Below are positions 1 to 64,000 of a DNA stretch of 64,000 nucleotides, one piece after another; position 1 is the first letter of the stretch, and each line of letters opens with the position of its first letter. This stretch comes from Brevundimonas sp. A19_0. Lineage in GTDB: Bacteria > Pseudomonadota > Alphaproteobacteria > Caulobacterales > Caulobacteraceae. The stretch spans positions 1 through 64,000 of the forward strand of contig NZ_JAGHQP010000003.1 in NCBI RefSeq assembly GCF_017744255.1, read 5' to 3'. The notes under the pieces are model-generated. The model made no database searches. It worked only from the letters and a program-made list of their open reading frames with translations, and had not been told where the DNA came from. A program made the translations under genes and the position numbers.

Positions 1-237
1 GGCCGGTGGTGGTGGCGGCGGCGGCGGAGGATGAGGGGGAGGGGGCGGCGTTGGCGATCCGGCATAGTTCCGCTCGACCCGGGTGGTCAGGCCGAAGCCA
101 TAGGGCGCGCAGGCGGCGGCTGTCGGTTCGCCATCGACCACGGGATCCTGCGCGGGGACGGCCAGGGCGGGCGGGCCCGACAGTGACAGGATCAGCGACC
201 CGCTGACGACCACGGCGGCGATACGGTTCGGCTTCAT
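1..237 (-). CDS. Secreted proline-rich protein, N-terminal part (runs off the window)
   Basis: The minus strand opens with ATG at 237, preceded by a strong GGGAGGGAG ribosome-binding site, and stays open for 79 codons to the window edge. Residues 1-27 form a Sec-type signal peptide: lysine near the start, a hydrophobic core, then small residues before a likely cleavage after ALA. About residues 65-79 are almost pure proline, a low-complexity stretch that in other secreted proteins often links an exported N-terminus to a larger domain. The catalytic or binding part lies outside the window, so no function is assigned. It is divergent from the antiporter gene, with a 107-nt shared promoter region. 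Confidence 0.6.
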   Translation of the reverse strand, partial: MKPNRIAAVVVSGSLILSLSGPPALAVPAQDPVVDGEPTAAACAPYGFGLTTRVERNYAGSPTPPPPPHPPPPPPPPPA

Positions 238-344
238 AACGACTCCCTCCCGGATTGTGGCACCCATTCAGCCGTGGGTTATGGGGCCAGATTGTGACGA
301 CGCCGTTCGCTCTGCTAGGGAGTCAGGATCAGTCAGGGGCGGGC

Positions 345-2192
345 ATGGCAGACGCAGCGAGTGGATTGGATCTGGGCCATGCGGCGGCCCTGTTGGCAGC
401 GGGCGTCATCGCCGTGCCGGTGTTTCGCAAGCTGGGGCTGGGCTCGGTGCTGGGCTATCTGGCCGCCGGTCTGGCGATCGGCCCCTTTGGCCTCGGCCTG
501 TTTTCAGAGCCCGAAACCATCCTGCACGTCGCCGAATTCGGGGTGGTGATCTTCCTGTTCATCATCGGCCTGGAGATGCGACCTTCGCGGCTCTGGTCCC
601 TGAGGAAGGAAATCTTCGGTCTGGGCGCGGCCCAGGTCGCGGCCTGCGGCCTGCTGCTGACCCTGACCGGGCTGGCGCTGGGGCTGTCACCCGCGGTCGC
701 CTTTGTCGGGGCCATGGGCTTTGTGCTGAGCTCGACCGCCGTGATCATGCAGATGCTGGAGGAGCGGGGCGAGATGGCTGCGCCCTCGGGCCAGCGCGCG
801 GTGTCGATCCTGCTGCTGGAAGACCTGGCCATTGTGCCGCTGCTGGCCGTGGTGGCGGTGCTGGCCTCGGTGACCGGCGTGAATACGGTTCAGGGGCCGC
901 CGCTGTGGCAGACGGTCGGGCTGGCGGTCGGGGCGATCACGGCGGTGCTGGTGGCCGGGCGCTTTGTCATGAACCCGGTGTTCCGCCTGCTGGCCCGGTG
1001 GGGCGGGCGCGAGGTGATGACGGCCGCCGCCCTGCTGGTCGTGGTCGGCGCGGCCTGGGTGATGAATCTGGGCGGGCTGTCGATGGCCATGGGCGCGTTT
1101 CTCGCGGGCGTGCTGCTGTCGGAGTCGACCTTCCGCCATCAGCTGGAGGCCGACGTCGAACCCTTCCGCGCCATCCTGCTCGGTCTGTTCTTCCTGAGCG
1201 TCGGCATGGCGCTGGATATCGGGGTGGTGATCGCCGACTGGCAGCTGGTGGTTGGCGGCGTGATTGCCTTCATGGCGGTCAAGGCGGTGGCCATCTATGG
1301 CGTGGCGCGGCTGTTCCGGGCGCGCGAGCGGGAGGCGGTCGAGCGGGCCGTGCTGTTCGCGCAAGGCGGCGAGTTCGCCTTCGTCCTCTATGCGGCGGCG
1401 GGGTCGGTCGGCCTGTTCGATGTGCGGATCGGCGCCGCGCTGACCGCCATCGTCATCCTGTCCATGGTTCTGACGCCGGTGACGACCATGCTGCTGGGCC
1501 GGTTCATGCCGGCGGAGACGCTGGACCCTGAAGCAGCGGATGGGGTGGAGCGCGCCGAGAACCTGCGCGAGCGGGTGCTGATCATCGGCTTTGGCCGCTT
1601 TGCCCAGGTGGTGTCACAGCCCTTGCTGGCGCGCGATGTCGATGTGTCGATCATCGAGAATGACGTCGAGATGATCCAGGCGGCGGGCAAGTTCGGCTTC
1701 AAGGTCTATTACGGTGACGGCACCCGGCTGGACGTGCTGCGGGCGTCCGGCGTGGACAAGGCCGAGGCGGTACTGGTCTGTATCGACAAGCCGGAACAGG
1801 CCGACCGGATCGTGGAACTGATCCGCTCCGAATTTCCGCTGACGAAGCTGTTTGTGCGGGCCTATGACCGCGGCCATTCTATGCGCCTGATCCAGGCGGG
1901 CGTCGACTACCAGATCCGCGAGACTTTCGAGTCCGCCCTGGCGTTCGGCGAGCAGGTGCTGAAGGACTTGGGCGTGTCGGACGCGGAAGCCCGCGACACC
2001 ATTCTGGATGTACGCCGGCGGGATGATGCGCGCCTGACCCTGCAGCTGGCCGATGGGCTGCAGGCCGGGCGGGCCCTGATGCGGGGCAATATGCCGACGC
2101 CCCAGCCGGCGCCCTACGTCACCCCGCGCCGCGAGGGGCGGCTGCTCAACGAGGAAGAGCTGGCCGCAGACGAAAAAACGGCGGCCCCGTAA
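345..2192 (+). CDS. Monovalent cation:proton antiporter, CPA2 family (KefB/KefC type) with RCK domain
   Basis: A 615-residue membrane antiporter expected to exchange K+ (or Na+) for H+ across the inner membrane. Residues about 10-390 are a run of hydrophobic helices of the Na+/H+ exchanger fold, including the family signature GLEMRPSRLW after the third helix. A cytoplasmic TrkA-N/RCK domain follows from about residue 405, with the nucleotide-binding motif GFGRFAQ. The start is ATG 345, preceded by AGGGGCGGGC. A TTG at 255 in the same frame would add 30 residues that look non-homologous. KefB and KefC also carry an RCK domain, so glutathione gating is possible but cannot be read here. The stop codon lies inside the loop of the downstream terminator. 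Confidence 0.9.
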   Translation: MADAASGLDLGHAAALLAAGVIAVPVFRKLGLGSVLGYLAAGLAIGPFGLGLFSEPETILHVAEFGVVIFLFIIGLEMRPSRLWSLRKEIFGLGAAQVAACGLLLTLTGLALGLSPAVAFVGAMGFVLSSTAVIMQMLEERGEMAAPSGQRAVSILLLEDLAIVPLLAVVAVLASVTGVNTVQGPPLWQTVGLAVGAITAVLVAGRFVMNPVFRLLARWGGREVMTAAALLVVVGAAWVMNLGGLSMAMGAFLAGVLLSESTFRHQLEADVEPFRAILLGLFFLSVGMALDIGVVIADWQLVVGGVIAFMAVKAVAIYGVARLFRAREREAVERAVLFAQGGEFAFVLYAAAGSVGLFDVRIGAALTAIVILSMVLTPVTTMLLGRFMPAETLDPEAADGVERAENLRERVLIIGFGRFAQVVSQPLLARDVDVSIIENDVEMIQAAGKFGFKVYYGDGTRLDVLRASGVDKAEAVLVCIDKPEQADRIVELIRSEFPLTKLFVRAYDRGHSMRLIQAGVDYQIRETFESALAFGEQVLKDLGVSDAEARDTILDVRRRDDARLTLQLADGLQAGRALMRGNMPTPQPAPYVTPRREGRLLNEEELAADEKTAAP

Positions 2193-2206
2193 GGGACCGC
2201 CGTTTT
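2175..2206. terminator. Bidirectional intrinsic terminator between convergent genes
   Basis: AAAACGGCGG at 2175-2184 pairs with CCGCCGTTTT at 2197-2206, and inner CCC/GGG (2186-2188 and 2193-2195) closes a GTAA loop. The A tract on the left and T tract on the right let it work for both the antiporter and the convergent DUF4168 gene. Confidence 0.8.
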
Positions 2207-2228
2207 CAATCCGTCAGGATCGTCGGGC

Positions 2229-2834
2229 TTATTGGGCGCCCGAGGTTTCCGCCTCGCGGCGCGCGTCCGCCAGACGGACGCGGGCGCGCAGCGCCTCATC
2301 CGAGGGAACGGCGTTCGAAATGGCGTTGAAACGCTCAATGGTCAGGCCCGAGTTCGCGACAGCCTCGGCCATGGCGCTTTGCTGCTCGGCCGTCGGCGTA
2401 CCGCCTTCGATGCCCGCGCTGATCTCGCGCAGCTCGACCATGGCCGCCGAGAATCCGGCCAGTTCTTCATCGGACACCTCGGCGCCGATCGAGCCGGCCG
2501 GCGAGGGCGGGGCCATGGCAACGGCGACGCGCGCCTGAAGCACCGGATCGGCGCTCACGGCGTTGGAGATTTCATTGAAGCGTTCGATGGTCAGGCCCGA
2601 GTTCTGTACCGCAGCGGCCATCTGGGCCTGTTGCTCGTCGGTGGGGGCACCCCCCTGCACCTGCGCCGTAATGGCGCTCAGCTGATCCATCGCCATACCG
2701 AATTGCTTCAGCTCCGCGTCGGTGAACGCGGGGTCCTGGGCGACGATGGCGGGTGTTTCGACGACGGGGGCAGCGTGGGCCGCGCCGGCCATGAGGGCGA
2801 CGGCGGATGCAGCGGCGAAAATGGACATACGCAT
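2229..2834 (-). CDS. Exported DUF4168-type protein with two tandem domains
   Basis: A 201-residue protein with an N-terminal signal peptide (core VALMAGAAHA, cleavage after AHA). The mature part consists of two homologous copies of about 70 residues. Each begins with an acidic F/V-(T/S)-D-(A/E)-EL helix, has a Gln-rich middle and ends in SGLTIERFN followed by ISNAV. This pattern resembles DUF4168, normally present once in small periplasmic proteins of unknown function. ATG 2834 was chosen because GGAAGGAG lies 7-8 nt upstream; an ATG at 2864 would put extra residues before the signal peptide. The two inverted repeats at 2879-2907 lie in its upstream region. Confidence 0.8.
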   Translation of the reverse strand: MRMSIFAAASAVALMAGAAHAAPVVETPAIVAQDPAFTDAELKQFGMAMDQLSAITAQVQGGAPTDEQQAQMAAAVQNSGLTIERFNEISNAVSADPVLQARVAVAMAPPSPAGSIGAEVSDEELAGFSAAMVELREISAGIEGGTPTAEQQSAMAEAVANSGLTIERFNAISNAVPSDEALRARVRLADARREAETSGAQ

Positions 2835-3145
2835 AAAAAAGCTCCTTCCGGGGAGGTTGGACATACTGTCTTAACGAGCGAAACCCGGATCCGGTTTCGA
2901 AAACCGGTTCACCAAAGCCCTTGAAAAACAAAGACTAGTGGTCTCAAGGAACAAGGTAGCGGCATCGGACGGGCGATGCAACTAAGGCGGGGAGGGGACC
3001 AGAACCGCGCGCGGGCGCCGTGTTTCGGGGCCCGGCGCCCCTCAGTCGTGCCGAACTGCAGGCGACCCGGCGGCGGTGACGGGGCGACAACAAGGCAGGC
3101 CCCTGCGATTCCGCAGGCCGCGCTTTTCGTGTATTCGCCCCCGCC
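2835..3145. other. Intergenic region without a gene
   Basis: This stretch separates the divergent DUF4168 and dusA genes and should hold both promoters. Apart from the inverted repeats at 2879-2907 I see no conserved element; the dusA-proximal half is GC-rich and featureless. Confidence 0.6.
2879..2907. promoter_or_regulatory. Two overlapping inverted repeats, possible operator
   Basis: CGAAACC (2879-2885) is mirrored by GGTTTCG (2893-2899), and CCGGTTT (2891-2897) by AAACCGG (2901-2907). The pair lies 45-73 nt upstream of the DUF4168 start codon, where a promoter or operator would be. No known regulator motif was recognised. Confidence 0.35.
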
Positions 3146-4168
3146 ATGACCCACCCCGCCTACAGGCTGAGCGTGGCCCCGATGATGGACTGGACGGACC
3201 GGCACTGCCGGGCGTTCCACCGGTCCCTGACCCGCCGGGCCATGCTCTATACCGAGATGGTGACCGCCGACGCGGTGATCCACGGCGACCGGTCGCGCCT
3301 GCTGGCCCATGATCCGGAGGTGGGGCCGGTGGCCCTGCAGCTGGGCGGCTCCGAACCGGCGGCCCTGGCCGAGGCGGCGCAGGCGGCCCTGCCGTTCGGC
3401 TATGACGAGATCAACCTCAATGTCGGCTGTCCGTCCGACCGGGTGCAGTCGGGACGCTTCGGCGCCTGTCTGATGCGCGAACCGCAACTGGTGGCCGACT
3501 GCATGGCCGCGATGGCCGAAGCCGTGCCCCTTCCCGTCACGGTCAAATGCCGGATCGGCGTGGACGACCAGGTGCCCGAGCAGGCGCTGTTCGCCCTGGT
3601 GGACGCCTGCGTGGCCTCCGGGGTCAGCCATTTCGTCGTGCACGCGCGCATGGCCTGGCTGAAGGGACTGTCGCCCAAGGAGAACCGGGACATCCCGCCG
3701 CTGGACTATTCACTGGTGCACCGCCTGAAGCGCGAGCGGCCCGAACTGACCGTGGTGCTGAACGGCGGCGTCCCCTCGGTCGAGGCGGCTCACGACCTGC
3801 TGGTTCCCGAGGACGGCGTGGCGCTGGACGGGGTGATGCTGGGTCGCACCGCCTATCACGAGCCGGCCGGGCTGGGCCGCGTCGACCCGCTGATCTTTGG
3901 CGAGGACGAGGGCCGTTCGGCCGAGGCGGCGCTTGAAGCCTATCGCCCCTATGTGGCCGCGCGTCTGGAAGAGGGCGTGCATCTGTCGGCCATGGCGCGA
4001 CACATGCTGGGCCTGATGCACGGGCGGCCGGGCGCGCGGACCTGGCGTCGCATCCTGACGGTCGACAGCCTTGCGCCCGGCGCCGGGCTTGAGGTGCTGG
4101 ACCGGGCGCTGGAAGCGGTTCATGAGGCCGAGGCCCGTGCGGCCGCCCGGCTGGAGTCCGCCGCCTAG
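3146..4168 (+). CDS. dusA: tRNA-dihydrouridine(20/20a) synthase DusA
   Basis: A 340-residue FMN- and NADPH-dependent enzyme that reduces uridines 20 and 20a in the tRNA D-loop. It has the DusA N-terminal signature SVAPMMDWTDRH, the FMN-site LQLGG strand, and the segment LNVGCPSDRVQSGRFGACLM, in which Cys95 is the expected general acid. The downstream VKCRIGVDD and LNGGV strands fit the TIM barrel, and total length is normal for DusA rather than DusB or DusC. The stop codon overlaps the next gene's GTG by one base (TAGTG), so the two are probably translationally coupled although their functions are unrelated. Confidence 0.95.
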   Translation: MTHPAYRLSVAPMMDWTDRHCRAFHRSLTRRAMLYTEMVTADAVIHGDRSRLLAHDPEVGPVALQLGGSEPAALAEAAQAALPFGYDEINLNVGCPSDRVQSGRFGACLMREPQLVADCMAAMAEAVPLPVTVKCRIGVDDQVPEQALFALVDACVASGVSHFVVHARMAWLKGLSPKENRDIPPLDYSLVHRLKRERPELTVVLNGGVPSVEAAHDLLVPEDGVALDGVMLGRTAYHEPAGLGRVDPLIFGEDEGRSAEAALEAYRPYVAARLEEGVHLSAMARHMLGLMHGRPGARTWRRILTVDSLAPGAGLEVLDRALEAVHEAEARAAARLESAA

Positions 4169-4989
4169 TGGACCTGACTCCCCTCGAGATCGTCAGCCTG
4201 ATCGCCGGGCTGGCCGCAGCGGGGGTGTTCGCCGGCCTGATCGCAGGTCTGTTCGGGGTCGGCGGCGGCACGGTCATCGTGCCGGTGCTGTTCTGGGCCT
4301 TTGCGCTTCTGGGTCTGGGCGGCGAGGCCAATCTGCATGTGGCCATCGGCAGTTCCCTTCTCAGCATTGTGCTGACGTCCTGGCGGTCGCTGACCGCGCA
4401 CCGCAGTCATGGGGCCGTCGATGAGGAGGTGCTGAAGACCTGGACGCCCTGGGTCGGAGGGGGCGCGCTGGTCAGCGCCTTTCTGGCCGGTCTGGTGTCC
4501 ATGCAGGAGCTGGCGTGGATCTATGCCGTCTTCCTCGCCCTGATCGCGGCCCAGCTGGGCCTGCTGCCAGAGCGCTTCCGGCTGGCGGCCGAGGTGCCGA
4601 CCGGCTGGGCGCGGCGCATCTGGGGCAGTGCCATCGGCGGACTGTCGGCCCTGATGGGGATCGGCGGGGGCAGTTTCGGGGGCCTGATGCTGACCCTGTG
4701 CGGACGACCCATCCATCAGGCGGTGGCGACAGCCTCGGGCTTCGGCATGGCGATCGGAGCGGCGGCAACCGTCGGCTTTGTCGTGTTCGGCTGGTCGGCG
4801 GAGGGACGGCCGCCCCTGTCGCTCGGCTATGTGAATGTCCCTGCGGCCCTGCTGATCGGCGGACTGACCGCATTGGTCGCGCCTTACGGGGCGCGGCTGG
4901 CGCACCGGCTGGACCGGCGACTGCTGCGGCGGCTGTTCGCCCTCTATCTGATGGCGACCGCGCTGTCGGTGCTGGTGAAGGCCCTTTAG
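4168..4989 (+). CDS. TauE/SafE family (sulfite exporter-like) membrane permease
   Basis: A 273-residue inner-membrane protein with about eight hydrophobic helices and the duplicated glycine-rich signature of the family: GLFGVGGGTVIVP in the first repeat and LMGIGGGSFGG in the second. Family members move sulfite, sulfoacetate or other small organosulfur anions, and substrate cannot be predicted from sequence. Translation starts at GTG 4168, overlapping the dusA stop by one base. The stop TAG at 4987-4989 interlocks with the stop of the convergent protease gene (TAA on the minus strand at 4986-4988), leaving no room for an intergenic terminator. Confidence 0.85.
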   Translation: MDLTPLEIVSLIAGLAAAGVFAGLIAGLFGVGGGTVIVPVLFWAFALLGLGGEANLHVAIGSSLLSIVLTSWRSLTAHRSHGAVDEEVLKTWTPWVGGGALVSAFLAGLVSMQELAWIYAVFLALIAAQLGLLPERFRLAAEVPTGWARRIWGSAIGGLSALMGIGGGSFGGLMLTLCGRPIHQAVATASGFGMAIGAAATVGFVVFGWSAEGRPPLSLGYVNVPAALLIGGLTALVAPYGARLAHRLDRRLLRRLFALYLMATALSVLVKAL

Positions 4990-5489
4990 GGCTTGAGGAC
5001 CAGACCCTCGGGCGTGGCCTCGAAGCCGGACAGACGACCGAGGAAGCTCATGCCCAGCAATGAGTGGGGCAGGTCCCCCTGAACGACCAGGGCGGCGACA
5101 TCGCGCATCTCCACACCCGCCACCGTCACGCTGGACAGGGTGATCTCGGCGGCCTGGGCCATGCCCGAGGCGGTGCGGATCGCCATACTGTAGTCGAGGC
5201 TCTCGGGGTTCAGGCCCAGCACCCGGGCATCTGCCGAGCGCAAAACGATGGCGGCCGCGCCGGTGTCGACCAGCAGGGCGACCGGCTGGCCTGCGACCTG
5301 GGCGCGCGCCCAGTAGTGGCCGTCAGATCCTCTGGGAATGGGGGTGGCAGCTTCGGTGGAGCGGACCACCGGCACCGGCTGGGCCGCCTGGGCCGAACGG
5401 TCGCTGAAGGCCCCGAAACCCCAGGCCGCCAGAAGGGAGGTTCCCACCGCTGCTGCCAGAACGGCGCTTCCGGACACGCTGCCGGACAT
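4986..5489 (-). CDS. Retropepsin-like aspartic protease (clan AA)
   Basis: A 167-residue single-domain protease related to the retropepsin-like proteins of alphaproteobacteria. An N-terminal hydrophobic segment (about residues 10-24) anchors or exports it to the periplasm. The active-site motif LLVDTGAAAIVL follows, and LLGMSFLGRL is the family's second conserved strand. Such enzymes act as homodimers because each chain supplies one aspartate. ATG 5489 was chosen; an in-frame GTG at 5501 would add four residues. The 3' end overlaps the convergent permease gene by 4 nt. Substrate unknown. Confidence 0.8.
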   Translation of the reverse strand: MSGSVSGSAVLAAAVGTSLLAAWGFGAFSDRSAQAAQPVPVVRSTEAATPIPRGSDGHYWARAQVAGQPVALLVDTGAAAIVLRSADARVLGLNPESLDYSMAIRTASGMAQAAEITLSSVTVAGVEMRDVAALVVQGDLPHSLLGMSFLGRLSGFEATPEGLVLKP

Positions 5490-5599
5490 GTCGATACTCA
5501 CTCGGACACCCGTCGTTACTCGCCGCTTCTGCGGCTGTCAGGAGACCGGTCTAGGGGATGGACCTTGGGATGCGGTGAATCGTCATGGCTGACGAAAGG

Positions 5600-5833
5600 T
5601 TAGCGCGGGACGATGTCGCGAAAGGCGGGGTCCAGCTTCGAGACGCGACCGGGCAGGTCCTTCAGGATCGCCTCGCGGGCGGCCTCGTCCATCCGGCTCC
5701 AGGTGGCGATCTCCGGCAAGGTCCGCAGGCAGCCAAGGCACAGGCCCGAGGCGCCATCGACCGTACAGACCTGAATGCAGGGCGTGCGGATCGGCCGGGG
5801 CGGGCCATCAGGCGGCGGGGCTGAATATGACAT
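5600..5833 (-). CDS. DUF1289 family small cysteine-rich protein
   Basis: A 77-residue protein matching DUF1289. It has the four-cysteine pattern TPCIQVCTVD then GLCLGCLRT, followed by the conserved EIATWSRM segment. The cysteines could bind a metal or Fe-S cluster, which is inference. DUF1289 proteins are widespread in proteobacteria and uncharacterised. The start ATG at 5833 lies in a 152-nt divergent region shared with a small peptide gene. Confidence 0.85.
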   Translation of the reverse strand: MSYSAPPPDGPPRPIRTPCIQVCTVDGASGLCLGCLRTLPEIATWSRMDEAAREAILKDLPGRVSKLDPAFRDIVPR

Positions 5834-5889
5834 ATGCCGAAAATATACTCCGCTAGCAGACGAAAAAACTTGCGTTCGTCACAAAACTG

Positions 5890-5916
5890 TCGTTTCATGT
5901 TTACGACGCGAAACGA
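5890..5916. promoter_or_regulatory. Inverted repeat in a divergent promoter region
   Basis: TCGTTTC (5890-5896) and GAAACGA (5910-5916) are perfect arms around a 13-nt spacer. The site lies between the DUF1289 gene and the 51-residue peptide gene, so it could be an operator for either. No matching regulator motif was recognised. Confidence 0.3.
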
Positions 5917-5985
5917 CTGAGAGGGTGAAAACCCCTGCGAGCACGACGTGTCTCTTTTCATCGTTCTGCGAAAGGAGACGCCACC

Positions 5986-6141
5986 ATGAACAGGAAAGAG
6001 AAAAACCTCCAGCACGCCATGATGTCCTTTGCCCTGTGGGGCGGGCTTCTGGTGAACACGCGCAACACGAACGGCGCGGGCGACCGTGTGGTCAGCCACC
6101 CGTCGAACTTCGTGCCCTATCCGATCAAGAAGCGCGCCTGA
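5986..6141 (+). CDS. Small basic protein of unknown function (51 aa)
   Basis: A short reading frame with all the marks of a real gene. A strong AAAGGAG site lies 8 nt before ATG 5986, and a good intrinsic terminator follows the TGA at 6139-6141 within 50 nt. The peptide starts MNRKEKNLQHAMM, has a short hydrophobic stretch (FALWGGLLV) and ends PYPIKKRA. It is not a signal peptide plus mature domain, and I do not recognise the family. It is monocistronic and divergent from DUF1289. Confidence 0.6.
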   Translation: MNRKEKNLQHAMMSFALWGGLLVNTRNTNGAGDRVVSHPSNFVPYPIKKRA

Positions 6142-6188
6142 TCCGTCAGGCCCGCCCCCGGCGGCTCTCGCCGGCTTGCATCTGAAGA

Positions 6189-6217
6189 CCCCGGACCCGA
6201 AAAGGGCCGGGGTTTTT
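6189..6217 (+). terminator. Intrinsic terminator after the 51-aa gene
   Basis: CCCCGG (6189-6194) pairs with CCGGGG (6207-6212), with an inner CCC/GGG pairing around a GAAAA loop and a run of five T at 6213-6217. It separates the small gene from the crotonase gene. Confidence 0.85.
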
Positions 6218-6241
6218 CAATTCCGGCGCAGGGAACGGATC

Positions 6242-7042
6242 ATGGCAGGACTGATCGAGCGGCGACGCGAGGGCGCGATCGAGGTCTGGACGCTGAACCG
6301 CCCCGAGCGGCTGAACGCCCTGCCGGACCTGGGCGACGGCGACGCCTTTGCCGAGGCTTGCGAGGCGGTCAATGCCGACCCGGCCGTGAGGGTCGTGGTG
6401 CTGACGGGGGCAGGGCGGGCCTTTTCGGCCGGCGGGGACCTCAAGGCCATGCGCGACCGGCGCGACCTGTTCGAAGGGCCGGGCACCGCTATCCGCGAAC
6501 GCTATCGCCGGGTGGTCCACCGCATCGTGCGCAGTCTCTACGATCTGGAAGTGCCGCTGGTGACCGCGGTCAACGGGCCCGCCATGGGACTGGGCGGCGA
6601 CATTGCCGGTCTGGGCGACATCCGCATCGCGTCCGAGGCGGCCAGCTTTGGCGCGCCCTTCCTGAAGCTGGGGATCCTGCCGGGCGACGGTGGGGCCTGG
6701 CTGCTGCCGCGCAACGTCGGCTATGCGCGGGCCGCCGAGCTGCTGTTCACGGCGCGCTCGATCGATGCGGCGACGGCGCTGGAGTGGGGGCTGGTCAACC
6801 GCGTGGTGCCCGCCGACACCGTGATGGAGGCGGCGATGGCGCTGGCCGGAGAGATCGCCGCCCAGCCGCCCCAGGCCCTGCGCATGACCAAGAGCCTGCT
6901 CCGTCAGGGACGGGACCTGACCTTCGACCAGATCCTCGAGATGACCGCCGCCATGCAGGCCCTGGCCCATATAACGGACGACCACGCCGAGGGCGTGGCC
7001 GCCGCACTGGAAAAGCGCCCCGGTACCTTCACCGGGGCATAG
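6242..7042 (+). CDS. Enoyl-CoA hydratase/isomerase (crotonase) family protein, PaaG-like
   Basis: A 266-residue crotonase-fold acyl-CoA enzyme. The oxyanion-hole segments are clear (AFSAGGDLKAM and NGPAMGLGGD). The two glutamates that catalyse water addition in classical hydratases are absent: the first site is Asp in GLGGDIAG and the second is Phe in FGAPFLKLG. The segment LGILPGDGGAWLLPR instead resembles PaaG-type ring-epoxide or delta-3,delta-2 isomerases, where an aspartate in this loop is catalytic. Isomerase activity is therefore more likely than hydration. ATG 6242 is preceded by AGGGAACGG; upstream in-frame starts would run through the terminator. It is convergent with the HlyD gene, 4 nt apart. 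Confidence 0.85.
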   Translation: MAGLIERRREGAIEVWTLNRPERLNALPDLGDGDAFAEACEAVNADPAVRVVVLTGAGRAFSAGGDLKAMRDRRDLFEGPGTAIRERYRRVVHRIVRSLYDLEVPLVTAVNGPAMGLGGDIAGLGDIRIASEAASFGAPFLKLGILPGDGGAWLLPRNVGYARAAELLFTARSIDAATALEWGLVNRVVPADTVMEAAMALAGEIAAQPPQALRMTKSLLRQGRDLTFDQILEMTAAMQALAHITDDHAEGVAAALEKRPGTFTGA

Positions 7043-7046
7043 GGGA

Positions 7047-8063
7047 TCAGCCCGCCTTGGTCGGCTGCTGCATGGCGCGGTTGGGGCCGACGCCGACCTG
7101 GGTGTCACGCGGGGCGCCGGCGGTCTCACCCGGCTTCATGAACTTGACCAGCACGCGCTGACCGATCAGCAGCGGGGCCTCGTCATAGGCGACGACCACC
7201 TCGACCACCCGCTCGTCAGACCGCTGCGAGGGGTCGTCCGAGGCCAGCTTGCGGGCACCGAAGACGGCGGCGCGACGCAGCACCCGACCGACATAGACCT
7301 TGGAGGGGTCGCCTTCGGGGCTGATCTCGACGGCCTGACCGATCGAGATGTTGGGGATGTCGGCCTCGACGATCTCGGCGCGGATGATGCGCGGGGCGTC
7401 GGGTTCGAGGTCGAACATGGTCGAGACGTTCAGGGTCGAGGCACCGGCGCCCGGGTTGGCATAGCGACGCACGATCCGGCCGCTCATCGGGGCGCGGATG
7501 ACGGTCAGTTCAAGGTTGTACTCGGCCTCGGCCAGACGGGCCTGCACGGTGCGCACCGTGGCCTGCTGGCTGGCCAGACGGGCCTCGGCGGCGGCGACCT
7601 CGTCGCGCGCCTGATCCAGACGCTGGGCGGCGATATAGTTGCTGTCGGCCAGTTGCTGCGTGCGCGCATATTCGCGGCGGGCGGCATTCACATCGACCTG
7701 GAGGGTCGCCAGCTGGCTGCGGGCCTGGGCGACCTCGGCCTGGGCGCGCTGAACGGCCAGGCGCGGCTCGTCGTCTTCCTGACGGGCCAGGATCTGGCCG
7801 GCGGTGACGCGATCGCCTTCCTCGACATAGACGGCCTTGACCACGCCGCCGCGACGGGCCGCCACCTGGATGATGCCGCCCTCGACATCGGCCTTGCCGT
7901 TGGCGACGGCCGCATAGGGGCTTTCAGGCGCACTCGCGGCGGCCTGTTCGAGCTCGGCCTTTTTGGCCTTGTTGGCGCCCTGCATCATCATGAAGCCGAC
8001 GATGACCACGACGATGACGACAAGGCCGATCCAGAGCCATTTATTCTTGAGGAAGGCGGGCAT
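7047..8063 (-). CDS. HlyD/MacA-type periplasmic adaptor (membrane fusion protein) of an ABC exporter
   Basis: A 338-residue adaptor with one N-terminal transmembrane helix (about residues 8-27). A biotinyl-lipoyl-like half motif (VYVEEGDRVTAGQILARQ) follows, then a long alpha-helical hairpin rich in Ala, Gln and Arg (about residues 110-180), the second lipoyl half (VIRAPMSGRIVRRYANPG) and a beta-barrel domain. It is the last gene of a three-gene operon behind the permease and ATPase, the arrangement of MacAB/DevBCA-type exporters that push substrates from the periplasm through a TolC-like channel. Substrate unknown; no TolC gene is in the window. Confidence 0.9.
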   Translation of the reverse strand: MPAFLKNKWLWIGLVVIVVVIVGFMMMQGANKAKKAELEQAAASAPESPYAAVANGKADVEGGIIQVAARRGGVVKAVYVEEGDRVTAGQILARQEDDEPRLAVQRAQAEVAQARSQLATLQVDVNAARREYARTQQLADSNYIAAQRLDQARDEVAAAEARLASQQATVRTVQARLAEAEYNLELTVIRAPMSGRIVRRYANPGAGASTLNVSTMFDLEPDAPRIIRAEIVEADIPNISIGQAVEISPEGDPSKVYVGRVLRRAAVFGARKLASDDPSQRSDERVVEVVVAYDEAPLLIGQRVLVKFMKPGETAGAPRDTQVGVGPNRAMQQPTKAG

Positions 8064-8106
8064 GACGGTCTTTCGGTCTCTGAGAGAAGGTTAGTGGTGG
8101 GCCCAA

Positions 8107-8859
8107 TCAGTGGTGGGCAAGGGCGGCGTTGGGGTCGGGAATCCGACGCTCATCGGAGATGATGATGCCGTCCTCGATCTTGATGACCCGGTCGGCCCAG
8201 GCCTCGAGGCGCGGGTCGTGGGTCACGCAGATCACGGCGGCCCCGTGCTGGGTGGCGGCGCGACGCAGCAACTGGATGACCAGCTGTCCGTTCTCGCCGT
8301 CGAGGGCCGAGGTCGGTTCGTCGGCGAACAGGATCTTGGGGTTCTTGGCGAGGGCGCGGGCGATGGCGACGCGCTGCTTCTCGCCGCCCGACAGGATGGC
8401 GGGACGCTGGTTCAGGCGATGGCCCAGACCCACTTCCTCCAGGCTGATCCGCGCCTGCTTGCGCGCCTGCGACTTGGACAGGCCCTGGAACTTCAGCACG
8501 ATCTCGACCTGCTGCAGGGCCGACAGGGCCGGGAACAGGTTGAACCCCTGGAAGATGAAGCCGCAGTGGTCCAGCCGGAACTTGTCGATCTTGCCCGAGG
8601 ACATCTTCCACAGGTCGTCGACGTCCAGCGCATCCACCCGCCCCTCCTCAGGGCGCAGCAGACCCGACAGGGCGGCGATCAGGGTCGACTTGCCCGAACC
8701 CGACGGCCCCATGACCATGGTCAGGTCGCCGTGGCGGGCGTCGAAATCGACGTTCTTGAGCACTTCGATATAGGACTTGCCCGACTTGAACCGCTTGACC
8801 AGGCCCTTGGCCTCGATCGCGAAGTCGCCGTGCTTGCCGTGTGTCTTGGTGGCGTTCAT
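8107..8859 (-). CDS. ABC transporter ATP-binding protein (MacB/LolD/DevA type)
   Basis: A 250-residue ATPase with Walker A GPSGSGKST, Q-loop FIFQGFNLFP, signature LSGGEKQRVAIARALA and Walker B ILFADEPTSALD followed by the H-loop THD. The start ATG 8859 overlaps the permease stop in an ATGA junction (8856-8859), so the two are translationally coupled. Sequence class and neighbours place it in the mechanotransmission family (MacB, LolCDE, DevA), powering an FtsX-like permease. Confidence 0.93.
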   Translation of the reverse strand: MNATKTHGKHGDFAIEAKGLVKRFKSGKSYIEVLKNVDFDARHGDLTMVMGPSGSGKSTLIAALSGLLRPEEGRVDALDVDDLWKMSSGKIDKFRLDHCGFIFQGFNLFPALSALQQVEIVLKFQGLSKSQARKQARISLEEVGLGHRLNQRPAILSGGEKQRVAIARALAKNPKILFADEPTSALDGENGQLVIQLLRRAATQHGAAVICVTHDPRLEAWADRVIKIEDGIIISDERRIPDPNAALAHH

Positions 8860-10028
8860 CGCAGCAGGTCCGCGGGTTGGCTGTTCTTGAGGACGCCCAT
8901 CGAGAGCAGGCCCGACAGCATGGCGATGACGACCAGTCCGCCGCCCACCACGATCAGCAGGCTGGGGGGCAGGGCGATGATGACGGCATTGGCCATGGCC
9001 AGCATCTGGACCAGCCAGGTGAGGAAGATGGCGGCCCCCACACCGACCAGGCCGACCCAGAAGCTCAGCTCCATGACAATACGGCGCAGCGATCCCATGC
9101 CGACGCCGAGGGCGCGCAGCGAGGCGAACTCCTTGATGTTGGCCATGATGGCGCCGCGCAGGGTCTGCCAGGTGATGGCCACGCCGATGATGGTGCCCAG
9201 CACCACACAGCCGCCGATGATGATGACCAGAATGCCTTCCTCGAACATGGCGCCGGCATTGGCATCGGCCAGTTCCTGACGCGTCCAGGCCTGCCATTGG
9301 CCGTTGCCGGCGGCGTTCAACTGGGCGGCGACGATGGCGGCGCGCGAGGGGTCCTTGATCTTGACCATCAGCGGGCCGACGCGCGGGCCGGTGTCGGCCT
9401 GACCCAGCATGCGCAGGGTGTCGCGGCTCATGATGATGGTCGGCTGCATCATATTGGGATAGCCGCGCGTCACGGCGATCACGGTCACGGTCTGGCCGTT
9501 ATAGAGGGCCTTGTCGCCCAGCTTGACCCCGAGGGTCTTGAGCGCCGTCTCGTCGACCGCGACGGTATAGGGCTGGCGCAGGGCATCCACGAGCGCCTGC
9601 GAATAGTCGGTCGGAATGGTCACCGAGCCGGGCGCGGTATCGATGATGCGGGCCGAGACGAACTGCTGGCGTGGCGCGCCCTGACGGGCCCGGTCAGCCT
9701 GGCTGGCCGTGGGGTCCACGTCCTTGACCGACTGGAAGCTGCCGCCGGCACCGTCCAGCGGCTGAACCTCGACCACTTCGGCGTGGTTATAGACAAGCGG
9801 GATGAAGCGGCGCGGCACGCCCGACGGTCCGCTGATCAGGCTGGTGGCGCCCGGGCGCAGGACCATGATGTCGGCGTTCGAGCGCTCGATCTGGGCCGTG
9901 AAGCCCTTGCCGATGCCGATGAACACCCCGGTCATGGCCAGCACCAGCAGGCCCGACAGCGCGAGCGCCATCACGGCGGCCATATAGCGGCGCCATTCAA
10001 AAAGCAGTGTGGAAAGTGCAAGCGACAT
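8856..10028 (-). CDS. FtsX-like ABC exporter permease
   Basis: A 390-residue permease with one N-terminal helix (about residues 18-38), a large periplasmic MacB-PCD-like domain, and three C-terminal helices in the FtsX region, which contains the conserved FASLRALGVGMGSLRRI coupling segment. It is the first gene of the exporter operon. ATG 10028 was chosen; an in-frame TTG at 10040 would add four residues. A single permease of this type probably works as a homodimer. Confidence 0.9.
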   Translation of the reverse strand: MSLALSTLLFEWRRYMAAVMALALSGLLVLAMTGVFIGIGKGFTAQIERSNADIMVLRPGATSLISGPSGVPRRFIPLVYNHAEVVEVQPLDGAGGSFQSVKDVDPTASQADRARQGAPRQQFVSARIIDTAPGSVTIPTDYSQALVDALRQPYTVAVDETALKTLGVKLGDKALYNGQTVTVIAVTRGYPNMMQPTIIMSRDTLRMLGQADTGPRVGPLMVKIKDPSRAAIVAAQLNAAGNGQWQAWTRQELADANAGAMFEEGILVIIIGGCVVLGTIIGVAITWQTLRGAIMANIKEFASLRALGVGMGSLRRIVMELSFWVGLVGVGAAIFLTWLVQMLAMANAVIIALPPSLLIVVGGGLVVIAMLSGLLSMGVLKNSQPADLLR

Positions 10029-10224
10029 ATGTGGTGCCAAACCCCTGACGTTGAGCCGGTTCTGAAGGCCATCCGTCCCGGGGCCAAGTTAAATCGGGGT
10101 AAGGGTCGATAACGCGGTCCGGCGATCACCGGGCCGTGAACGGCATGGACGACAGGCCCCCGGGCGGTTTAACTCTGCCGCCAGAACGGCCTGCCGGGCC
10201 GGACTCGATCCAGGAAGATACCCC

Positions 10225-12312
10225 ATGAAACTCCGTTCGCTTCGCCTCGCCGCCACGGTGACCGCCTCGCTTGCCGCCCTTGGACTGGGCGCCGCCCTGA
10301 CGTTCGCGCCCGGTACGCCTGTGCAGGCCGAAGAGGGGATGTGGACCTTCGACAACTTCCCGATCGACAAGGTCAACGCCCAGTACGGCACCAATATCGA
10401 CCAGGCCTGGCTGGACCGGGTGCGTCTGGCCTCGGTGCGCCTGCAGGGCTGCTCGGCCTCGTTCGTGTCGGACGAGGGTCTGATCCTGACCAACCATCAC
10501 TGTGTGGTGTCGTGCGTGCAGGAACTGTCGACCGCCGAGAACGACTATGTCCAGAAGGGCTGGACCACGGCCAACCGCGAGGAAGAAAAGACCTGCCCCG
10601 GCCAGACCGCCGATGTGCTGATGGAGATCGTCGATGTGACCGACCGGGTGCTGGCGGCCGGCGCGGGCCTCAGCGGTCAGGCCTTCAGCCAGGCGCGCAC
10701 CGCCGAGATCCAGGCCATCCAGCGCGAGGCCTGCGCCGGGGACGAGAAGCTGAACTGCCAGGTCATCAGCTTCTATCGCGGGGGCCAGTACGCCCTCTAC
10801 AAATTCCGCCGCTATGACGATGTGCGTCTGGTGTTCGCGCCCGAGTTCCAGGCGGCCTTCTTCGGTGGCGACCCGGACAACTTCAACTTCCCCCGCTATG
10901 CGCTGGATGCCGGATTCCTGCGCGCCTATGAGGACGGCAAGCCGGCCGTCACGCCCAATCACCTGACCTGGAATCCGAACGCGCCCAGGGAAGGCGAGGT
11001 GACCTTCGTTTCGGGCAACCCCGGCTCGACCCAGCGCCTGCTCACTGTGGCCCAGCTGGAGCGCCTGCGTGACCAGCAGCTGCCGCTGCAACTGATCCAG
11101 GGGTCGGAACTGCGCGGCCGTCTGCTGAACTATTCGATGACCGACGAGGAGGCCAAGCGGGTCTCGGTCGACACCATCTTCGGCCTCGAAAACAGCTTCA
11201 AGGTCTGGTTCGGCCAGCAGCAGGCCCTGCTGGACCCGGCCTTCATGGCCACCAAGCGCGAGGAAGAGGCCGAGTTGCGCGCCGCCGTGGCGGCCGACCC
11301 GGCGCTGGCCCAGAGCATCGGTGACCCGTGGGCCGAGCTGGAGGCCGTCAACGTCGCGGCCCGCGACCTGTTTCTGCCCTACTATCAGCTGGAAGCCCGC
11401 GCCGGCGGGGGCTCGACCCTCTATGCCATCGGTCGCGCCATCGCTCGGGCCGGTATCGCTCGCACCGCCCCCGGCAGCACCATCAGCGAGGCCCAGCTGG
11501 CCGGCTTTGCCGACCGGGTCGGCGCTGAAATGCCGATCTATGAAGGCATCGAGGAGATCCAGCTGACCTTCTGGCTGTCCAAGACGCGCGAGTATCTGAC
11601 GGTCGACAGCCCGGCGGTGAAGGCGCTGCTGGGCAAGGAAAGCCCCGAGGCGCTGGCCGAGCGGCTGATCGCCAACACCCGCCTGACCGACCCGGAGTTC
11701 CGTCGTCAGGCCGTGATGATGACGCCTGAGGAACTGGCCGCCGCCGATCCGCTGCTGGCCTTGATCATCGCCAATAACGACATGGCCCAGGCAGCGGCCG
11801 CGGCCTGGGAAGAGCAGGTGACCGTGCCGACCGCCCAGGCGGCCGAGCGCATCGCCCAGGCCCGTTTCGCCGTCTATGGCACCAACCAGTATCCCGACGC
11901 GACCTTCTCGCTGCGCCTCAGCTACGGCCAGGTGAAGGGCTGGAGCTATCGCGGTGTGGACATCCCGCCCTTCACCTATATGGGCGGACTGTTCGACCGG
12001 GCGACCGGTTCCGAGCCGTTCAATGCGGCCCCGCGCTTCCTCGCGGCCCGCGACCGGATCGACCCGAACACCGTCTATGACTTCGTCTCGACCAACGACA
12101 TCATCGGCGGCAACTCGGGCTCGCCCGTGATCAACGCCCGGGGCGAGGTGATCGGCGCCGCCTTCGATGGCAACATCCACTCGCTGGGTGGGTCGTTCGG
12201 CTATGACGGAAATCTCAACCGGACGGTGACGGTCTCGACCGCCGCCATCACCGAGGCCCTCCGGGTCGTCTACAACCAGCCTGCGCTGCTGCGCGAGCTG
12301 GGCGTCAGCTGA
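10225..12312 (+). CDS. S46 family dipeptidyl-peptidase (DPP7/DPP11-like), first copy
   Basis: A 695-residue secreted serine exopeptidase. A signal peptide ends near [12 protein letters not shown], the usual mature start of S46 enzymes. The catalytic His is in LTNHHCVVSC and the Ser in GGNSGSPVINARG. The chymotrypsin-like double barrel is interrupted by the helical domain that restricts S46 enzymes to dipeptide release. In AAFDGN the residue aligned with the P1-specificity position (Gly in P. gingivalis DPP7, Arg in DPP11) is Gly, predicting preference for hydrophobic P1 residues. RBS AGGAAGA precedes ATG 10225. The paralogue follows after 20 nt. Confidence 0.92.
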   Translation: MKLRSLRLAATVTASLAALGLGAALTFAPGTPVQAEEGMWTFDNFPIDKVNAQYGTNIDQAWLDRVRLASVRLQGCSASFVSDEGLILTNHHCVVSCVQELSTAENDYVQKGWTTANREEEKTCPGQTADVLMEIVDVTDRVLAAGAGLSGQAFSQARTAEIQAIQREACAGDEKLNCQVISFYRGGQYALYKFRRYDDVRLVFAPEFQAAFFGGDPDNFNFPRYALDAGFLRAYEDGKPAVTPNHLTWNPNAPREGEVTFVSGNPGSTQRLLTVAQLERLRDQQLPLQLIQGSELRGRLLNYSMTDEEAKRVSVDTIFGLENSFKVWFGQQQALLDPAFMATKREEEAELRAAVAADPALAQSIGDPWAELEAVNVAARDLFLPYYQLEARAGGGSTLYAIGRAIARAGIARTAPGSTISEAQLAGFADRVGAEMPIYEGIEEIQLTFWLSKTREYLTVDSPAVKALLGKESPEALAERLIANTRLTDPEFRRQAVMMTPEELAAADPLLALIIANNDMAQAAAAAWEEQVTVPTAQAAERIAQARFAVYGTNQYPDATFSLRLSYGQVKGWSYRGVDIPPFTYMGGLFDRATGSEPFNAAPRFLAARDRIDPNTVYDFVSTNDIIGGNSGSPVINARGEVIGAAFDGNIHSLGGSFGYDGNLNRTVTVSTAAITEALRVVYNQPALLRELGVS

Positions 12313-12332
12313 TCCGGACCGGAGACCTCCTC

Positions 12333-14405
12333 ATGCGTCACCTTGCGCTCGCCGCGTCTGCGGCTGTTCTGGCTCTCGCCGCCCTTCCCTCGTCCGCCCA
12401 GGCGGGCGAGGGGATGTGGACCTTCGACAACTTCCCCATCGCCCGGGTAAATGCCGCCCTCGGCACGGCCATCGACCAGGCCTGGCTGGACCGCGTGCAG
12501 CGCAGTTCGGTCAAGTTCGGCGGGTGCTCGGCCGGCGTGGTGTCGGGTGAGGGGCTGGTCTTGACCAACAACCACTGCGTGGCCAGCTGCGTCGCCCAGC
12601 TGTCGACGCCGGCCATCAACTATGCCGAGACCGGCTTTACCCCTGCCACGCGCGAGGACGAGCTGCGCTGCCCCGGCGCCTCGGCCGAAATCCTGATGGA
12701 CATCACGGACGTGACCGAGCGCATGCATGCGGCCGGACGCGGCCTGACCGGTCAGGCCTTCAACCGGGCCCGCGACGCCGAGGCCGCGGCTATCGAGGCC
12801 GAATATTGCGCCGACCAGCCGAAGCGCCGCTGCCAGGTGGTGTCGCTGTACCGGGGCGGCCAGTTCAAGCTGTACAGCTATCGCCGCTACACCGATGTGC
12901 GGCTGGCGTTCGCGCCGGAGGATCGCGCCGCGACCTTCGGCGGTGACCTCGACAACTTCAACTTCCCGCGCTTCGCCATCGATGCGGCCTTCATCCGCCT
13001 GTACGAGGACGGCAAGCCGGTCGAGACGCCGACCCACTTCACCTGGAACCCGAACCGTCCGACGGCCGGCGAGCCGGTGTTCGTCTCGGGCAGCCCGGGT
13101 TCGACCCAGCGCCTGCTGACCATGGACCAGCTGCTGACCGTGCGCGACGTCATGCTGCCGCTGGACCAGCTGATCATGTCCGAACTGCGCGGGCGGATGA
13201 TCCGCTTCGGGGCCGAGAGCGACGAGAACGCCTTCATCGTCATGGATCCGCTGGTCGGCCTCGAGAACAGCTACAAGCGCGGCATCGGCCGGATGAAGGC
13301 GCTGATCGACGCCGATTTCATGGCCGCCAAGGCCGAGCAGGAAGCCGACTTCCGCGCGCGCTCGACCGACTGGCTGGCGGCCCACACGGCGGCCGGGGGC
13401 GCCGACCCTTGGGCGACCCTGTCGGCGGTGCAGGAGGACGTGCGTCGCCTCTATCCGGCCTACACCCTCGTGGTCGCCCGCTCGGGCGGCGGCTCGACCC
13501 TCTACGGCTGGGCCGAGGCGCTGGTGCGCGCGGCGCAGGAGCGCGAGAAGCCGTCGGCCGAGCGGCTGCCCGAATATGGCGACGGGCGTCTGGCCGGTCT
13601 GGAATCCCGCCTGCTGGCCGACCGGCCTGTCTATGCCGACCTCGAACAGGTGCGGATGGAATGGTGGCTGTCCAAGACGCGCGAGTGGCTGACCGTCGAT
13701 GATCCCCGCGTGCGCGAGCTGCTGGGCCGCGAGTCGCCCGAAGGTCTGTCCGAGCGTCTGATCTCGGGCACCACCCTGGCCGATCCGGCGGTGCGCAAGG
13801 GCCTGTGGGAAGGCGGTCTGCCGGCCATCATGGCCTCGGACGATCCGCTGATCCGCTATGTGCTGTCGATCCAGGGCGTCACCCGCGCTGTCCGCGCCGA
13901 GTGGGAGGACTCCGTCGAGGCCCCGACCGCCCAGGCGTCCGAGGATCTGGCCGCCGCCCGCTTCGCCGCCTATGGCGACAGCGTCTATCCCGATGCGACC
14001 GGCACCCTGCGTCTGACCTGGGGTCGAATCGAGGGCTGGACCTATCAGGGCACGACGGTCGAGCCCTTCACCACCTTCGGCGGACTGTGGGACCGGGCGA
14101 CCGGCGCCCCGCCGTTCGATGTGGCGCCCAAGCTGCTGGCCGCGCGCGACCGGATCGACCCAACGACCGTGCTGGACATGTCGGTCTCGACCGACACCAT
14201 CGGCGGTTCATCGGGCTCGCCCGCCATCAATGCTCGGGGCGAGATCATCGGGGCGAATTTCGACTCGACCGTGCTGACCCAGCGCAACGCCTACGGCTAT
14301 GACCCCAAGGTCAACCGCAGCGTGATCGTCACGACCGGCGCCATCACCGTGGCCCTGCGGGACGTCTATGGCATGGACGGCCTGTTGGCCGAGCTGGGGG
14401 TCGAA

Positions 14406-14408
<3 letters not shown>
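12333..14408 (+). CDS. S46 family dipeptidyl-peptidase, second tandem copy
   Basis: A 691-residue paralogue of the preceding gene with its own signal peptide (cleavage near AQAGEGMW). The catalytic His is in [10 protein letters not shown] and the Ser in [13 protein letters not shown]. The S1-site segment differs: NFDSTV has Ser where the first copy has Gly, so substrate preference has probably diverged. The intergenic gap is 20 nt with GGAG before ATG 12333, so the pair is likely co-transcribed. The stop TAG at 14406 is fused to the first unit of a heptanucleotide repeat. Confidence 0.92.
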
Positions 14409-14473
<65 letters not shown>

Positions 14474-14500
14474 GGTGTCCTACCGCCAGCTGCCCACGCC

Positions 14501-15151
14501 CTAAAGGTGCGCCATCTTCTGCCGGGCCTTGGAGAAATATTGCCAGCCGGTCCAGAGGGTAACCAGGGCCGCGATCCACAGCAGCACATAGGCGCAAACC
14601 TGGAAGGCCGGCAGCCATTCGAACGGCAATCCGAAGCCTTCCCAAAGGGGGGCAAGGGCAAGCTGCAGGGCGGCGAGCGCGACCATCTGAAGAGCCGTCT
14701 TCCACTTGGCTAGCAGGGTGACGGGCAGTTTGACCTTCCCGGCGACGGTCTCGCGCAAGGCCGATACGGCGAATTCGCGGAACAGGATCAGGCCACAGGG
14801 GATGGCCGCCTGGGGCACCGACCCCCACGCAAGCACGCCGAGGATGGCGCCGGTGATCAGCACCTTGTCGGCAATCGGATCAAGGATAGCGCCCCAACGC
14901 GTGGTGGCCTGCCAGCGCCGGGCGAGGAAGCCATCCACCCAGTCCGTCGACGCGGCCACGATAAAGATGACGAAAGCCGTCCGCGCGAAACGGAACTGAT
15001 CACTCGGGCTGAGGAAGTCAGCGGGGAGGAACGGCAACCCCTGCGGAGCCGCCCCGGCCAGGATCAGGAACATCACCACCCCGGCCGCCAGGCGGATGCC
15101 CGTCAGGATGTTGGGGATGGGGTTGGCGTGATGAGGGGCGGTATCAGGCAT
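14501..15151 (-). CDS. pgsA: CDP-diacylglycerol--glycerol-3-phosphate 3-phosphatidyltransferase
   Basis: A 216-residue inner-membrane enzyme that makes phosphatidylglycerol phosphate from CDP-diacylglycerol and glycerol 3-phosphate. It carries the complete CDP-alcohol phosphotransferase motif: [12 protein letters not shown], then [10 protein letters not shown], giving the D-x2-D-G-x2-A-R-x8-G-x3-D-x3-D pattern that binds metal and CDP. Several hydrophobic helices surround it. Length is slightly above the usual 180-200 because of an extra loop near residues 30-50. It is the last gene before the tandem repeat. Confidence 0.93.
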
Positions 15152-15207
15152 GGTCGTCTCCGGTCCTTGACCGGGTGTGCCATGCTTCGCGGGCGCTGGC
15201 GAGCGGT

Positions 15208-15834
15208 CTAGACGGGGTGGAATTCCCCGTCCGGACCCAGAACGCGCAGGGCGCCGTCGGCGATCCCGAAATGCAGACCCGTCAGGGTCAGCTCACCCGC
15301 CGCCTCGCGCTCGGCAATCCACGGGAAGGTGCGCAGATTCTCCAGCGACAGCTTGACGATCGCCTCCTCGCTGACCTGCACCTCATTGTGGTCGTGGCCA
15401 CAGCTCTGGAGGGCGCGCTTCACGGTGGGCCGGCCCTGGTCGACCCAGGCCTCGACAAAGTCCAGACCGGCGGCGCCGCTTTCCGAGCGCATGGCCTGCA
15501 CCCCGCCGCACAGGGCGTGACCCATGACCACGATGCGCGAGACCTTGAGCGCCTTGACCCCGAACTCCAGCGCCGAGGACACGCCGTGCAGGCCGCCGTC
15601 GGGCTGGTAGGGCGGCACCAGATTGGCGACGTTGCGCACCACGAACAGATCGCCCGGGGCCGCGTCGAAGATCAGGGCCGGGTCGGCCCGGCTGTCCGAG
15701 CAGGCCAGGAACAGGGTGTGCGGCGTCTGGCCCACGGAGGCCAGCCGTTCATAGGCTTGCCGGGCCTCGGGCCACTGGTGTGCGCGAAAACGGCGATAGC
15801 CCTGAATCAGCGGATCGGTCGAAAGATCGGTCAT
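15208..15834 (-). CDS. Beta-class carbonic anhydrase
   Basis: A 208-residue zinc enzyme interconverting CO2 and bicarbonate. The zinc ligands are visible as Cys45 in ACSDSR and His106/Cys109 in GHALCGG, and Asp47-Arg49 form the catalytic dyad. Length and motif order fit the plant-type/bacterial beta family. The start ATG 15834 is immediately followed upstream by the vapBC promoter on the other strand. Confidence 0.93.
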   Translation of the reverse strand: MTDLSTDPLIQGYRRFRAHQWPEARQAYERLASVGQTPHTLFLACSDSRADPALIFDAAPGDLFVVRNVANLVPPYQPDGGLHGVSSALEFGVKALKVSRIVVMGHALCGGVQAMRSESGAAGLDFVEAWVDQGRPTVKRALQSCGHDHNEVQVSEEAIVKLSLENLRTFPWIAEREAAGELTLTGLHFGIADGALRVLGPDGEFHPV

Positions 15835-15872
15835 GGGAAGGTTCTAGCCGTTTGGGCCGCGTTCGAAAACGG

Positions 15873-15890
15873 TGTATATGCGTATATACA
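15873..15890. promoter_or_regulatory. Palindromic operator of vapBC
   Basis: TGTATAT (15873-15879) and ATATACA (15884-15890) form a perfect inverted repeat around GCGT, ending 15 nt before the vapB start and abutting its GAGGAG site. VapB antitoxins bind such AT-rich palindromes to autoregulate. The binding itself is inferred from position. Confidence 0.6.
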
Positions 15891-15904
15891 TAGAGGAGCG
15901 ACCC

Positions 15905-16144
15905 ATGGGCGTGGTCAGCAAGATATTCAGAAGCGGCAACAGCGACGCTGTGCGCCTGCCCAAGGAAATCACCTTCGGCCCGGGGGTCGAGGTCGAGATC
16001 GAACGCAAGGGCGACGTGGTCACCATGCGGCCCAGGCGCCCCTCTATGGAGGAGATGCTCGACAAGCTGGACGCCTTGCCCAAACCCACCACAGTCCAGA
16101 AGCGGCCGGGGTTCATCGCACCCCTTCGGAAGGGTCTTATCTAG
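15905..16144 (+). CDS. vapB: VapB-type antitoxin (AbrB/SpoVT fold)
   Basis: A 79-residue antitoxin. The N-terminal SpoVT-AbrB DNA-binding segment reads KIFRSGNSDAVRLPKE and continues into VEIERKGDVVTMRP. The C-terminal half is charged and probably wraps the toxin. ATG 15905 was chosen because GAGGAG lies 7-8 nt upstream; an in-frame start at 15872 would run through the operator. The stop TAG at 16144 abuts the GTG of vapC, so toxin and antitoxin are coupled. Confidence 0.9.
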   Translation: MGVVSKIFRSGNSDAVRLPKEITFGPGVEVEIERKGDVVTMRPRRPSMEEMLDKLDALPKPTTVQKRPGFIAPLRKGLI

Positions 16145-16522
16145 GTGCTGATGCTGGATACCAGCGTCGCTATTGCCCTCCGGGATGGTGACGCATCGGT
16201 GATCCGCCAGCTCCGTGCGGCAGCGAGCCCGGCCTGTTTTTCGGTCGTGACCCTGGTGGAACTCGAAGCCGGGCTTTTCGGACGGGATGCAGATTTGAGG
16301 AGGGAGCGTTTGGCGACGCTTCTCGAAACGATTCCCGTGATCGAGTTCACGGAGGCTGAAGCGGTCGCCTATGGACGCATTTTGACCGACACGGGCTTCT
16401 CCCGTCGCAAGGTTCTGGACCGGATGATCGCCGCCCAGGCCATCGTCGCGGGTGCAACCCTGGCCACGCTCAACCCCGTCGACTTCCGCGACATCCCCGG
16501 CCTCTCCCTGCTGGAGTGGTAG
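16145..16522 (+). CDS. vapC: VapC-type PIN-domain ribonuclease toxin
   Basis: A 125-residue PIN-domain endoribonuclease toxin. Acidic active-site residues are visible in LMLDTSVA (Asp5), TLVELEAG (Glu) and KVLDRMIAAQA (Asp), which coordinate Mg2+. The final part, LATLNPVDFRDIPGL, is typical of VapC. Translation begins at GTG 16145 immediately after the antitoxin stop; an ATG at 16151 is an alternative. The gene ends 3 nt from the convergent uvrC stop. Target RNA (often tRNA or rRNA loops in the family) is unknown. Confidence 0.9.
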   Translation: MLMLDTSVAIALRDGDASVIRQLRAAASPACFSVVTLVELEAGLFGRDADLRRERLATLLETIPVIEFTEAEAVAYGRILTDTGFSRRKVLDRMIAAQAIVAGATLATLNPVDFRDIPGLSLLEW

Positions 16523-16525
16523 GCG

Positions 16526-18406
16526 TCAGCTTTTCTGGAAGAAGGCGTGGATGCGTTCGGCGGTGGCCTGGCTGATGCCGTCAACCTTGACCAGGTCGAC
16601 CACGGCGGCGCGCGAGACGCCCTTGGCCGAGCCGAAGGCGTGCAGCAGGGCCTTCTTCCGACCCGGGCCGATACCCTCGATCTGGTCCAGCGGGTTCTTC
16701 TTGATGTCCATCGACCGGCGCGTCGCATGGGCCCCGTTGGCAAAGCGGTGGGCCTCGTCCCGTAGCCTCTGCAGATAGTAGAGGGCGGGTGACTTCTGCG
16801 GCAGCATGAAGGGCGGCTTGCCGGGCATGAAGAAGCGCTCGCGCCCGGCATCGCGGTCGGGGCCCTTGGCCACGCCGACCACGGCCACATCGTCGATTTC
16901 CAGTTCTTCCATCACGCGCACGGCCTCGGCCAGCTGGCCCGCGCCGCCGTCGATCAGGATCAGGTCGGGCCGCTCGGGGGCCTGACCGGCCTCCTCGTCC
17001 TTGACCAGACGGGCAAAGCGTCGGCCCAGCACCTCGCGCATCATGCCGTAGTCGTCGCCGGGGCTCAGTTCTTCGCTGCGGATGTTGAACTTGCGGTACT
17101 GGTTTTTCCGGTAGCCCTCAGGGCCGGCCACGATCATGCCGCCGACCGCGTTCGAGCCCGAGATGTGGGCATTGTCATAGACCTCGATGCGCTCGGGCCG
17201 GGCCTCGAGGCCAAAGGCCTCGGTGACCTCGTCCAGGATCTTGCCCTGGGCCGAGGTCTCGGCCAGTCGCCGGCCCAGCGCCTCGCGCGCATTGGTGGTC
17301 GCGTGCTCGACCAGGGTCAGCTTGTCGCCGCGCTTGGGGATGGCGATCTCGACCCTGTGCCCCACCTTGAGGCTGAAGGCCTCCTGCAGCAGTTCCAGCT
17401 CCAGCGGGCGCTGATTGGTCAGGATCAGGCGCGGGACCGGCTTGTCCTCATAGAATTGGGCGAGGAAGGCCGACAGGATTTCGGTGTCGCTGTCGCTGGC
17501 GTCGATGCGCGGGAAATAGGCCCGCCCGCCCCAGTTCTGGCCCGCGCGATAGAAGAACACCTGCACACAGGCCTGCCCCGCGTCGGTGTGCAGGGCGAAT
17601 ACATCGGCCTCGGACACGCCGCCGGCCAGCCGCGAATATTCCATCGAGATGGCCGAGAGCGCCCGGATGCGGTCGCGCAGCCGGGCCGCCCGCTCATAGT
17701 CCATGGCCTCGGACGCCGCCTGCATGTCACGCGACAGCCGCCCGACCACGGCATCCGACTTGCCGTTCAGAAAGGCCGCCGCCTCGCCCACCAGCCGGTT
17801 GTAGTCTTCCAGAGAGATCAGGCCGGTGCACGGCGCCGAACAGCGCTTGATCTGGTGCAGCATGCAGGGCCGGGTGCGCCCCTCATAGACGCTGTCCGAG
17901 CAGGATCGCAGCAGGAAGGCCTTCTGCAATGTGGTCAGGGTGCGGTTCACCGCCCAGGTCGAGGCGAAGGGCCCGTAATAGTCACCCTTGATGGTGCGTC
18001 CGCCCCGGTGCTTGCGGATCTGGGGCGCCGGGTGGTCGCGCCGGATCATCAGCTGGGAGAAGCTCTTGTCGTCGCGCAGCAGCACATTGTAGCGCGGCTT
18101 CAGCGACTTGATGTAGGTCGCCTCCAGCAGCAGGGCCTCGGTCTCCGAGGCTGTCAGCACCAGCTCCATCGACCGGGTCTGGTTGACCATCAGGGCCGTG
18201 CGCTGGCTGTGCACCCGCCCCTGCGCATATTGCAGGACGCGCTTCTTCAGCGACTTGGCCTTGCCGACGTAGAGGCACGACCCGTCCTCGCCATACATGC
18301 GATAGACGCCCGGCTTGTCGGGCGCGCGCCGGGCCTCGTCGCGGATCAGGTCCGCACCGATCAGCGGCGGCTTTTCCGTCGAGGAATCAGGGGGCAGGGC
18401 GGTCAT
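16526..18406 (-). CDS. uvrC: Excinuclease ABC subunit C
   Basis: A 626-residue nuclease that makes both incisions in nucleotide excision repair. In order it has the GIY-YIG domain (GVYRMYG then [12 protein letters not shown]), the Cys-containing region around [15 protein letters not shown], the UVR motif that contacts UvrB ([13 protein letters not shown]), the RNase H-like C-terminal endonuclease domain ([17 protein letters not shown]) and the tandem helix-hairpin-helix ([17 protein letters not shown]). ATG 18406 was chosen over a TTG at 18415. Length is normal. Confidence 0.96.
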
Positions 18407-18439
18407 CCGCCCCAATATAGGGTTAGCCCCCGTTCTTGC

Positions 18440-18886
18440 TTAGCCCCTGCGGACCAGAACCACGCCGCCGATCACCATCAGGATACCGGCCACCCGCATC
18501 AGGTTCATCGGCTGCTTCGGCACGCCGAGCGCGCCGAAATGATCCAGCACCAGGCTGATGATCAGCTGGCCGGCCACCATCAGGGTGATGGTCACCGCCA
18601 CCCCCAGCCGCGGCACGGCCCAGGCGGCCGCGACCACGAACACCGAGCCGTACAGCCCGCCGATCCACACCCACCAGGGCAGGGCCCGCGTCGCCACCAT
18701 GTCCGGCCGCGTCTGCAGCACCATGGCCACCAGGCCCAGCGCCATGGTGCCGACGGCAAACGAGATGAAGGCCGCATTGACCGGCGAGGCCACGGCCTCG
18801 GCCAGCCGCGCATTGGTCGGGGCCTGAAGGGCAGTAGCCCCTCCCGCCAGAACGACGGCCAGCATGGCAAGCAGTGCAGGATTCAT
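18440..18886 (-). CDS. DMT-superfamily small membrane transporter (DUF606/YdcZ type)
   Basis: A 148-residue protein with four to five hydrophobic helices. The N-terminus (GGATALQAPTNARLAEAV) matches the glycine/asparagine pattern of DUF606 half-size drug/metabolite transporters, and the C-terminal helix VAGILMVIGGVVLVRRG is the usual end. Such half-size proteins function as dimers. Substrate unknown. It lies 33 nt downstream of nothing co-oriented except the JAMM-cluster genes and upstream of uvrC on the same strand. Confidence 0.75.
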   Translation of the reverse strand: MNPALLAMLAVVLAGGATALQAPTNARLAEAVASPVNAAFISFAVGTMALGLVAMVLQTRPDMVATRALPWWVWIGGLYGSVFVVAAAWAVPRLGVAVTITLMVAGQLIISLVLDHFGALGVPKQPMNLMRVAGILMVIGGVVLVRRG

Positions 18887-18973
18887 CCGCGCTGGCTAGC
18901 ACCGGCGGGGGCGAATGGGAACGGTGAGGACAAGCGGAAGGCCTCCCGGCGCGGCCACAGCCGCACGGAACTA

Positions 18974-19417
18974 TCAGTAGAAGCTATTCGCCACTTCCTG
19001 CTCGGTTCGCGGTTCGGGCCGGCGCACATCGGTGACGGTGAGGTCCGCACCGACCTCGAACGAACCTTGAGTCCAGATTAGTTCTCCCGAACGGGCATCG
19101 GCGAACAGCAAGTGCACAGCCAGGCCGTCCTCACCAAACCTGCACATCACAAAGGTGCGTGCGACGTAGCGCCCCCGATCCCCCGTGTTCAGCGCGAAGA
19201 CGTCCGGTGTCACCCAGCGTCCATGCGTCCCGTAGCTCACCCAGATGTCTCCGGTGCTGTCCTTGATCGCTACGCTGACAGGGGTGTCACCACAGGTGCC
19301 TGTTGTGGCGACCACCTGCTCAGTGGCGCCCCGGTCACGCCCGCTCGTGGGCACAATGGGATCCTGAAGGGTAATCGCCATAAGCAATCCCAAACCGAGA
19401 TTTGCGACCAGAGCCAT
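18974..19417 (-). CDS. Exported protein of unknown function, partner of the JAMM-motif gene
   Basis: A 147-residue protein starting at ATG 19417, two bases after the stop of the JAMM-motif gene, so the two are probably one transcript. Residues 1-17 (MALVANLGLGLLMAI) form a signal peptide or anchor. The mature part has two cysteines that could pair and a mixed beta pattern (IWVSYGTHGRWVTPD, HLLFADARSGELIWT). I do not recognise a family. Base composition is lower in GC than the flanking genes, matching its partner. A role as immunity or accessory protein is possible but only inferred from position. Confidence 0.6.
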   Translation of the reverse strand: MALVANLGLGLLMAITLQDPIVPTSGRDRGATEQVVATTGTCGDTPVSVAIKDSTGDIWVSYGTHGRWVTPDVFALNTGDRGRYVARTFVMCRFGEDGLAVHLLFADARSGELIWTQGSFEVGADLTVTDVRRPEPRTEQEVANSFY

Positions 19418-19419
19418 AG

Positions 19420-20244
19420 CTAGCCGCCGCAAGCCGTAGCATCGACCCCACGCGCGCCTTCACGATCCCCTTCGTCGAACTCCGTCAGTTTTCCCGTTTC
19501 GTTGTCGAGGACGTACGTCATTAGGTTTGTATCGACGGTGTACCGGTCGTTTGCGTTCGCGGTCATGGTTTCGTATGCGCCTGCGTCATCTCCACTCATA
19601 CGGCCCTGATCGGGACCATTCCGATCATAGGGGTGTGAGTGCAACCACCCGACAATATGCGCGCCGTTCGGCAAAAAGCTCGACGAGCCATAGGGAAAGC
19701 CAACACTGTCATCGTGCTGTTGGGTGATGATTTCTGTAGAATATATTTGTCCATCGAGAATATATATTAGGGCTCCCCACTCCCAACTGCTTTCCCTGTC
19801 CGCGATCTCAGCAGCAATGCGTCTGGCTTCATCGCGGAGGTCTCCCAAGTCCACGCCATCGGGAGTGGGGCCATCTGCGGCCCCTCCACAATCCGGATCA
19901 ACTGGTTCTCCGCCATCGCCGCTGCCACCCGTCCCGCTACCCGTGCCGGGGTCGGGCCCTTCGCCACCCGGAGAGCCGCCGGTCTCCCACCAGTCATCGT
20001 AGGGGTCGTCATAGTCAGGGTCGCCAACAACGATGATGTCACCGAGGTCTGTCGACCCGCCATCGTCACCGCTCCCCGGGTCACCGGCACCGAACTGGGG
20101 CATATAGGTGTCCTTGGCGGCACCGGCCTTGAAGGCGGCGATCCAGTCCAGCGCCCGGGGGGCAGGGGACTGGGCACCGGGCGCCGCCGGCAGCGTCAGG
20201 GCATCTTCAATCTCAAGCCGGGTGGGGGCCTGAAGCTCACTCAC
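19420..20244 (-). CDS. Protein with a C-terminal JAMM/MPN-like (or DUF4329-like) metallopeptidase motif
   Basis: A 274-residue protein in three parts. Residues 1-55 are a globular N-terminus without a signal peptide. Residues 56-130 are a Gly/Asp/Pro-rich linker containing DLGDIIVVGDPDYDD. Residues 135-274 are a domain with HSHP (His202, His204) followed by SGDD (Ser217, Asp220) and a possible upstream Glu (155 or 171). That is the JAMM zinc pattern, though the HSHP-to-S spacing is about five residues longer than in canonical JAMM proteases; DUF4329-type domains share this look. Translation starts at GTG 20244, overlapping a small upstream reading frame by 4 nt. Base composition is lower in GC than the flanks. 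Function unknown; secreted toxin or peptidase activity is a hypothesis. Confidence 0.65.
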   Translation of the reverse strand: MSELQAPTRLEIEDALTLPAAPGAQSPAPRALDWIAAFKAGAAKDTYMPQFGAGDPGSGDDGGSTDLGDIIVVGDPDYDDPYDDWWETGGSPGGEGPDPGTGSGTGGSGDGGEPVDPDCGGAADGPTPDGVDLGDLRDEARRIAAEIADRESSWEWGALIYILDGQIYSTEIITQQHDDSVGFPYGSSSFLPNGAHIVGWLHSHPYDRNGPDQGRMSGDDAGAYETMTANANDRYTVDTNLMTYVLDNETGKLTEFDEGDREGARGVDATACGG

Positions 20245-20339
20245 AGGACAGACAGGCCGAGGTCATTCCCCGAGGGCGGTGCGGCGAAAGCATCATGATG
20301 CGCCGGCTCATATCCCGCGTCGAATATCCAATCCTGCAT
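20241..20339 (-). CDS. Possible 32-aa leader peptide of the JAMM-gene cluster
   Basis: ATG 20339 opens a 32-codon frame whose TGA (20243-20241) overlaps the GTG of the JAMM-motif gene in a GTGA junction. AGGGG lies about 9 nt upstream. The peptide begins MQDWIFDAGYEPAHHD and has no hydrophobic segment. The 4-nt overlap suggests translational coupling, as in other operons of this window, but the frame is short enough to be chance. Confidence 0.35.
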   Translation of the reverse strand: MQDWIFDAGYEPAHHDAFAAPPSGNDLGLSVL

Positions 20340-20450
20340 GTCCACTGCCCCTATGCTGCCCGAAGTAGAGCATCGGGACACCGGGCCTGCAAGCTGAACG
20401 GGTATGGGCTACCCCCCTGACTTCAAGGGTTGTCCGCCCCCGGACCGTCC

Positions 20451-20939
20451 TCACCACCGCAGATCGGCCGGCACCCTGTCCAGATACTCCGTCAGGCGGG
20501 CGCGGGTGCCGCGGCTGAGGTTGGCGGGCAGGGCGTCGGGGGCGAACCAGCCGGTCTCGGCGATCTCGCCGTGCTGGCTGGCGGGGCCGGTGGTGAAGTC
20601 GCGGACCAGATAGACGGCGACGTGATCACCCCGGAAATGGGCCTCGTTCGAATGGATCGACAGCAGGGTGGCCGGGCCGGTCAGGACCAGTCCGGTCTCC
20701 TCACGCATCTCGCGGGCGAGGGCCTCGTGCAGGCTCTCGCCACGGTCGACCCCGCCGCCGGGCAGCCACCAGTCGGGCAGATAGGTGTGCCGCAGCAACA
20801 GGATGCGCCCGTCACCGTCGACCGCCAGACCGCGCACCCCCAGCGTCATGCCGCGCGTCATCCGGGCCAGCATCTGGAAGGCCGGGCGGGTGAAGGGCTC
20901 GATGCGTTCGCGCCAGCTGCGGGGCGGGGAGGAGGTCAT
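20451..20939 (-). CDS. Nudix hydrolase
   Basis: A 162-residue hydrolase of nucleoside diphosphates linked to another moiety. The complete Nudix box is present: GGGVDRGESLHEALAREMRE then ETGL, matching G-x5-E-x7-R-E-U-x-E-E-x-G-U. The N-terminal WRERIEPFTRP extension and RGMTLGVRGLAVD strand are common in alphaproteobacterial Nudix proteins. Substrate cannot be predicted. Stand-alone, with a GGAGG site before ATG 20939. Confidence 0.9.
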   Translation of the reverse strand: MTSSPPRSWRERIEPFTRPAFQMLARMTRGMTLGVRGLAVDGDGRILLLRHTYLPDWWLPGGGVDRGESLHEALAREMREETGLVLTGPATLLSIHSNEAHFRGDHVAVYLVRDFTTGPASQHGEIAETGWFAPDALPANLSRGTRARLTEYLDRVPADLRW

Positions 20940-21025
20940 GCGGCTTGATGGCCCGCCCCGCGCCCCTTGAACAGAGGCCGGGCGCGCTTTAAGGCCGGAG
21001 CCAGCTTTCCGACAGGAGATTTCCC

Positions 21026-21106
21026 ATGACCGCTCTGGCGATCATCTTCGGCTTCATCATCGTTCTGGGCGCGCTCAACGTCTTCGAGTTCGGCCGGATT
21101 GACTGA
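21026..21106 (+). CDS. Small membrane peptide (26 aa)
   Basis: ATG 21026 follows AGGAG with a 7-nt spacer and opens a 26-residue peptide that is a single transmembrane helix (LAIIFGFIIVLGALNVF) with a short charged tail ending GRID. The sequence is unlike random translation of GC-rich DNA, and the strong ribosome-binding site supports expression. It ends 22 nt before the SDR start at 21129. Function unknown. Confidence 0.55.
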   Translation: MTALAIIFGFIIVLGALNVFEFGRID

Positions 21107-21128
21107 GACCCGCGCGGGTCTGTCTGAC

Positions 21129-21875
21129 ATGACTGGCGCGGTTCTGGTCACCGGCGGGGCCAAACGGATCGGTCGCGCCATCGTGCTGGCGCTGGCCGGC
21201 GCCGGCCACGACGTCGCCATCCATTGCCGGACGTCCAAGGATGCGGCCGAGGCGCTGGCGGACGAGGTTCGCGCCATGGGCCGCCGCGCCGCCGTGGTCG
21301 TCGCCGACCTGTCAAAGGAAGATCAGGTCCGCCGGCTGGTGCCCGAGGCGAGCGCCGCGCTGGGCCCGCTGACGGGTCTGGTCAACAATGCCTCGGCGTT
21401 TCAGGACGATCGCGTGGGTGCGCTGTCGCGCGATCTGTGGGACCTGCATCTGGAAACCAATCTGCGCGCCCCCGTCGTGCTGGCCGAGGCGCTGGCCGGT
21501 CAGGTGCCGGACGGCGGCGGCTGGATCGTCAACCTGCTGGACCAGCGGGTGAAGAAGCCCGATCCGCGGTTCTTCTCCTATGCCCTGTCGCGCGCCGGCC
21601 TGTGGTGGGCGACGCGCACGCTGGCCCAGGCGCTGGCCCCGCGCGTGCGGGCCAACGGCGTGGGCCCCGGGCCGACGCTCGCCTCGGTTCACCAGAGCGA
21701 GGCCGACTTCCGGGCCGAGGTCGAGGGCACGCCCCTGCAACGCGCCAACCGCCCGGAAGAGATCGCCGACGCTGTGCTGTGGCTGGCGCGGGCGCCCGGC
21801 GTGACCGGCCAGATGATTGCCGTCGACTCGGGCCAGCATCTGGCCTGGCGCACCCCCGATATCGAAGAGGACTGA
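21129..21875 (+). CDS. SDR-family oxidoreductase, pteridine-reductase-like
   Basis: A 248-residue short-chain dehydrogenase/reductase with the cofactor motif TGGAKRIG near the N-terminus (NADPH-type, with Lys and Arg in the loop) and the structural NNAS motif in LVNNASAFQ. The segment around the active site, NLLDQRVKKPDPRFFSYALS, and GPGPTLAS resemble alphaproteobacterial pteridine reductase relatives found next to folB. The catalytic Tyr is present, but the usual Lys of Y-x3-K is Arg (SYALSR). The gene sits 3 nt before folB, supporting a role in pterin or folate metabolism. ATG 21129 was chosen; a TTG at 21099 would overlap the preceding small gene. Confidence 0.85.
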   Translation: MTGAVLVTGGAKRIGRAIVLALAGAGHDVAIHCRTSKDAAEALADEVRAMGRRAAVVVADLSKEDQVRRLVPEASAALGPLTGLVNNASAFQDDRVGALSRDLWDLHLETNLRAPVVLAEALAGQVPDGGGWIVNLLDQRVKKPDPRFFSYALSRAGLWWATRTLAQALAPRVRANGVGPGPTLASVHQSEADFRAEVEGTPLQRANRPEEIADAVLWLARAPGVTGQMIAVDSGQHLAWRTPDIEED

Positions 21876-21878
21876 TCC

Positions 21879-22247
21879 ATGGCTGAGGGCCTGCGCCACG
21901 ACGGTCTGACCGTCTTCGTGCGCGATCTGAGGGTCGAGGCGGGCATTGGTGTGCACGCCCATGAACAGGGTCGCCTGCAGACCCTGGTGCTGGATGTGGC
22001 GCTGGAGCTGGCACCCGGCCCGGTCGAGGCGCTGGCCGATACGCTGAACTATGAGGTCGTGGCCCGGCTGGCCCGCGAACTGGCGGCCGAGGGCCATGTC
22101 GGCCTGGTCGAGACCTTCGCCCAGCGTCTGGGCACACGCCTGATGGATGATCCGCTGGTCCGGGCGCTTAGCGTGCGCGTGGGCAAGCCGGGCTGTCTGG
22201 CCGATGCGGCCGAGGCGGGCTGCGAGATACGGCTGTCGCGCGGCTGA
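21879..22247 (+). CDS. folB: Dihydroneopterin aldolase
   Basis: A 122-residue FolB-fold enzyme of tetrahydrofolate synthesis that splits 7,8-dihydroneopterin into 6-hydroxymethyl-dihydropterin and glycolaldehyde. The N-terminal segment FVRDLRVEAGIGVHAHEQGR carries the conserved I-G-V/I-H-x2-E pattern. LNYEVVARLARELA and LVETFAQRLG contain the conserved Tyr and Glu that bind the pterin, and VRVGKPG is the C-terminal strand. It follows the SDR gene by 3 nt, so both are probably one folate-related unit. Confidence 0.9.
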   Translation: MAEGLRHDGLTVFVRDLRVEAGIGVHAHEQGRLQTLVLDVALELAPGPVEALADTLNYEVVARLARELAAEGHVGLVETFAQRLGTRLMDDPLVRALSVRVGKPGCLADAAEAGCEIRLSRG

Positions 22248-22305
22248 CAGTGGTTGCGCCGGGGGCCGCGCCCCGGCATTGTCGCCGCGAACCATGAGGA
22301 GCCCG

Positions 22306-22935
22306 ATGGCCGAACCCGGCGATCCCGACCTGTTCAAGGACAAGCCCGCCCCCCGGCCCGAGGCCGACCCGGATGCCGAGGTCGGATTCTGCTCGCCCGA
22401 ATCGCTGGCGGCCCATCCGCGCACCCCGGAGCCCGAGCCTGAGGTCGAGCCTGAGCCTGCCACGGCGTCTGAGCCTGCGCCTGAACCCGAGCCCGAGCCG
22501 GACCCCGTCCACGATCCGATGAACGCCCCGCTGGTCGCGCCGCTGGCGGCCCCGACCCATAGCGCCCCGCCGCCGCGTCGCGAGCCGGTCGAGGCCGAGG
22601 TTGAGCCCGAGGGCATGATGGGCCTCTACACCGTCTATGCGCTGATCCTGTTCGCCATCCCGACCTTTGGCGTCTCGGCCGTGATCGGTCTGCTGGCGGT
22701 GATGGTGCGCGATGTGCCGACCCAGGCGCTGGCGGCCAGTCACCACATCTTCCAGGTGCGCACCCTGTGGACCGCGGCGGTGGTGGCGGTGCTGGGCGTG
22801 ATCCTGATCGTGGTCAATGCCGGCGTGTTCGTGCTGTTCCTGCTGGTCGCCTGGGTGCTGGTGCGTGGGGCCTGGGGCAGCTGGAAGCTCAAGTCCCGCC
22901 AGCCGATCGACAATCCGCGCACCTGGGTGATCTGA
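22306..22935 (+). CDS. Membrane protein with acidic repeat N-terminus (DUF4870-like)
   Basis: A 209-residue protein. Residues 1-100 are disordered and rich in Pro and Glu, with a run of EP dipeptides (about residues 42-68). Three hydrophobic helices follow (about residues 107-130, 150-170 and 170-185), and the conserved end RQPIDNPRTW resembles DUF4870-type membrane proteins. ATG 22306 was chosen because GAGGAG lies just upstream; a second in-frame ATG sits inside that site. Function unknown. Confidence 0.65.
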   Translation: MAEPGDPDLFKDKPAPRPEADPDAEVGFCSPESLAAHPRTPEPEPEVEPEPATASEPAPEPEPEPDPVHDPMNAPLVAPLAAPTHSAPPPRREPVEAEVEPEGMMGLYTVYALILFAIPTFGVSAVIGLLAVMVRDVPTQALAASHHIFQVRTLWTAAVVAVLGVILIVVNAGVFVLFLLVAWVLVRGAWGSWKLKSRQPIDNPRTWVI

Positions 22936-22963
22936 TCGCCGCACGTGTCCGCCGGCGTGCGGT

Positions 22964-22992
22964 CTTGAAAGGGATGCGCCGCCCTCCCAGAT
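22964..22992 (+). promoter_or_regulatory. Sigma-32 (RpoH) heat-shock promoter of hsp20
   Basis: CTTGAAA (22964-22970) and CCCAGAT (22986-22992) are separated by 15 nt. This closely matches the proteobacterial RpoH consensus CTTGAAA with a CCCAT-type -10 element and sits 62 nt upstream of the small heat-shock protein gene, where it is expected. Confidence 0.7.
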
Positions 22993-23053
22993 AGGAGCCT
23001 GCGGGCCTGCCGATGTCGGGGGTCCCTGTTCCGGTCGCTTCCAGGAGGGCCAC

Positions 23054-23476
23054 ATGACCACGCGTACCGTTCTGTTCGACAGCCCCTTCCTGCTGGGCTT
23101 CGACCATACGCGCAGCTTGATCGACCGGGCCGCGCGCGCGGCCTCCGAGGCCTATCCGCCCTACAATGTGGAGCAGCGCGGCGAGTTCTCCGTGCGCATC
23201 ACCCTGGCCGTGGCCGGTTTCTCGCCCGACGACCTGACCATCACCCTGGAAGGCCGACAGCTGACAATTTCCGGCAAGCGCGAAGGCGGGGGCCAGAGCG
23301 CCGACAACGCCTATCTGCACCGGGGCATTGCCGCCCGGGGCTTCCTCAGGACCTTCGTGCTCGCCGACGGGCTGGAGGTGGATGAGGCCTCTCTGGAGCA
23401 CGGCCTTCTCCACGTCGATCTGCGCCGCCCGGAACAGGTCGCCGAGACCCGCCGCATTCCCATCACGACCCGCTGA
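23054..23476 (+). CDS. Hsp20/alpha-crystallin family small heat-shock protein
   Basis: A 140-residue ATP-independent holdase that binds unfolding proteins in the cytoplasm. The alpha-crystallin domain runs from about residue 37: YNVEQRGEFSVRITLAVAGF, then TITLEGRQLTISGKRE, and the closing A-x-L/G-L-L-H-V-D-L pattern in LEHGLLHVDLRRP. The C-terminal IPI motif (RRIPITT), needed for oligomerisation, is present. AGGAGG precedes ATG 23054, and an RpoH-like promoter lies upstream, so heat induction is likely. DUF1150 follows, the standard alphaproteobacterial order. Confidence 0.93.
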   Translation: MTTRTVLFDSPFLLGFDHTRSLIDRAARAASEAYPPYNVEQRGEFSVRITLAVAGFSPDDLTITLEGRQLTISGKREGGGQSADNAYLHRGIAARGFLRTFVLADGLEVDEASLEHGLLHVDLRRPEQVAETRRIPITTR

Positions 23477-23487
23477 TAGTCGTCAAT

Positions 23488-23533
23488 CTCCGGACCGTCC
23501 GGAGCCACCCGCCCGGGTCAGACGTTGACCCGG
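23488..23533 (+). other. Two hairpins between hsp20 and DUF1150
   Basis: CTCCGGA (23488-23494) pairs with TCCGGAG (23498-23504) around CCG, and CCGGGTCA (23513-23520) pairs with TGACCCGG (23526-23533) around GACGT. Neither is followed by a T tract, so they are more likely RNA-processing or stabilising structures than terminators. Confidence 0.5.
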
Positions 23534-23564
23534 TAATCCCTGCTGTTCAGGAGCCAAACGACCC

Positions 23565-23828
23565 GTGATCATTTCGACCGACATGACGGAACAGGCCTTT
23601 GCCGATCTGGGCGCGCCGGATCTCGTCTATGTGCGCGAGGTTGCGGCGGCCGAGGTGATGGCAGAGGTGGCTGCGTCCGACGCCGACCAGACCATCCAGA
23701 TCGATCCGCGCAGCACCCTCTATGCGGTGCACAGCGCTGACGGCGAACGTCTAGCCGTACTGGCCGACCGCGAGAGCGCCTTTGCGGCCGCCGTCGCCCA
23801 CGAGCTCGAGCCCGTCTCGGTTCACTAA
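23565..23828 (+). CDS. DUF1150 family protein
   Basis: An 87-residue protein matching DUF1150, a family almost always found downstream of hsp20 in alphaproteobacteria. The conserved core FADLGAPDLVYVREV and the later LYAVHSADGERLAVLADRE are present. GTG 23565 follows CAGGAG with a suitable spacer. Function unknown; the linkage suggests a stress-related role. Confidence 0.85.
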   Translation: MIISTDMTEQAFADLGAPDLVYVREVAAAEVMAEVAASDADQTIQIDPRSTLYAVHSADGERLAVLADRESAFAAAVAHELEPVSVH

Positions 23829-23844
23829 AGGACGATTGTCGCCC

Positions 23845-24312
23845 TCAGGCGGCGGTCGACTCGATCTGCCGCACCAGCAAGGCCTGAATGGCGTCGACGC
23901 TGTCGGCCTGACGCAGGCGCTGGCGCAGTTCCGGCGAGCGCAGGGCCCGCGAGGCAGCCGCCAGCGCGCGCAGGTGTCCGGCTCCATCGCTCGAGGGCGC
24001 GAACAGGCCCAGCAGAAGGTCCACGGGCCGGTCATCGACCGCGTCAAAGGCGACCGGGGTCTCCAGCCGCACCAGAACGGCAAACAGCTGGTCGATATCG
24101 TGCAGGCGCGCATGCGGCACGGCCACGCCCGAGCCCAGCCCGGTCGAGCCCAGCGCCTCGCGCTCCATCAGCGCGTCCATCAGGACCGATGAATCGTCGT
24201 GGCCCAGCACATGGGCCGCCGCCTCTGCCACGGCGTGCAGGGCCTGGCGTTTGGACGAGACGCTTCCGCGCAGGACTATGCCGTCCCGGCGGACCAGATC
24301 TCCGATTTCCAT
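23845..24312 (-). CDS. ptsN: PTS IIA-like nitrogen regulatory protein PtsN (EIIA-Ntr)
   Basis: A 155-residue EIIA-Ntr protein, the last acceptor of the PTSNtr phosphorelay, which in relatives regulates K+ transport and nitrogen and stringent responses. The phosphorylatable His is in GSGVAVPHARL, followed by LFAVLVRLETPVAFDAVDD. ATG 24312 was chosen because the seven residues from upstream starts do not belong to the domain. It is the last gene of the rpoN block, behind hpf, the classical proteobacterial order. Confidence 0.93.
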   Translation of the reverse strand: MEIGDLVRRDGIVLRGSVSSKRQALHAVAEAAAHVLGHDDSSVLMDALMEREALGSTGLGSGVAVPHARLHDIDQLFAVLVRLETPVAFDAVDDRPVDLLLGLFAPSSDGAGHLRALAAASRALRSPELRQRLRQADSVDAIQALLVRQIESTAA

Positions 24313-24388
24313 TCTTGTCCCCGAACTACGCAACTGAGGGTGGGAGGGTCTCTGCCCTCTGCACCCGACTTGCGGCCTCTTAAGGGCC

Positions 24389-25048
24389 TTATACCGTCGA
24401 TCCGTTTACCGAACCGTGTCCATTCCGTGAAGTCCGGGCCGGATCGACCCAGCCGATGTTGCCATCGGGGCGGCGATAGACCACGGCCACACCGCCGTGG
24501 GCCGCGTTCTTGAACACCACGACGGGGTAGCCCGTCATGTCCAACTCCAGCACGGCCTGACCGACGGTCAGGGTGCGAAGTTCCGACTCGGTCTCGGCGA
24601 TCACCAGACCGGCAGGCGCGTCGCCCTCCGGCTTGCCGACATCGGCAAAGATGTCGTCATCGGCATCGTCGAGGTTCCGGAAGACGGTCATGCGCGCCAC
24701 CTCGGCGGCGGCCATTTCCTGCTTCTCGGGCGACAGACCCTTGGGCCCCGAGTGGTGATCCTTCAGGCGGCGCTTGTAGCGACGGACCCGCTTTTCCAGC
24801 TTGTCGAGCGAATCCGAGAAGGCGCCGTGGGCATCCATGCCGTGGCCGGTGGTGACGAGGCTCTGCCCCGAGGCCAGCCGGACCCAGCAGTCGACCTTGA
24901 ACCCGGGGCCGTCCTTGGACACCGTGACCTCGGCATCCTGTCCGCCGCGTTCAAAGTATTTGCCGACCCCCTCATTGAGTTCCTGAGAGATGCGCGAGCC
25001 TAACGCTTCGCCGACATCCACGTGCTTACCGCTGACTTGGACTTGCAT
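24389..25048 (-). CDS. hpf: Ribosome hibernation promoting factor, long form
   Basis: A 219-residue long HPF that drives 100S ribosome dimerisation in stationary phase. The N-terminal S30AE domain starts MQVQVSGKHVDVGEALGSR. The C-terminal dimerisation domain contains VVIAETESELRTLTVGQAVLE in slightly varied form and ends with GYPVVVFKNAAHGGVAVVYR. ATG 25048 was chosen because earlier in-frame starts add residues foreign to the domain. It lies between rpoN and ptsN. Confidence 0.94.
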   Translation of the reverse strand: MQVQVSGKHVDVGEALGSRISQELNEGVGKYFERGGQDAEVTVSKDGPGFKVDCWVRLASGQSLVTTGHGMDAHGAFSDSLDKLEKRVRRYKRRLKDHHSGPKGLSPEKQEMAAAEVARMTVFRNLDDADDDIFADVGKPEGDAPAGLVIAETESELRTLTVGQAVLELDMTGYPVVVFKNAAHGGVAVVYRRPDGNIGWVDPARTSRNGHGSVNGSTV

Positions 25049-25122
25049 AAGACACAGAACGCGACCGAAGCCGTTCGGTGTCAACGGACTTCACATTTTT
25101 GTGGTCTTCGAGAGGGGCAGGG

Positions 25123-26640
25123 TTAACCCGCCTTCAGCCGCCGCTTCCGCTCGACAGAGGACGGAATTCGCAGGGCTTCCCGATATTTCGCCACCGTACG
25201 CCGGGCGATGTCGATGCCCGCCTGGTTAAGCAATTCGACGATGCGGTCGTCGGACAAAATGTCGCCGTCCCGCACCTCGTGGTCGATCATCGTCTTGATC
25301 CGGTGACGGACGGCTTCGGCCGAGTGGCTGGACTGGCCGTCGACCGACTGGATCGCCGAGGTGAAGAAGAATTTCAGCTCGAACACGCCGCGCGGGGTGG
25401 CCATGTATTTGTTCGAGGTCACGCGGCTGACGGTCGACTCATGCATGCCGATCGCATCGGCCACGGTCTTGAGGTTCAGCGGCCGCAGGAATTCGACGCC
25501 GAAGGCAAAGAAGGCGTCCTGCTGGCGCACGATCTCCGACGAGACCTTGAGGATGGTCCGGGCCCGCTGGTCCAGCGATTTGACCAGCCAGTTGGCCTGG
25601 GCCGCACAGTCCGCGACGAAGGTCTTTTCGGTGTCCGAGCGGGCGCCCGCCGACACCACCCCGTGATAGCGTTTGTCGACCAGTAGCCGGGGCAGGGTGT
25701 CGGAGTTCAGCTCGACCCGCCATCCGCCGGCCGGATCGGGGCGCACCATGACGTCGGGAATGACGGTCTGGGCCGGTTCTCCGCCAAAGCCGGCGCCCGG
25801 CCGCGGCGTCAGGGCCTTCAGCTCGGCGATCATCTCCGACAGATCCTCGGCATCCACGCCGCAGGCGCTGCGCAGGGCCGACAGATTGTGCCGCGCCAGC
25901 AGCTCCAGATTGTCCAGCAGGGCGGCCATGGCCGGATCGAAGCGGTTGCGCTCGATCAGCTGCAGCTTCAGGCATTCGGGCACCGAGCGCGCCATGATGC
26001 CGGTCGGCTCGAACCCGTGGCAGATGGCCAGCACGGCCTCGACCCGCGGCACATCACAGCCCAGCCGCTCGGCCACCTCGGCCAGTTCCCCGCGCAGATA
26101 GCCATGGTCGTCGACCATATCGATCAGGGCCAGGCCGATGGCGCGATCGGCCGCGTTCAGCGCCGTCGCTGACAGCTGGGCCTGCAGGTGCTCCCACAGG
26201 GTCGCCTCGCGGCTGTCCATCGCCTCCAGCCCCTCGCCCTCGGGGGCCGATCCGCCCTTGCCGGTCCGGGACCAGTCCGAAAGGCCCGGCTGGGCCTCGC
26301 CCGCCGCGTCGCCGCCGTCGGTGGCCCGTTCGCCGGGGCTGGCGTCATAGACATCGTCGGCGCGGGTATCCATGGCCTGTTCGGCCGCGTCAGGGCGCGC
26401 GTCGTCAAAGCTCAGTTCGGCATGGGGGTCGGACGCCGCCTCCGCCGGGCCGTCGCCCGCAGAGTCGCCGGGGCCGTCGCCCTCTTCGTCGCGCTTCAGC
26501 AGGGGATTGCGTTCCAGCTCGGCCTCGACAAAGGCCTCCAGCTCCTGGTTCGACAGTTGCAACAGCTTGATGGCCTGCTGCAGCTGGGGCGTGATGACCA
26601 GCCCCTGACCCTGCCTGACCTCCAGTCTCTGTCCCAGCAC
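25123..26640 (-). CDS. rpoN: RNA polymerase sigma-54 factor
   Basis: A 505-residue alternative sigma factor directing transcription from -24/-12 promoters with AAA+ activators. Region I is typical (RLEVRQGQGLVITPQLQQAI, rich in Gln and Leu). Region II is an unusually long acidic linker (about residues 55-150). Region III has the helix-turn-helix MHESTVSRVTSNKYMATPRG and the RpoN box ARRTVAKYRE near the C-terminus. The start is GTG 26640; the N-terminal length fits the family. Confidence 0.95.
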   Translation of the reverse strand: MLGQRLEVRQGQGLVITPQLQQAIKLLQLSNQELEAFVEAELERNPLLKRDEEGDGPGDSAGDGPAEAASDPHAELSFDDARPDAAEQAMDTRADDVYDASPGERATDGGDAAGEAQPGLSDWSRTGKGGSAPEGEGLEAMDSREATLWEHLQAQLSATALNAADRAIGLALIDMVDDHGYLRGELAEVAERLGCDVPRVEAVLAICHGFEPTGIMARSVPECLKLQLIERNRFDPAMAALLDNLELLARHNLSALRSACGVDAEDLSEMIAELKALTPRPGAGFGGEPAQTVIPDVMVRPDPAGGWRVELNSDTLPRLLVDKRYHGVVSAGARSDTEKTFVADCAAQANWLVKSLDQRARTILKVSSEIVRQQDAFFAFGVEFLRPLNLKTVADAIGMHESTVSRVTSNKYMATPRGVFELKFFFTSAIQSVDGQSSHSAEAVRHRIKTMIDHEVRDGDILSDDRIVELLNQAGIDIARRTVAKYREALRIPSSVERKRRLKAG

Positions 26641-26747
26641 CGAACCCGTCTCCGCCGAACACCGTCACGGGACACTGGCCCGAAACTTGCTGGCACAGAC
26701 TGACGCGAAGCGGTTAACGGGGGTTGAAGCGGCCGACGGTCGCCGCC

Positions 26748-27554
26748 CTAGCCGTACATGTCACCCAGATAGACCCGGCGGACGTCGGGGTTGGCGACGA
26801 TTTCGGCGGCTGTGCCCTCGAACAGCACCTCGCCCGCCGAGATGATTGCGGCGCGGTCGATGATATCCAGTGTCTCGCGGACATTGTGGTCAGTGATCAG
26901 CACGCCGATGCCGCGCTCGGCCAGATAGCGGATCACCTGGCGGATGTCGGCGATGGCCAGCGGATCGATGCCGGCAAAGGGCTCATCCAGCAGCATGAAG
27001 GCCGGGTCGCCCGCCAGCGCCCGGGCGATCTCGACCCGGCGCCGCTCGCCGCCCGACAGGGCCGCCGCGGGGGCATCCTTCAGATGGCTGACGCTCAACT
27101 CTTCCAGCAGGCGGTCGGTTTCCTCGCGGATCGCGGTCTTGCCGGTCTTGTGCAGTTCGACCACGGCGCGGACGTTCTCCTCTACCGTCATGCCGCGAAA
27201 GATCGAGGCCTCCTGCGCCAGATAGCCCAGACCCATGCGGGCGCGCTGGTACATGGGCTGGCCGGTGATGTCCTCGCCGTCGATGGTGATGGTGCCGGAA
27301 TCGGCCGGGATCAGGCCGGTGATCATGTAGAAACAGGTGGTCTTGCCGGCGCCGTTCGGTCCCAGCAGGCCCGCGACCTCGCCGCGCTGCACGGTCAGGG
27401 ACACGTCGCGCACCACCTGACGCTTGCCGAACGACCGGGCCAGATTGCGGGCCTTCAGCCCCCGGTCCGGCGCGGGCGCCTCGGGCGCAGCCGGCTTCGC
27501 GGCCGCCCTGGGCCGTTCATCCAGATTGAGCGCGGAAAGCTCCTTGCGCGCCAC
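26748..27554 (-). CDS. lptB: LPS export ABC transporter ATP-binding protein
   Basis: A 268-residue ATPase powering LptFG to extract lipopolysaccharide from the inner membrane. Walker A LLGPNGAGKTT, the Q-loop LGYLAQEASIFR that is diagnostic of LptB, the signature LSGGERRRVEIARALA and Walker B FMLLDEPFAGIDP are all present. An N-terminal extension of about 30 residues rich in Ala and Pro precedes the domain. The start is GTG 27554, 6 nt after lptA. LptF, LptG and LptDE genes are not in the window. Confidence 0.95.
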   Translation of the reverse strand: MARKELSALNLDERPRAAAKPAAPEAPAPDRGLKARNLARSFGKRQVVRDVSLTVQRGEVAGLLGPNGAGKTTCFYMITGLIPADSGTITIDGEDITGQPMYQRARMGLGYLAQEASIFRGMTVEENVRAVVELHKTGKTAIREETDRLLEELSVSHLKDAPAAALSGGERRRVEIARALAGDPAFMLLDEPFAGIDPLAIADIRQVIRYLAERGIGVLITDHNVRETLDIIDRAAIISAGEVLFEGTAAEIVANPDVRRVYLGDMYG

Positions 27555-27560
27555 CGGGGA

Positions 27561-28064
27561 TCAGTTGCCCTGGGCCGGGGTGCCGTTGGGATAGAAGACC
27601 CCCTGCACACGGTTGCCGGCCGGGGTGGGGGCGCCCTCCATCCGGGCGCTCTCGGTGCGGACGTTGTAGACCAGCCGGCTACCGGTCATGACGTTGCGGC
27701 CCTGGGTGACGATCACATCACCCGTCAGGACGATCTCGCCCTCGGCCAGATTATAGATCGCCCGGTCGCCGCGCAGGGTCTGGGTCGGCGTGACGAAGAA
27801 CACCTCGCCCGTCGCCTCGACGCGGGTCAGGTTGGAGTTGGCGTTGGTGAAGGCCTCGATCCGGCCGGCGCGCAGGCGGTTGTCGCCCTGCATGATCTCG
27901 GCGTCCCCCACCAGCGAGAAGCCGTTCGGCGTGTAGCTGAAGGTGTTGCCGCCATACATGACCGGCGCCGAGGTCGGGTCCTGCGTCACGCCGGTGCCGG
28001 GCAGGGCAAGGCTGAGCGCGAGGGCGACCGCTGCGGTCGCGGGAAGCTTGCTGGAACGGGCCAT
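27561..28064 (-). CDS. lptA: LPS transport periplasmic protein LptA
   Basis: A 167-residue periplasmic bridge protein with a signal peptide (AALALSLALPG) and an OstA/LptA beta-jellyroll repeat (VEATGEVFFVTPTQTLRGDR, then GEIVLTGDVIVTQGRNVMTG). It transfers LPS from LptC to the outer-membrane LptDE translocon. ATG 28064 lies 8 nt after the lptC stop. Confidence 0.92.
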   Translation of the reverse strand: MARSSKLPATAAVALALSLALPGTGVTQDPTSAPVMYGGNTFSYTPNGFSLVGDAEIMQGDNRLRAGRIEAFTNANSNLTRVEATGEVFFVTPTQTLRGDRAIYNLAEGEIVLTGDVIVTQGRNVMTGSRLVYNVRTESARMEGAPTPAGNRVQGVFYPNGTPAQGN

Positions 28065-28072
28065 GGTCGACC

Positions 28073-28723
28073 TTATCTCCGGGACGCTGCGGGATTGATG
28101 GTGCCCCGCACCTTGTTTTCGCCAGTGCCGTGAAACTCGACGCTCTCGCCCTGGTCGCGGATGACATAGGACGAAGCGGTCAGGGTGCCAAGCGGCCCGG
28201 TGCCCTGCACCCCCTTGTCGCCGGTCACGACGCCGGTGCGCGTATCGACCACGGCCTCGGGCGTCGTCAGGACAAAGCCCGATCCGCCGTCGGAAATCCG
28301 CACATTCGGGCCGATGATCACCCGGCGCGAGGCCTCGTCATAGGTGCCGCCGTCCGCCGTCATTTCCGTGACCCTGGCCCCGCCCAGATTGAGGCGCAGC
28401 ACCGGCCCGACCAGACGCAGGTGGCCGGTCTCGGGCACCCGCAGCACGCCCCTGGCGCCGATCACGAACGAGCGGCCCTGATCGTCCTGTCCGTAGTAGA
28501 GGGCATTGTCCAGCGCCACGTCGCCGCGCTGCTCGGCCCGGCGTTCGGCATCGGAAATGGCCGAGCGCAGCACGATCCAGGCGACCGTGCCCCCGGCCAG
28601 CAGCAGGATCACGACCGGCAGCACCCGCCGGAACAGCATCACCCGCCGCGAATGCGCGCGCCAGTGCCGGGCCTTCTCGGCCGTCGGCGACGTCGGATCC
28701 ACGGGCGGGGGCGTGTCGGTCAT
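28073..28723 (-). CDS. lptC: LPS export system protein LptC
   Basis: A 216-residue bitopic protein with one N-terminal membrane helix (VLPVVILLLAGGTVAWIVL, about residues 34-52) and a periplasmic LptA-like jellyroll domain with the repeats expected of LptC (VITGDKGVQGTGPLGTLTAS). It accepts LPS from LptB2FG and passes it to LptA. Its ATG overlaps the nrnC stop by one base (TGATG). Confidence 0.9.
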   Translation of the reverse strand: MTDTPPPVDPTSPTAEKARHWRAHSRRVMLFRRVLPVVILLLAGGTVAWIVLRSAISDAERRAEQRGDVALDNALYYGQDDQGRSFVIGARGVLRVPETGHLRLVGPVLRLNLGGARVTEMTADGGTYDEASRRVIIGPNVRISDGGSGFVLTTPEAVVDTRTGVVTGDKGVQGTGPLGTLTASSYVIRDQGESVEFHGTGENKVRGTINPAASRR

Positions 28724-29337
28724 CAGCTGTGGGCGAAGATGTCGGTGTCTTCCCAGCCGTCCAGATCCAGCCGGGCCCGCACGGGCAGGAAGTCAAACAG
28801 TTGCGCCGCCAGCCCCGTCCGGCCCTCGCGCGCCAGCATGGCGTCCAGCCGCTCGCGCACCTGATGCAGGTACAGGACGTCCGAGGCCGCATAGTCCTGT
28901 TGCGCCTGGCTGAGCGTCTCCGCGCCCCAGTCCGAGCTCTGCTGCGCCTTCGACAGGTCCACGCCTGCCAGCTCGCGCACCACATCCTTCAGCCCGTGCC
29001 GGTCGGTATAGGTGCGCGCCAGCTTGGAGGCGATCTTGGTGCAGTACACGGGCCGCGTCTCGACCCCCAGCCACAGCTGGAACATGGCGATGTCGAACCG
29101 TCCGAAGTGGAAGATCTTGAGCACCTGCGGGTCGGCCAGCAGCCGCTTCAGGTTCGGGCAGTCATAGGTCTCGCGGTCCAGCTGGACCAGATGGGCGTCC
29201 CCGTCCCCGGCCGACAGCTGCACCACGCACAGCGGATCGCGGCGATAGCGCAGGCCCATGGTCTCGGAATCGACCGCCACCACGGCGCCGAGGTCCAGAC
29301 CGTCGGGCAGATCGCCCCTGTGCAGATGTACTGTCAT
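28723..29337 (-). CDS. nrnC: RNase D-like 3'-5' exonuclease, nanoRNase NrnC
   Basis: A 204-residue protein consisting of only a DEDDy exonuclease domain, the size and form of alphaproteobacterial NrnC, which degrades very short RNA such as dinucleotides, rather than full-length RNase D with HRDC domains. Asp23 and Glu25 lie in AVDSETMGL, Asp82 in FGRFDIAMF, and Tyr149/Asp153 in QDYAASDVLYL. The opening HRGDLPDG is characteristic. It is upstream of lptC and downstream of tRNA-Leu. Confidence 0.88.
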   Translation of the reverse strand: MTVHLHRGDLPDGLDLGAVVAVDSETMGLRYRRDPLCVVQLSAGDGDAHLVQLDRETYDCPNLKRLLADPQVLKIFHFGRFDIAMFQLWLGVETRPVYCTKIASKLARTYTDRHGLKDVVRELAGVDLSKAQQSSDWGAETLSQAQQDYAASDVLYLHQVRERLDAMLAREGRTGLAAQLFDFLPVRARLDLDGWEDTDIFAHS

Positions 29338-29374
29338 GCGTCCCGCTCGTTGACTTGCGAATGGACCATAAACG

Positions 29375-29407
29375 AACGGCGCCGCATCGTCAGGATGCAG
29401 CGCCGTT
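29375..29407 (-). terminator. Hairpin terminator downstream of tRNA-Leu
   Basis: AACGGCGC (29375-29382) pairs with GCGCCGTT (29400-29407), with an inner GCATC/GATGC stem and GTCAG loop. On the minus strand it is followed by CGTTTAT, a weak T-rich tail, about 10 nt beyond the tRNA 3' end. Confidence 0.6.
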
Positions 29408-29416
29408 TCGAAGAAC

Positions 29417-29503
<87 letters not shown>

Positions 29504-29604
29504 TCTCGGGCCGACACGTCACTGACATATCGTCCGGGAAGGCGCGGACCCTTAAGGCAGGCTTTTTGTCCGGTCAACGGGCATCTGACGAAAATAAACG
29601 TCCC

Positions 29605-30396
29605 TCAGTCCGGCGCCAGCCGCGCCGCCCGCCGCGCGGCATGTTCCTCCGGCAGGGGCAGGCCCGCCGCCTCCAGCGCCGCCTCCAGCGCTTCCACCCG
29701 CCGCTCCAGCGCCTGACGCCGGAAATGCACCGACTCCAGCCACTGGTTCTGTCCCGCCCGCCTCTGCCAATAGGCCCGCTTCAGCGCATAGTCCGGCTGG
29801 GCCTCGCCCGCATCCGGGTCCACGGCAAACCGCTCGCCCAGGGCCGCGCCGTCCATCTCCAGAATTCCGAGGATCAGCGACAGGGGCGCCGTCCCGGGCG
29901 TCAGCCCGGCTCCAGCCCGACCGGGTCCGCCCCCGCCCCCGAGACCGCCCTCGCCCTCGCGCGCCGCCAGGCGCTGATAGGTCTCGGCCAGCGCCGCCAG
30001 CGCCCGCGCCTCGGCCCACAGCCGCCCGCGCATCGCCCGCCCCGAGGCCACCGTCGCCATCCGCGCCAGCGCGGCGGGGCTGCCACCTTCGGGGTCATCG
30101 ACCTTAGTCGGCGAGAACAAGTTCTTTAGTGCCCGTGATCCAACCGGGTGCAGGCCATTCGAAGCGCTAACTTCTTCCTCAACCATTCGCGCGTGGGCGC
30201 GAGAGCGAGCGTCTCCTACAGCCCTCTTTCCGCCGCAAGCGAGCGCGGCGTGGCGGTAGACGCTTCCAGGAGAGGTCTTCCACTTGGCGGCGACATCCTT
30301 GGCTGTCGCACCATTTTTATAGTCCTCAATGACCATTGCCCAAGTCTCTTCGGACAAGCGGTAGTGGGTCGAGGGCGCCTCAGGACAACGTTTCAT
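29605..30396 (-). CDS. Helix-turn-helix protein with coiled-coil C-terminus, function unknown
   Basis: A 263-residue protein. Residues 10-50 form a helix-turn-helix (VIEDYKNGATAKDVAAKWKT, then SPGSVYRHA) like those of terminase small subunits and resolvases. Residues about 105-150 and 210-250 are Ala/Arg/Glu-rich helices, the last a coiled coil (RRVEALEAALEAAGLP). The first 90 codons are clearly lower in GC than the rest, a step near position 30,100, so the gene may be a recombination product at an island edge. It is divergent from the MrcB_N/NOV_C gene. Confidence 0.6.
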   Translation of the reverse strand: MKRCPEAPSTHYRLSEETWAMVIEDYKNGATAKDVAAKWKTSPGSVYRHAALACGGKRAVGDARSRAHARMVEEEVSASNGLHPVGSRALKNLFSPTKVDDPEGGSPAALARMATVASGRAMRGRLWAEARALAALAETYQRLAAREGEGGLGGGGGPGRAGAGLTPGTAPLSLILGILEMDGAALGERFAVDPDAGEAQPDYALKRAYWQRRAGQNQWLESVHFRRQALERRVEALEAALEAAGLPLPEEHAARRAARLAPD

Positions 30397-30702
30397 GTCC
30401 CTAGTCTAACGGCGCTCAGACGGTCGCCGGACTTGGCGCCAAAATTGGGCGTGAAAGAGCCCTGCAGAGCCGAATCGACGTGCTCAATTAAATATTATCC
30501 TTGGCGCTTGCAGAGCGATGAATCGTGCACCGGACCACGGTCCGAGGTGGAACCAGCGCCATCCAAGTCTCGCAACTCGCTTCGCTGGGCGCTAACCTTC
30601 AGTTGGTACACCTGACGTCAATGCCTATCGTGGATAGGCAATTGCCTCGTGATTCGATGCGATTTGTACCGATCTCGTGTGCCGGAGACGGGAGGGGCGA
30701 GG
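30397..30702. other. Divergent intergenic region of the accessory patch
   Basis: This 306-nt gap is lower in GC than the chromosome and contains the TTGGCGCCAA palindrome at 30433-30442, an AT-rich stretch near 30485-30500 and the inverted repeat at 30623-30639. It must hold promoters for the genes on both sides. No gene was found in it. Confidence 0.6.
30623..30639. promoter_or_regulatory. Inverted repeat upstream of the MrcB_N/NOV_C gene
   Basis: GCCTATC (30623-30629) and GATAGGC (30633-30639) are perfect arms around GTG, 63 nt before the likely TTG start. It may be an operator or a small hairpin in the leader. Confidence 0.4.
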
Positions 30703-31788
30703 TTGCAGGAAACGCTGCAGGGAATTCTGGATCTCCAGAGGCACTACAGTTCGGCGGATACGCCGGAGATGCGTCTCAGGGGCAAGCTCGTGCGAGACCG
30801 ACTCTGCAGCGAAATCACGCGCGTCGCATCAAACATCGAGAATGCCCTAGGCCAATACGGGACCGATCTCGCGGTTCAAGGCAGTGACGGCGCTGGCCGA
30901 AAGGCCATCGTGCCGTGGACACGCATCTTCTCTAGGCATATGTCCCCCAGCGCCACCGTCGGCTGGTATCTCGTCTTTCTGTTCCACCCAGATGGGGACG
31001 GTGTGTCTCTGTGTTTGAGCCACGGTTCGACAATCCCGAAGGATGGCAACTTCAAATCGCGGAGTAGGGCAGAAGCCGAACGCCTGATGGAGTGGGCCTC
31101 TGCAGTCGTAGGTGCCGACTTCGCGTCGGAGATGGACGTTCGACGAGGCGTGGAGCTGGGCAGCCAAAGGCTCGCTGCCGCCTATGAGCGGACCACCTTG
31201 TTATCAAGGTTCTACCCTCGCTTTGCTATTCCCAAGGACGACGTACTACTGGACGACATCGTTGCGTTTGCAACTATGTTGGCGCGGCTCTATGCGGCGC
31301 AGGATGCAGGCCTTACGCCCGGTGCGTCCAGCCCCGCCGTAACCGAGGTTTTGCAGGTCTCTGAGGGTCTCGCTGCCCCCTTTAAGTTTGCTGGTCGCGG
31401 TCAAGGATGGGGCTTAGATCACGCAGGCAGGATCGCAGTTGAACATCAGGCAATGAAGATCGCCGAAACGTGGCTTGCCGAGCAGATGTTCGCCTATCAG
31501 GATGTGTCTTCCACTGACAGTTGTGATTTCCGTGCCTCGCGCGATGGCGAGCAATGGGTGATCGAAGTGAAGGGCACGACGGGCTCAGCGGGAAGTGTTC
31601 TCGTCACCCGCAATGAGGTGGCCCTTCACAAGGCATGCCACCCAAAAAATGCGCTGCTTATTGTGCACAGCATCGAACTGAGCGCCGATGGCCGTTCAGC
31701 TACGGGTGGGAAACTTCGGGCGATCTGCCCATGGAAGGTCGATGACGACCGATTGCATCCCACGGCCTACGAGTATCGATTGGAATAG
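30703..31788 (+). CDS. Stand-alone MrcB_N plus NOV_C (DUF3883) protein, candidate restriction nuclease
   Basis: A 361-residue protein with two recognisable parts. Residues about 10-205 resemble the MrcB-like N-terminal domain (DUF3578): IVPWTRIF, GWYLVFLF, the LCLSHGST strand, and the end AIPKDDVLLDDIVAFATMLA. Residues about 250-345 resemble the C-terminal NO VEIN domain (DUF3883) with a PD-(D/E)XK-like site: Asp275, then Glu288-Val-Lys290 in WVIEVKGTTG. Such domains occur in modification-dependent restriction and defence proteins. Here no AAA+ GTPase or McrC-like gene is adjacent. TTG 30703 was chosen because GGAGGGG ends 5 nt upstream (GGAGG spaced 7 nt); an in-frame GTG at 30649 is the alternative. 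Lower GC than the flanks suggests horizontal transfer. Confidence 0.7.
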   Translation: MQETLQGILDLQRHYSSADTPEMRLRGKLVRDRLCSEITRVASNIENALGQYGTDLAVQGSDGAGRKAIVPWTRIFSRHMSPSATVGWYLVFLFHPDGDGVSLCLSHGSTIPKDGNFKSRSRAEAERLMEWASAVVGADFASEMDVRRGVELGSQRLAAAYERTTLLSRFYPRFAIPKDDVLLDDIVAFATMLARLYAAQDAGLTPGASSPAVTEVLQVSEGLAAPFKFAGRGQGWGLDHAGRIAVEHQAMKIAETWLAEQMFAYQDVSSTDSCDFRASRDGEQWVIEVKGTTGSAGSVLVTRNEVALHKACHPKNALLIVHSIELSADGRSATGGKLRAICPWKVDDDRLHPTAYEYRLE

Positions 31789-32174
31789 TGAGGCCAGTCG
31801 AAACGGATCAGGTCATACTTCTCCGCGAACCACGCCACGAAGGCCTCCGGCGTTTCGCGGTCACGCCAGTGCCGCGTCAACTCTTCCTCGCTCAAGCCCG
31901 CATCATCTGTGCCGATGCACCAGTCGCGCTTCATGATGCGATCGACGTCCGCCACCCACGCTGCCAGTTCGGGAGCAACTTCTTCATGCAGGCCCATTCG
32001 GAGAGTCTGCTGGCGCTTGGCATCGTCTGCAACCAACCAGAGGTGAGTACCTCTGTGCCCTTGAATCTTGAAAACAATGAAGTCGGCCTTGTCGGAGCAC
32101 GCTCGTTGCGCCGAACTCGAGCGGTCTCTGCTCGAGTAGCCTCCCAGCAGGCGACACCGCGCCAGACCCCTCAC
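31767..32174 (-). CDS. Protein of unknown function overlapping both neighbours
   Basis: A 135-residue reading frame that begins at GTG 32174, overlapping the TGA of the EAL gene in a GTGA junction. It ends inside the 3' end of the convergent MrcB_N/NOV_C gene (22-nt overlap). The first 28 residues are Ser/Arg-rich and may not be translated; the rest (FIVFKIQGHRGTHLWLVADD, later AFVAWFAEKYDLIRFDW) looks like a soluble globular protein. No family was recognised. Composition resembles the accessory patch. No other in-frame start is visible near the N-terminus. Confidence 0.5.
   Translation of the reverse strand: MRGLARCRLLGGYSSRDRSSSAQRACSDKADFIVFKIQGHRGTHLWLVADDAKRQQTLRMGLHEEVAPELAAWVADVDRIMKRDWCIGTDDAGLSEEELTRHWRDRETPEAFVAWFAEKYDLIRFDWPHYSNRYS
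32115..32137. repeat. Perfect inverted repeat, possible operator
   Basis: ACTCGAGC (32115-32122) and GCTCGAGT (32130-32137) flank a 7-nt spacer. It lies within the first codons of the 135-codon frame, which leaves open that those codons are really a regulatory region. Confidence 0.4.
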
Positions 32175-32950
32175 CCCGCCGCGCGCATCCCGTCCGGTGG
32201 GGCCACCGCCTCTTCCGGCCAGACGACCTCGGCGAGGCGGCCGACGGCGGGGCGGGCGAACAGATAGCCCTGCATCAGGGTGACGCCCAGGTCGCGCAGC
32301 GCGGCGTATTCCCCGGGGGTCTCAATGCCCTCGCACACCGGCTGGATGCCCAGCTCGGTCAGGGTGGCGAGGGTGTTGCGCACGATGATCCGCCGGACGG
32401 GGTCGGTGTCGATGCTGCGCACCAGATTCATGTCCAGCTTGACAATGTCGGGCTGGAACCGGGTCAGCAGGCCCAGCCCGGCATAGCCGGCGCCAAAGTC
32501 GTCGATGGCGGTGCGGAACCCCATGGCCCGGTAGGACCGCAGGATGTTCAGCAGGTGATCGGTGTCGATCGCCTCGCTCTCGGTGAACTCGAAGATGATG
32601 CTGCGGGTCGGCAGGCCGGTCCGCATCGCGGCGTCCAGCGTCAGGCGGATACAGGCCCTCGGCTCATAGACGGCATTGGGAAGGAAGTTGATCGACAGGC
32701 TGGCCCCGTCCGCGGTCAGGTCGAGGGCTGCGGCCTGTTCGATGGCCGCGGTGCGGCACAGCTGGTCAAAGCCATAGCGGTTGGTGTCGGACACCTGCGC
32801 CAGCACTGCCTCCGCGCCCGCGCCGTCCGCGCCGCGCACCAGCGCCTCCTGAGCGAAGACCGTGCGGGTGGCCACATCGACGATGGGCTGGAACGCCATG
32901 GTGATGGGCCGCTCGAACCCGGCACCATTGCGGCAGGCATGACAGGCCAT
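32171..32950 (-). CDS. EAL-domain cyclic-di-GMP phosphodiesterase
   Basis: A 259-residue stand-alone EAL protein that should hydrolyse c-di-GMP to pGpG. The catalytic set looks complete: QEALVRG (the EAL Glu), SINFLPN (Asn), FEFTESEAID (two Glu), IDDFGAGYAG (DDFG loop), VKLDMNL (Lys), CEGIET (Glu) and MQGYLFARP (Gln). The N-terminus MACHACRNG has two cysteines that could be a redox or metal site but no separate sensory domain. ATG 32950 was chosen with AGGA upstream; an earlier in-frame start would add residues unrelated to the domain. Confidence 0.9.
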   Translation of the reverse strand: MACHACRNGAGFERPITMAFQPIVDVATRTVFAQEALVRGADGAGAEAVLAQVSDTNRYGFDQLCRTAAIEQAAALDLTADGASLSINFLPNAVYEPRACIRLTLDAAMRTGLPTRSIIFEFTESEAIDTDHLLNILRSYRAMGFRTAIDDFGAGYAGLGLLTRFQPDIVKLDMNLVRSIDTDPVRRIIVRNTLATLTELGIQPVCEGIETPGEYAALRDLGVTLMQGYLFARPAVGRLAEVVWPEEAVAPPDGMRAAG

Positions 32951-33100
32951 GGGGCAATCCTGACTGATACGGCCCCTACCTTCACGCGAACCCGTTAAAA
33001 AACAGCGATCCCGACGAGCGGGCGGCTGCATGACAGGAGATTAACTGGGCGGGGCCCGGCGCGGCGCCTAGCGTCGGTCCAACCCTGCCGGGAGCCTGTG

Positions 33101-34264
33101 ATGACAACGGACCGCCGCCGCCTGCTGCAGACCCTGACCGCCGCGCCCCTCCTGTCACTGGGGGGCTGTGTGGGCGGGCGCCTCTCCGGGGGCGGGCCGC
33201 TTTCCGAAGAGGTCCGAGCGGGGATCGACGCCAGCCTGTCGCGCCACGCCATCGTCACGGCCGGGATCGGGGTCCTCCGCAACGGCGATCTGGTCGGGGA
33301 GCACTATTTCGGCGAGCAACAGCCGGGCGTCGCCGCCGGGCCGCAGACCCGGTTCAATGTCGCCTCGGTCACCAAGACGGTCACGGCCGAAACCGTGCTC
33401 AGACTGGTGGGGCAGGGGCGCCTCGATTTGGATGAGCCCATGGCGCCGTGGTGGACGGACCCGCAGATCGCCGACGATCCCCGCCATGCCCTGCTGACGC
33501 CCCGCATGGCGCTCAACCATTCCACCGGCCTGCCGAACTGGCGCTTCTTCCTGCCGGGCGGGCGGCTGGCGTTCGTGGCCGACCCCGGCCGGACCTACAC
33601 CTATTCCGGCGAGGGCATGCAGTATGTCGCCCGCTATGCGGCGGCGAAGCTGGGCCGGCCCTTCCCCGATCTGGTGCGCGAGACGACGCTCTCCCCGCTC
33701 GGGATGGACGATACGGCGATTGTCGTGGATCGCACGCGCATGGAGACCATCGCCCGCTCCCGGGACGCGGCGGGGCAGGTCTATGAGCCGTGGTGCCGCG
33801 TGGAGAACGAGGGCGGATGCCGCCCGCAAGGCAGCTGGGCGGCGGCCGACGACATGGTGACCACGGTCCGGGATTATGCGCGGTTCCTTCGCGGCCTGAT
33901 GGACAGCACGGGCTATGGCCCGGCGGTGACGGCGGACCGGAACCGGGTCCAGACGGACAAGGGCGATCAGGCCGTCCTCGACTGTGCGGCCAATCCGGAG
34001 CTGACCTGCCCTGTCCGGCAGGGGTACGGGCTGGGCTTCAACGTGCTCGACTATGGCAACGAGATTGTTCTCGGCCATGGCGGGGCGGACTGGTCGGAGC
34101 TCGCCCTGGTCTATGGCGCCTGCAAGGCGCGTTCGGGCCTTGTCGTCTTCCTCAATGCCCCCAATGCCAGGGCGCTGGCGGCCATGCCCGAAGTCCTGTC
34201 GCGGGTGGACCCGACCTGCCCGTTCCTGCCGGAATACCGCCGCTGGTACGCCGAGTCGCTGTAG
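33101..34264 (+). CDS. Serine hydrolase, beta-lactamase (class C/esterase) family lipoprotein
   Basis: A 387-residue exported hydrolase of the class C beta-lactamase/esterase/DD-peptidase family. The N-terminus has an Arg-rich start and ends in the lipobox LSLGGC, so it is probably a lipoprotein, possibly Tat-exported (DRRRLLQ). The catalytic SxxK is ASVTK (with the Ser-Lys pair), the Tyr motif is YSG, and the third motif is GHGG. ATG 33101 was chosen because GGAG is 6 nt upstream; a GTG at 33098 is too close. Substrate (peptide, ester or beta-lactam) cannot be told. Confidence 0.87.
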   Translation: MTTDRRRLLQTLTAAPLLSLGGCVGGRLSGGGPLSEEVRAGIDASLSRHAIVTAGIGVLRNGDLVGEHYFGEQQPGVAAGPQTRFNVASVTKTVTAETVLRLVGQGRLDLDEPMAPWWTDPQIADDPRHALLTPRMALNHSTGLPNWRFFLPGGRLAFVADPGRTYTYSGEGMQYVARYAAAKLGRPFPDLVRETTLSPLGMDDTAIVVDRTRMETIARSRDAAGQVYEPWCRVENEGGCRPQGSWAAADDMVTTVRDYARFLRGLMDSTGYGPAVTADRNRVQTDKGDQAVLDCAANPELTCPVRQGYGLGFNVLDYGNEIVLGHGGADWSELALVYGACKARSGLVVFLNAPNARALAAMPEVLSRVDPTCPFLPEYRRWYAESL

Positions 34265-34285
34265 GCGGAGGCCGGTCGGCTCCGC

Positions 34286-36106
34286 TCAATCCTCATCCAT
34301 CTTGAGCGCGGCGATGAAGGCTTCCTGCGGGATTTCGACCTTGCCGAACTGGCGCATGCGCTTCTTGCCGGCCTTTTGCTTCTCCAGCAGCTTCTTCTTG
34401 CGGGTGGCGTCGCCGCCGTAGCATTTCGAGGTCACGTCCTTGCGGAGCGCGCGGACGGTTTCGCGGGCGATGATCTTGCCGCCGATGGCGGCCTGGATCG
34501 GGATCTGGAACAGATGGGGCGGGATCAGCTCCTTCATCTTTTCCACCATGCCGCGGCCGCGGGTCTCGGCGCGGGCGCGGTGTACCAGCATCGACAGGGC
34601 GTCGACCGGCTCGGCATTGACCAGGATGTTCATCTTGACCAGATCGCCGACCTTGTAGTCGGTCAGCTCGTAATCGAAGCTGGCATAGCCCTTCGAGATC
34701 GACTTCAGCCGGTCGTAGAAGTCGAAGACCACCTCGTTCAGCGGCAGCTCATAGACCACCAGGGCGCGGGCGCCGACATAGGACAGCTCGACCTGCTGGC
34801 CGCGGCGGTCCTGACACAGTTTGATGACGCCGCCCAGGTATTCGTCGGGGGTCAGGATGGTGGCCTTGATCCACGGCTCCGAGATGGTCTCGATCTGCAT
34901 CACGTCGGGCAGGTCGGCCGGATTGTGCAGGTCGATAGTGGTGCCGTCGCGCAGGCCGATCTTGTAGACCACCGAGGGGGCGGTCGCGATCAGGTCGAGG
35001 TTGAACTCGCGGCTGAGGCGCTCCTGGATGATCTCGAGGTGCAGCAGGCCGAGGAACCCGCAGCGGAAGCCGAAGCCGAGGGCGGCACTGGATTCCATCT
35101 CATAGGTGAAGCTGGCGTCGTTCAGGCGCAGGCGGGCGATGGCGGCGCGCAGGTCCTCGAAGTCGGCGGCATCGACCGGGAACAGGCCGCAGAAGACCAC
35201 CGACTGGACTTCCTTGAAGCCCTTGAGCGGGGTGTCGGTGGGGCGTTTTTCGTCCGTGATGGTGTCGCCGACGGCGGCGTGGGCGACTTCCTTGATCTGG
35301 GCGGTGATGAAGCCGACCTCGCCCGGGCCAAGGCTCTCGACCGGGGTATTCTTGGGCAGGAAGACGCCGACGCGGTCGACCAGGTGGGTCGAGCCGTTCT
35401 GCATGAATTTGACGCGCTGGCCGGCGCGCAGGTGTCCGTCGAAGACCCGGACCAGCAGGATCACGCCGAGGTAGGGGTCGTACCAGGCATCGACCAGCAT
35501 GGCCTTGAGCGGGGCGTCCGGGTCGCCCTTGGGGGCCGGCAGGCGGGTGACGATGGCTTCCAGTACATCCTCGATGCCGATGCCGGACTTGGCCGAACAG
35601 AGGACGGCGTCCGAGGCGTCGATGCCGATCACATCCTCGATCTGTTCGCGGACCCGCTCGGGCTCGGCCGCCGGCAGGTCGATCTTGTTCAGGACGGGGA
35701 CGATCTCGTGGTCGTTATCGATGGCCTGATAGACGTTCGCGAGGGTCTGGGCCTCGACCCCCTGCGACGCGTCGACCACCAGGATCGAACCCTCGCAGGC
35801 GGCCAGCGAGCGGGAGACTTCGTAGGCGAAATCGACGTGGCCGGGCGTGTCCATCAGGTTCAGGACGTAATCCAGCCCGTCCTTCGCCTTGTAGTGCAGG
35901 CGCACGGTCTGGGCCTTGATGGTGATCCCGCGCTCCTGCTCGATTTCCATATTATCAAGCACCTGTTCCCGCATTTCCCGCGCGGTCAGGCCCCCGGTGA
36001 ACTGGATCAACCGGTCAGAAAGCGTTGATTTTCCATGATCAATGTGCGCAACGACGGAGAAGTTGCGGATGCGGTCGATCGGCGGAGTCGGGGGCTGGGT
36101 GCTCAT
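34286..36106 (-). CDS. lepA: Elongation factor 4 (LepA)
   Basis: A 606-residue ribosome-dependent GTPase thought to act in initiation/assembly or back-translocation. G1 HIDHGKST, G3 DTPGHVDF and G4 NKID are clear, followed by EF-G-like domains II, III and V and the LepA-specific C-terminal domain with [19 protein letters not shown]. Length is normal. It is monocistronic, convergent with the serine hydrolase and divergent from the RND operon. Confidence 0.97.
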
Positions 36107-36317
36107 GCTGCGGCGCGGTTAGCACGAGGGCATGCGCACGCCAACTCGCGCGGCCGCGAGGCACCCCGCCGCAGGTCGGATTACATCCTCGTAAAGGTCA
36201 AGGTTGCGTTTGAGAACGAGCCGGGAACAGGGTATAGCCGCCCTCCGGCTTGCGGCCTTGTGCCATGCGTCTGTCACGCATCGTCGCCATAGGGTCAGGG
36301 AGCCACGCACAGGGGAT

Positions 36318-37466
36318 ATGGACGTGAGATCAATGCTGAAGCCGGTGGTTGCCGCCCTTGCCATGCTGGGACTGGCGACACTGGCGGCCTGCGGAGGCCA
36401 TGGCGAGGACGAGAAGGGCAAGGACGGCGCCACGCCCGTGGCCGGCCAGACCGTCACCGTGACCACGGTCAATCAGGTCGATCTGCCGCGGACGCTCTCG
36501 GTGTCGGGCACAGTCTCCGCCTGGGAAGAGGTGCCGGTCGGCGCCGAGACGGGGGGGCTGGTCGCCACGGCCGTCTATGTCGACGAGGGCAGCTATGTCC
36601 GCCAGGGTCAGGTGCTGGTCAAGCTGAACGATGACGTGCTGCGGGCCCAGCTGGCGCAACAGGACGCCTCGGTCGCCTCGGCCGAGGCGCTGGTGGCGCA
36701 GCAGGATGCCGCGCTGGAGCGCGCCCGCGAACTGCGCGAGCGCGGCTATCTCAGTCAGGCGGCGCTGGACACGGCCCAGGCCAACCAGCGCACGGCTGCG
36801 GCCCAGCTGGCGGCCGCCCGGGCGGCACGTTCGGAAACCGCGACCCGTCTGGACCAGACCAACATTCGCGCGCCGGTCGCCGGCCGCGTCATCAGCCGCA
36901 ATGTGACGCGCGGCCAGATCGTCCAGCCGGGTACCGAACTGTTCCGGCTGGTTCGTGACGGGCGGCTGGAGCTGGATGCCCAGGTGCCGGAGGCCGATCT
37001 GGCGCTGGTGCGCCCCGGCATGACGGCTGTCGTGACGGCGGATCAGGCGAGCGGCCCGACCGGCGGTCGCGTGCGCATCGTGACGCCCGAGGTCGATCCC
37101 CAGACCCGTCTGGGCGTGGCCCGGATCGCGCTGAACAGCGGCACTTCGCTGAAGACCGGCATGTTCGCCCGTGCCGAGATCGCCCTGGGTCAGTTGCCGG
37201 CGCTGGTGGTGCCGTCCGAGTCCGTGATCTATCGCGAGGGCCAGGCCGGCGTGTACGTGCTGGGCGCCGACAACGCGACCGTGCGCTTCGTGCAGGTGCG
37301 GACCGGCGCGCGCGAAGGCGACAATGTCGTCATCGAAAGCGGGCTGGAGGCGGGCCAGCGGGTGGTGGTCAAGGGCGCGGGCTTCCTCGCTGACGGGGAT
37401 CGGGTGACGGTAGCAACGGCCGCAGCCCGGAGTGCGGCGGCTGCCGACGCTCCGGCGGCACGCTGA
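36318..37466 (+). CDS. RND efflux periplasmic adaptor (HlyD/MdtA family lipoprotein)
   Basis: A 382-residue adaptor linking an RND pump to an outer-membrane channel. A signal peptide with lipobox LATLAAC predicts a lipoprotein. The lipoyl halves (VYVDEGSYVRQGQVLVKLND and NIRAPVAGRVISRNV), the helical hairpin (about residues 110-170) and the beta-barrel domain follow. ATG 36318 comes directly after AGGGGAT; the alternative ATG 36333 would shorten the signal peptide n-region. The RND pump gene starts 10 nt after its stop, so the two form an operon. Confidence 0.92.
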   Translation: MDVRSMLKPVVAALAMLGLATLAACGGHGEDEKGKDGATPVAGQTVTVTTVNQVDLPRTLSVSGTVSAWEEVPVGAETGGLVATAVYVDEGSYVRQGQVLVKLNDDVLRAQLAQQDASVASAEALVAQQDAALERARELRERGYLSQAALDTAQANQRTAAAQLAAARAARSETATRLDQTNIRAPVAGRVISRNVTRGQIVQPGTELFRLVRDGRLELDAQVPEADLALVRPGMTAVVTADQASGPTGGRVRIVTPEVDPQTRLGVARIALNSGTSLKTGMFARAEIALGQLPALVVPSESVIYREGQAGVYVLGADNATVRFVQVRTGAREGDNVVIESGLEAGQRVVVKGAGFLADGDRVTVATAAARSAAAADAPAAR

Positions 37467-37476
37467 GGCCCGGTCG

Positions 37477-40400
37477 ATGAACTTCAACAACATCTCGGCC
37501 GCGTCGATCCGGAACCCGATTCCGGTCGTGCTGCTGTTCATCATCCTGACGGTCGCCGGGGTGCTGAGCTATTTCAAGCTGCCGGTGAACAACTTCCCGA
37601 ACGTCGACCTGCCGGTCGTGGCGGTCACCGTGGTCCAGTCGGGTGCGGCACCGACCGAGCTGGAAACCCAGGTCACGCGTCTGGTTGAGGATGCGGTGGC
37701 CGGACTGGGCGAGGTCGACGACATCACCTCGACGGTCAATGACTCGGTCTCGACCACGGCCATCACCTTCCAGCTGGGCGTCGATCTGGAAAAGGCGACC
37801 AATGATGTGCGCAACGCCATCGCGGGCATTCGCCAGAACCTGCCTGCGGATGTGCAGGAGCCGATCGTCCAGCGGATCGAGTTCACCCAGATTCCGATCG
37901 CGACCTATGTGGTGCGCGCGCCGGGCATGAACCCGGAAGAGCTGAGCTGGTTCGTCGACAACACCGTGGCCAAGCGACTGTTGTCGATCGAGGGCGTCAG
38001 CCAGGTCACCCGTGACGGCGGCGTCAGCCGCGAGATCCGCATCAAGCTGGACCCGGCCAAGCTGGCGGCCCAGGGCGTGACGGCGGCGGCGGTCTCGAAC
38101 CAACTGCGCGGATCCAACATCAACCTGCCTGGTGGACGCGGCGAGATCGGTGGCGAGGAACAGGCGATCCGCACCGTGGGCTCGGCCCAGTCGGTCGAGG
38201 CCCTGCGCGAAACCCTGATCCCGGTCGGCAACCGTTCGGTGCGGCTGGGTGATCTGGGCGAGGTGGTGGACGAATGGTCCGAACCGCGGGGCCGTGCGCG
38301 CTACAACGGCGCCGAGGTGGTGGGCTTCAGCCTCAGCCGATCCAAGGGTTCGTCCGAGCTGGACGTCTATCGCACGACCCAGGATGCGATCGCGGCCCTC
38401 GACGAGGAACTGGACAACGTCACCATCGAGGAGGTGACCAACACCACCTCGGACGTGATCAACAACTTCCATGCCTCGGTCGAGGCCCTGCTGCTGGGCG
38501 CGGGCCTGGCGGTGCTGGTTGTGTTTGTCTTCCTGCGCGACTGGCGGGCGACGCTGATCGCGGCGGTGGCCATGCCCATGTCGCTGATCCCGACCTTCTG
38601 GATCATGGACCTGACCGGCCAGTCGCTGAACGTGGTGACCCTGCTGGCCCTGTCACTGACCATCGGGATTCTGGTCGATGACGCGATCGTGGAGATCGAG
38701 AACATCGTCCGGCACATACGGGACGGAAAGGCGCCCTATCCGGCGGCCATCGAGGCCGCGGACGAGATCGGCCTGGCGGTCATCGCGACGACGGCGACCC
38801 TGCTGGCAGTGTTTGCCCCGACCGGCTTCATGCCCGGCGTGGTGGGGCAGTTCTTCAAGAGTTTCGCCATCGCCGCCTGCGTCAGCGTCTTCTTCTCGCT
38901 GGTGGTGGCGCGAACGCTCACACCGCTGATGGGCGCCTATATGCTCAAGCGCGACCAGGGCAAGGAGCACGGTGACCCGGCCTGGATGAGGCAGTATCTG
39001 GTCATGGTCGACTGGGTGCTGAATGACTTCCGCAAGAAGGGCGAGGATCCGAAGGGACGCTTCACCCACCGCGTCTTGCGCCGCTTCGGCGACCACCGGC
39101 TCTGGGTCATGGGCGGTGGTACGCTGTTCCTGATCGGCTCATTCGGCCTTGCATCCCTGCTGCCGTTCGAATTCATCCCGGCCGAGGATGTCTCGCGCTC
39201 CAGCATCACCATCCAGCTTCCGCCGGGCTCGACCCTGGCCGAGACCGATGCGGTGGCGCAGCGGGTCAATGACGCCCTGCTGGAACGGCCCGAGGTGAAG
39301 TCCGTCTATTCGTCGGTCGGTTCGGCCTCGGTCAGCTTCGGCCCCGGAGGCGGCGGCTCGGCCGGCGAAGTCCGCAAGGCCAACATCACCGTCAATCTGG
39401 TCAAGCGCAGCGAGCGCTCGCTGCGCCAGCAGGCCTTCGAGCAGGAGATGGGGCCGGTGCTGCGCTCCATTCCCGGCGCGCGCGTCCAGTTCGGCGCCGA
39501 CGGCCAGGGCAGCCAGGTCTCGATCCAGCTGGTCGGCGACGACGGAGAGACACTGGAAGAAGCCGCGTCGGCGGTCGAACGCCAGATGCGCGAAATCGAC
39601 GGCCTCACCAACGTCATTTCCTCGGCGGCGCTGGTGCGTCCGGAGATCCTGATCACGCCCAAGGGCGATGTCGCTGCTCTGCAGGGCGTGGCGTCGTCGG
39701 ACATCAGCTCGGTCGCGCGCGTCGCGACCCTCGGCGATGCCGACCAGCTGCTGCCCAAATTCAATCTGGGCGACCGCCAGATTCCCATTCGCGTCATGCT
39801 GCGCGAGGAGGCCCGGAGCGATCTGGGCATTCTGGAGAACCTGCGCGTGCCGACCGCGTCCGGCGCCTCGGTGCCGCTGACGTCGGTGGCCGACATCTCG
39901 TTCGGGGCGGGGCCCAACCAGATCGACCGTCTGGACCGCAAGCGCGTCGCTACCCTGACGGCCGAGCTGAACGGCATCACCCTGGGTCAGGCCTCGGAAC
40001 GCGTCGACAACCTGCCGGCGATGAAGAACCTGCCGGCGGGCGTTACCCAGGCTGTGTCAGGCGAGCTGGAGAACCTGCAGGAGACGGCGACGGGCTTCAT
40101 GTTCGCCATCGTGACCGGCATCCTGCTGATGTATGTCGTGCTGGTGCTGCTGTTCCGCAGCTTCTTCCACCCGATCACCATTCTGGCGGCGTTGCCGGTG
40201 TCGTTCGGCGGGGCCTTCTTCCTGCTGCTGGTGACGGGCAAGTCGCTGTCCATGCCGGCCCTGATCGGCATCATCATGCTGACCGGGATCGCGGCCAAGA
40301 ACTCCATCCTGCTGGTCGACTACGCCATCATCGCCATGAAGAACGGGCTGAACCGGCGCGAGGCCATCATCGACGCGGCGCACAAGCGGGCCCGACCGAT

Positions 40401-40629
40401 CATCATGACGACGCTCGCCATGGGTCTGGGAATGCTGCCCATCGCCCTCGCGTTCGGCGAAGGCACGGAGTTCCGCAGCCCGATGGCGGTGGCGGTGATC
40501 GGCGGACTGATCACCTCGACCGGCCTGTCGCTGATCTTCATCCCGGCGGCCTTCAGCCTGATCGATGGTGTGAAGACGCGTCTGGAGCGGGTTCTGGAGC
40601 GCCGGTTCGGCGGCCAGCGGCACGGGTGA
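37477..40629 (+). CDS. RND-superfamily multidrug/efflux pump permease
   Basis: A 1050-residue inner-membrane proton-driven efflux pump with 12 helices in two halves and two large periplasmic loops. The proton relay aspartates are visible in TM4 (SLTIGILVDDAIVEIENIVR), and the conserved second-half segment with GIAAKNSILLVDYAI is in TM10. The N-terminus NNISAASIRNPIPVVLLFII is typical of the HAE1/MdtB-like class rather than heavy-metal CusA. Partner adaptor is upstream; no outer-membrane factor gene is nearby, so a shared TolC is assumed. Substrate unknown. Confidence 0.94.
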   Translation: MNFNNISAASIRNPIPVVLLFIILTVAGVLSYFKLPVNNFPNVDLPVVAVTVVQSGAAPTELETQVTRLVEDAVAGLGEVDDITSTVNDSVSTTAITFQLGVDLEKATNDVRNAIAGIRQNLPADVQEPIVQRIEFTQIPIATYVVRAPGMNPEELSWFVDNTVAKRLLSIEGVSQVTRDGGVSREIRIKLDPAKLAAQGVTAAAVSNQLRGSNINLPGGRGEIGGEEQAIRTVGSAQSVEALRETLIPVGNRSVRLGDLGEVVDEWSEPRGRARYNGAEVVGFSLSRSKGSSELDVYRTTQDAIAALDEELDNVTIEEVTNTTSDVINNFHASVEALLLGAGLAVLVVFVFLRDWRATLIAAVAMPMSLIPTFWIMDLTGQSLNVVTLLALSLTIGILVDDAIVEIENIVRHIRDGKAPYPAAIEAADEIGLAVIATTATLLAVFAPTGFMPGVVGQFFKSFAIAACVSVFFSLVVARTLTPLMGAYMLKRDQGKEHGDPAWMRQYLVMVDWVLNDFRKKGEDPKGRFTHRVLRRFGDHRLWVMGGGTLFLIGSFGLASLLPFEFIPAEDVSRSSITIQLPPGSTLAETDAVAQRVNDALLERPEVKSVYSSVGSASVSFGPGGGGSAGEVRKANITVNLVKRSERSLRQQAFEQEMGPVLRSIPGARVQFGADGQGSQVSIQLVGDDGETLEEAASAVERQMREIDGLTNVISSAALVRPEILITPKGDVAALQGVASSDISSVARVATLGDADQLLPKFNLGDRQIPIRVMLREEARSDLGILENLRVPTASGASVPLTSVADISFGAGPNQIDRLDRKRVATLTAELNGITLGQASERVDNLPAMKNLPAGVTQAVSGELENLQETATGFMFAIVTGILLMYVVLVLLFRSFFHPITILAALPVSFGGAFFLLLVTGKSLSMPALIGIIMLTGIAAKNSILLVDYAIIAMKNGLNRREAIIDAAHKRARPIIMTTLAMGLGMLPIALAFGEGTEFRSPMAVAVIGGLITSTGLSLIFIPAAFSLIDGVKTRLERVLERRFGGQRHG

Positions 40630-40690
40630 CGGCATCCGATGCGGTGATCGGGGCGTATAGAAGCCGTCACCGCAATATGGAGCGCCCGTC

Positions 40691-41491
40691 ATGAGCCTGT
40701 CCGACATCGCCTGGTTGCTGGCTGGAAACCTGCTGATGGTGGTCGCGGCCATGACCCTGCTGTGGGGCGTGGCGCTACGAATCCGCGACGTCAGCTTCAT
40801 CGACGCGGTCTGGCCGATGGCCATGCTGTTCCTGGCGCTGGTTACCTGGCCCCGGACAGCGGGCGATCCGCTGCGTTCGGCCTTGCTGGTCGGGCTGTGC
40901 GCGGCCTGGGCGCTCCGGCTGGGGGTCCACCTGTTCCTGCGCTGGCGGGCCCATGGCGAGGACCGGCGCTATACCGATCTGATCGGCCGCCAGATGAAGA
41001 CCGGCAAGAGTTGGCCGCTGGTTGCCCTGCTGTTCGTCTTCCTGCCCCAGGCGGTGCTGGCCTGGCTGACGTCGCTTCCGGTGCAGCTGGGACAGGTCGG
41101 CGACACGCCTGACGTCGGCTGGCTGGGCTGGGCCGGGGTGGCCCTGTTCGTCGTGGGGCTGGCGTTCGAGACGATCGGTGATGCGCAGCTGGCGGCCTTC
41201 CGCCGCGATCCGTCGACCAAGGGACAGGTGCTGGACACCGGCCTGTGGCGCTACACCCGGCATCCCAACTATTTCGGCGACGCCTGTGTCTGGTGGGGGC
41301 TGTATCTGATCGCCGCCGAGACGGGGCCGGGGCTGGCCGCCATCCTCGGGCCGATCTTCCTGACCTTCACCCTGACCAAATGGTCCGGGATCGGCATCAC
41401 TGAAAAGAGCATCCATAGCTCCCGGCCCGGCTATGCCGACTATGTCCGCCGGACCAGCGCCTTCATCCCCTGGCCGCCGAAATCATCCTGA
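40691..41491 (+). CDS. DUF1295 (steroid 5-alpha-reductase-like) membrane protein
   Basis: A 266-residue membrane protein with about seven helices. The C-terminal part carries the family signature GLWRYTRHPNYFGDACVWWG, followed by FTLTKWSGIGITEKSI, matching DUF1295. These relate to steroid 5-alpha reductases and isoprenylcysteine methyltransferases, so an NADPH-linked reduction or methyl transfer on a lipid is possible but unproven. It ends at the strong hairpin at 41523. Confidence 0.85.
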   Translation: MSLSDIAWLLAGNLLMVVAAMTLLWGVALRIRDVSFIDAVWPMAMLFLALVTWPRTAGDPLRSALLVGLCAAWALRLGVHLFLRWRAHGEDRRYTDLIGRQMKTGKSWPLVALLFVFLPQAVLAWLTSLPVQLGQVGDTPDVGWLGWAGVALFVVGLAFETIGDAQLAAFRRDPSTKGQVLDTGLWRYTRHPNYFGDACVWWGLYLIAAETGPGLAAILGPIFLTFTLTKWSGIGITEKSIHSSRPGYADYVRRTSAFIPWPPKSS

Positions 41492-41522
41492 CCCTTCACG
41501 CCTGACCCTTCGCGCATGGAAA

Positions 41523-41552
41523 AGGCCCCGCCGGGGGGATGGCGGGGCCTTC
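41523..41552. terminator. GC-rich hairpin terminator between convergent genes
   Basis: AAGGCCCCGCC (41523-41533) pairs with GGCGGGGCCTT (41542-41552) around an 8-nt loop. Short A and T ends make it usable from both sides, for DUF1295 and the small lipoprotein gene. Confidence 0.75.
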
Positions 41553-41599
41553 TCCGAAGGATGAGGCGGGGGGCATGACTCCCCCGCCGATCCGGAGGC

Positions 41600-41866
41600 T
41601 TAGTTGCCGTCCTGCTGAGCCATGCTCGGCGAGGTGTTCGGCGTGTTCTCGGTGGTCATGCCACCGTCGGCGTTGCCGGCTTCCTGCTCGATGCGGTCGG
41701 CTTCGGCGTTCAGAGCGGTTTCCTGCTCTTCGGTCGGCGCCATCGCGGCCTGCTCTTCCAGAGCGTCAGCCTTGCGCTCGGCAGCGGCGTCCTCGGCGCT
41801 TTCGCCGCAAGCAGCAACGCCCAGCAGGGCAACGGCGGACAGCGAGGCCAAAATCATCTTACGCAT
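41600..41866 (-). CDS. Small lipoprotein of unknown function
   Basis: An 88-residue exported protein. The signal peptide ends in the lipobox LLGVAAC, so the mature protein is a lipid-anchored acidic, Ala/Glu-rich helical segment of about 68 residues ending MAQQDGN. GGAAGGATAA precedes ATG 41866. No family was recognised; small acidic lipoproteins like this often act in envelope homeostasis, but nothing specific can be claimed. Confidence 0.7.
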   Translation of the reverse strand: MRKMILASLSAVALLGVAACGESAEDAAAERKADALEEQAAMAPTEEQETALNAEADRIEQEAGNADGGMTTENTPNTSPSMAQQDGN

Positions 41867-41943
41867 GGGAGTTATCCTTCCTCAGTTGAGACCACCCAAA
41901 CGTCACAATGTGGCAATCGGTTCACGCCGCCGTGATGAGAATT

Positions 41944-42921
41944 TTATCCGTCGGCCCGGCAGGCGACGTGAGCGGCGCCCAGAAGGGCGGCCTGCTTGTG
42001 AAGGATCACCCAGGTCGGGATGGCCTTCATATAGGGGGTGAAGCGGCCCTTCTGCTCGAACCGTTCGCGGAAGGGGCTGGCCTCAAGGAAGTCGAGAATC
42101 CGCGGCGCGATCCCGCCGGCGACGTAGACCCCGCCTCGTGCCCCGGTGGTCAGGGCGACATCCCCGGCCACCGAGCCCAGGATGGCGCAGAAGCGGGCGA
42201 GGGTGGCGCCGCACGGCCCGCGCGGATCCTCAAGCGCCGAGCGGGTGATCTCGGCCGGGTCGTCGATGGATGTGGGGCGATCATCGATCTCGGCCAGCGC
42301 CCGGTGCAGATTGACCAGACCCGGCCCGCAGATCAGCCGCTCGATCGAGACGCGGGTATAGCGCCGGCGGAGCAGGCGCAGCACCTCGTCCTCCAGCGCG
42401 TCGGACGGTGCGAAGTCGACGTGACCCCCCTCCGAGGCCATCGCGACGGAAGAGCCCCAGCGATCCCGTGCGAGCGCGGAGACACCGAAGCCGGTGCCCG
42501 GGCCGAGCACCGCCAGGGTCTGCTGAGGGTCGCCCGCCTCGGGGCCACCCAGATGCGCCAGCTCCGGCCCCTCGATCAGGGGGGCCGCCCAGGCGAGGGC
42601 CTCGAAGTCATTGATCAGCCGGATGGGGCCGACACCCAGGCTGGCCAGTTCCGCCTCGGACACGCGCCAGGGGGAGTTGGTCAGGTCGATGAAGCCGTCG
42701 GTCACTGGCCCCGCGACGGCAATCACACCGCCGTTCGGCCGCGCGTCGCAGCCGTCCAGAAACGCGCGCACCCCGTCCAGAAAGGTGGGGTGGGTTTCGG
42801 CGGGAAAGCTCTCGTGATGCTCGACCCGGGGGCGACCGTCGACCATGCGGGTCAGGGCAAAGCGCGCATTGGTGCCGCCGACGTCGCCGACGAGATGCAG
42901 ATGATCTTCCGAGGCCGGCAT
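41944..42921 (-). CDS. glk: Glucokinase
   Basis: A 325-residue ROK-unrelated (proteobacterial Glk-type) glucokinase phosphorylating glucose for the Entner-Doudoroff route. The ATP site LVGDVGGTNARFAL opens the protein, AVAGPVTDGFIDLTN is the second conserved strand, LINDFEALAWA carries the catalytic Asp, and LGPGTGFGVSAL closes the fold. ATG 42921 directly abuts the edd stop (no intergenic base). It is last in the zwf-pgl-edd-glk operon. Confidence 0.94.
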   Translation of the reverse strand: MPASEDHLHLVGDVGGTNARFALTRMVDGRPRVEHHESFPAETHPTFLDGVRAFLDGCDARPNGGVIAVAGPVTDGFIDLTNSPWRVSEAELASLGVGPIRLINDFEALAWAAPLIEGPELAHLGGPEAGDPQQTLAVLGPGTGFGVSALARDRWGSSVAMASEGGHVDFAPSDALEDEVLRLLRRRYTRVSIERLICGPGLVNLHRALAEIDDRPTSIDDPAEITRSALEDPRGPCGATLARFCAILGSVAGDVALTTGARGGVYVAGGIAPRILDFLEASPFRERFEQKGRFTPYMKAIPTWVILHKQAALLGAAHVACRADG

Positions 42922-44817
42922 TCAGGCGTCCACCGTGCGGTCGACCACATTGGGGTCTGGGGGCGTGTCGGTTCCGGGCGGTCCGGCGGGCGGCTGGGCA
43001 AACACCACGGATGCGCCTTCTTCGGCCGATCCGACCACATGGCGGAAGGCGCCGAACAGTTCGCGACCGTAGCCCCAGGACGCGGTCTGCAGGCTGGCCT
43101 CGGTCCTCGGCGCACAGGGACGCTCGCCAAAGTCGGGACAGCCCACCACGGTCAGCTCGCCCTTGTCCGGGTCGAGGCGGATGATGTCGCCGTTGCGGAC
43201 GCGGGCGATCGGCCCGCCGGCCAGCGCCTCAGGGCTGAGGTGGATGGCGGCCGGTGTCTTGCCCGACGCGCCGGACATGCGACCGTCGGTGACGAAGGCG
43301 ACCTTGAAGCCCCGGTCCTGGATCACGCTCAGCGCGGGCGACAGGCTGTGCAACTCGGGCATGCCGTTCGCCTTGGGGCCCTGGAAGCGCAGGACCACGA
43401 CGACGTCGCGATCCAGCTGGCCCTGCTTGAAGGCCTCCAGCGCCGCCTCCTGGCTGTCGAACACGGCGGCGGGGGCCTCGACCACCCGGTGCTCGGGCTT
43501 GACGGCCGAGACCTTGATGACCGCCCGGCCTAGTGCGCCCTGCACGAGACGCAGGCCGCCGTCCTTCTGGAAGGGATCGGAGACAGGGCGCAGGATGTCG
43601 GGGTCGAGGCTTTCGCTCACGCCGTCGCGCCAGACCAGCTGGCCCTCCTCGTCGAGGACAGGCTCCTGATAATAGGCCTTGAGGCCCTCGCCCATGACGG
43701 TGGTGACGTCGGTGTGCAGATGACCGCTCTCCGCCAGTTCGCGCACCACGAAGGCCACGCCGCCGGCGGCCTGGAAGGCGTTCACATCGGCCGAGCCGTT
43801 CGGATAGACGCGCGCCAGCAACGGCGTGCAGCTGCTCAGCTCGTCCAGATCGGTCCAGTCGATCAGTACGCCCGCCGACCGGGCCATGGCGACCAGATGG
43901 ATGGCGTGGTTGGTCGAGCCGCCGGTGGCCAGCAGGGCAATGATGGCGTTGATGATCGACTTCTCATCGACCACCCGGCTCATGCGGCCTTCGCCCGAGC
44001 GGGCCAGTTCGACGGCACGCTTCGCCGCCGCCGCGGTCAGGGCATCCCTGAGGCCGGTATCCGGGTGGACGAAGGCGGTCGAGGGCAGGTGGAGGCCGAT
44101 CACCTCCATCATCATCTGGTTGGAGTTCGCCGTGCCGTAGAAGGTGCAGGTGCCCGGCGAGTGATAGCTGGCGACCTCGCTTTCCAGCAGGGTGGCGCGA
44201 TCCACCTTGTTCTGGGCGTAGAGGGCGCGCACCCGGGCCTTTTCCGCATTGGGAATGCCACTGGGCATGGGGCCGGCGGGGGCGAAGACGACCGGCAGGT
44301 GGCCGAACGCCAGCGAGCCCATGAACAGGCCCGGCACGATCTTGTCGCACACGCCGAGGCAGAGGGCGGCGTCAAAGGCATCGTGGGTCAGGGCCACAGC
44401 GGTCGACATGGCGATCACGTCGCGGCTGAACAGCGACAGCTCCATGCCCGGCCGGCCCTGGGTCACGCCATCGCACATGGCGGGGGTGCCGCCCGCGACC
44501 TGGGCGGTGGCGTTCACCTCGCGCACGGCCTGACGGACGATGTCGGGGAAGCGCTCGAACGGCTGATGGGCCGACAGCATGTCGTTATAGGCGGTGACGA
44601 TGCCCAGGTTCGGCTGGCTGCCCGACATGGCATTCAGCTTGTCCTTGACCGGCGCGCCGGCAAAGGCGTGGGCCCAGTTGGCGCAGCTCAGCTTGGCACG
44701 GCCGGGGCGGTTGGTCGCGGCGTCGTCCATGCGGCGCAGATAGTCGGCGCGGGTGTCACGGCTGCGGGCGATGATGCGATCGGTGACCGCGCGCAGGATG
44801 GGGTGGAGGTCGGTCAT
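42922..44817 (-). CDS. edd: Phosphogluconate dehydratase
   Basis: A 631-residue [4Fe-4S] dehydratase converting 6-phosphogluconate to 2-keto-3-deoxy-6-phosphogluconate, the signature step of the Entner-Doudoroff pathway. Motifs of the IlvD/Edd family are present: [30 protein letters not shown] and [19 protein letters not shown], whose cysteines bind the cluster. ATG 44817 was chosen; it overlaps the pgl stop by 4 nt (ATGA). KDPG aldolase (eda) is not in the window. Confidence 0.96.
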
Positions 44818-45524
44818 GCGGACTCCTCCGTCCATAGGATTTGCAGGTGGGGAATGTGGGCGGCGAGGGCCGCGACAGGGACGATGGCCGGGTCACCCAT
44901 GACCTGATCCTCGAACACGCGGCGCTTGGCCGATCCGGTCAGGGCCATGACGACGGTGTCGCAGCGCATCAGCCACGGCAGGTTCATCGACAGCCGTTCG
45001 CGACTGGGGGCCATGCCGTCGCGTCCCGCCGGCACGCCGAGGACGGCGGGCGACAGGGTGGGCGTCAGGAGGGTTTTCAGCGTCGGGCTCTCGGGGAACA
45101 TCGACAGGATGTGGCCGTCCTCGCCCATGCCCAGCAGGGCCGCATCCAGCCGGTCGGTGGCAGCGTTGAGCGCCCGTGTGGCGACGGCGGCGGCGCGATC
45201 GACCGTCAGGGCGGCGCTGTGCAGCGGGATGAAGTCGGCCTGGCCCGGCCCGACCGGCAGGCTGGTCTTGAGCAGGGTCGCGTTCGACTCGGGCGAGCTC
45301 TCGGGCACATGACGCTCATCGACCAGGGTGACGGTGACGCGGCTCCAGTCGAGGTCGGCCTCGCGCATCGCGGCATAGACCGGCCCGGGGGTGGAGCCGC
45401 CCGATCCGGCGAAGATCGCGCGCGGGCGCTCGGTCAGGGCATTGGCCAGCGCCCCGGTCATCCGCTCGGCGCAGGCCGTGGCCCATCGCGCGGGCGAGGC
45501 AAAGGTTTCGATCTCAACGCTCAT
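44814..45524 (-). CDS. pgl: 6-phosphogluconolactonase
   Basis: A 236-residue lactonase hydrolysing 6-phosphogluconolactone to 6-phosphogluconate. Family motifs are the sugar-phosphate site [38 protein letters not shown] and [18 protein letters not shown] 45524 lies inside the zwf 3' end (11-nt overlap). Second gene of the operon. Confidence 0.94.
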
Positions 45525-46953
45525 GACTGCTCCAGAGACGGCCCGTGCGGGACAGCAGCAGGTCGGCGGCCTCGGGGCCCCAGCTGCCGCCTTCATAGGG
45601 CTCGACCTTCATCGCCGCGCCGTCCCAGGCGTCGGAAACCTCGTCGACCCATTTCCAGGCCTCTTCCGCCTCGTCCCGTCGCACGAACAGGGTGGAATCC
45701 CCGGCCATGGCGTCCAGCAGCAGCCGCTCATAGGCGATGCGGCGGCGCGGCGGGCTGGCCTTGCGGTCGTTGTGCCCCCACGACAGGCTCATGGTGATGG
45801 GCTGAAGCTGCATGCGTTGATCGAGGCCGGGCTGCTTGTTCATCACCTCGAGGGAAATGTCCTCGTCCGGCTGGAGTTCAATGATCATCCGGTTCGGCTG
45901 GATCGCGCCGCGATAGCTGGATCCGTCCCGGCCGAAGATGGAGTGGGGCACCGGCTTGAACTGGATGACGATCTCGGTGCGCTTTTCGGCCATGCATTTG
46001 CCGGTGCGCATGAAGAAGGGCACGCCCGCCCAGCGCCAGTTGTCGATGTCGGCACGGATGGCGACGAAGGTCTCGGTGTCGGTCGGGGCGCCCCGCTCGC
46101 TGACATAGTCCGTGTACTGCCCCCGGGTGGTGACGCGGCCGGCCTCCTCGACCGTGATCGGGCGAAGCGAGCGCAGCACCTTGACCTTCTCGTTGCGTAC
46201 CGAATCCGCGTCGATGTTGGACGGCGGCTCCATGGCCACCAGACACAGCAGCTGCAGCATGTGGTTCTGCAGCATGTCGCGCAGGGCGCCGTACTCGTCA
46301 TAGTAGGGCCAGCGGTCCCCCACGGCGACGGTCTCGGCCACGGTGATCTGCACATGGTCGATGGTCAGATTGTTCCACAGCGGCTCGAAGATGGTGTTGC
46401 CGAAGCGCAGGGCGATCAGGTTCTGGACCGTCTCCTTGCCCAGATAGTGGTCGATGCGGAACACCTGGCTCTCGTCGAACACGGCCGAGACGGCGTCGTC
46501 GATCTCGCGGAAGCTCTCCAGATCGCGGCCGACGGGCTTTTCCAGCACGATCCGGGTGTCCGGACCGGCCAGCCCTGCGGCGTGCATGGCCGACACGATC
46601 CGACCGTAGAGCGAGGGCGACACGGCCATGAAAGCGGTTACAGAGCCGTCCCCGGTCTTCGCCTTCAGCGCCTTCAACTCATCCGCGCTGGTGGCGTCCA
46701 GCGCCACATAGTCCAGCCGGGCGGCCAGCCGGGTCCAGGTGTCGTCGGACCAGACGTCGTCCAACCTGGCGCGGGGCTCGACCGAGGCCCGCACCCGCTC
46801 GATGTAGGCGTCGCGTGTCTCGTCCGACCGGGCGGCGGCGATGATCTTCAGATCCGGGTCGAGCAGGCCGTCGTGGTCCAGAAAGTACAGGGACGGCAGC
46901 AGCATGCGGAGCGCCAGGTCTCCACCTCCGCCGAACAGTATCAGGGCCGACAT
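45514..46953 (-). CDS. zwf: Glucose-6-phosphate 1-dehydrogenase
   Basis: A 479-residue NADP-linked enzyme making 6-phosphogluconolactone from glucose 6-phosphate. The nucleotide site is LFGGGGDLALRMLLPSLY (Gly replaces the usual Ser of GASGD), the catalytic and binding motif is FRIDHYLGKETVQNL, and LEKPVGRDL precedes it. ATG 46953 was chosen with GGAGAGGCGA upstream; an in-frame start at 46983 adds ten charged residues. It is first in the sugar cluster and 50 nt behind hisIE on the same strand, without a visible terminator. Confidence 0.95.
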   Translation of the reverse strand: MSALILFGGGGDLALRMLLPSLYFLDHDGLLDPDLKIIAAARSDETRDAYIERVRASVEPRARLDDVWSDDTWTRLAARLDYVALDATSADELKALKAKTGDGSVTAFMAVSPSLYGRIVSAMHAAGLAGPDTRIVLEKPVGRDLESFREIDDAVSAVFDESQVFRIDHYLGKETVQNLIALRFGNTIFEPLWNNLTIDHVQITVAETVAVGDRWPYYDEYGALRDMLQNHMLQLLCLVAMEPPSNIDADSVRNEKVKVLRSLRPITVEEAGRVTTRGQYTDYVSERGAPTDTETFVAIRADIDNWRWAGVPFFMRTGKCMAEKRTEIVIQFKPVPHSIFGRDGSSYRGAIQPNRMIIELQPDEDISLEVMNKQPGLDQRMQLQPITMSLSWGHNDRKASPPRRRIAYERLLLDAMAGDSTLFVRRDEAEEAWKWVDEVSDAWDGAAMKVEPYEGGSWGPEAADLLLSRTGRLWSSHER

Positions 46954-47003
46954 TCGCCTCTCCGTCTCTTCGTCCGGGCGCACCGGCCGAAAGGGGCGCG
47001 CCG

Positions 47004-47630
47004 TCAGACAGGGTTCTTGGCCGCTTCGGCCCGCCGGGCCAACACGTCGAGCACGTCCTGAAACACCATGTGACGCGTCTTGAGCAGAACGAACAGGTGA
47101 TAGATGAGGTCCGCCGCCTCATTCGCAAGCTCTTCGGTGTCGCCTGCGGCCCCGGCCAAAGCCGTCTCGACGCCTTCTTCGCCGACCTTTTGCGCCGCGC
47201 GTTTGGGCCCATCGGCCATCAGGCGGGCAGTCCAGCTGGTCTCGGGATCGGCAGACGCGCGCTGGTCGATGGTGGCCTCCAGCCGGCCGAGACGGCCCAG
47301 CCCCGGGGCGTCCTCCTCGCCGAAACAGCTGATGCGGTTCAGGTGACACGCATTGCCGACCGGCCGCACCTTGAGCACCAGGGCGTCGCCGTCGCAGTCG
47401 GGCGTGATCGAGACGACATGCAGCCGGTCGCCCGAGGTCTCGCCCTTGCGCCAGCGTCCACCCCGCGACCGCGAAAAGAAGGTCGCCTCGCCGCTCGCCT
47501 GTGTCTCTTCGAGGGCGGCGCGATCCATATAGGCCAGGGTCAGGACCTGAAGCGTCGCCGCGTCCTGCACCACCACCGGGATCAGGCCGTCGCCCTTGTC
47601 GAAGTCCAGCGTGTCGGGATTGAGGGTCAC
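47004..47630 (-). CDS. hisI: Bifunctional phosphoribosyl-AMP cyclohydrolase / phosphoribosyl-ATP pyrophosphatase (HisIE)
   Basis: A 208-residue fusion of two histidine-pathway enzymes. The N-terminal HisI part (about residues 1-115) has [20 protein letters not shown], the zinc/metal site [18 protein letters not shown], and the [11 protein letters not shown] and [10 protein letters not shown] motifs. The C-terminal HisE part (about 120-208) has the pyrophosphatase helices [12 protein letters not shown] and [18 protein letters not shown] 47630 overlaps the hisF stop by 4 nt (GTGA). It is last in the his cluster. Confidence 0.93.
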
Positions 47631-48394
47631 AGCCTGATCTCCTGTCCGGCGTCGGCGAGGTAGCGTTTGAGGTCGGGGATGGCGATGGCCCCCGTGTGGA
47701 AGACACTGGCGGCCAGCGCGCCCGAGACATCGGCCTGTTCGAACACTTGGCGGAAATGGTCGGGCGCCCCGGCCCCGCCCGAGGCGACCAGCGGAATGGT
47801 CAGCCGCTCGCGTGCTGCCTTCAGCTGGGCGATGTCATAGCCGTTCCGGACGCCGTCCTGGTCCATGACGTTCAGCACGATCTCGCCGGCGCCGAGCGCC
47901 TCGGCCTCGAGGATCCAGTCCAGGGTGCGGCGGCCCGTGCGCTTCGTGGCCGAGGGGTCGCCGGTGAACTGGTGCACCTGCCACTCGCCGTCGATGAGGC
48001 GGCTGTCGACGCCGATCACCACGCACTGGCGGCCCAGCCGTTCGGCCAGCTCCGTGATCAGGTCGGGCCGCGCCAGCGCCCGCGAATTGACCGAGACCTT
48101 GTCGGCGCCGTGGTCGAGACAGCGGGCGGCCTGATCGGCATCGGCGATGCCGCCCGCAACACAGAAGGGGATGTCCAGATCGCGCGCGATGTCGGCGATC
48201 CAGCCATAGTCGAGGGTGCGGCCCTCAGGGCTGGCGGTGATGTCGTAGAAGACCAGTTCATCGGCACCCTGATCGCGATAGCGCAGGGCGAGTTCGACCG
48301 CGTCGCCCATGTCGACATGGCCCTCGAAGCGCACGCCCTTGACCACCCGGCCGTCCTTCACGTCCAGACAGGGGATGATGCGTCGCGCGGTCAT
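47627..48394 (-). CDS. hisF: Imidazole glycerol phosphate synthase subunit HisF
   Basis: A 255-residue cyclase subunit (TIM barrel) that joins PRFAR with ammonia from HisH to give imidazole glycerol phosphate. The catalytic aspartates sit in [16 protein letters not shown] (near the N-terminus) and in [29 protein letters not shown] is a phosphate-binding loop. ATG 48394 overlaps the hisA stop by 4 nt. Confidence 0.96.
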
Positions 48395-49122
48395 CGCACG
48401 GCCTCGAGCGCCTGTTCGACGGTGAAGCGGCCTTCATACAGGGCGCGTCCGATGATGGCGCCGTCGCAGCCCGCGTCGCGCGCGGCCGTCAGGTCGGCGG
48501 TTGCGGCCACCCCGCCCGAGGCCTGCACCTTCAGGTCCGGACGGCGCCGGACGATCTCGGCCAGCAGGTCGATATTGGGGCCGGTCAGGGCCCCGTCGCG
48601 ACCGATGTCGGTGACCAGCAGGTGGCGGAAGACTCCTTCGGGATAGAGGTCAAGTACGGCCCACAGGTCGAGCGGCGCGGCCTCGGTCCAGCCCTTGAGT
48701 GCGGGCACAATCCCCGTGTCGGTGACGCGCACATCCAGCGCCAGCGTCAGGGCTTCGGGGCCCAGATCCTCCAGCCAGCCGCGCACCGTGCCGGGTGCGG
48801 TGACGGCCAGCGAGCCGACCACCACCCGGGCCACGCCCGCATCCCGCAGGCGCACGACATCCTCGCGTGTGCGCACCCCGCCGCCGGACTGGATGCGGGC
48901 GCGTCCGGTCCCGGCCAGTCGCGACAGGGTCTCGTGCTGGACCGCGCGACCGGCCTCGGCCCCGTCCAGATCGACGATGTGCACCCAGTCGGCCCCGGCC
49001 TCGGCAAAGGCATTCAGGCGCGCGACCGGATCGGCGTCATAGCGGGTCACCTGACCAAAGCGCCCGTGCATCAGCCGCACGCAGACGCCGTCCTTCAGGT
49101 CGATGGCGGGATAGAGGATCAT
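48391..49122 (-). CDS. hisA: Phosphoribosyl-formimino-AICAR isomerase HisA
   Basis: A 243-residue TIM-barrel isomerase performing an Amadori rearrangement of ProFAR to PRFAR. The motifs [20 protein letters not shown] and [11 protein letters not shown] in the N-terminal half and [15 protein letters not shown] in the C-terminal half supply the catalytic Asp pair and phosphate sites. ATG 49122 overlaps the hisH stop by 4 nt. Confidence 0.95.
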
Positions 49123-49718
49123 GCGTCGATCGCCAGAAAGTTGGACAGGATGCGGGCGCCGGTCGTCGACGACCGCTCGGGGTGGAACTGGCAGCCCCAG
49201 CGGTTGCCCTGCCGGACCATGGCGGGGAAGGGGGTGCCGTGGCGGGCTCGGGCGAGCGTCGCCGGACCGTCGGGACAGGCGAAGCCGTGCACGAAATAGA
49301 CATAGGCCCCGTCCTCGACGCCCTCGGTCAGCGGATCTTCGGCCAGATCGGACAGGGCCGACCAGCCCATGTGCGGGACCGTCAGCCCGGGGCCGGGCGT
49401 GAGCGGGACCACCTGTCCGGGGATCAGGCCCAGCAGGGGCACGTCCCCCTCGGCGCTGCTTTCGAACAGCAGCTGCTGGCCGAGGCACAGGCCGATCAGC
49501 GGGCGGGGAAAGGCCCGGATCGGCGCGCTGAGGCCCAGCGCATCCAGCCGGCGCATGGCCCAGGCGGCCGCCCCCACACCGGGCAGCACCAGTCGCTCGG
49601 CCTCGTTGATGCCGGCGGCGTCCGACACGCGGCGCACCCGTGCCCCCAGCCGTTCGAAGGCGAACTGCACCGAGGCCAGATTGCCCGCGCCGTAATCCAG
49701 AAGCGCAACCTCGGTCAC
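49119..49718 (-). CDS. hisH: Imidazole glycerol phosphate synthase subunit HisH
   Basis: A 199-residue class I glutamine amidotransferase that hydrolyses glutamine and channels ammonia to HisF. The nucleophile Cys is in LIGLCLGQQLLFE; the His-Glu pair lies in the C-terminal QFHPERS. The oxyanion strand LPGVGA is also present. Translation starts at GTG 49718, overlapping the hisCB stop by 4 nt. Confidence 0.95.
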   Translation of the reverse strand: MTEVALLDYGAGNLASVQFAFERLGARVRRVSDAAGINEAERLVLPGVGAAAWAMRRLDALGLSAPIRAFPRPLIGLCLGQQLLFESSAEGDVPLLGLIPGQVVPLTPGPGLTVPHMGWSALSDLAEDPLTEGVEDGAYVYFVHGFACPDGPATLARARHGTPFPAMVRQGNRWGCQFHPERSSTTGARILSNFLAIDA

Positions 49719-51151
49719 AGCACACCCTTGGTCGAGGGGACGGCGTCGCCCTCGATGCGGATCGCCTGACGGAGCGCCCGCCCGAAAGCCTTGTAGACGG
49801 CCTCGGTCTTGTGGTGGTCGTCGTCGCCGGTCACCGAGACATGGATGGCGGCCCCCAGATGCTCGGCCAGTGAGCGGAACACATGGGCCGTCAGATCGGT
49901 GCGGTAGTCGCCGATGAAGGGGGTCGCGAACGTCCCCTCGAACACCGGATAGGGGCGGCCCGACAGGTCGATCGAGACCGTCGCATTGGCCTCGTCCATC
50001 GGCAGGACGAAGCCGTAACGGGCGATGCCGCGCCGTTCGCCCAGCGCATGTTTCAGGGCCTGACCGAGGGCGATGGCCGAGTCCTCGATCGTGTGATGCG
50101 GGTCGGTGTGCAGGTCGCCCTCGCAGGCGAGCCGCAGGGAAAAGCCGCCGTGGGCCGCGACCTGTTCCAGCATGTGATCGAAGAAGCCGACGCCGGTGGT
50201 GATCGAGACCGGGCCGGTCGCATCCAGATCGACGGCGCAGACGATGCGGGTCTCCTTGGTGTCGCGCACGGACTGTCCGGTCCGGTTCGGCCGGGCCTGC
50301 GCCGGAGCGAGATCCAGGGCGGCCAGCAGGCGGTCGTTGATGTCCGCGCGCGCCGACACCGGCAGGCGCAGCCGCTCGCCGGCCATTTCCGCCGGAATGC
50401 CGAACCGGGCCAGCGCCGCGCGCACGGCGGCGGGATCGGCCGGGCGCACCATCAGCACGGGCCCGACGCCGGGCTCGACGGGCATGTCGCGGCCGAGCGC
50501 CTTCGTCAGCCGCGCCCGCTCCCGGACCGTGGCCGCGATACGCTCGCGTGTCTCGATCAGGCGCGACGGGTCGAGCGCCTGCAGGGCCAGTCGCACGCAG
50601 ACCTCGGGCAGGGCATAGGGTTCGAGCACGGCGGCCAGCCGCTGCAACGTCGCGGCCTGTCCCAGAGCCGCGCCGACGCGGGCGCCCGCCAGTCCATAGG
50701 CGAGCGACAGGCTGCGCAACACGACCAGATTGGCCTGATCGGCGATGACGGTGGCGGCGGAAGGCGTATCGGCGAACTCGGCCAGACCTTCGTCGACCAC
50801 CAGCAGGGCCGGAGCCACGCGGGCCGCCATCTCGGCCACGGCCTCGGGCGAGCCGAGGGCGCGCACGATCACCACGCCGGGACGGGCCCCGGATCCCGGG
50901 CGGGCATAGAGGTCGGCCAGGGTCCGGAAGGGCTCGGCCTGCGGGGCCTCGACGGATTGTCCCGCGCGGGCGGCCAGCCGGAAGGCCAGCTCCAGCCCGT
51001 GGGTCACACCCCGGACGGGCAGGACCTGATCGGGGGCGACGCCGTAAAGCTCGGCCATGCGCGCGGCGAGGGCGCCGGGGTGGACGGGATAGCGATCCAG
51101 TCCTTCGCCGCCGCTGACCAGCGGGGCGAAGGGGGCGGGCAGGTTCTTCAT
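49715..51151 (-). CDS. hisB: Imidazoleglycerol-phosphate dehydratase fused to a degenerate HisC-like domain
   Basis: A 478-residue fusion. Residues about 293-478 are an intact HisB-type IGP dehydratase: GVGFFDHMLEQVAAHGG, TDPHHTIEDSAIALGQAL, PMDEANATVSIDLSGRPY and GDDDHHKTEAVYKAFGRALR hold the metal-binding His clusters. Residues 1-285 look like a fold-type I aminotransferase of the HisC family but are degenerate. The PLP lysine position is Leu150 (SLSLAYGLAGARVG where HisC has S-K), the NPNNPTG motif is missing, and the DEAY motif reads DEGL. It is probably not catalytic as an aminotransferase. ATG 51151 overlaps the hisD stop by 4 nt. The rest of the his order suggests an ancestral hisC-hisB junction lost its boundary. 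Confidence 0.87.
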   Translation of the reverse strand: MKNLPAPFAPLVSGGEGLDRYPVHPGALAARMAELYGVAPDQVLPVRGVTHGLELAFRLAARAGQSVEAPQAEPFRTLADLYARPGSGARPGVVIVRALGSPEAVAEMAARVAPALLVVDEGLAEFADTPSAATVIADQANLVVLRSLSLAYGLAGARVGAALGQAATLQRLAAVLEPYALPEVCVRLALQALDPSRLIETRERIAATVRERARLTKALGRDMPVEPGVGPVLMVRPADPAAVRAALARFGIPAEMAGERLRLPVSARADINDRLLAALDLAPAQARPNRTGQSVRDTKETRIVCAVDLDATGPVSITTGVGFFDHMLEQVAAHGGFSLRLACEGDLHTDPHHTIEDSAIALGQALKHALGERRGIARYGFVLPMDEANATVSIDLSGRPYPVFEGTFATPFIGDYRTDLTAHVFRSLAEHLGAAIHVSVTGDDDHHKTEAVYKAFGRALRQAIRIEGDAVPSTKGVL

Positions 51152-52455
51152 GCGCCGGTCCTCAGATCCGCCGCGCGGGCGTGGGCCTCCAGACCCTCCA
51201 GCCGGGCCAGACGCGCGGCGACGGGGGCGAGGGCGGCAGCGCCTGCCTCGGAGACGGACTGCACCGACATGGAGGTCATGAAGCTGGCGGTGGTGATGCC
51301 GCCCAGCGTCCGCGCCCCGCCGTCGGTCGGCAAAACGTGGCTGGGCCCGGCGGCATAATCACCGAGCGTCTCGGCCGCCCAGGTACCGACGAAGATGGCG
51401 CCTGCGGCGGTGATCCGGTCGACCAGCTTTTCCGCATCCAGCGTCTGCAGTGCCAGGTGTTCGGGGCCGTAAAGATTGGCGATCGCGCAGGCCTGCTCCA
51501 GATCGGCGACGCGAATGGCGCGCCCCTCGGCCAAAGAGCGTCGGGCGATGTCCGCGCGCGGCAGGGTCTGCAACTGGTCCTCGACCGCCTGGAGAATGGC
51601 GGCGATGGCGCCCCGGCTGTTCGACACCAGCAGCACCTGGGCGTCGGCATCGTGCTCGGCCTGGCTGAGCAGGTCGGCGGCGGCGATGTCGGGATCGGCG
51701 CTGGAATCGGCGATGACCATCAGCTCTGACGGTCCAGCCGGCATGTCGACCGCCGGTCCACCGGGCAGGGCGTTCGCCTGCTTCTTGGCCTCGGCGACCC
51801 AGGCGTTGCCCGGTCCGAACAGTTTGTCGACAGGGGCGATTTCGCCATCGTCGAAGGTCGCGCCAAAGGTCAGGGCGGCGATGGCCTGGGCCCCGCCGAT
51901 CAGCCACAGGGCGTCCAGCCCGGCCTCGTCCGCCGCCACGATCATGGCCGGGTGGACGCCGCCGTCCTTGGCGGGCGGGGTCACGGCGATGCGGCGCGCA
52001 ACGCCGGCGACACCCGCCGGAATGGCCTGCATCAGCAAGGAGGAAAACAGCGGTGCACTGCCGCCCGGGACATAGAGGCCCGCCGAGGCGATGGGCCGCC
52101 ACACCAGCCGGGAGCGCACGCCCGGCGTGGTCTCGACCCAGCCGGTGTCTTCGGGCCGGGTGGCCTGATGGAAGACGCGGACATTCTCGGCGGCGATACG
52201 CAGGGCCCGGGTGTCGGCGGGCGGCAGGGCCGCGCGGGCTTCGCGCACCCCGTCAGGCGTGAGGGCGATGCGCCGGGGGGCGGCGCCGTCCAGCTTCAGG
52301 CTCCAGTCAGCCACGGCCGCAGCGCCGCGCGCCTGCACATCGTCAAAGATGGCGCGCACCGTGTCGCTGACGCGCGCTTCGGTGCGCTGCGCCGGGCGGG
52401 CCAGAGCCTCGCGTTGCTCCTCGACGGAAAGGGTCGTCCAGTCGATCTGACGCAT
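51148..52455 (-). CDS. hisD: Histidinol dehydrogenase
   Basis: A 435-residue zinc enzyme that oxidises L-histidinol to L-histidine in two NAD+ steps. Family motifs are present: LYVPGGSAPLFSSLLMQAIPA, GGAQAIAALTFG, DKLFGPGNAWVAEAK, DMPAGPSELMVIAD, NLYGPEHLALQT and GDYAAGPSHVLPT, the last with the catalytic His and zinc ligands. ATG 52455 overlaps the hisG stop by one base (TGATG); a GTG at 52458 is an alternative. Confidence 0.95.
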   Translation of the reverse strand: MRQIDWTTLSVEEQREALARPAQRTEARVSDTVRAIFDDVQARGAAAVADWSLKLDGAAPRRIALTPDGVREARAALPPADTRALRIAAENVRVFHQATRPEDTGWVETTPGVRSRLVWRPIASAGLYVPGGSAPLFSSLLMQAIPAGVAGVARRIAVTPPAKDGGVHPAMIVAADEAGLDALWLIGGAQAIAALTFGATFDDGEIAPVDKLFGPGNAWVAEAKKQANALPGGPAVDMPAGPSELMVIADSSADPDIAAADLLSQAEHDADAQVLLVSNSRGAIAAILQAVEDQLQTLPRADIARRSLAEGRAIRVADLEQACAIANLYGPEHLALQTLDAEKLVDRITAAGAIFVGTWAAETLGDYAAGPSHVLPTDGGARTLGGITTASFMTSMSVQSVSEAGAAALAPVAARLARLEGLEAHARAADLRTGA

Positions 52456-53336
52456 CACATCATCTTCTCGATGGGCAGGACCAGGATGGACGAGGCGCCC
52501 TCGGCCTTGAGGCGTTCCAGCGTCTCCCAGAAGACGGCCTCCTGACAGACGGCGTGGACGGCGACCGCATCATCGCGGCCCGACAACGGCATGACGGTCG
52601 GCGATTCCGAGCCCGGCAGCAGGGCGGTGATCCGGTCCAGCGCGGCGCGCGGGGCGTTCAACATGACGTATTTGGCATCCTGCGAGGCCACCACCCCGCC
52701 GATGCGCGTGATCAGGTTTTCGAGCAGCGACTCCAGCGCGTCCTCGACCGGCTGGGGTGAGCGGATCAGGACCGCCTGGCTCTCGAACACCGTGTCGAGC
52801 GGCACCAGACCATTGGCTTCCAGCGTCGCGCCGGTCGACACCAGGTCGCAGATGGCCGAGGCCAGCTTCAGGCGCGGAGCGACCTCGACGGCGCCGCGCA
52901 TGGTGACCACCCCGGCGTCGATCCCGTGCGCCGTCAGCCAGCGGCCGAGAATGCGCGGATAGCTGGTCGCCAGCCTCAGCCCGTTCAGCGAGACGGGACC
53001 GACGTAGGGCAGGCTTTCGGGCGCGGCGATCTTCAGCGTGCAGCGGCCAAAGCCCAGCGGCATGACCACCTCGGCCAGCGGGCCCCCGTTGCGGGCCTCT
53101 TCCAGCACATTCTCGCCCACGATGCCGAGGTCGCAGACGCCGTCGGCGACAAAGGTCGGGATGTCGTCATCGCGCACCCGCAGCAGATCCACCGGCGCAT
53201 TCTCGACCTTGTAGAGCAGGTCATTGTTGCCCTTGATGACGCGGAGGCCCGCATTGCGGATCAGGTCGAGGCTGCGCTCGGCCAGACGACCGGATTTCTG
53301 GACGGCGATACGAAGTCGCCCCTGAACCTTGCTCAC
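52455..53336 (-). CDS. hisG: ATP phosphoribosyltransferase, long form
   Basis: A 293-residue first enzyme of histidine synthesis, condensing ATP with PRPP. The N-terminal type II periplasmic-binding-like domains (LRIAVQKSGRLAE, and the PRPP loop around DLVSTGATLEANGL) are followed by a C-terminal ACT-like regulatory domain (about residues 215-293). It is therefore the long form, inhibited by histidine without HisZ. GTG 53336 overlaps the stop of the TrpR-like regulator by 4 nt. Confidence 0.94.
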   Translation of the reverse strand: MSKVQGRLRIAVQKSGRLAERSLDLIRNAGLRVIKGNNDLLYKVENAPVDLLRVRDDDIPTFVADGVCDLGIVGENVLEEARNGGPLAEVVMPLGFGRCTLKIAAPESLPYVGPVSLNGLRLATSYPRILGRWLTAHGIDAGVVTMRGAVEVAPRLKLASAICDLVSTGATLEANGLVPLDTVFESQAVLIRSPQPVEDALESLLENLITRIGGVVASQDAKYVMLNAPRAALDRITALLPGSESPTVMPLSGRDDAVAVHAVCQEAVFWETLERLKAEGASSILVLPIEKMM

Positions 53337-53653
53337 GCGGATACTCCGGACTGTCGGTCAAGCACCAGGCGATAGCCCTGATGCGGCATTTCCTTGAGGA
53401 AGCGGGCCACGCGCACGACCGTGGTCGGGCTGGCCTGGGCCTCGGCGGCGATCTCGCGATACGACTTGCCGCCCGCGTCCAGCAGGCGCGCCACCTGCCA
53501 GCGCTCGGCAAAGGCGCGCACCTCGGCGGGCGTGCACAGGTCGGCGAGGAAGGCATCGACCTCCTCGCGCGACTTCAGGCTCAGCAGGGCGTCGTACAGG
53601 TCCAGCCGGCTGCGGGCCGCGACGGCGGCATTGGGGGGAAGGGCGTCGGTCAT
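53333..53653 (-). CDS. YerC/YecD-type TrpR-superfamily regulator, first gene of the his operon
   Basis: A 106-residue protein of the TrpR superfamily. The helix-turn-helix is in KSYREIAAEAQASPTTVVRV after a helical dimerisation core (LKSREEVDAFLADLCTPAEV). It opens the his operon and its stop overlaps hisG by 4 nt, so it is likely a dedicated regulator of histidine synthesis. YerC-like TrpR-family proteins have been proposed as histidine regulators in other bacteria (HisR). ATG 53653 was chosen; the palindrome 5 nt upstream would be its operator. Confidence 0.83.
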   Translation of the reverse strand: MTDALPPNAAVAARSRLDLYDALLSLKSREEVDAFLADLCTPAEVRAFAERWQVARLLDAGGKSYREIAAEAQASPTTVVRVARFLKEMPHQGYRLVLDRQSGVSA

Positions 53654-53657
53654 GGTG

Positions 53658-53685
53658 CGTTCCACTATGCTGTAACAGTGGAACG
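53658..53685. promoter_or_regulatory. 28-bp palindrome, probable operator of the TrpR-like/his operon
   Basis: CGTTCCACT (53658-53666) and AGTGGAACG (53677-53685) are perfect 9-bp arms with a 10-nt spacer. It ends 5 nt upstream of the regulator start and lies between the divergent his operon and flavoprotein gene, so it could control both. TrpR-family proteins bind palindromes of this kind. Confidence 0.65.
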
Positions 53686-53743
53686 GTCAAGCGGTATCGA
53701 CCTGCCTATGGTGCGACCGGCGATCGCAGCCTATGTGCGGGGC

Positions 53744-54973
53744 ATGAGCAGGATCGTCATCGTGGGCGCGGGTCATGCCGGAGGCAGTGCCGCCGCCCTT
53801 CTCAGGCAGTACGGGTTCGAGGGCGAGGTGGTGCTGATCGGCGAGGAGCCGGTCGCCCCCTACCAGCGTCCACCCCTGTCGAAGGCCTTGCTGAAGGGCG
53901 AGGGCGAGGAAGAGGATCTGCTGCTGCGGCCCGCCGACTTCTATGTCGAACAGAATATCGAGATGCGGCTGGGCCAGACGGTCACGGCCATCGACCGGGC
54001 CGGGAAGACCGTGCTCCTCGCGGATGGGGAAACCGTCCCTTACGACACCCTGATCCTCGCGACCGGGTCCACGGCGCGGAAGCTGGCGGTGCCGGGGGCG
54101 GAGCTGGCGAACGTGCTGGAACTGCGCACCCTCGCGGACGGGCGAAAGCTCAGGGCGGCGATCCGGCCGGGGGCGAGGCTGGTGGTCGTCGGCGGCGGCT
54201 ATGTGGGGCTGGAGGTCGCGGCCTCGGCCCGGATGCTGGGCGCCGAGGTCGTGGTGGTCGAGCGCGAGGCCAGGTTACTGGCCCGGGTGGCCTCGGATGT
54301 GCTGGCCGACTTCATGCATGCGGCCCACATGCGGCATGGCGTGAAGATCCTGACCGGGCGCACGGTCGTGGCCTTCCAGCCGGGCGAGAATGGCGCGGTC
54401 GGCGGCGTGACCCTGGACGACGGCCAGAGCCTGCCCGCCGATCTGGTGATCGTCGGGGTGGGCGGCGTGGCCTGTGAAGGGCTGGGCGCGGCGGCCGGCT
54501 TGACCTGCGACGGGGGGGTGGTCGTCGACGAGACCGCCCGCACCTCGGACCCCGATATCTATGCGCTCGGCGACATGACGCGGCGACCGGTGCCCGTCCA
54601 CGACGGCCGGGTGGTGCGTCTGGAAAGCGTGCCCAATGCGCTGGAGCAGGCCAAGCAGGCCGCCGCCGCGATCACGGGTCGCAATCCACCGGTGCCCGAA
54701 GTGCCGTGGTTCTGGTCCGACCAGTATGAGCTGAAACTGCAGATGGCCGGTCTGGCCGACGGGGCGGATCGCAAGGTCGTTCGCGCCGTGGCGGATGGGG
54801 CCGCGCTGGCCGTCTTCCATCTGGCGGGGGACCGGCTGCTGTGCGTCGAGGCGATTAACGCCCCGGCCGAGTTCATGGGCGGACGTCTGCTGATCGGCAA
54901 GGCGACCCCGGTGGATCCGGACAAGCTGGCCGACCCGACTGTGTCGATGAAGGCGGTCGCGAAAGGCGACTAA
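53744..54973 (+). CDS. FAD-dependent ferredoxin/rubredoxin-type reductase
   Basis: A 409-residue two-dinucleotide-fold flavoprotein. The FAD motif IVIVGAGHAGGSAAALL is at the N-terminus and RPPLSKALLKGEGEEE follows, typical of putidaredoxin/ferredoxin reductases. The NAD(P)H motif is VVVGGGYVGLEVAASARML and the second FAD motif is DIYALGDMTRRP. It would pass electrons from NAD(P)H to a small iron-sulfur protein, perhaps feeding a P450 or dioxygenase. No ferredoxin is adjacent. ATG 53744; the 3' end overlaps the convergent flavodoxin-type reductase by 4 nt. Confidence 0.9.
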   Translation: MSRIVIVGAGHAGGSAAALLRQYGFEGEVVLIGEEPVAPYQRPPLSKALLKGEGEEEDLLLRPADFYVEQNIEMRLGQTVTAIDRAGKTVLLADGETVPYDTLILATGSTARKLAVPGAELANVLELRTLADGRKLRAAIRPGARLVVVGGGYVGLEVAASARMLGAEVVVVEREARLLARVASDVLADFMHAAHMRHGVKILTGRTVVAFQPGENGAVGGVTLDDGQSLPADLVIVGVGGVACEGLGAAAGLTCDGGVVVDETARTSDPDIYALGDMTRRPVPVHDGRVVRLESVPNALEQAKQAAAAITGRNPPVPEVPWFWSDQYELKLQMAGLADGADRKVVRAVADGAALAVFHLAGDRLLCVEAINAPAEFMGGRLLIGKATPVDPDKLADPTVSMKAVAKGD

Positions 54974-56304
54974 TAGACGTCGCGGCGGTAGCGCCCGGTC
55001 TCTCGCAGATCCAGCAGGCGCTCCTCGCCCAGAATGTCCCGCAGGGCGGCATCCACACCGGGGGCCATCCCCTTCAGACTGCCGCAGACCATGATTGTGG
55101 CACCCCTGTCGATCCAGTCGCGCACGGTGTCGGCTTCAGTCCTCACAATGTCCTGGACGTAGCGGGCGCCGCCAGCATCGCGCGAGAAGGCCCGGTCCAC
55201 CCGGGTGAGCGCACCTCCCGTCCGCCAGCCAAGGATGCGGTTGCGCAGCAGGGCGTCATGGGCCTCGTTCCGCTCGCCGACGATCAGCCAGGCGGGCCCC
55301 CGCTTGTCGGCGCGCGAGCGCTCCGACAGGTGACCGGCCAGTCCCGCGATGCCCGTGCCGTTTCCGATCAGGATGAGCGGGATGGACGGATCGGGGCCGT
55401 GGAAACCCCGGTTGTTCCGCACGCGGACAGGCACAGTGTCCCCGACCCGACAGGCCTCCAGCAACCAGGCCGAGGCCAGCCCCGGCGTGCCGTCCGGCCT
55501 GAGCGTACTGCGAATCAGCAGGTCGATATGGCCGTCGGCCGGAACGCTGGCAATCGAATAGTCGCGCAACTGGCGCAGGCCGCCGGTGGCCGAGGCCGAC
55601 AGTTCGATCTCGGCGATGTCGCCCGCGCGCCAGACCGGCAGGTCACCGACCGGCTTGAGCCGCAAATGGTAGACGGGCCGCCCCACACTGCCGGGATTGA
55701 CCAGGGTGCGACTGACCAGGGTCCAGGGTTCGTGCGCGCCGCTCCGGCCGTCGGGGGCGAAGACGGCGCCGGTCAGGGCCGTCACCTGATGGCGCCAGTG
55801 ATCCAGCGCGCCGGGATCCAGCCGGTCAACCTCGACACGGTCGAAGAGGGGCGCGGCTCCGGCCGAGACCAGCCACTGGTCCATCCGTCGCCCGAAGTCG
55901 CAGTAGTGGCTGTAGGTACTGTCGCCCAGGGCCAGTACGGCGACCTCGAGATGGGACAGATCGGGTGGGCTGGACATCAGCCGCCGCAGGAAGCCGGTGG
56001 CTTCGTCGGGCGCATCCCCCTCGCCGGTGGTGGCCGCCACGAGGAACAGACGACGGGCCGTGGCCAGCCGTTCGGGGGTCAGGTTCGACAGGCCAAGGCG
56101 TTCGACCGCCTGGCCCGCACCGGTCAGTGCCAGTTCGGTCTCAATGGCCAGGGCCTCCGCGCTGCCGGTCTGGCTGGCATGGACCACCAGGGTGTCCGCA
56201 TCGGCATTCACCCCCCGGCGTCGACGAGGCCTCAGGGACCAGGCCGTCAGACCGGCCCAGGCCACGACGGCGGAGGCGGCCAGAAAGTCCGCGCCCATCG
56301 CCAT
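54970..56304 (-). CDS. Flavodoxin plus FAD/NADP(H) reductase (sulfite-reductase-alpha-like), membrane anchored
   Basis: A 444-residue diflavin-type protein. An N-terminal hydrophobic helix (about residues 6-24) is followed by a flavodoxin domain (LVVHASQTGSAEALA, ALGDSTYSHYCDFG). A CysJ-like FAD/NADP domain follows, with RQLRDYSIASV as the FAD motif and LILIGNGTGIAGL as the NADP motif. It probably oxidises cytosolic NADPH and sends electrons across or along the membrane in the iron operon. It is 2 nt downstream of the ApbE gene. The usual ferredoxin-type partner is missing, so the electron acceptor may be the PepSY protein. Confidence 0.82.
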   Translation of the reverse strand: MAMGADFLAASAVVAWAGLTAWSLRPRRRRGVNADADTLVVHASQTGSAEALAIETELALTGAGQAVERLGLSNLTPERLATARRLFLVAATTGEGDAPDEATGFLRRLMSSPPDLSHLEVAVLALGDSTYSHYCDFGRRMDQWLVSAGAAPLFDRVEVDRLDPGALDHWRHQVTALTGAVFAPDGRSGAHEPWTLVSRTLVNPGSVGRPVYHLRLKPVGDLPVWRAGDIAEIELSASATGGLRQLRDYSIASVPADGHIDLLIRSTLRPDGTPGLASAWLLEACRVGDTVPVRVRNNRGFHGPDPSIPLILIGNGTGIAGLAGHLSERSRADKRGPAWLIVGERNEAHDALLRNRILGWRTGGALTRVDRAFSRDAGGARYVQDIVRTEADTVRDWIDRGATIMVCGSLKGMAPGVDAALRDILGEERLLDLRETGRYRRDVY

Positions 56305-56306
56305 GA

Positions 56307-57404
56307 TCAGCGCCCGACGTCCAGCATGGCGCGACAGGCAGGACTGATCTGTTCGACCAGACCGGCCTCAGTCCGGTGGACCATCAGGGCGGCGATGCCG
56401 GACATTTCGGCGTGAGCCATACCGTCCCCGGGGCCCATGACGGTCAGGGCCGAGGCCAGGGCATCGGCCACCATGGCGGATTCGTGGAAGACAGAAACCG
56501 ACACCACGCCATTGGCGACAGGCCGGCCGGAGCGTCCGTCGATGGTGTGGGAATAAACGGTGTTGCCATGCACGAACTGACGCCGGGCCTCGCCCGAGGT
56601 GGCGACGGCCAGGCCGTAGAGGGCGGCGATGGTGCGCGGGGCGTCCAGCCCCTCCGGGGTCTCGAGTTCGACCCACCACGGGCGGCCGTCCGGCTTGACG
56701 CCGATGCCCTTCAGCTCTCCGCCGATTTCGAACAGGTGGGAGGTCGCCCCCTCGCGCGCCAGCCGCTGCGAGATGCGGTCCACGGCGTGGCCCTTGGCGA
56801 TCCCCGACAGGTCCAGCTTCAGCCCGCCGGGCTGGACCGCCGCGTGGGCCTCCATGTGCAGACGTAGCTGCATCCAGCCGCTGAGCGCCCGTGCCGCCTC
56901 GACCTCGTCGTCCGAGGGGACGGGAAGCAGGGGCGAGCGCGGACCGGGGGGACCGAATCCCCACAGGTCCACCAGGGTGCCGAGGGTCGGATCAACCGCG
57001 CCATTGGTCTCGTCAGCCAGATCCATGGCCCGGGTCAGCACGGTCCAGAAGGCGTCCGAAAGCGCCCATGTCCCCGCCGGGGCCGCGTTGAAGCGTGAAA
57101 TCTCGCTCCGCCGGTCCCAGGGGCTGAACAGGGCGATGATGCGCTCCAGCTCTTCCTCGATCAGCTCCTGCCAGCGCGTGGCCGCGGCCTCGTCTCCCAC
57201 CACGATGCGCGCCGTCCAGACCGTGCCCATGGTCTCGCCGCCGAGGGTCGCGATCTGCTCGCCCGGCGGGCGCTCCGGCGCGCCACGCAGCTCGGGGATC
57301 AGCACCCGGTTACCGGTCGCCGGTCGCACCTCATCCTGCCCGCCCGTCAGGTCGAGGACCGGCGGGGCTGAACGGCTGGAGAGGGGCTTGGCCGGATCCG
57401 ACAT
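56307..57404 (-). CDS. apbE: FAD:protein FMN transferase (ApbE family)
   Basis: A 365-residue flavinylating enzyme that covalently links FMN to Ser/Thr of a target. The family motifs are MGTVWTARIVV, then LKLDLSGIAKGHAVD and FEIGGELKGIGVKPDG, with a C-terminal HTIDGRSGRPV. Unlike most ApbE proteins, the first 40 residues carry no signal peptide or lipobox, so it may act in the cytoplasm or its start may be misplaced. It sits in the operon between DUF4198 and the flavodoxin-type reductase. Confidence 0.86.
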   Translation of the reverse strand: MSDPAKPLSSRSAPPVLDLTGGQDEVRPATGNRVLIPELRGAPERPPGEQIATLGGETMGTVWTARIVVGDEAAATRWQELIEEELERIIALFSPWDRRSEISRFNAAPAGTWALSDAFWTVLTRAMDLADETNGAVDPTLGTLVDLWGFGPPGPRSPLLPVPSDDEVEAARALSGWMQLRLHMEAHAAVQPGGLKLDLSGIAKGHAVDRISQRLAREGATSHLFEIGGELKGIGVKPDGRPWWVELETPEGLDAPRTIAALYGLAVATSGEARRQFVHGNTVYSHTIDGRSGRPVANGVVSVSVFHESAMVADALASALTVMGPGDGMAHAEMSGIAALMVHRTEAGLVEQISPACRAMLDVGR

Positions 57405-57419
57405 GGTGTCCTTTGTGGC

Positions 57420-58238
57420 CTAGGGCAGGACTTCGACGACGCCGTTGTACTGGGCCGACAGGGGCAGTTTGTCACCCGCGCCGGGCACCTGCACCGCGGC
57501 ATGCATCCAGTACATGCCCGCCTGGGGCCATTCGACGGAATAGACGCCATCCGCGTTCGTGGTCACGGTAATCTCTTCGGGCGAGGTCCGGTAACGGGTG
57601 CCACCGCGCGCGATCGTGACCTCGAGGCCGGCGGCCGGCTCGCCATCGACCAGCAGGCGGAAGCGGCCCGGCTCGTCCAGTACCAGATCATTGGGATGGG
57701 TCAGGGGCACCATTTCCAGCCCGTGGCCGGTCGGGGTGAAGACCTCGTCGGACAGATCGCCCAGGGTGACGAAGGTCTCGACGCGCATGGCCGACAGGCT
57801 GGCCTCGACCTCCGTCGCGCCTTCCGGCAGGCCCTGCGGATACTCGGCCGGGGTGCCGCGCCAGCGCTGGCGCTCGCCATTCAGCATGTAGCTGGCCACC
57901 ACGCCGCCCATCACATTGGCGATCCGGTAGGTGCCCTGCTTGGTGAGATGCACGTCGAAGGTCGAGCGGTAGCGCCCGCGCATCATGTTCTCGGGCTCCA
58001 GCAGCTGACCGTCCGGGCCGAGGATGGTCAGGCCGTCCAGTCGCATGGCGGCGTGATCGGCGATGAAGACGCCGTTCGACATGCCGGCATCCACGCCGAT
58101 CCAGGCGTCACTGCCCGACAGCACGGTCGAGCTGGGCGCCATCCAGGCGCGGTGGGCCTCGGCGACCAGCGGGGCCGCCATCAGGGCGATCACACCGGCG
58201 GCAGCGGCCAGCAGGGGAGAGAAGCGATAGCGGTTCAT
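57420..58238 (-). CDS. DUF4198 family exported protein
   Basis: A 272-residue protein with a signal peptide (GVIALMAAPLVAEAHRAW, cleavage after AEA, leaving an N-terminal His as in other DUF4198 proteins). The mature part is a beta-rich, Greek-key-like fold, with the C-terminal segment GLEVTIARGGTRYRTSPEEI resembling a carboxypeptidase-regulatory/transthyretin-like domain. DUF4198 proteins occur in metal and siderophore clusters. It lies 22 nt downstream of DUF2271. Confidence 0.85.
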   Translation of the reverse strand: MNRYRFSPLLAAAAGVIALMAAPLVAEAHRAWMAPSSTVLSGSDAWIGVDAGMSNGVFIADHAAMRLDGLTILGPDGQLLEPENMMRGRYRSTFDVHLTKQGTYRIANVMGGVVASYMLNGERQRWRGTPAEYPQGLPEGATEVEASLSAMRVETFVTLGDLSDEVFTPTGHGLEMVPLTHPNDLVLDEPGRFRLLVDGEPAAGLEVTIARGGTRYRTSPEEITVTTNADGVYSVEWPQAGMYWMHAAVQVPGAGDKLPLSAQYNGVVEVLP

Positions 58239-58259
58239 GGCAGTGTCCTTCTGACGATC

Positions 58260-58778
58260 CTAGCGGGCGACGCTGACGCGCACGGCGCCCAGTTCAGTCT
58301 CACCGGTGCCCGAGGCGGTGTTGGCGGCACCCAGGCGGAAGGGCACACGCACCAGCTCGCGCCCGCCCAGTTCGCGGGCGGCCTCGACCGCCAGCACATA
58401 GTTGCCCGCGGGCAGGTCCCGCAGACGCGAGGCCGGAATGGTGACCGTCTGGGTCCCGGGCGCACGCGTCGGACCCGACACACCGTCGGCCGGCAGGGTC
58501 AGGCCCCGCCCGTCCTTGCGCCACCAGGTGCGGATGTCCTTCAGCCAGTCCTTGCCCTCACCGGCGGGCAGGCCGGTGTCGTACCAGACCGACAGGGTCC
58601 GCACGGCGGTCTGGTCGGGACGCTCGATCCACACGGCCACATAGGGGCGGTGATACGAGGCGCTGTTGATGCGCGGCAGGGTGATGCTGACCGTCAGATC
58701 GCCGGACGGCAGCGGGGCGGCGCCCGTCAGCACGAGGGCGGTCAGGGGCAGGGTGGCGGCAAGCGTCAGCGGTTTCAT
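58260..58778 (-). CDS. DUF2271 family exported protein
   Basis: A 172-residue protein with a signal peptide (LPLTALVLTGAAPLPSG) and the DUF2271 core: YVAVWIERPDQTAVRTLSVW, then DWLKDIRTWWRKD and GNYVLAVEAARELGGRELV. The family is usually found with PepSY and DUF4198 proteins. ATG 58778 was chosen; a GTG at 58784 would add two residues. Function unknown, perhaps in periplasmic iron or electron handling. Confidence 0.83.
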   Translation of the reverse strand: MKPLTLAATLPLTALVLTGAAPLPSGDLTVSITLPRINSASYHRPYVAVWIERPDQTAVRTLSVWYDTGLPAGEGKDWLKDIRTWWRKDGRGLTLPADGVSGPTRAPGTQTVTIPASRLRDLPAGNYVLAVEAARELGGRELVRVPFRLGAANTASGTGETELGAVRVSVAR

Positions 58779-58794
58779 CGGCACTCGGATACAG

Positions 58795-59451
58795 TCAGTG
58801 AATAAAGATCAGGGCGAGGATCAGCGGGATCAGCAGCCCCAGGGAGACCAGGGGCCAGGTCATGCGGCGATTGCGGGCATGCAGCACCAGCAGCGCCAGA
58901 CCCGTCAGCGCGAACACCAGACAGGCGACGGCAAAACCGTCGATGAACAGGGCCCAGGCGGGGCCGGCGTCGCGGCCCTTGTGCAGGTCGTTCAGATAGG
59001 CGATCGGCCCGCGAGAGGTGACCTCGGCAAAGGCCTCACCCGTCTGGCGGTCCAGCGTCATCCAGCCGTCCCCGCCCGGGCGGGGGAGGGCGACGTAGAT
59101 TTCGGCCTCGGTCGTTTCGGTCGGACGACCGGCGATGGACAGGTCCAGTGCCCCCTCGGCCCACCGGGCCACCGCGTCGGGCACGGGGTCGGTGGTCTCC
59201 CCCGGCATCTCGGCCAGGCGCGCCAGCAGCGGCGCGGGCAGGGTGGCCGTGCGCTCGACCACCACCGGCTCGGCGGGGATCTGGGCCGCGTGATTGAGGG
59301 TGAACCCCGTCACCGCGAACAGGATCAGGCCGATCAGGCTGACCGACGCCGAGATCCAGTGCCACTGGTGCAACTGCTTGAGCCAGAAGGCCCGCGCCGA
59401 GCTCAGGCGGGCAGCTTGCGGGCGGGGAGAGGGGGCGGGTGAAGAGGACAC
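58795..59451 (-). CDS. PepSY-associated transmembrane protein
   Basis: A 218-residue membrane protein with three hydrophobic helices. The first carries LHQWHWISASVSLIGLILF, whose His residues are typical of haem-binding PepSY-TM/ferric-reductase-like proteins, and the second contains LNDLHKGRDAGPAW. The periplasmic loop (about residues 60-140) contains the PepSY-like segment. It probably conveys electrons across the membrane to reduce ferric siderophore. GTG 59451 is preceded by AGGCGCAGG. Confidence 0.83.
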   Translation of the reverse strand: MSSSPAPSPRPQAARLSSARAFWLKQLHQWHWISASVSLIGLILFAVTGFTLNHAAQIPAEPVVVERTATLPAPLLARLAEMPGETTDPVPDAVARWAEGALDLSIAGRPTETTEAEIYVALPRPGGDGWMTLDRQTGEAFAEVTSRGPIAYLNDLHKGRDAGPAWALFIDGFAVACLVFALTGLALLVLHARNRRMTWPLVSLGLLIPLILALIFIH

Positions 59452-59497
59452 CCTGCGCCTGTGCCAAAAATGCGAACCGTTTGCAAGTAACCACGAG

Positions 59498-61498
59498 TTA
59501 CCACTGACGAGAGAGTCCGATCCAGACCGTGCGGGGTGGGCCGAACGACACCACGCCGGTGCCTGTTTCCGCTGTCTCGACGTCCGCGTCGAACAGGTTC
59601 ACAGCCTCGACCCACGCTGCCAGATCGGGCGACAGTCGGCGCTCTGCCCGCGCCGAGACGGTGAGGGCCGGATTGAGGACCCGGCTGTTCAGATCGTCGT
59701 CGAAACGGCGGCTCTCCCAGCGGGCATCGACGCTGACAGTCCAGTCCGGAGCCGGGGTCCAGTCCATGCCGGCGGTGGCGCTCCAGATCGGGGCCTGGGC
59801 GGGGCGCAGCCCGGTCAGCTGCGGCGCCTGCGATCCGCCGTCCACCTGCGCATCCGTCGCCGACAGCGCGCCCCGTAGCGTCAGGCCGTCGCGCGGTCGC
59901 GCCTCGACCTCAAGCTCCAGCCCGACAGCCTCGATGGTCCCGGCGTTCTGCCGCTCGCGCAGCACGCCCCCGGCCGGGACAAAGCCCGCGCGGGGGAAGG
60001 TTCCCGGCCCCTGACCGATGGTGACATTGACGATGGCGTCCTCGATCCGGTTGGCGAAGAGCGTCGCCCTCAGGTCCAGCGGTTCCGTCTCGCGGGCCAC
60101 GCCGACCTCGATGCCGGTCAGTTGCTCGGGCACCAGACCGGCATTGGCCTCGGTGATGTCATTGCCGACCCGGAACGGGCGGTGCAGTTCGTTCAGCGTC
60201 GCGGGTCGGAACGCACTGTAGGCGGCCGCGCGCGCCGACCACTCCGGCGACAGGGCGCGTCGCACGCCCAGCCTTGCCGAGAACACTTCGCCCGACTGAT
60301 CCGCAGGTCGGTCGTCCAGCACCACGGCGTCGGTCTGCAGATCACGCTCCACCCGCAGGCCGTCCCGCGCCGCCCAGTGGTCGAGGCGAAGTCCTCCGGC
60401 CACCAGCCAGGGTCCGTGCGTGGCGCTCGCCTCCGCGTAGACCCCGGCCACCGAAGTCTCCCCGCCCGCCTGCCGCGAGCGAGTGAATTCGCCGCCCATG
60501 AAACGGTAGCGTTCATTGGTCTCGCCCTCGGCGCGGCGGGTATCGACGCCCAGCTCGGTCTCGAGCCCGTCCCGCTTCATGCGCCAGGCTGCGTTCAGCC
60601 CCCAGGCCGTCGCCGGGGTTTGGAACTGATGATTGGCCGGGCGGGTCGCGGACCGGTCGGGCTCGGTCGCCACGAACCGGTTCTGCAGATCGCTGGTCCG
60701 GCGCCATAGCTGCACCCTCCAGCCCGGCTGACCGGCGTCCGGTTGGCGCGTGGCGGTCAGGGACAGGGCGGTGCCCGAGGCTTCGGCATCCGACCCCTCC
60801 ACACCCGAGCCGCGCATTTCCTCGAAGGCGGAAACCCGCCCCGAGATCAGCGCATTCCCGACCGGCAGGTCCAGCCGCAGCGAGGCGGAGTTGGCTTCAA
60901 GGTCCAGCGGCCGGTCGGCCGCTCCGGCATCGGGCGGACGCACCGGCACATGGCCGTCCGTCCGTTCGAGGCCCGCCGTGGCCACCCAGCGCAGGGGGCC
61001 GAGGTCGCCGGTGCCCGAGCCCGCCAGCCGGGCCGATCCGCGCTCACCCATCGCAGCTGTCCAGGCCCCTCCCGTGTCCCGCTCGCGAAGGAGCACAGAC
61101 CCGGTCAGGGCGCCCGCGCCGTAGGGGCCGGTCCCGCCGGCGCGCACCACATCGACCCCCGACAGGCCCTCGGGCGGCACCTGCGCCCAAATGACCCAGC
61201 CGCCGAACGGATCGTTGAGGGGCACACCGTCCAGGGTCACCAGAGCCCGCCCGGCCCCGGTCGGGGCGATGGCCCGGAGCGACAGCCCCTGGGTGGTCGG
61301 ATTGGCGGTCAAACTGGATGTACGCCGGAACAGGCCGACGGCGGGGACCTGGCCGAGGGCCTCGTCGAGCCGCGTCGCGCGGTCGAGCGTGGCGCCGTCC
61401 AGCCGGATTACCGAAAAGGCGGCCTCTCCCTCGGCGGCGGGCAGACGCGGCGCTGTGACCACAACCTCGTCGAGGACGACGGGCGGGTCCTGCATCAT
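59498..61498 (-). CDS. TonB-dependent outer-membrane receptor without visible signal peptide
   Basis: A 666-residue receptor for import of a ferric chelate or similar ligand with TonB energy. The plug begins almost at once: [20 protein letters not shown], then LTLNPTT-type segment [39 protein letters not shown] and [19 protein letters not shown]. The beta-barrel continues to a C-terminal aromatic residue (final W). No hydrophobic signal peptide is present in front of the plug, and the ATG at 61498 overlaps the Mur-ligase stop by 4 nt (ATGA). Confidence 0.85.
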
Positions 61499-62892
61499 GC
61501 CGAAAGGCGCGTCAGAAGCTCGCGGGCAAAGGTGGTCAGGGTGTCGTCGCGCGCGCCCATCACCAGAATACGGTCGCCGGGTTGCGCCAGTTTGACCAGC
61601 CGGTCGCCGCACTCGGCCCGCGTGGCATGGGCCTCGGCCTGACGCCCCGCCGCGACCACGCCCTCGACGATCTGCGGGCTTGAGACACTGCGGTCGGTCG
61701 TGCCGCCGTAATAGACGGGTTCGGGCATGATCAGGTGATCCTCTGCGGCCATCAGCCGGGTAAAGGTCTCAATGAACTCGCGCCGCATCAGTTTCAGCGG
61801 GCCGAAGCCATGCGGCTGAAACAGGATCAGCAGTCGCCCGGGAAAGGCATGCAGGGTCTGAAGCGTCGCGGTGATCTTGTCGGGGTTGTGGGCAAAGTCG
61901 TCGATGACCGTAACGCCGCCCGCCTGCCCGACGACCTCCAGCCGCCGCCGGATGCCGCGGAAGCTGCCGAGCGCCGCAATGGCTGTTTCCTGTGATACGC
62001 CCAGCGCCTGCGCCACGCCCAGAGCGGCCAGCGCATTGGCGACATTGTGCGCGCCGGGCACCTGCAGGGCGACCTCGGCCCCGTCCACCCGGAACCGCAT
62101 GCCGGTGGCCGTCGCCTCGACCTCGGTGGCGCACAGATCGGCCGCCGGATCGCCCAGCGAAAAGGTCAGCCGTCGGTCAGCGGGCAGGCTGTCCGCCAGC
62201 GTCCGTGTCTCGTCATTGTCGAGGTTCAGGACAGCGACGTCCGCATGACCGGCAAACCCGCCGAACAGGGCGCGCAACTCCTCCATCGACTTGTGGTCCA
62301 GCGAGATGTTGGACACGACGGCCACGGTCGGGCGGTACAGCTGGATCGAGCCGTCGGACTCATCGACTTCGGAGACGAACAGGTCCGGCGTGCCGATGCG
62401 GGCTGCGGCAAAGGGTGTGTCCTCGCGCACGAAATTGCCCATCACCGCGCCGTTCATGACCGTGGGGTCGAGGCCAGCCTGATCGAGGATCCAGGCCACC
62501 ATGCCGGTGATGGTCGACTTGCCGCTGGTCCCGGCGATGCCGATGCTGCGGCCTGCGCTGTTGAACAGCTGCGACAGCATTTGCGGACGGCTGATGACGG
62601 GGGCCCCCACCCGGCGGGCGGCGGCGATGTCGGGGACCGTGTCCTCGATCGCACCCGAGGCCACCACCGTCGTCGCCGGATCGGTGACGCCGGACCCGTC
62701 CTGAGGATGAAGGCCGATGCCCTGAGCCTCCAGCCAGGCGAACTTTTCGGGGCTGCGGCCCTGATCGCGCGACCGGTCCGATCCCGACACCCGGGCCCCG
62801 CGCGCGGCCAGGATCAGCGCCAGCGGCAGCATGCCCGACCCGCCGATGCCGCAGAAGAAATAGGAGCCGGCTGGATTGGCGTCTTGATTCAT
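61495..62892 (-). CDS. Mur ligase family protein (MurC/Mpl-like)
   Basis: A 465-residue ligase that would join an amino acid or peptide to UDP-MurNAc using ATP. The nucleotide-binding fold [17 protein letters not shown] is at the N-terminus, the P-loop is [17 protein letters not shown], and the core [10 protein letters not shown] precedes [12 protein letters not shown]. The later strand [13 protein letters not shown] and [11 protein letters not shown] resemble Mpl, the enzyme that recycles murein tripeptide, more than MurC. The P-loop carries SGKST where family members have HGKTT, and HN replaces HH. The LD-carboxypeptidase next door supports a recycling role. ATG 62892. Confidence 0.78.
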
Positions 62893-63005
62893 GGAGGCGA
62901 AACCGGGGAGTGTCGGAGGAAGGCCCTGACTAGCACGGGGCGCACCGCACGCCAGAGCCGGGAGCCCGATTTGTCCGACCGCCTGCCGAACAGGGGATAC
63001 ACAGT

Positions 63006-63839
63006 ATGGGATCGGTGACGCGGATCGGCGTGGTGGCGGCCTCGTCGCGCTTCAGCAAGGCGACCGCCCAGAGAATGGAAGCCCATGTCGAGGCGCGCTT
63101 TCCGGGCGGGGACGTCAAGGTGGTCTTCCATCCGGCCTGCTTCGCCAACCACGGCCATTTTGCGGGGGACGACGCCCTGCGCGCCCGCGCCTTCCTCGAG
63201 ATGGCCAATGATCCGCGCTTCGATGCCCTGTGGTTCGCGCGCGGCGGCTACGGCTCGTGCCGGGTGGCCGAGGCTGTGCGCGATGGCCTGAAGCCCGAGG
63301 CGCGCGAGAAGCGCTATCTGGGCTATTCCGATGCCGGAAGCCTGCTGGCCACCCTGTACAAGGAGGGCTTTGCCCAGGTCGCCCACGGGCCGATGGTCGC
63401 CGATATCGGTCGGCGCGAGGGGGCCGCGGCGGTGGATCGCGCGCTGGACTGGCTGATAAAGGGCGCGACCTCGGGGCTGGAGCCCAGCCTCGACGGACGG
63501 CCCACTGTCGCCTTCAACCTGACCATTCTGGATCAACTGGTCGGCACGGCGATCGAGCCCGATTTGAGCGGCCATGTGGTCATGCTGGAAGAGGTGTCCG
63601 AGGCCCTCTACCGGATCGACCGGATGATGTTTCACCTGACCGGTCAGGCCTCGATCCGCCGCGTCGCGGGCTTCCGCCTCGGCCGGGTCAGCGACGTCAC
63701 GCCCAACGAGCCCGAGTTCGGCCTGACCCCCGAGGAGATCGTCCGCTACTGGTGCCGGCGATCCGGTATCCCCTATCTAGGCGCAGCCGACATCGGTCAT
63801 GACGCCGACAACAAGATCGTGCCTTTCGGGCCGCGCTGA
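63006..63839 (+). CDS. LD-carboxypeptidase (peptidase family S66)
   Basis: A 277-residue cytoplasmic serine carboxypeptidase that removes the terminal D-Ala from murein tetrapeptides. The nucleophile Ser is in [11 protein letters not shown], the Glu in [14 protein letters not shown], and the His in [15 protein letters not shown], forming the S66 triad. [13 protein letters not shown] is the conserved glycine loop. ATG 63006 is divergent from the Mur ligase, 113 nt away. LdcA product (tripeptide) is the Mpl substrate, so the two may work in sequence. Confidence 0.92.
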
Positions 63840-63894
63840 CGGGAAAATCGGGCGCTGACATGCCCGTGGGCTCGCCCCTGCGGGGAAGGGGGTC

Positions 63895-63899
63895 GACTC
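63895..63899. promoter_or_regulatory. GANTC site (CcrM methylation motif)
   Basis: GACTC at 63895-63899 matches the CcrM target GANTC. It lies 35 nt before the CtrA box, so it may contribute to cell-cycle control of a gene to the right of the window. Single GANTC sites also occur by chance. Confidence 0.35.
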
Positions 63900-63933
63900 C
63901 CCGGCCGCGTCGCGCCAGATGGTCCCATGCGGG

Positions 63934-63948
63934 TTAAGGGGCTGTTAA
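63934..63948. promoter_or_regulatory. CtrA binding site, TTAA-N7-TTAA
   Basis: TTAA at 63934-63937 and TTAA at 63945-63948 are separated by exactly 7 nt. The wider GGTTAA/TTAACC arms form a perfect palindrome. This matches the full CtrA consensus, including the following C. The regulated gene, if it is on the plus strand, begins beyond the window end. Confidence 0.65.
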
Positions 63949-64000
63949 CCTTGAAATCTTCCGTGCAGGCAACGGACCTCCCGGATCAGCGCCTGATCCG

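Follow-up and report, generated by a model that had tools for sequence, protein, structure and literature searches.

The gene described here joins an McrB-N-type reader domain to a NOV_C, PD-(D/E)XK-like domain in one polypeptide, and on balance its product is probably a single-chain, motor-free, type IV-like restriction enzyme. The gene lies in the window, which is the whole stretch of 64,000 nucleotides of Brevundimonas sp. A19_0 DNA that was analysed (Table 1). A preliminary description had proposed a stand-alone, single-gene, modification-dependent nuclease acquired horizontally beside a tRNA gene. Both domains, the nuclease site, the absence of a neighbouring motor and the atypical composition stand, and some relatives have restriction genes in the corresponding genomic slot. 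The tRNA gives no evidence of site-specific integration, and the single-gene status is uncertain.

Table 1. Position and basis of the features discussed
Feature	Position	Strand	Basis or remark
HTH-like gene flanking the slot	29605..30396	-	Pfam matches below cut-off
Low-GC patch with fusion gene and small gene	30200..32170	.	200-base GC profile; edges of the putative acquired segment are approximate
MrcB_N-NOV_C fusion CDS, 361 aa	30703..31788	+	TTG start, Pfam, homologue alignment
McrB-N-like reader domain, residues 1-207	30703..31323	+	Pfam, VIA-align Z 11.8, profile alignment to 3ssc, residue counts
NOV_C / PD-(D/E)XK-like nuclease domain, residues 240-354	31420..31764	+	Pfam, fold neighbours, conservation
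Convergent small gene, 76 aa from ATG, possible partner	31767..31997	-	Shares 22 bases with the 3' end of the nuclease gene
lepA, conserved gene that anchors the variable slot	34286..36106	-	Comparison with relatives

The fusion gene, its domains and its predicted fold

The reading frame, start and motifs of the gene are the same as in the preliminary description. A Shine-Dalgarno-like stretch, GGGAGGGG, was seen by eye just 5' of the TTG start (30703), and three Brevundimonas homologues align from residue 1. In a whole-genome search the gene is the sole match in its own genome. Its GC content is 58.6% versus 68.2% for the window, and its GC3 is 65% versus 87% for the EAL gene and 90% for lepA, which confirms the low GC noted for the patch. 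The copy of the sister species Brevundimonas poindexterae (L044) differs by 8 synonymous and 8 non-synonymous changes, and given the resulting dN/dS of approximately 0.31 the gene appears intact and maintained. The tRNA gene said to adjoin it is present, as a tRNA-Leu at 29417-29503, but it is 1.2 kb away with one gene in between. No repeat of pieces of this tRNA of at least 12 bases was found within 28.0-36.5 kb; a tRNA-borne integrative element was rejected on this ground, and evidence of an att site or of site-specific integration is absent given that the pieces do not recur.

Both proposed domains exceed their gathering scores in Pfam: PF12102 (MrcB_N) matches residues 40-195 with 90.9 bits against a cut-off of 25, and PF13020 (NOV_C) matches residues 250-322 with 28.4 bits against 22.1. 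At E 0.001, MrcB_N is detected in 46 of the 46 full-length members of the family and NOV_C in 45. No AAA family was found in the fusion protein at E 1 in Pfam, neither NCBIfam nor PHROGs gave a match for it, and phmmer against the PDB returned nothing at E 1. PADLOC gave only weak matches, to TmtA and HmaA, confined to the C-terminal domain; these profiles differ from the window protein in having 1176-1782 positions, and HmaA is described as a helicase. The PADLOC profile PDC-S36 did not match the window protein at E 1.

In the AlphaFold2 model of the fusion (pLDDT 83.8, pTM 0.59), two parts are predicted well, and the stretch that links them, residues 220-236, is weak. The first part has an McrB-N fold (best Z 11.8) and the second a PD-(D/E)XK-like fold (best Z 8.9). 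For the reader half, the first rank in Foldseek is McrB-N (3ssc, E 1.6e-3), and residues 1-207 align with McrB-N with a VIA-align Z of up to 11.8 and an rmsd of 3.5 A over 146 residues. Given that a putative protein (2a8e, Z 11.2) and a DUF1054 protein (3mqz, Z 10.9) score almost as high, the reader fold cannot by itself name the function. Nearly all fold neighbours of residues 235-354 are endo- or exonucleases with folds of the PD-(D/E)XK type or related to it; they include SPARDA chains (Z 8.9), Hjc (Z 8.8), RecU and several endonucleases, that of tRNA splicing among them. This half has middling scores, with Z below 9 and Foldseek E values of at least 0.1 that rank under rows of the unrelated PcyA (approximately 0.03).

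The single match of the family profile among PDB sequences is McrB-N (E 0.28), and the profile alignment to 3ssc pairs W72, Y89 and L93 with W49, Y64 and L68 of McrB, the McrB numbers being counted off the printed alignment. W72 and L93 occur in 46 of the 46 full-length members and Y89 in 45. Given that Y89 and L93 are located inside one of the two patterns that found 43 of these members, the search itself accounts for part of their conservation; by eye, however, W, Y and L are also present in the nine MrcB_N proteins that came up independently of that pattern. For Y41 of McrB, termed non-conserved in PMC3874153, there is no conserved counterpart, position 64 being T in 26 members, A in 6 and one of eight other residues in 14. 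The region 240-345 has 29 charged residues if His is counted, of which exactly five never vary in 46/46, namely E247, D275, E288, K290 and E305, all of them outside the search patterns. The first four form the E...D...(D/E)xK site of PD-(D/E)XK enzymes, which means that the D...E-x-K site reported previously is present and is kept in all 46 full-length members.

Relatives of the fusion protein

Of the 398 genomes searched in the order Caulobacterales, 14 contain a match. Four of the matches are full length, including that of the window's genome, one (G369) is partial and covers residues 106-357, and the other nine comprise six MrcB_N proteins (L019, L020, L022-L025), which measure 287-333 aa and end in what looks by eye like an HNH domain, two McrB-like proteins (L021, with AAA_5 in Pfam, and L026, by eye) and one short match (L027). 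A four-sequence alignment scanned against a collection of genomes of 84,980 species gave 52 loci, in 44 of which the match exceeds 330 residues within one ORF. The alignment of full-length sequences (A2) contains 46 members, with the window protein, L016 and L017 added. Left out were L067, L086 and L093, where the match spans the protein but the ORFs read were short; L089, L090, L091, L094 and L095, which have the reader only, are partial or are built differently; and L015 and L051, which are duplicates. The members belong to Pseudomonadota and Actinomycetota, and in the tree a supported branch splits the 10 proteobacterial rows (Brevundimonas, Mesorhizobium, Sphingomonadaceae and Stenotrophomonas) from the 36 Actinomycetota rows.

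The same reader domain is joined to AAA_5 in L021 and L091, and in L089 the reader gene precedes a McrC-like gene with DUF2357 and PDDEXK_7. In a Nocardia (L094 9638-12229), MrcB_N is fused to KAP_NTPase, a KAP-family P-loop NTPase, which is a motor unlike that of McrB.

No tblastn match to the fusion was found in phage records, and the 15 plasmid records with matches are partial, none covering 80%. Viral contigs gave no match to a single-sequence query and one copy (43%, L175 6001-7035) to a family-alignment query. This copy is near an N6_N4_Mtase gene, has D instead of E247 and gives no NOV_C score at E 0.001. In two actinobacteria the fusion adjoins NaeI and a C5-methylase (L064 13244-15575 and L078 11238-13519, by Pfam), in L071 it adjoins a Schlafen-group-3 helicase gene, and in three Streptomyces copies a UvrD-like gene adjoins it by eye. 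In seven Lentzea the fusion gene occupies one constant site among ordinary genes.

This stable single-site inheritance, together with the fold similarity of the nuclease half to Hjc and RecU, would fit a nuclease that processes or repairs DNA, in the manner of Holliday-junction or mismatch enzymes, and does not act in defence. Such a function is very unlikely for the fusion, given its patchy presence (4 full-length copies in the 398 genomes of the order), its atypical GC, the restriction genes found in its slot in relatives and the viral-contig copy.

The lepA slot and the convergent small gene

The fusion gene and the small gene lie between the HTH-like gene and the EAL gene, in the stretch before lepA. 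Among the scanned neighbours (HTH-like, small and EAL genes) there is no AAA+ motor or McrC-like gene, and no methylase gene was found among the adjacent genes scanned by Pfam. The previous statement that neither a motor nor a second subunit is adjacent is therefore correct for an AAA+ motor and McrC, but has to be qualified by the conserved 76-aa gene that overlaps the 3' end. Several further Brevundimonas carry relatives of the HTH-like gene close to this slot, for example L099, L100, L102, L155 and L168.

The content of the slot varies. In the close relative G002, whose LepA is 98% identical, a NOV_C relative of type B (44%) is found in the lepA stretch instead, together with a GmrSD_N gene. 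Twenty lepA-side stretches were taken, one of which (L164) held just 1 kb, and seven had been chosen for prior NOV_C or C5-methylase matches near lepA (G002, G344, G353, G554, G566, G641 and G648). Restriction-type genes are present in all seven preselected stretches and in two of the 12 usable others (G607 and G007), while the remaining ten were assessed visually on the opening residues of each ORF. The genes confirmed by Pfam are NaeI (G353), EcoRII, Vsr and C5-methylase (G566), Vsr (G554), MvaI/BcnI (G648), GmrSD_N (G002), HSDR_N (G607, whose slot also holds a type B NOV_C) and C5-methylase (G007). In the neighbour lists, gaps in the gene calls were filled with the longest ORFs, and these lists may hold false ORFs. 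The lepA slot is a restriction hotspot that is not always occupied, the enrichment being descriptive, and the Brevundimonas slot is a place to seek further restriction systems. The context favours restriction: the low-GC slot carries restriction genes in some other Brevundimonas, and one relative of the fusion is on a viral contig. Ten of the 12 non-preselected stretches are without such genes, and the Lentzea copies sit among ordinary genes.

In the stretch 3' of lepA in Brevundimonas (L097-L107, L155-L174), HNH_2 genes are also seen in some species, and in others there are none of these restriction-type genes. NaeI, which adjoins the fusion in L064 and L078, also sits in a Brevundimonas lepA slot (L167).

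The type B NOV_C protein of G602 corresponds to the PADLOC candidate PDC-S36 (E 6.9e-98), its NOV_C part resembles PD-T4-1 (E 1.6e-12), and relatives of 47-65% identity are found near lepA in six genomes. PDC-S36 is like the window protein in its NOV_C nuclease domain, single gene, lepA slot and, in some loci, small gene, and differs from it in the N-terminal domain.

Homologues of the small gene occur in 16 of 299 Caulobacteraceae genomes and in one of 152 genomes sampled from the class, which is the window's own. All 16 are within 263 bp of a match to a nuclease-type gene, which is the fusion in 4 loci, a type B NOV_C in 8 and an HNH_2 protein in 6 (in L106 only a 33.7% match over 82 residues), with two loci having both. 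In 12 of the 16 loci lepA is within the fetched stretch, and none was seen in that of L016, L017, L101 and L108. The small gene is coding and under purifying selection, with pN below pS in 119 of 120 pairs. The model of its product has three helices (pLDDT 78.4), and a fold comparison with the PDB gave nothing below E 5; the protein has no match in PHROGs, and a longer 135-aa form gives only sub-threshold Pfam matches, to DNApolII_N and CbtA_toxin. The tblastn matches of the small protein to Serratia plasmids (E 0.002-0.005) are too weak to use and could be chance; in the two plasmids inspected they are 67-aa ORFs beside relaxase genes (L176 2462-2665 and L177 2456-2659).

Given this conserved convergent gene, the single-gene status claimed previously is uncertain. 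A two-gene unit, in which the 76-aa protein would either be required as a specificity factor or restrain the nuclease as an immunity protein in a toxin-antitoxin-like manner, is a fairly unlikely alternative. The proximity of 16 out of 16 small genes (299 family genomes) to nucleases of three architectures, the presence of the small gene in all four Brevundimonas fusion carriers from the order search and its purifying selection argue for such a unit. The common location beside lepA, found for 12 of the 16, could be a partial confounder that explains part of the pairing. Furthermore, among fusion loci the small-gene cluster is confined to Brevundimonas, with none in relatives outside Caulobacteraceae; the Brevundimonas copy L045 is without it, and only five of the ten type B NOV_C genes matched nearly full length in the genus have it. 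The small gene provides a concrete candidate for a partner in common, and it is a tentative, rather doubtful proposal that, in a modular two-gene restriction unit, a small helical protein (approximately 50-80 aa) may be the common partner or immunity protein of the single-chain MrcB_N-NOV_C, NOV_C type B/PDC-S36 and HNH_2 nucleases that swap at the lepA slot of Caulobacteraceae.

Putative mode of action and comparison with known systems

As a single-chain, motor-free restriction enzyme, the protein would use its McrB-N-type domain to inspect a base flipped out of the DNA, most likely a modified cytosine, the putative target chemistry being suggested by the nature of the reader domain. A flexible linker (approximately residues 207-239) would position the C-terminal NOV_C domain, which would cut the DNA nearby through an E/D/ExK site with bound metal, and would probably do so either in dimeric form or across two sites. 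Given that a GTPase motor is absent, the action would be like that of MspJI-, SRA-HNH- or EVE-nuclease-type enzymes and not like that of McrBC. The 76-aa product of the convergent gene may act as a regulator or as an immunity protein in Caulobacteraceae. The NaeI and methylase neighbours, the viral-contig copy, the lepA slot and the likeness to PDC-S36 count for a restriction enzyme with a putative role in phage defence, and the single site in Lentzea, the 2 of 12 lepA stretches, the middling nuclease fold and the C5-methylases count against it.

A C5-methylase match is present in 40 of the 45 carrier genomes searched (of 46 carriers, the L045 genome being left out) and in 127 of 131 genomes of the genus. 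For the four carriers of the genus, the sister species (G052) has none, the window's genome and G027 have one each and G347 has two. The single PF00145 match of the window's genome is a 302-aa ORF on another contig (L096 1462-2370), in a phage-like stretch with an adjoining phage-portal-like ORF, by eye. Given the 40 of 45, an enzyme that cuts any 5mC would be suicidal in most carriers and is unlikely. An exclusion of C5-methylases from carriers, as expected under a simple 5mC reading, was not found in either count. The counts leave room for an enzyme that cuts 5mC in limited contexts, for one that reads cytosine in hydroxymethylated, glucosylated or N4-methylated form, or for an enzyme blocked by modification. 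According to PMC3874153, a glucosylated base does not fit into the pocket of E. coli McrB-N, which would count against a glucosylated target if the pockets are alike. By analogy with McrB, the putative cleavage would be modification dependent.

An enzyme of the modification-blocked, type II-like kind would instead cut unmodified sequence, with the host protected by a resident C5-methylase, adjoining or elsewhere. The matches in 40 of the 45 carriers searched would agree with this, as would the C5-methylases within approximately 6 kb of four of the 46 family loci (L054, L061, L064 and L078, the last two tested with Pfam). However, at L064 and L078 the adjoining methylases come with a REase of their own, NaeI, the carrier G052 is without a PF00145 match and the window's genome has only the one ORF in the phage-like stretch. 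Where studied, McrB-N is a reader of modified bases (PMC3874153), and this alternative is unlikely.

For the preferred reading, a motor-free type IV-like enzyme, the closest comparison on the reader side is McrBC of E. coli. Its reader, named ADAM/DUF3578 in PMC11090510, is of the same Pfam family, with a fold Z of 11.8 and W49, Y64 and L68 kept. The window protein differs in being without the AAA+ GTPase and McrC and in having a fused nuclease of NOV_C type; given that both the AAA+ domain and McrC are absent, membership of McrBC was ruled out. The organization is like that of the EVE-PD(D/E)XK and EVE-HNH fusions, motor-free and putatively type IV (PMC7641849), and of SRA-HNH and MspJI-type enzymes, all of which combine a modified-base reader and a nuclease in a single chain without a motor. 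These have a reader of the PUA superfamily, whereas that of the window protein is McrB-N and its nuclease is NOV_C. Winged-helix fusions are further motor-free examples of a reader with a nuclease (PMC11037411).

A motor-free fusion of a modified-base reader with a PD-(D/E)XK or HNH nuclease is thus an already known kind. No description of the MrcB_N-NOV_C pairing was found in a partial literature search that covered few subscription papers. If the reading is true, an McrB reader would work without a GTPase motor, fused directly to a PD-(D/E)XK-type nuclease, and would provide a compact defence gene and a small tool enzyme for modified DNA. NOV_C (DUF3883), so far a predicted REase module and termed a novel REase domain in PMC3710099, would gain its simplest testable form.

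Within the order, the six MrcB_N proteins with an HNH-like end share with the window protein the same reader and the lack of a motor, and differ in the C-terminal domain, which was recognized as HNH by eye only. The one that was scanned (L019) has MrcB_N alone in Pfam and a weak match to REase_II in PADLOC.
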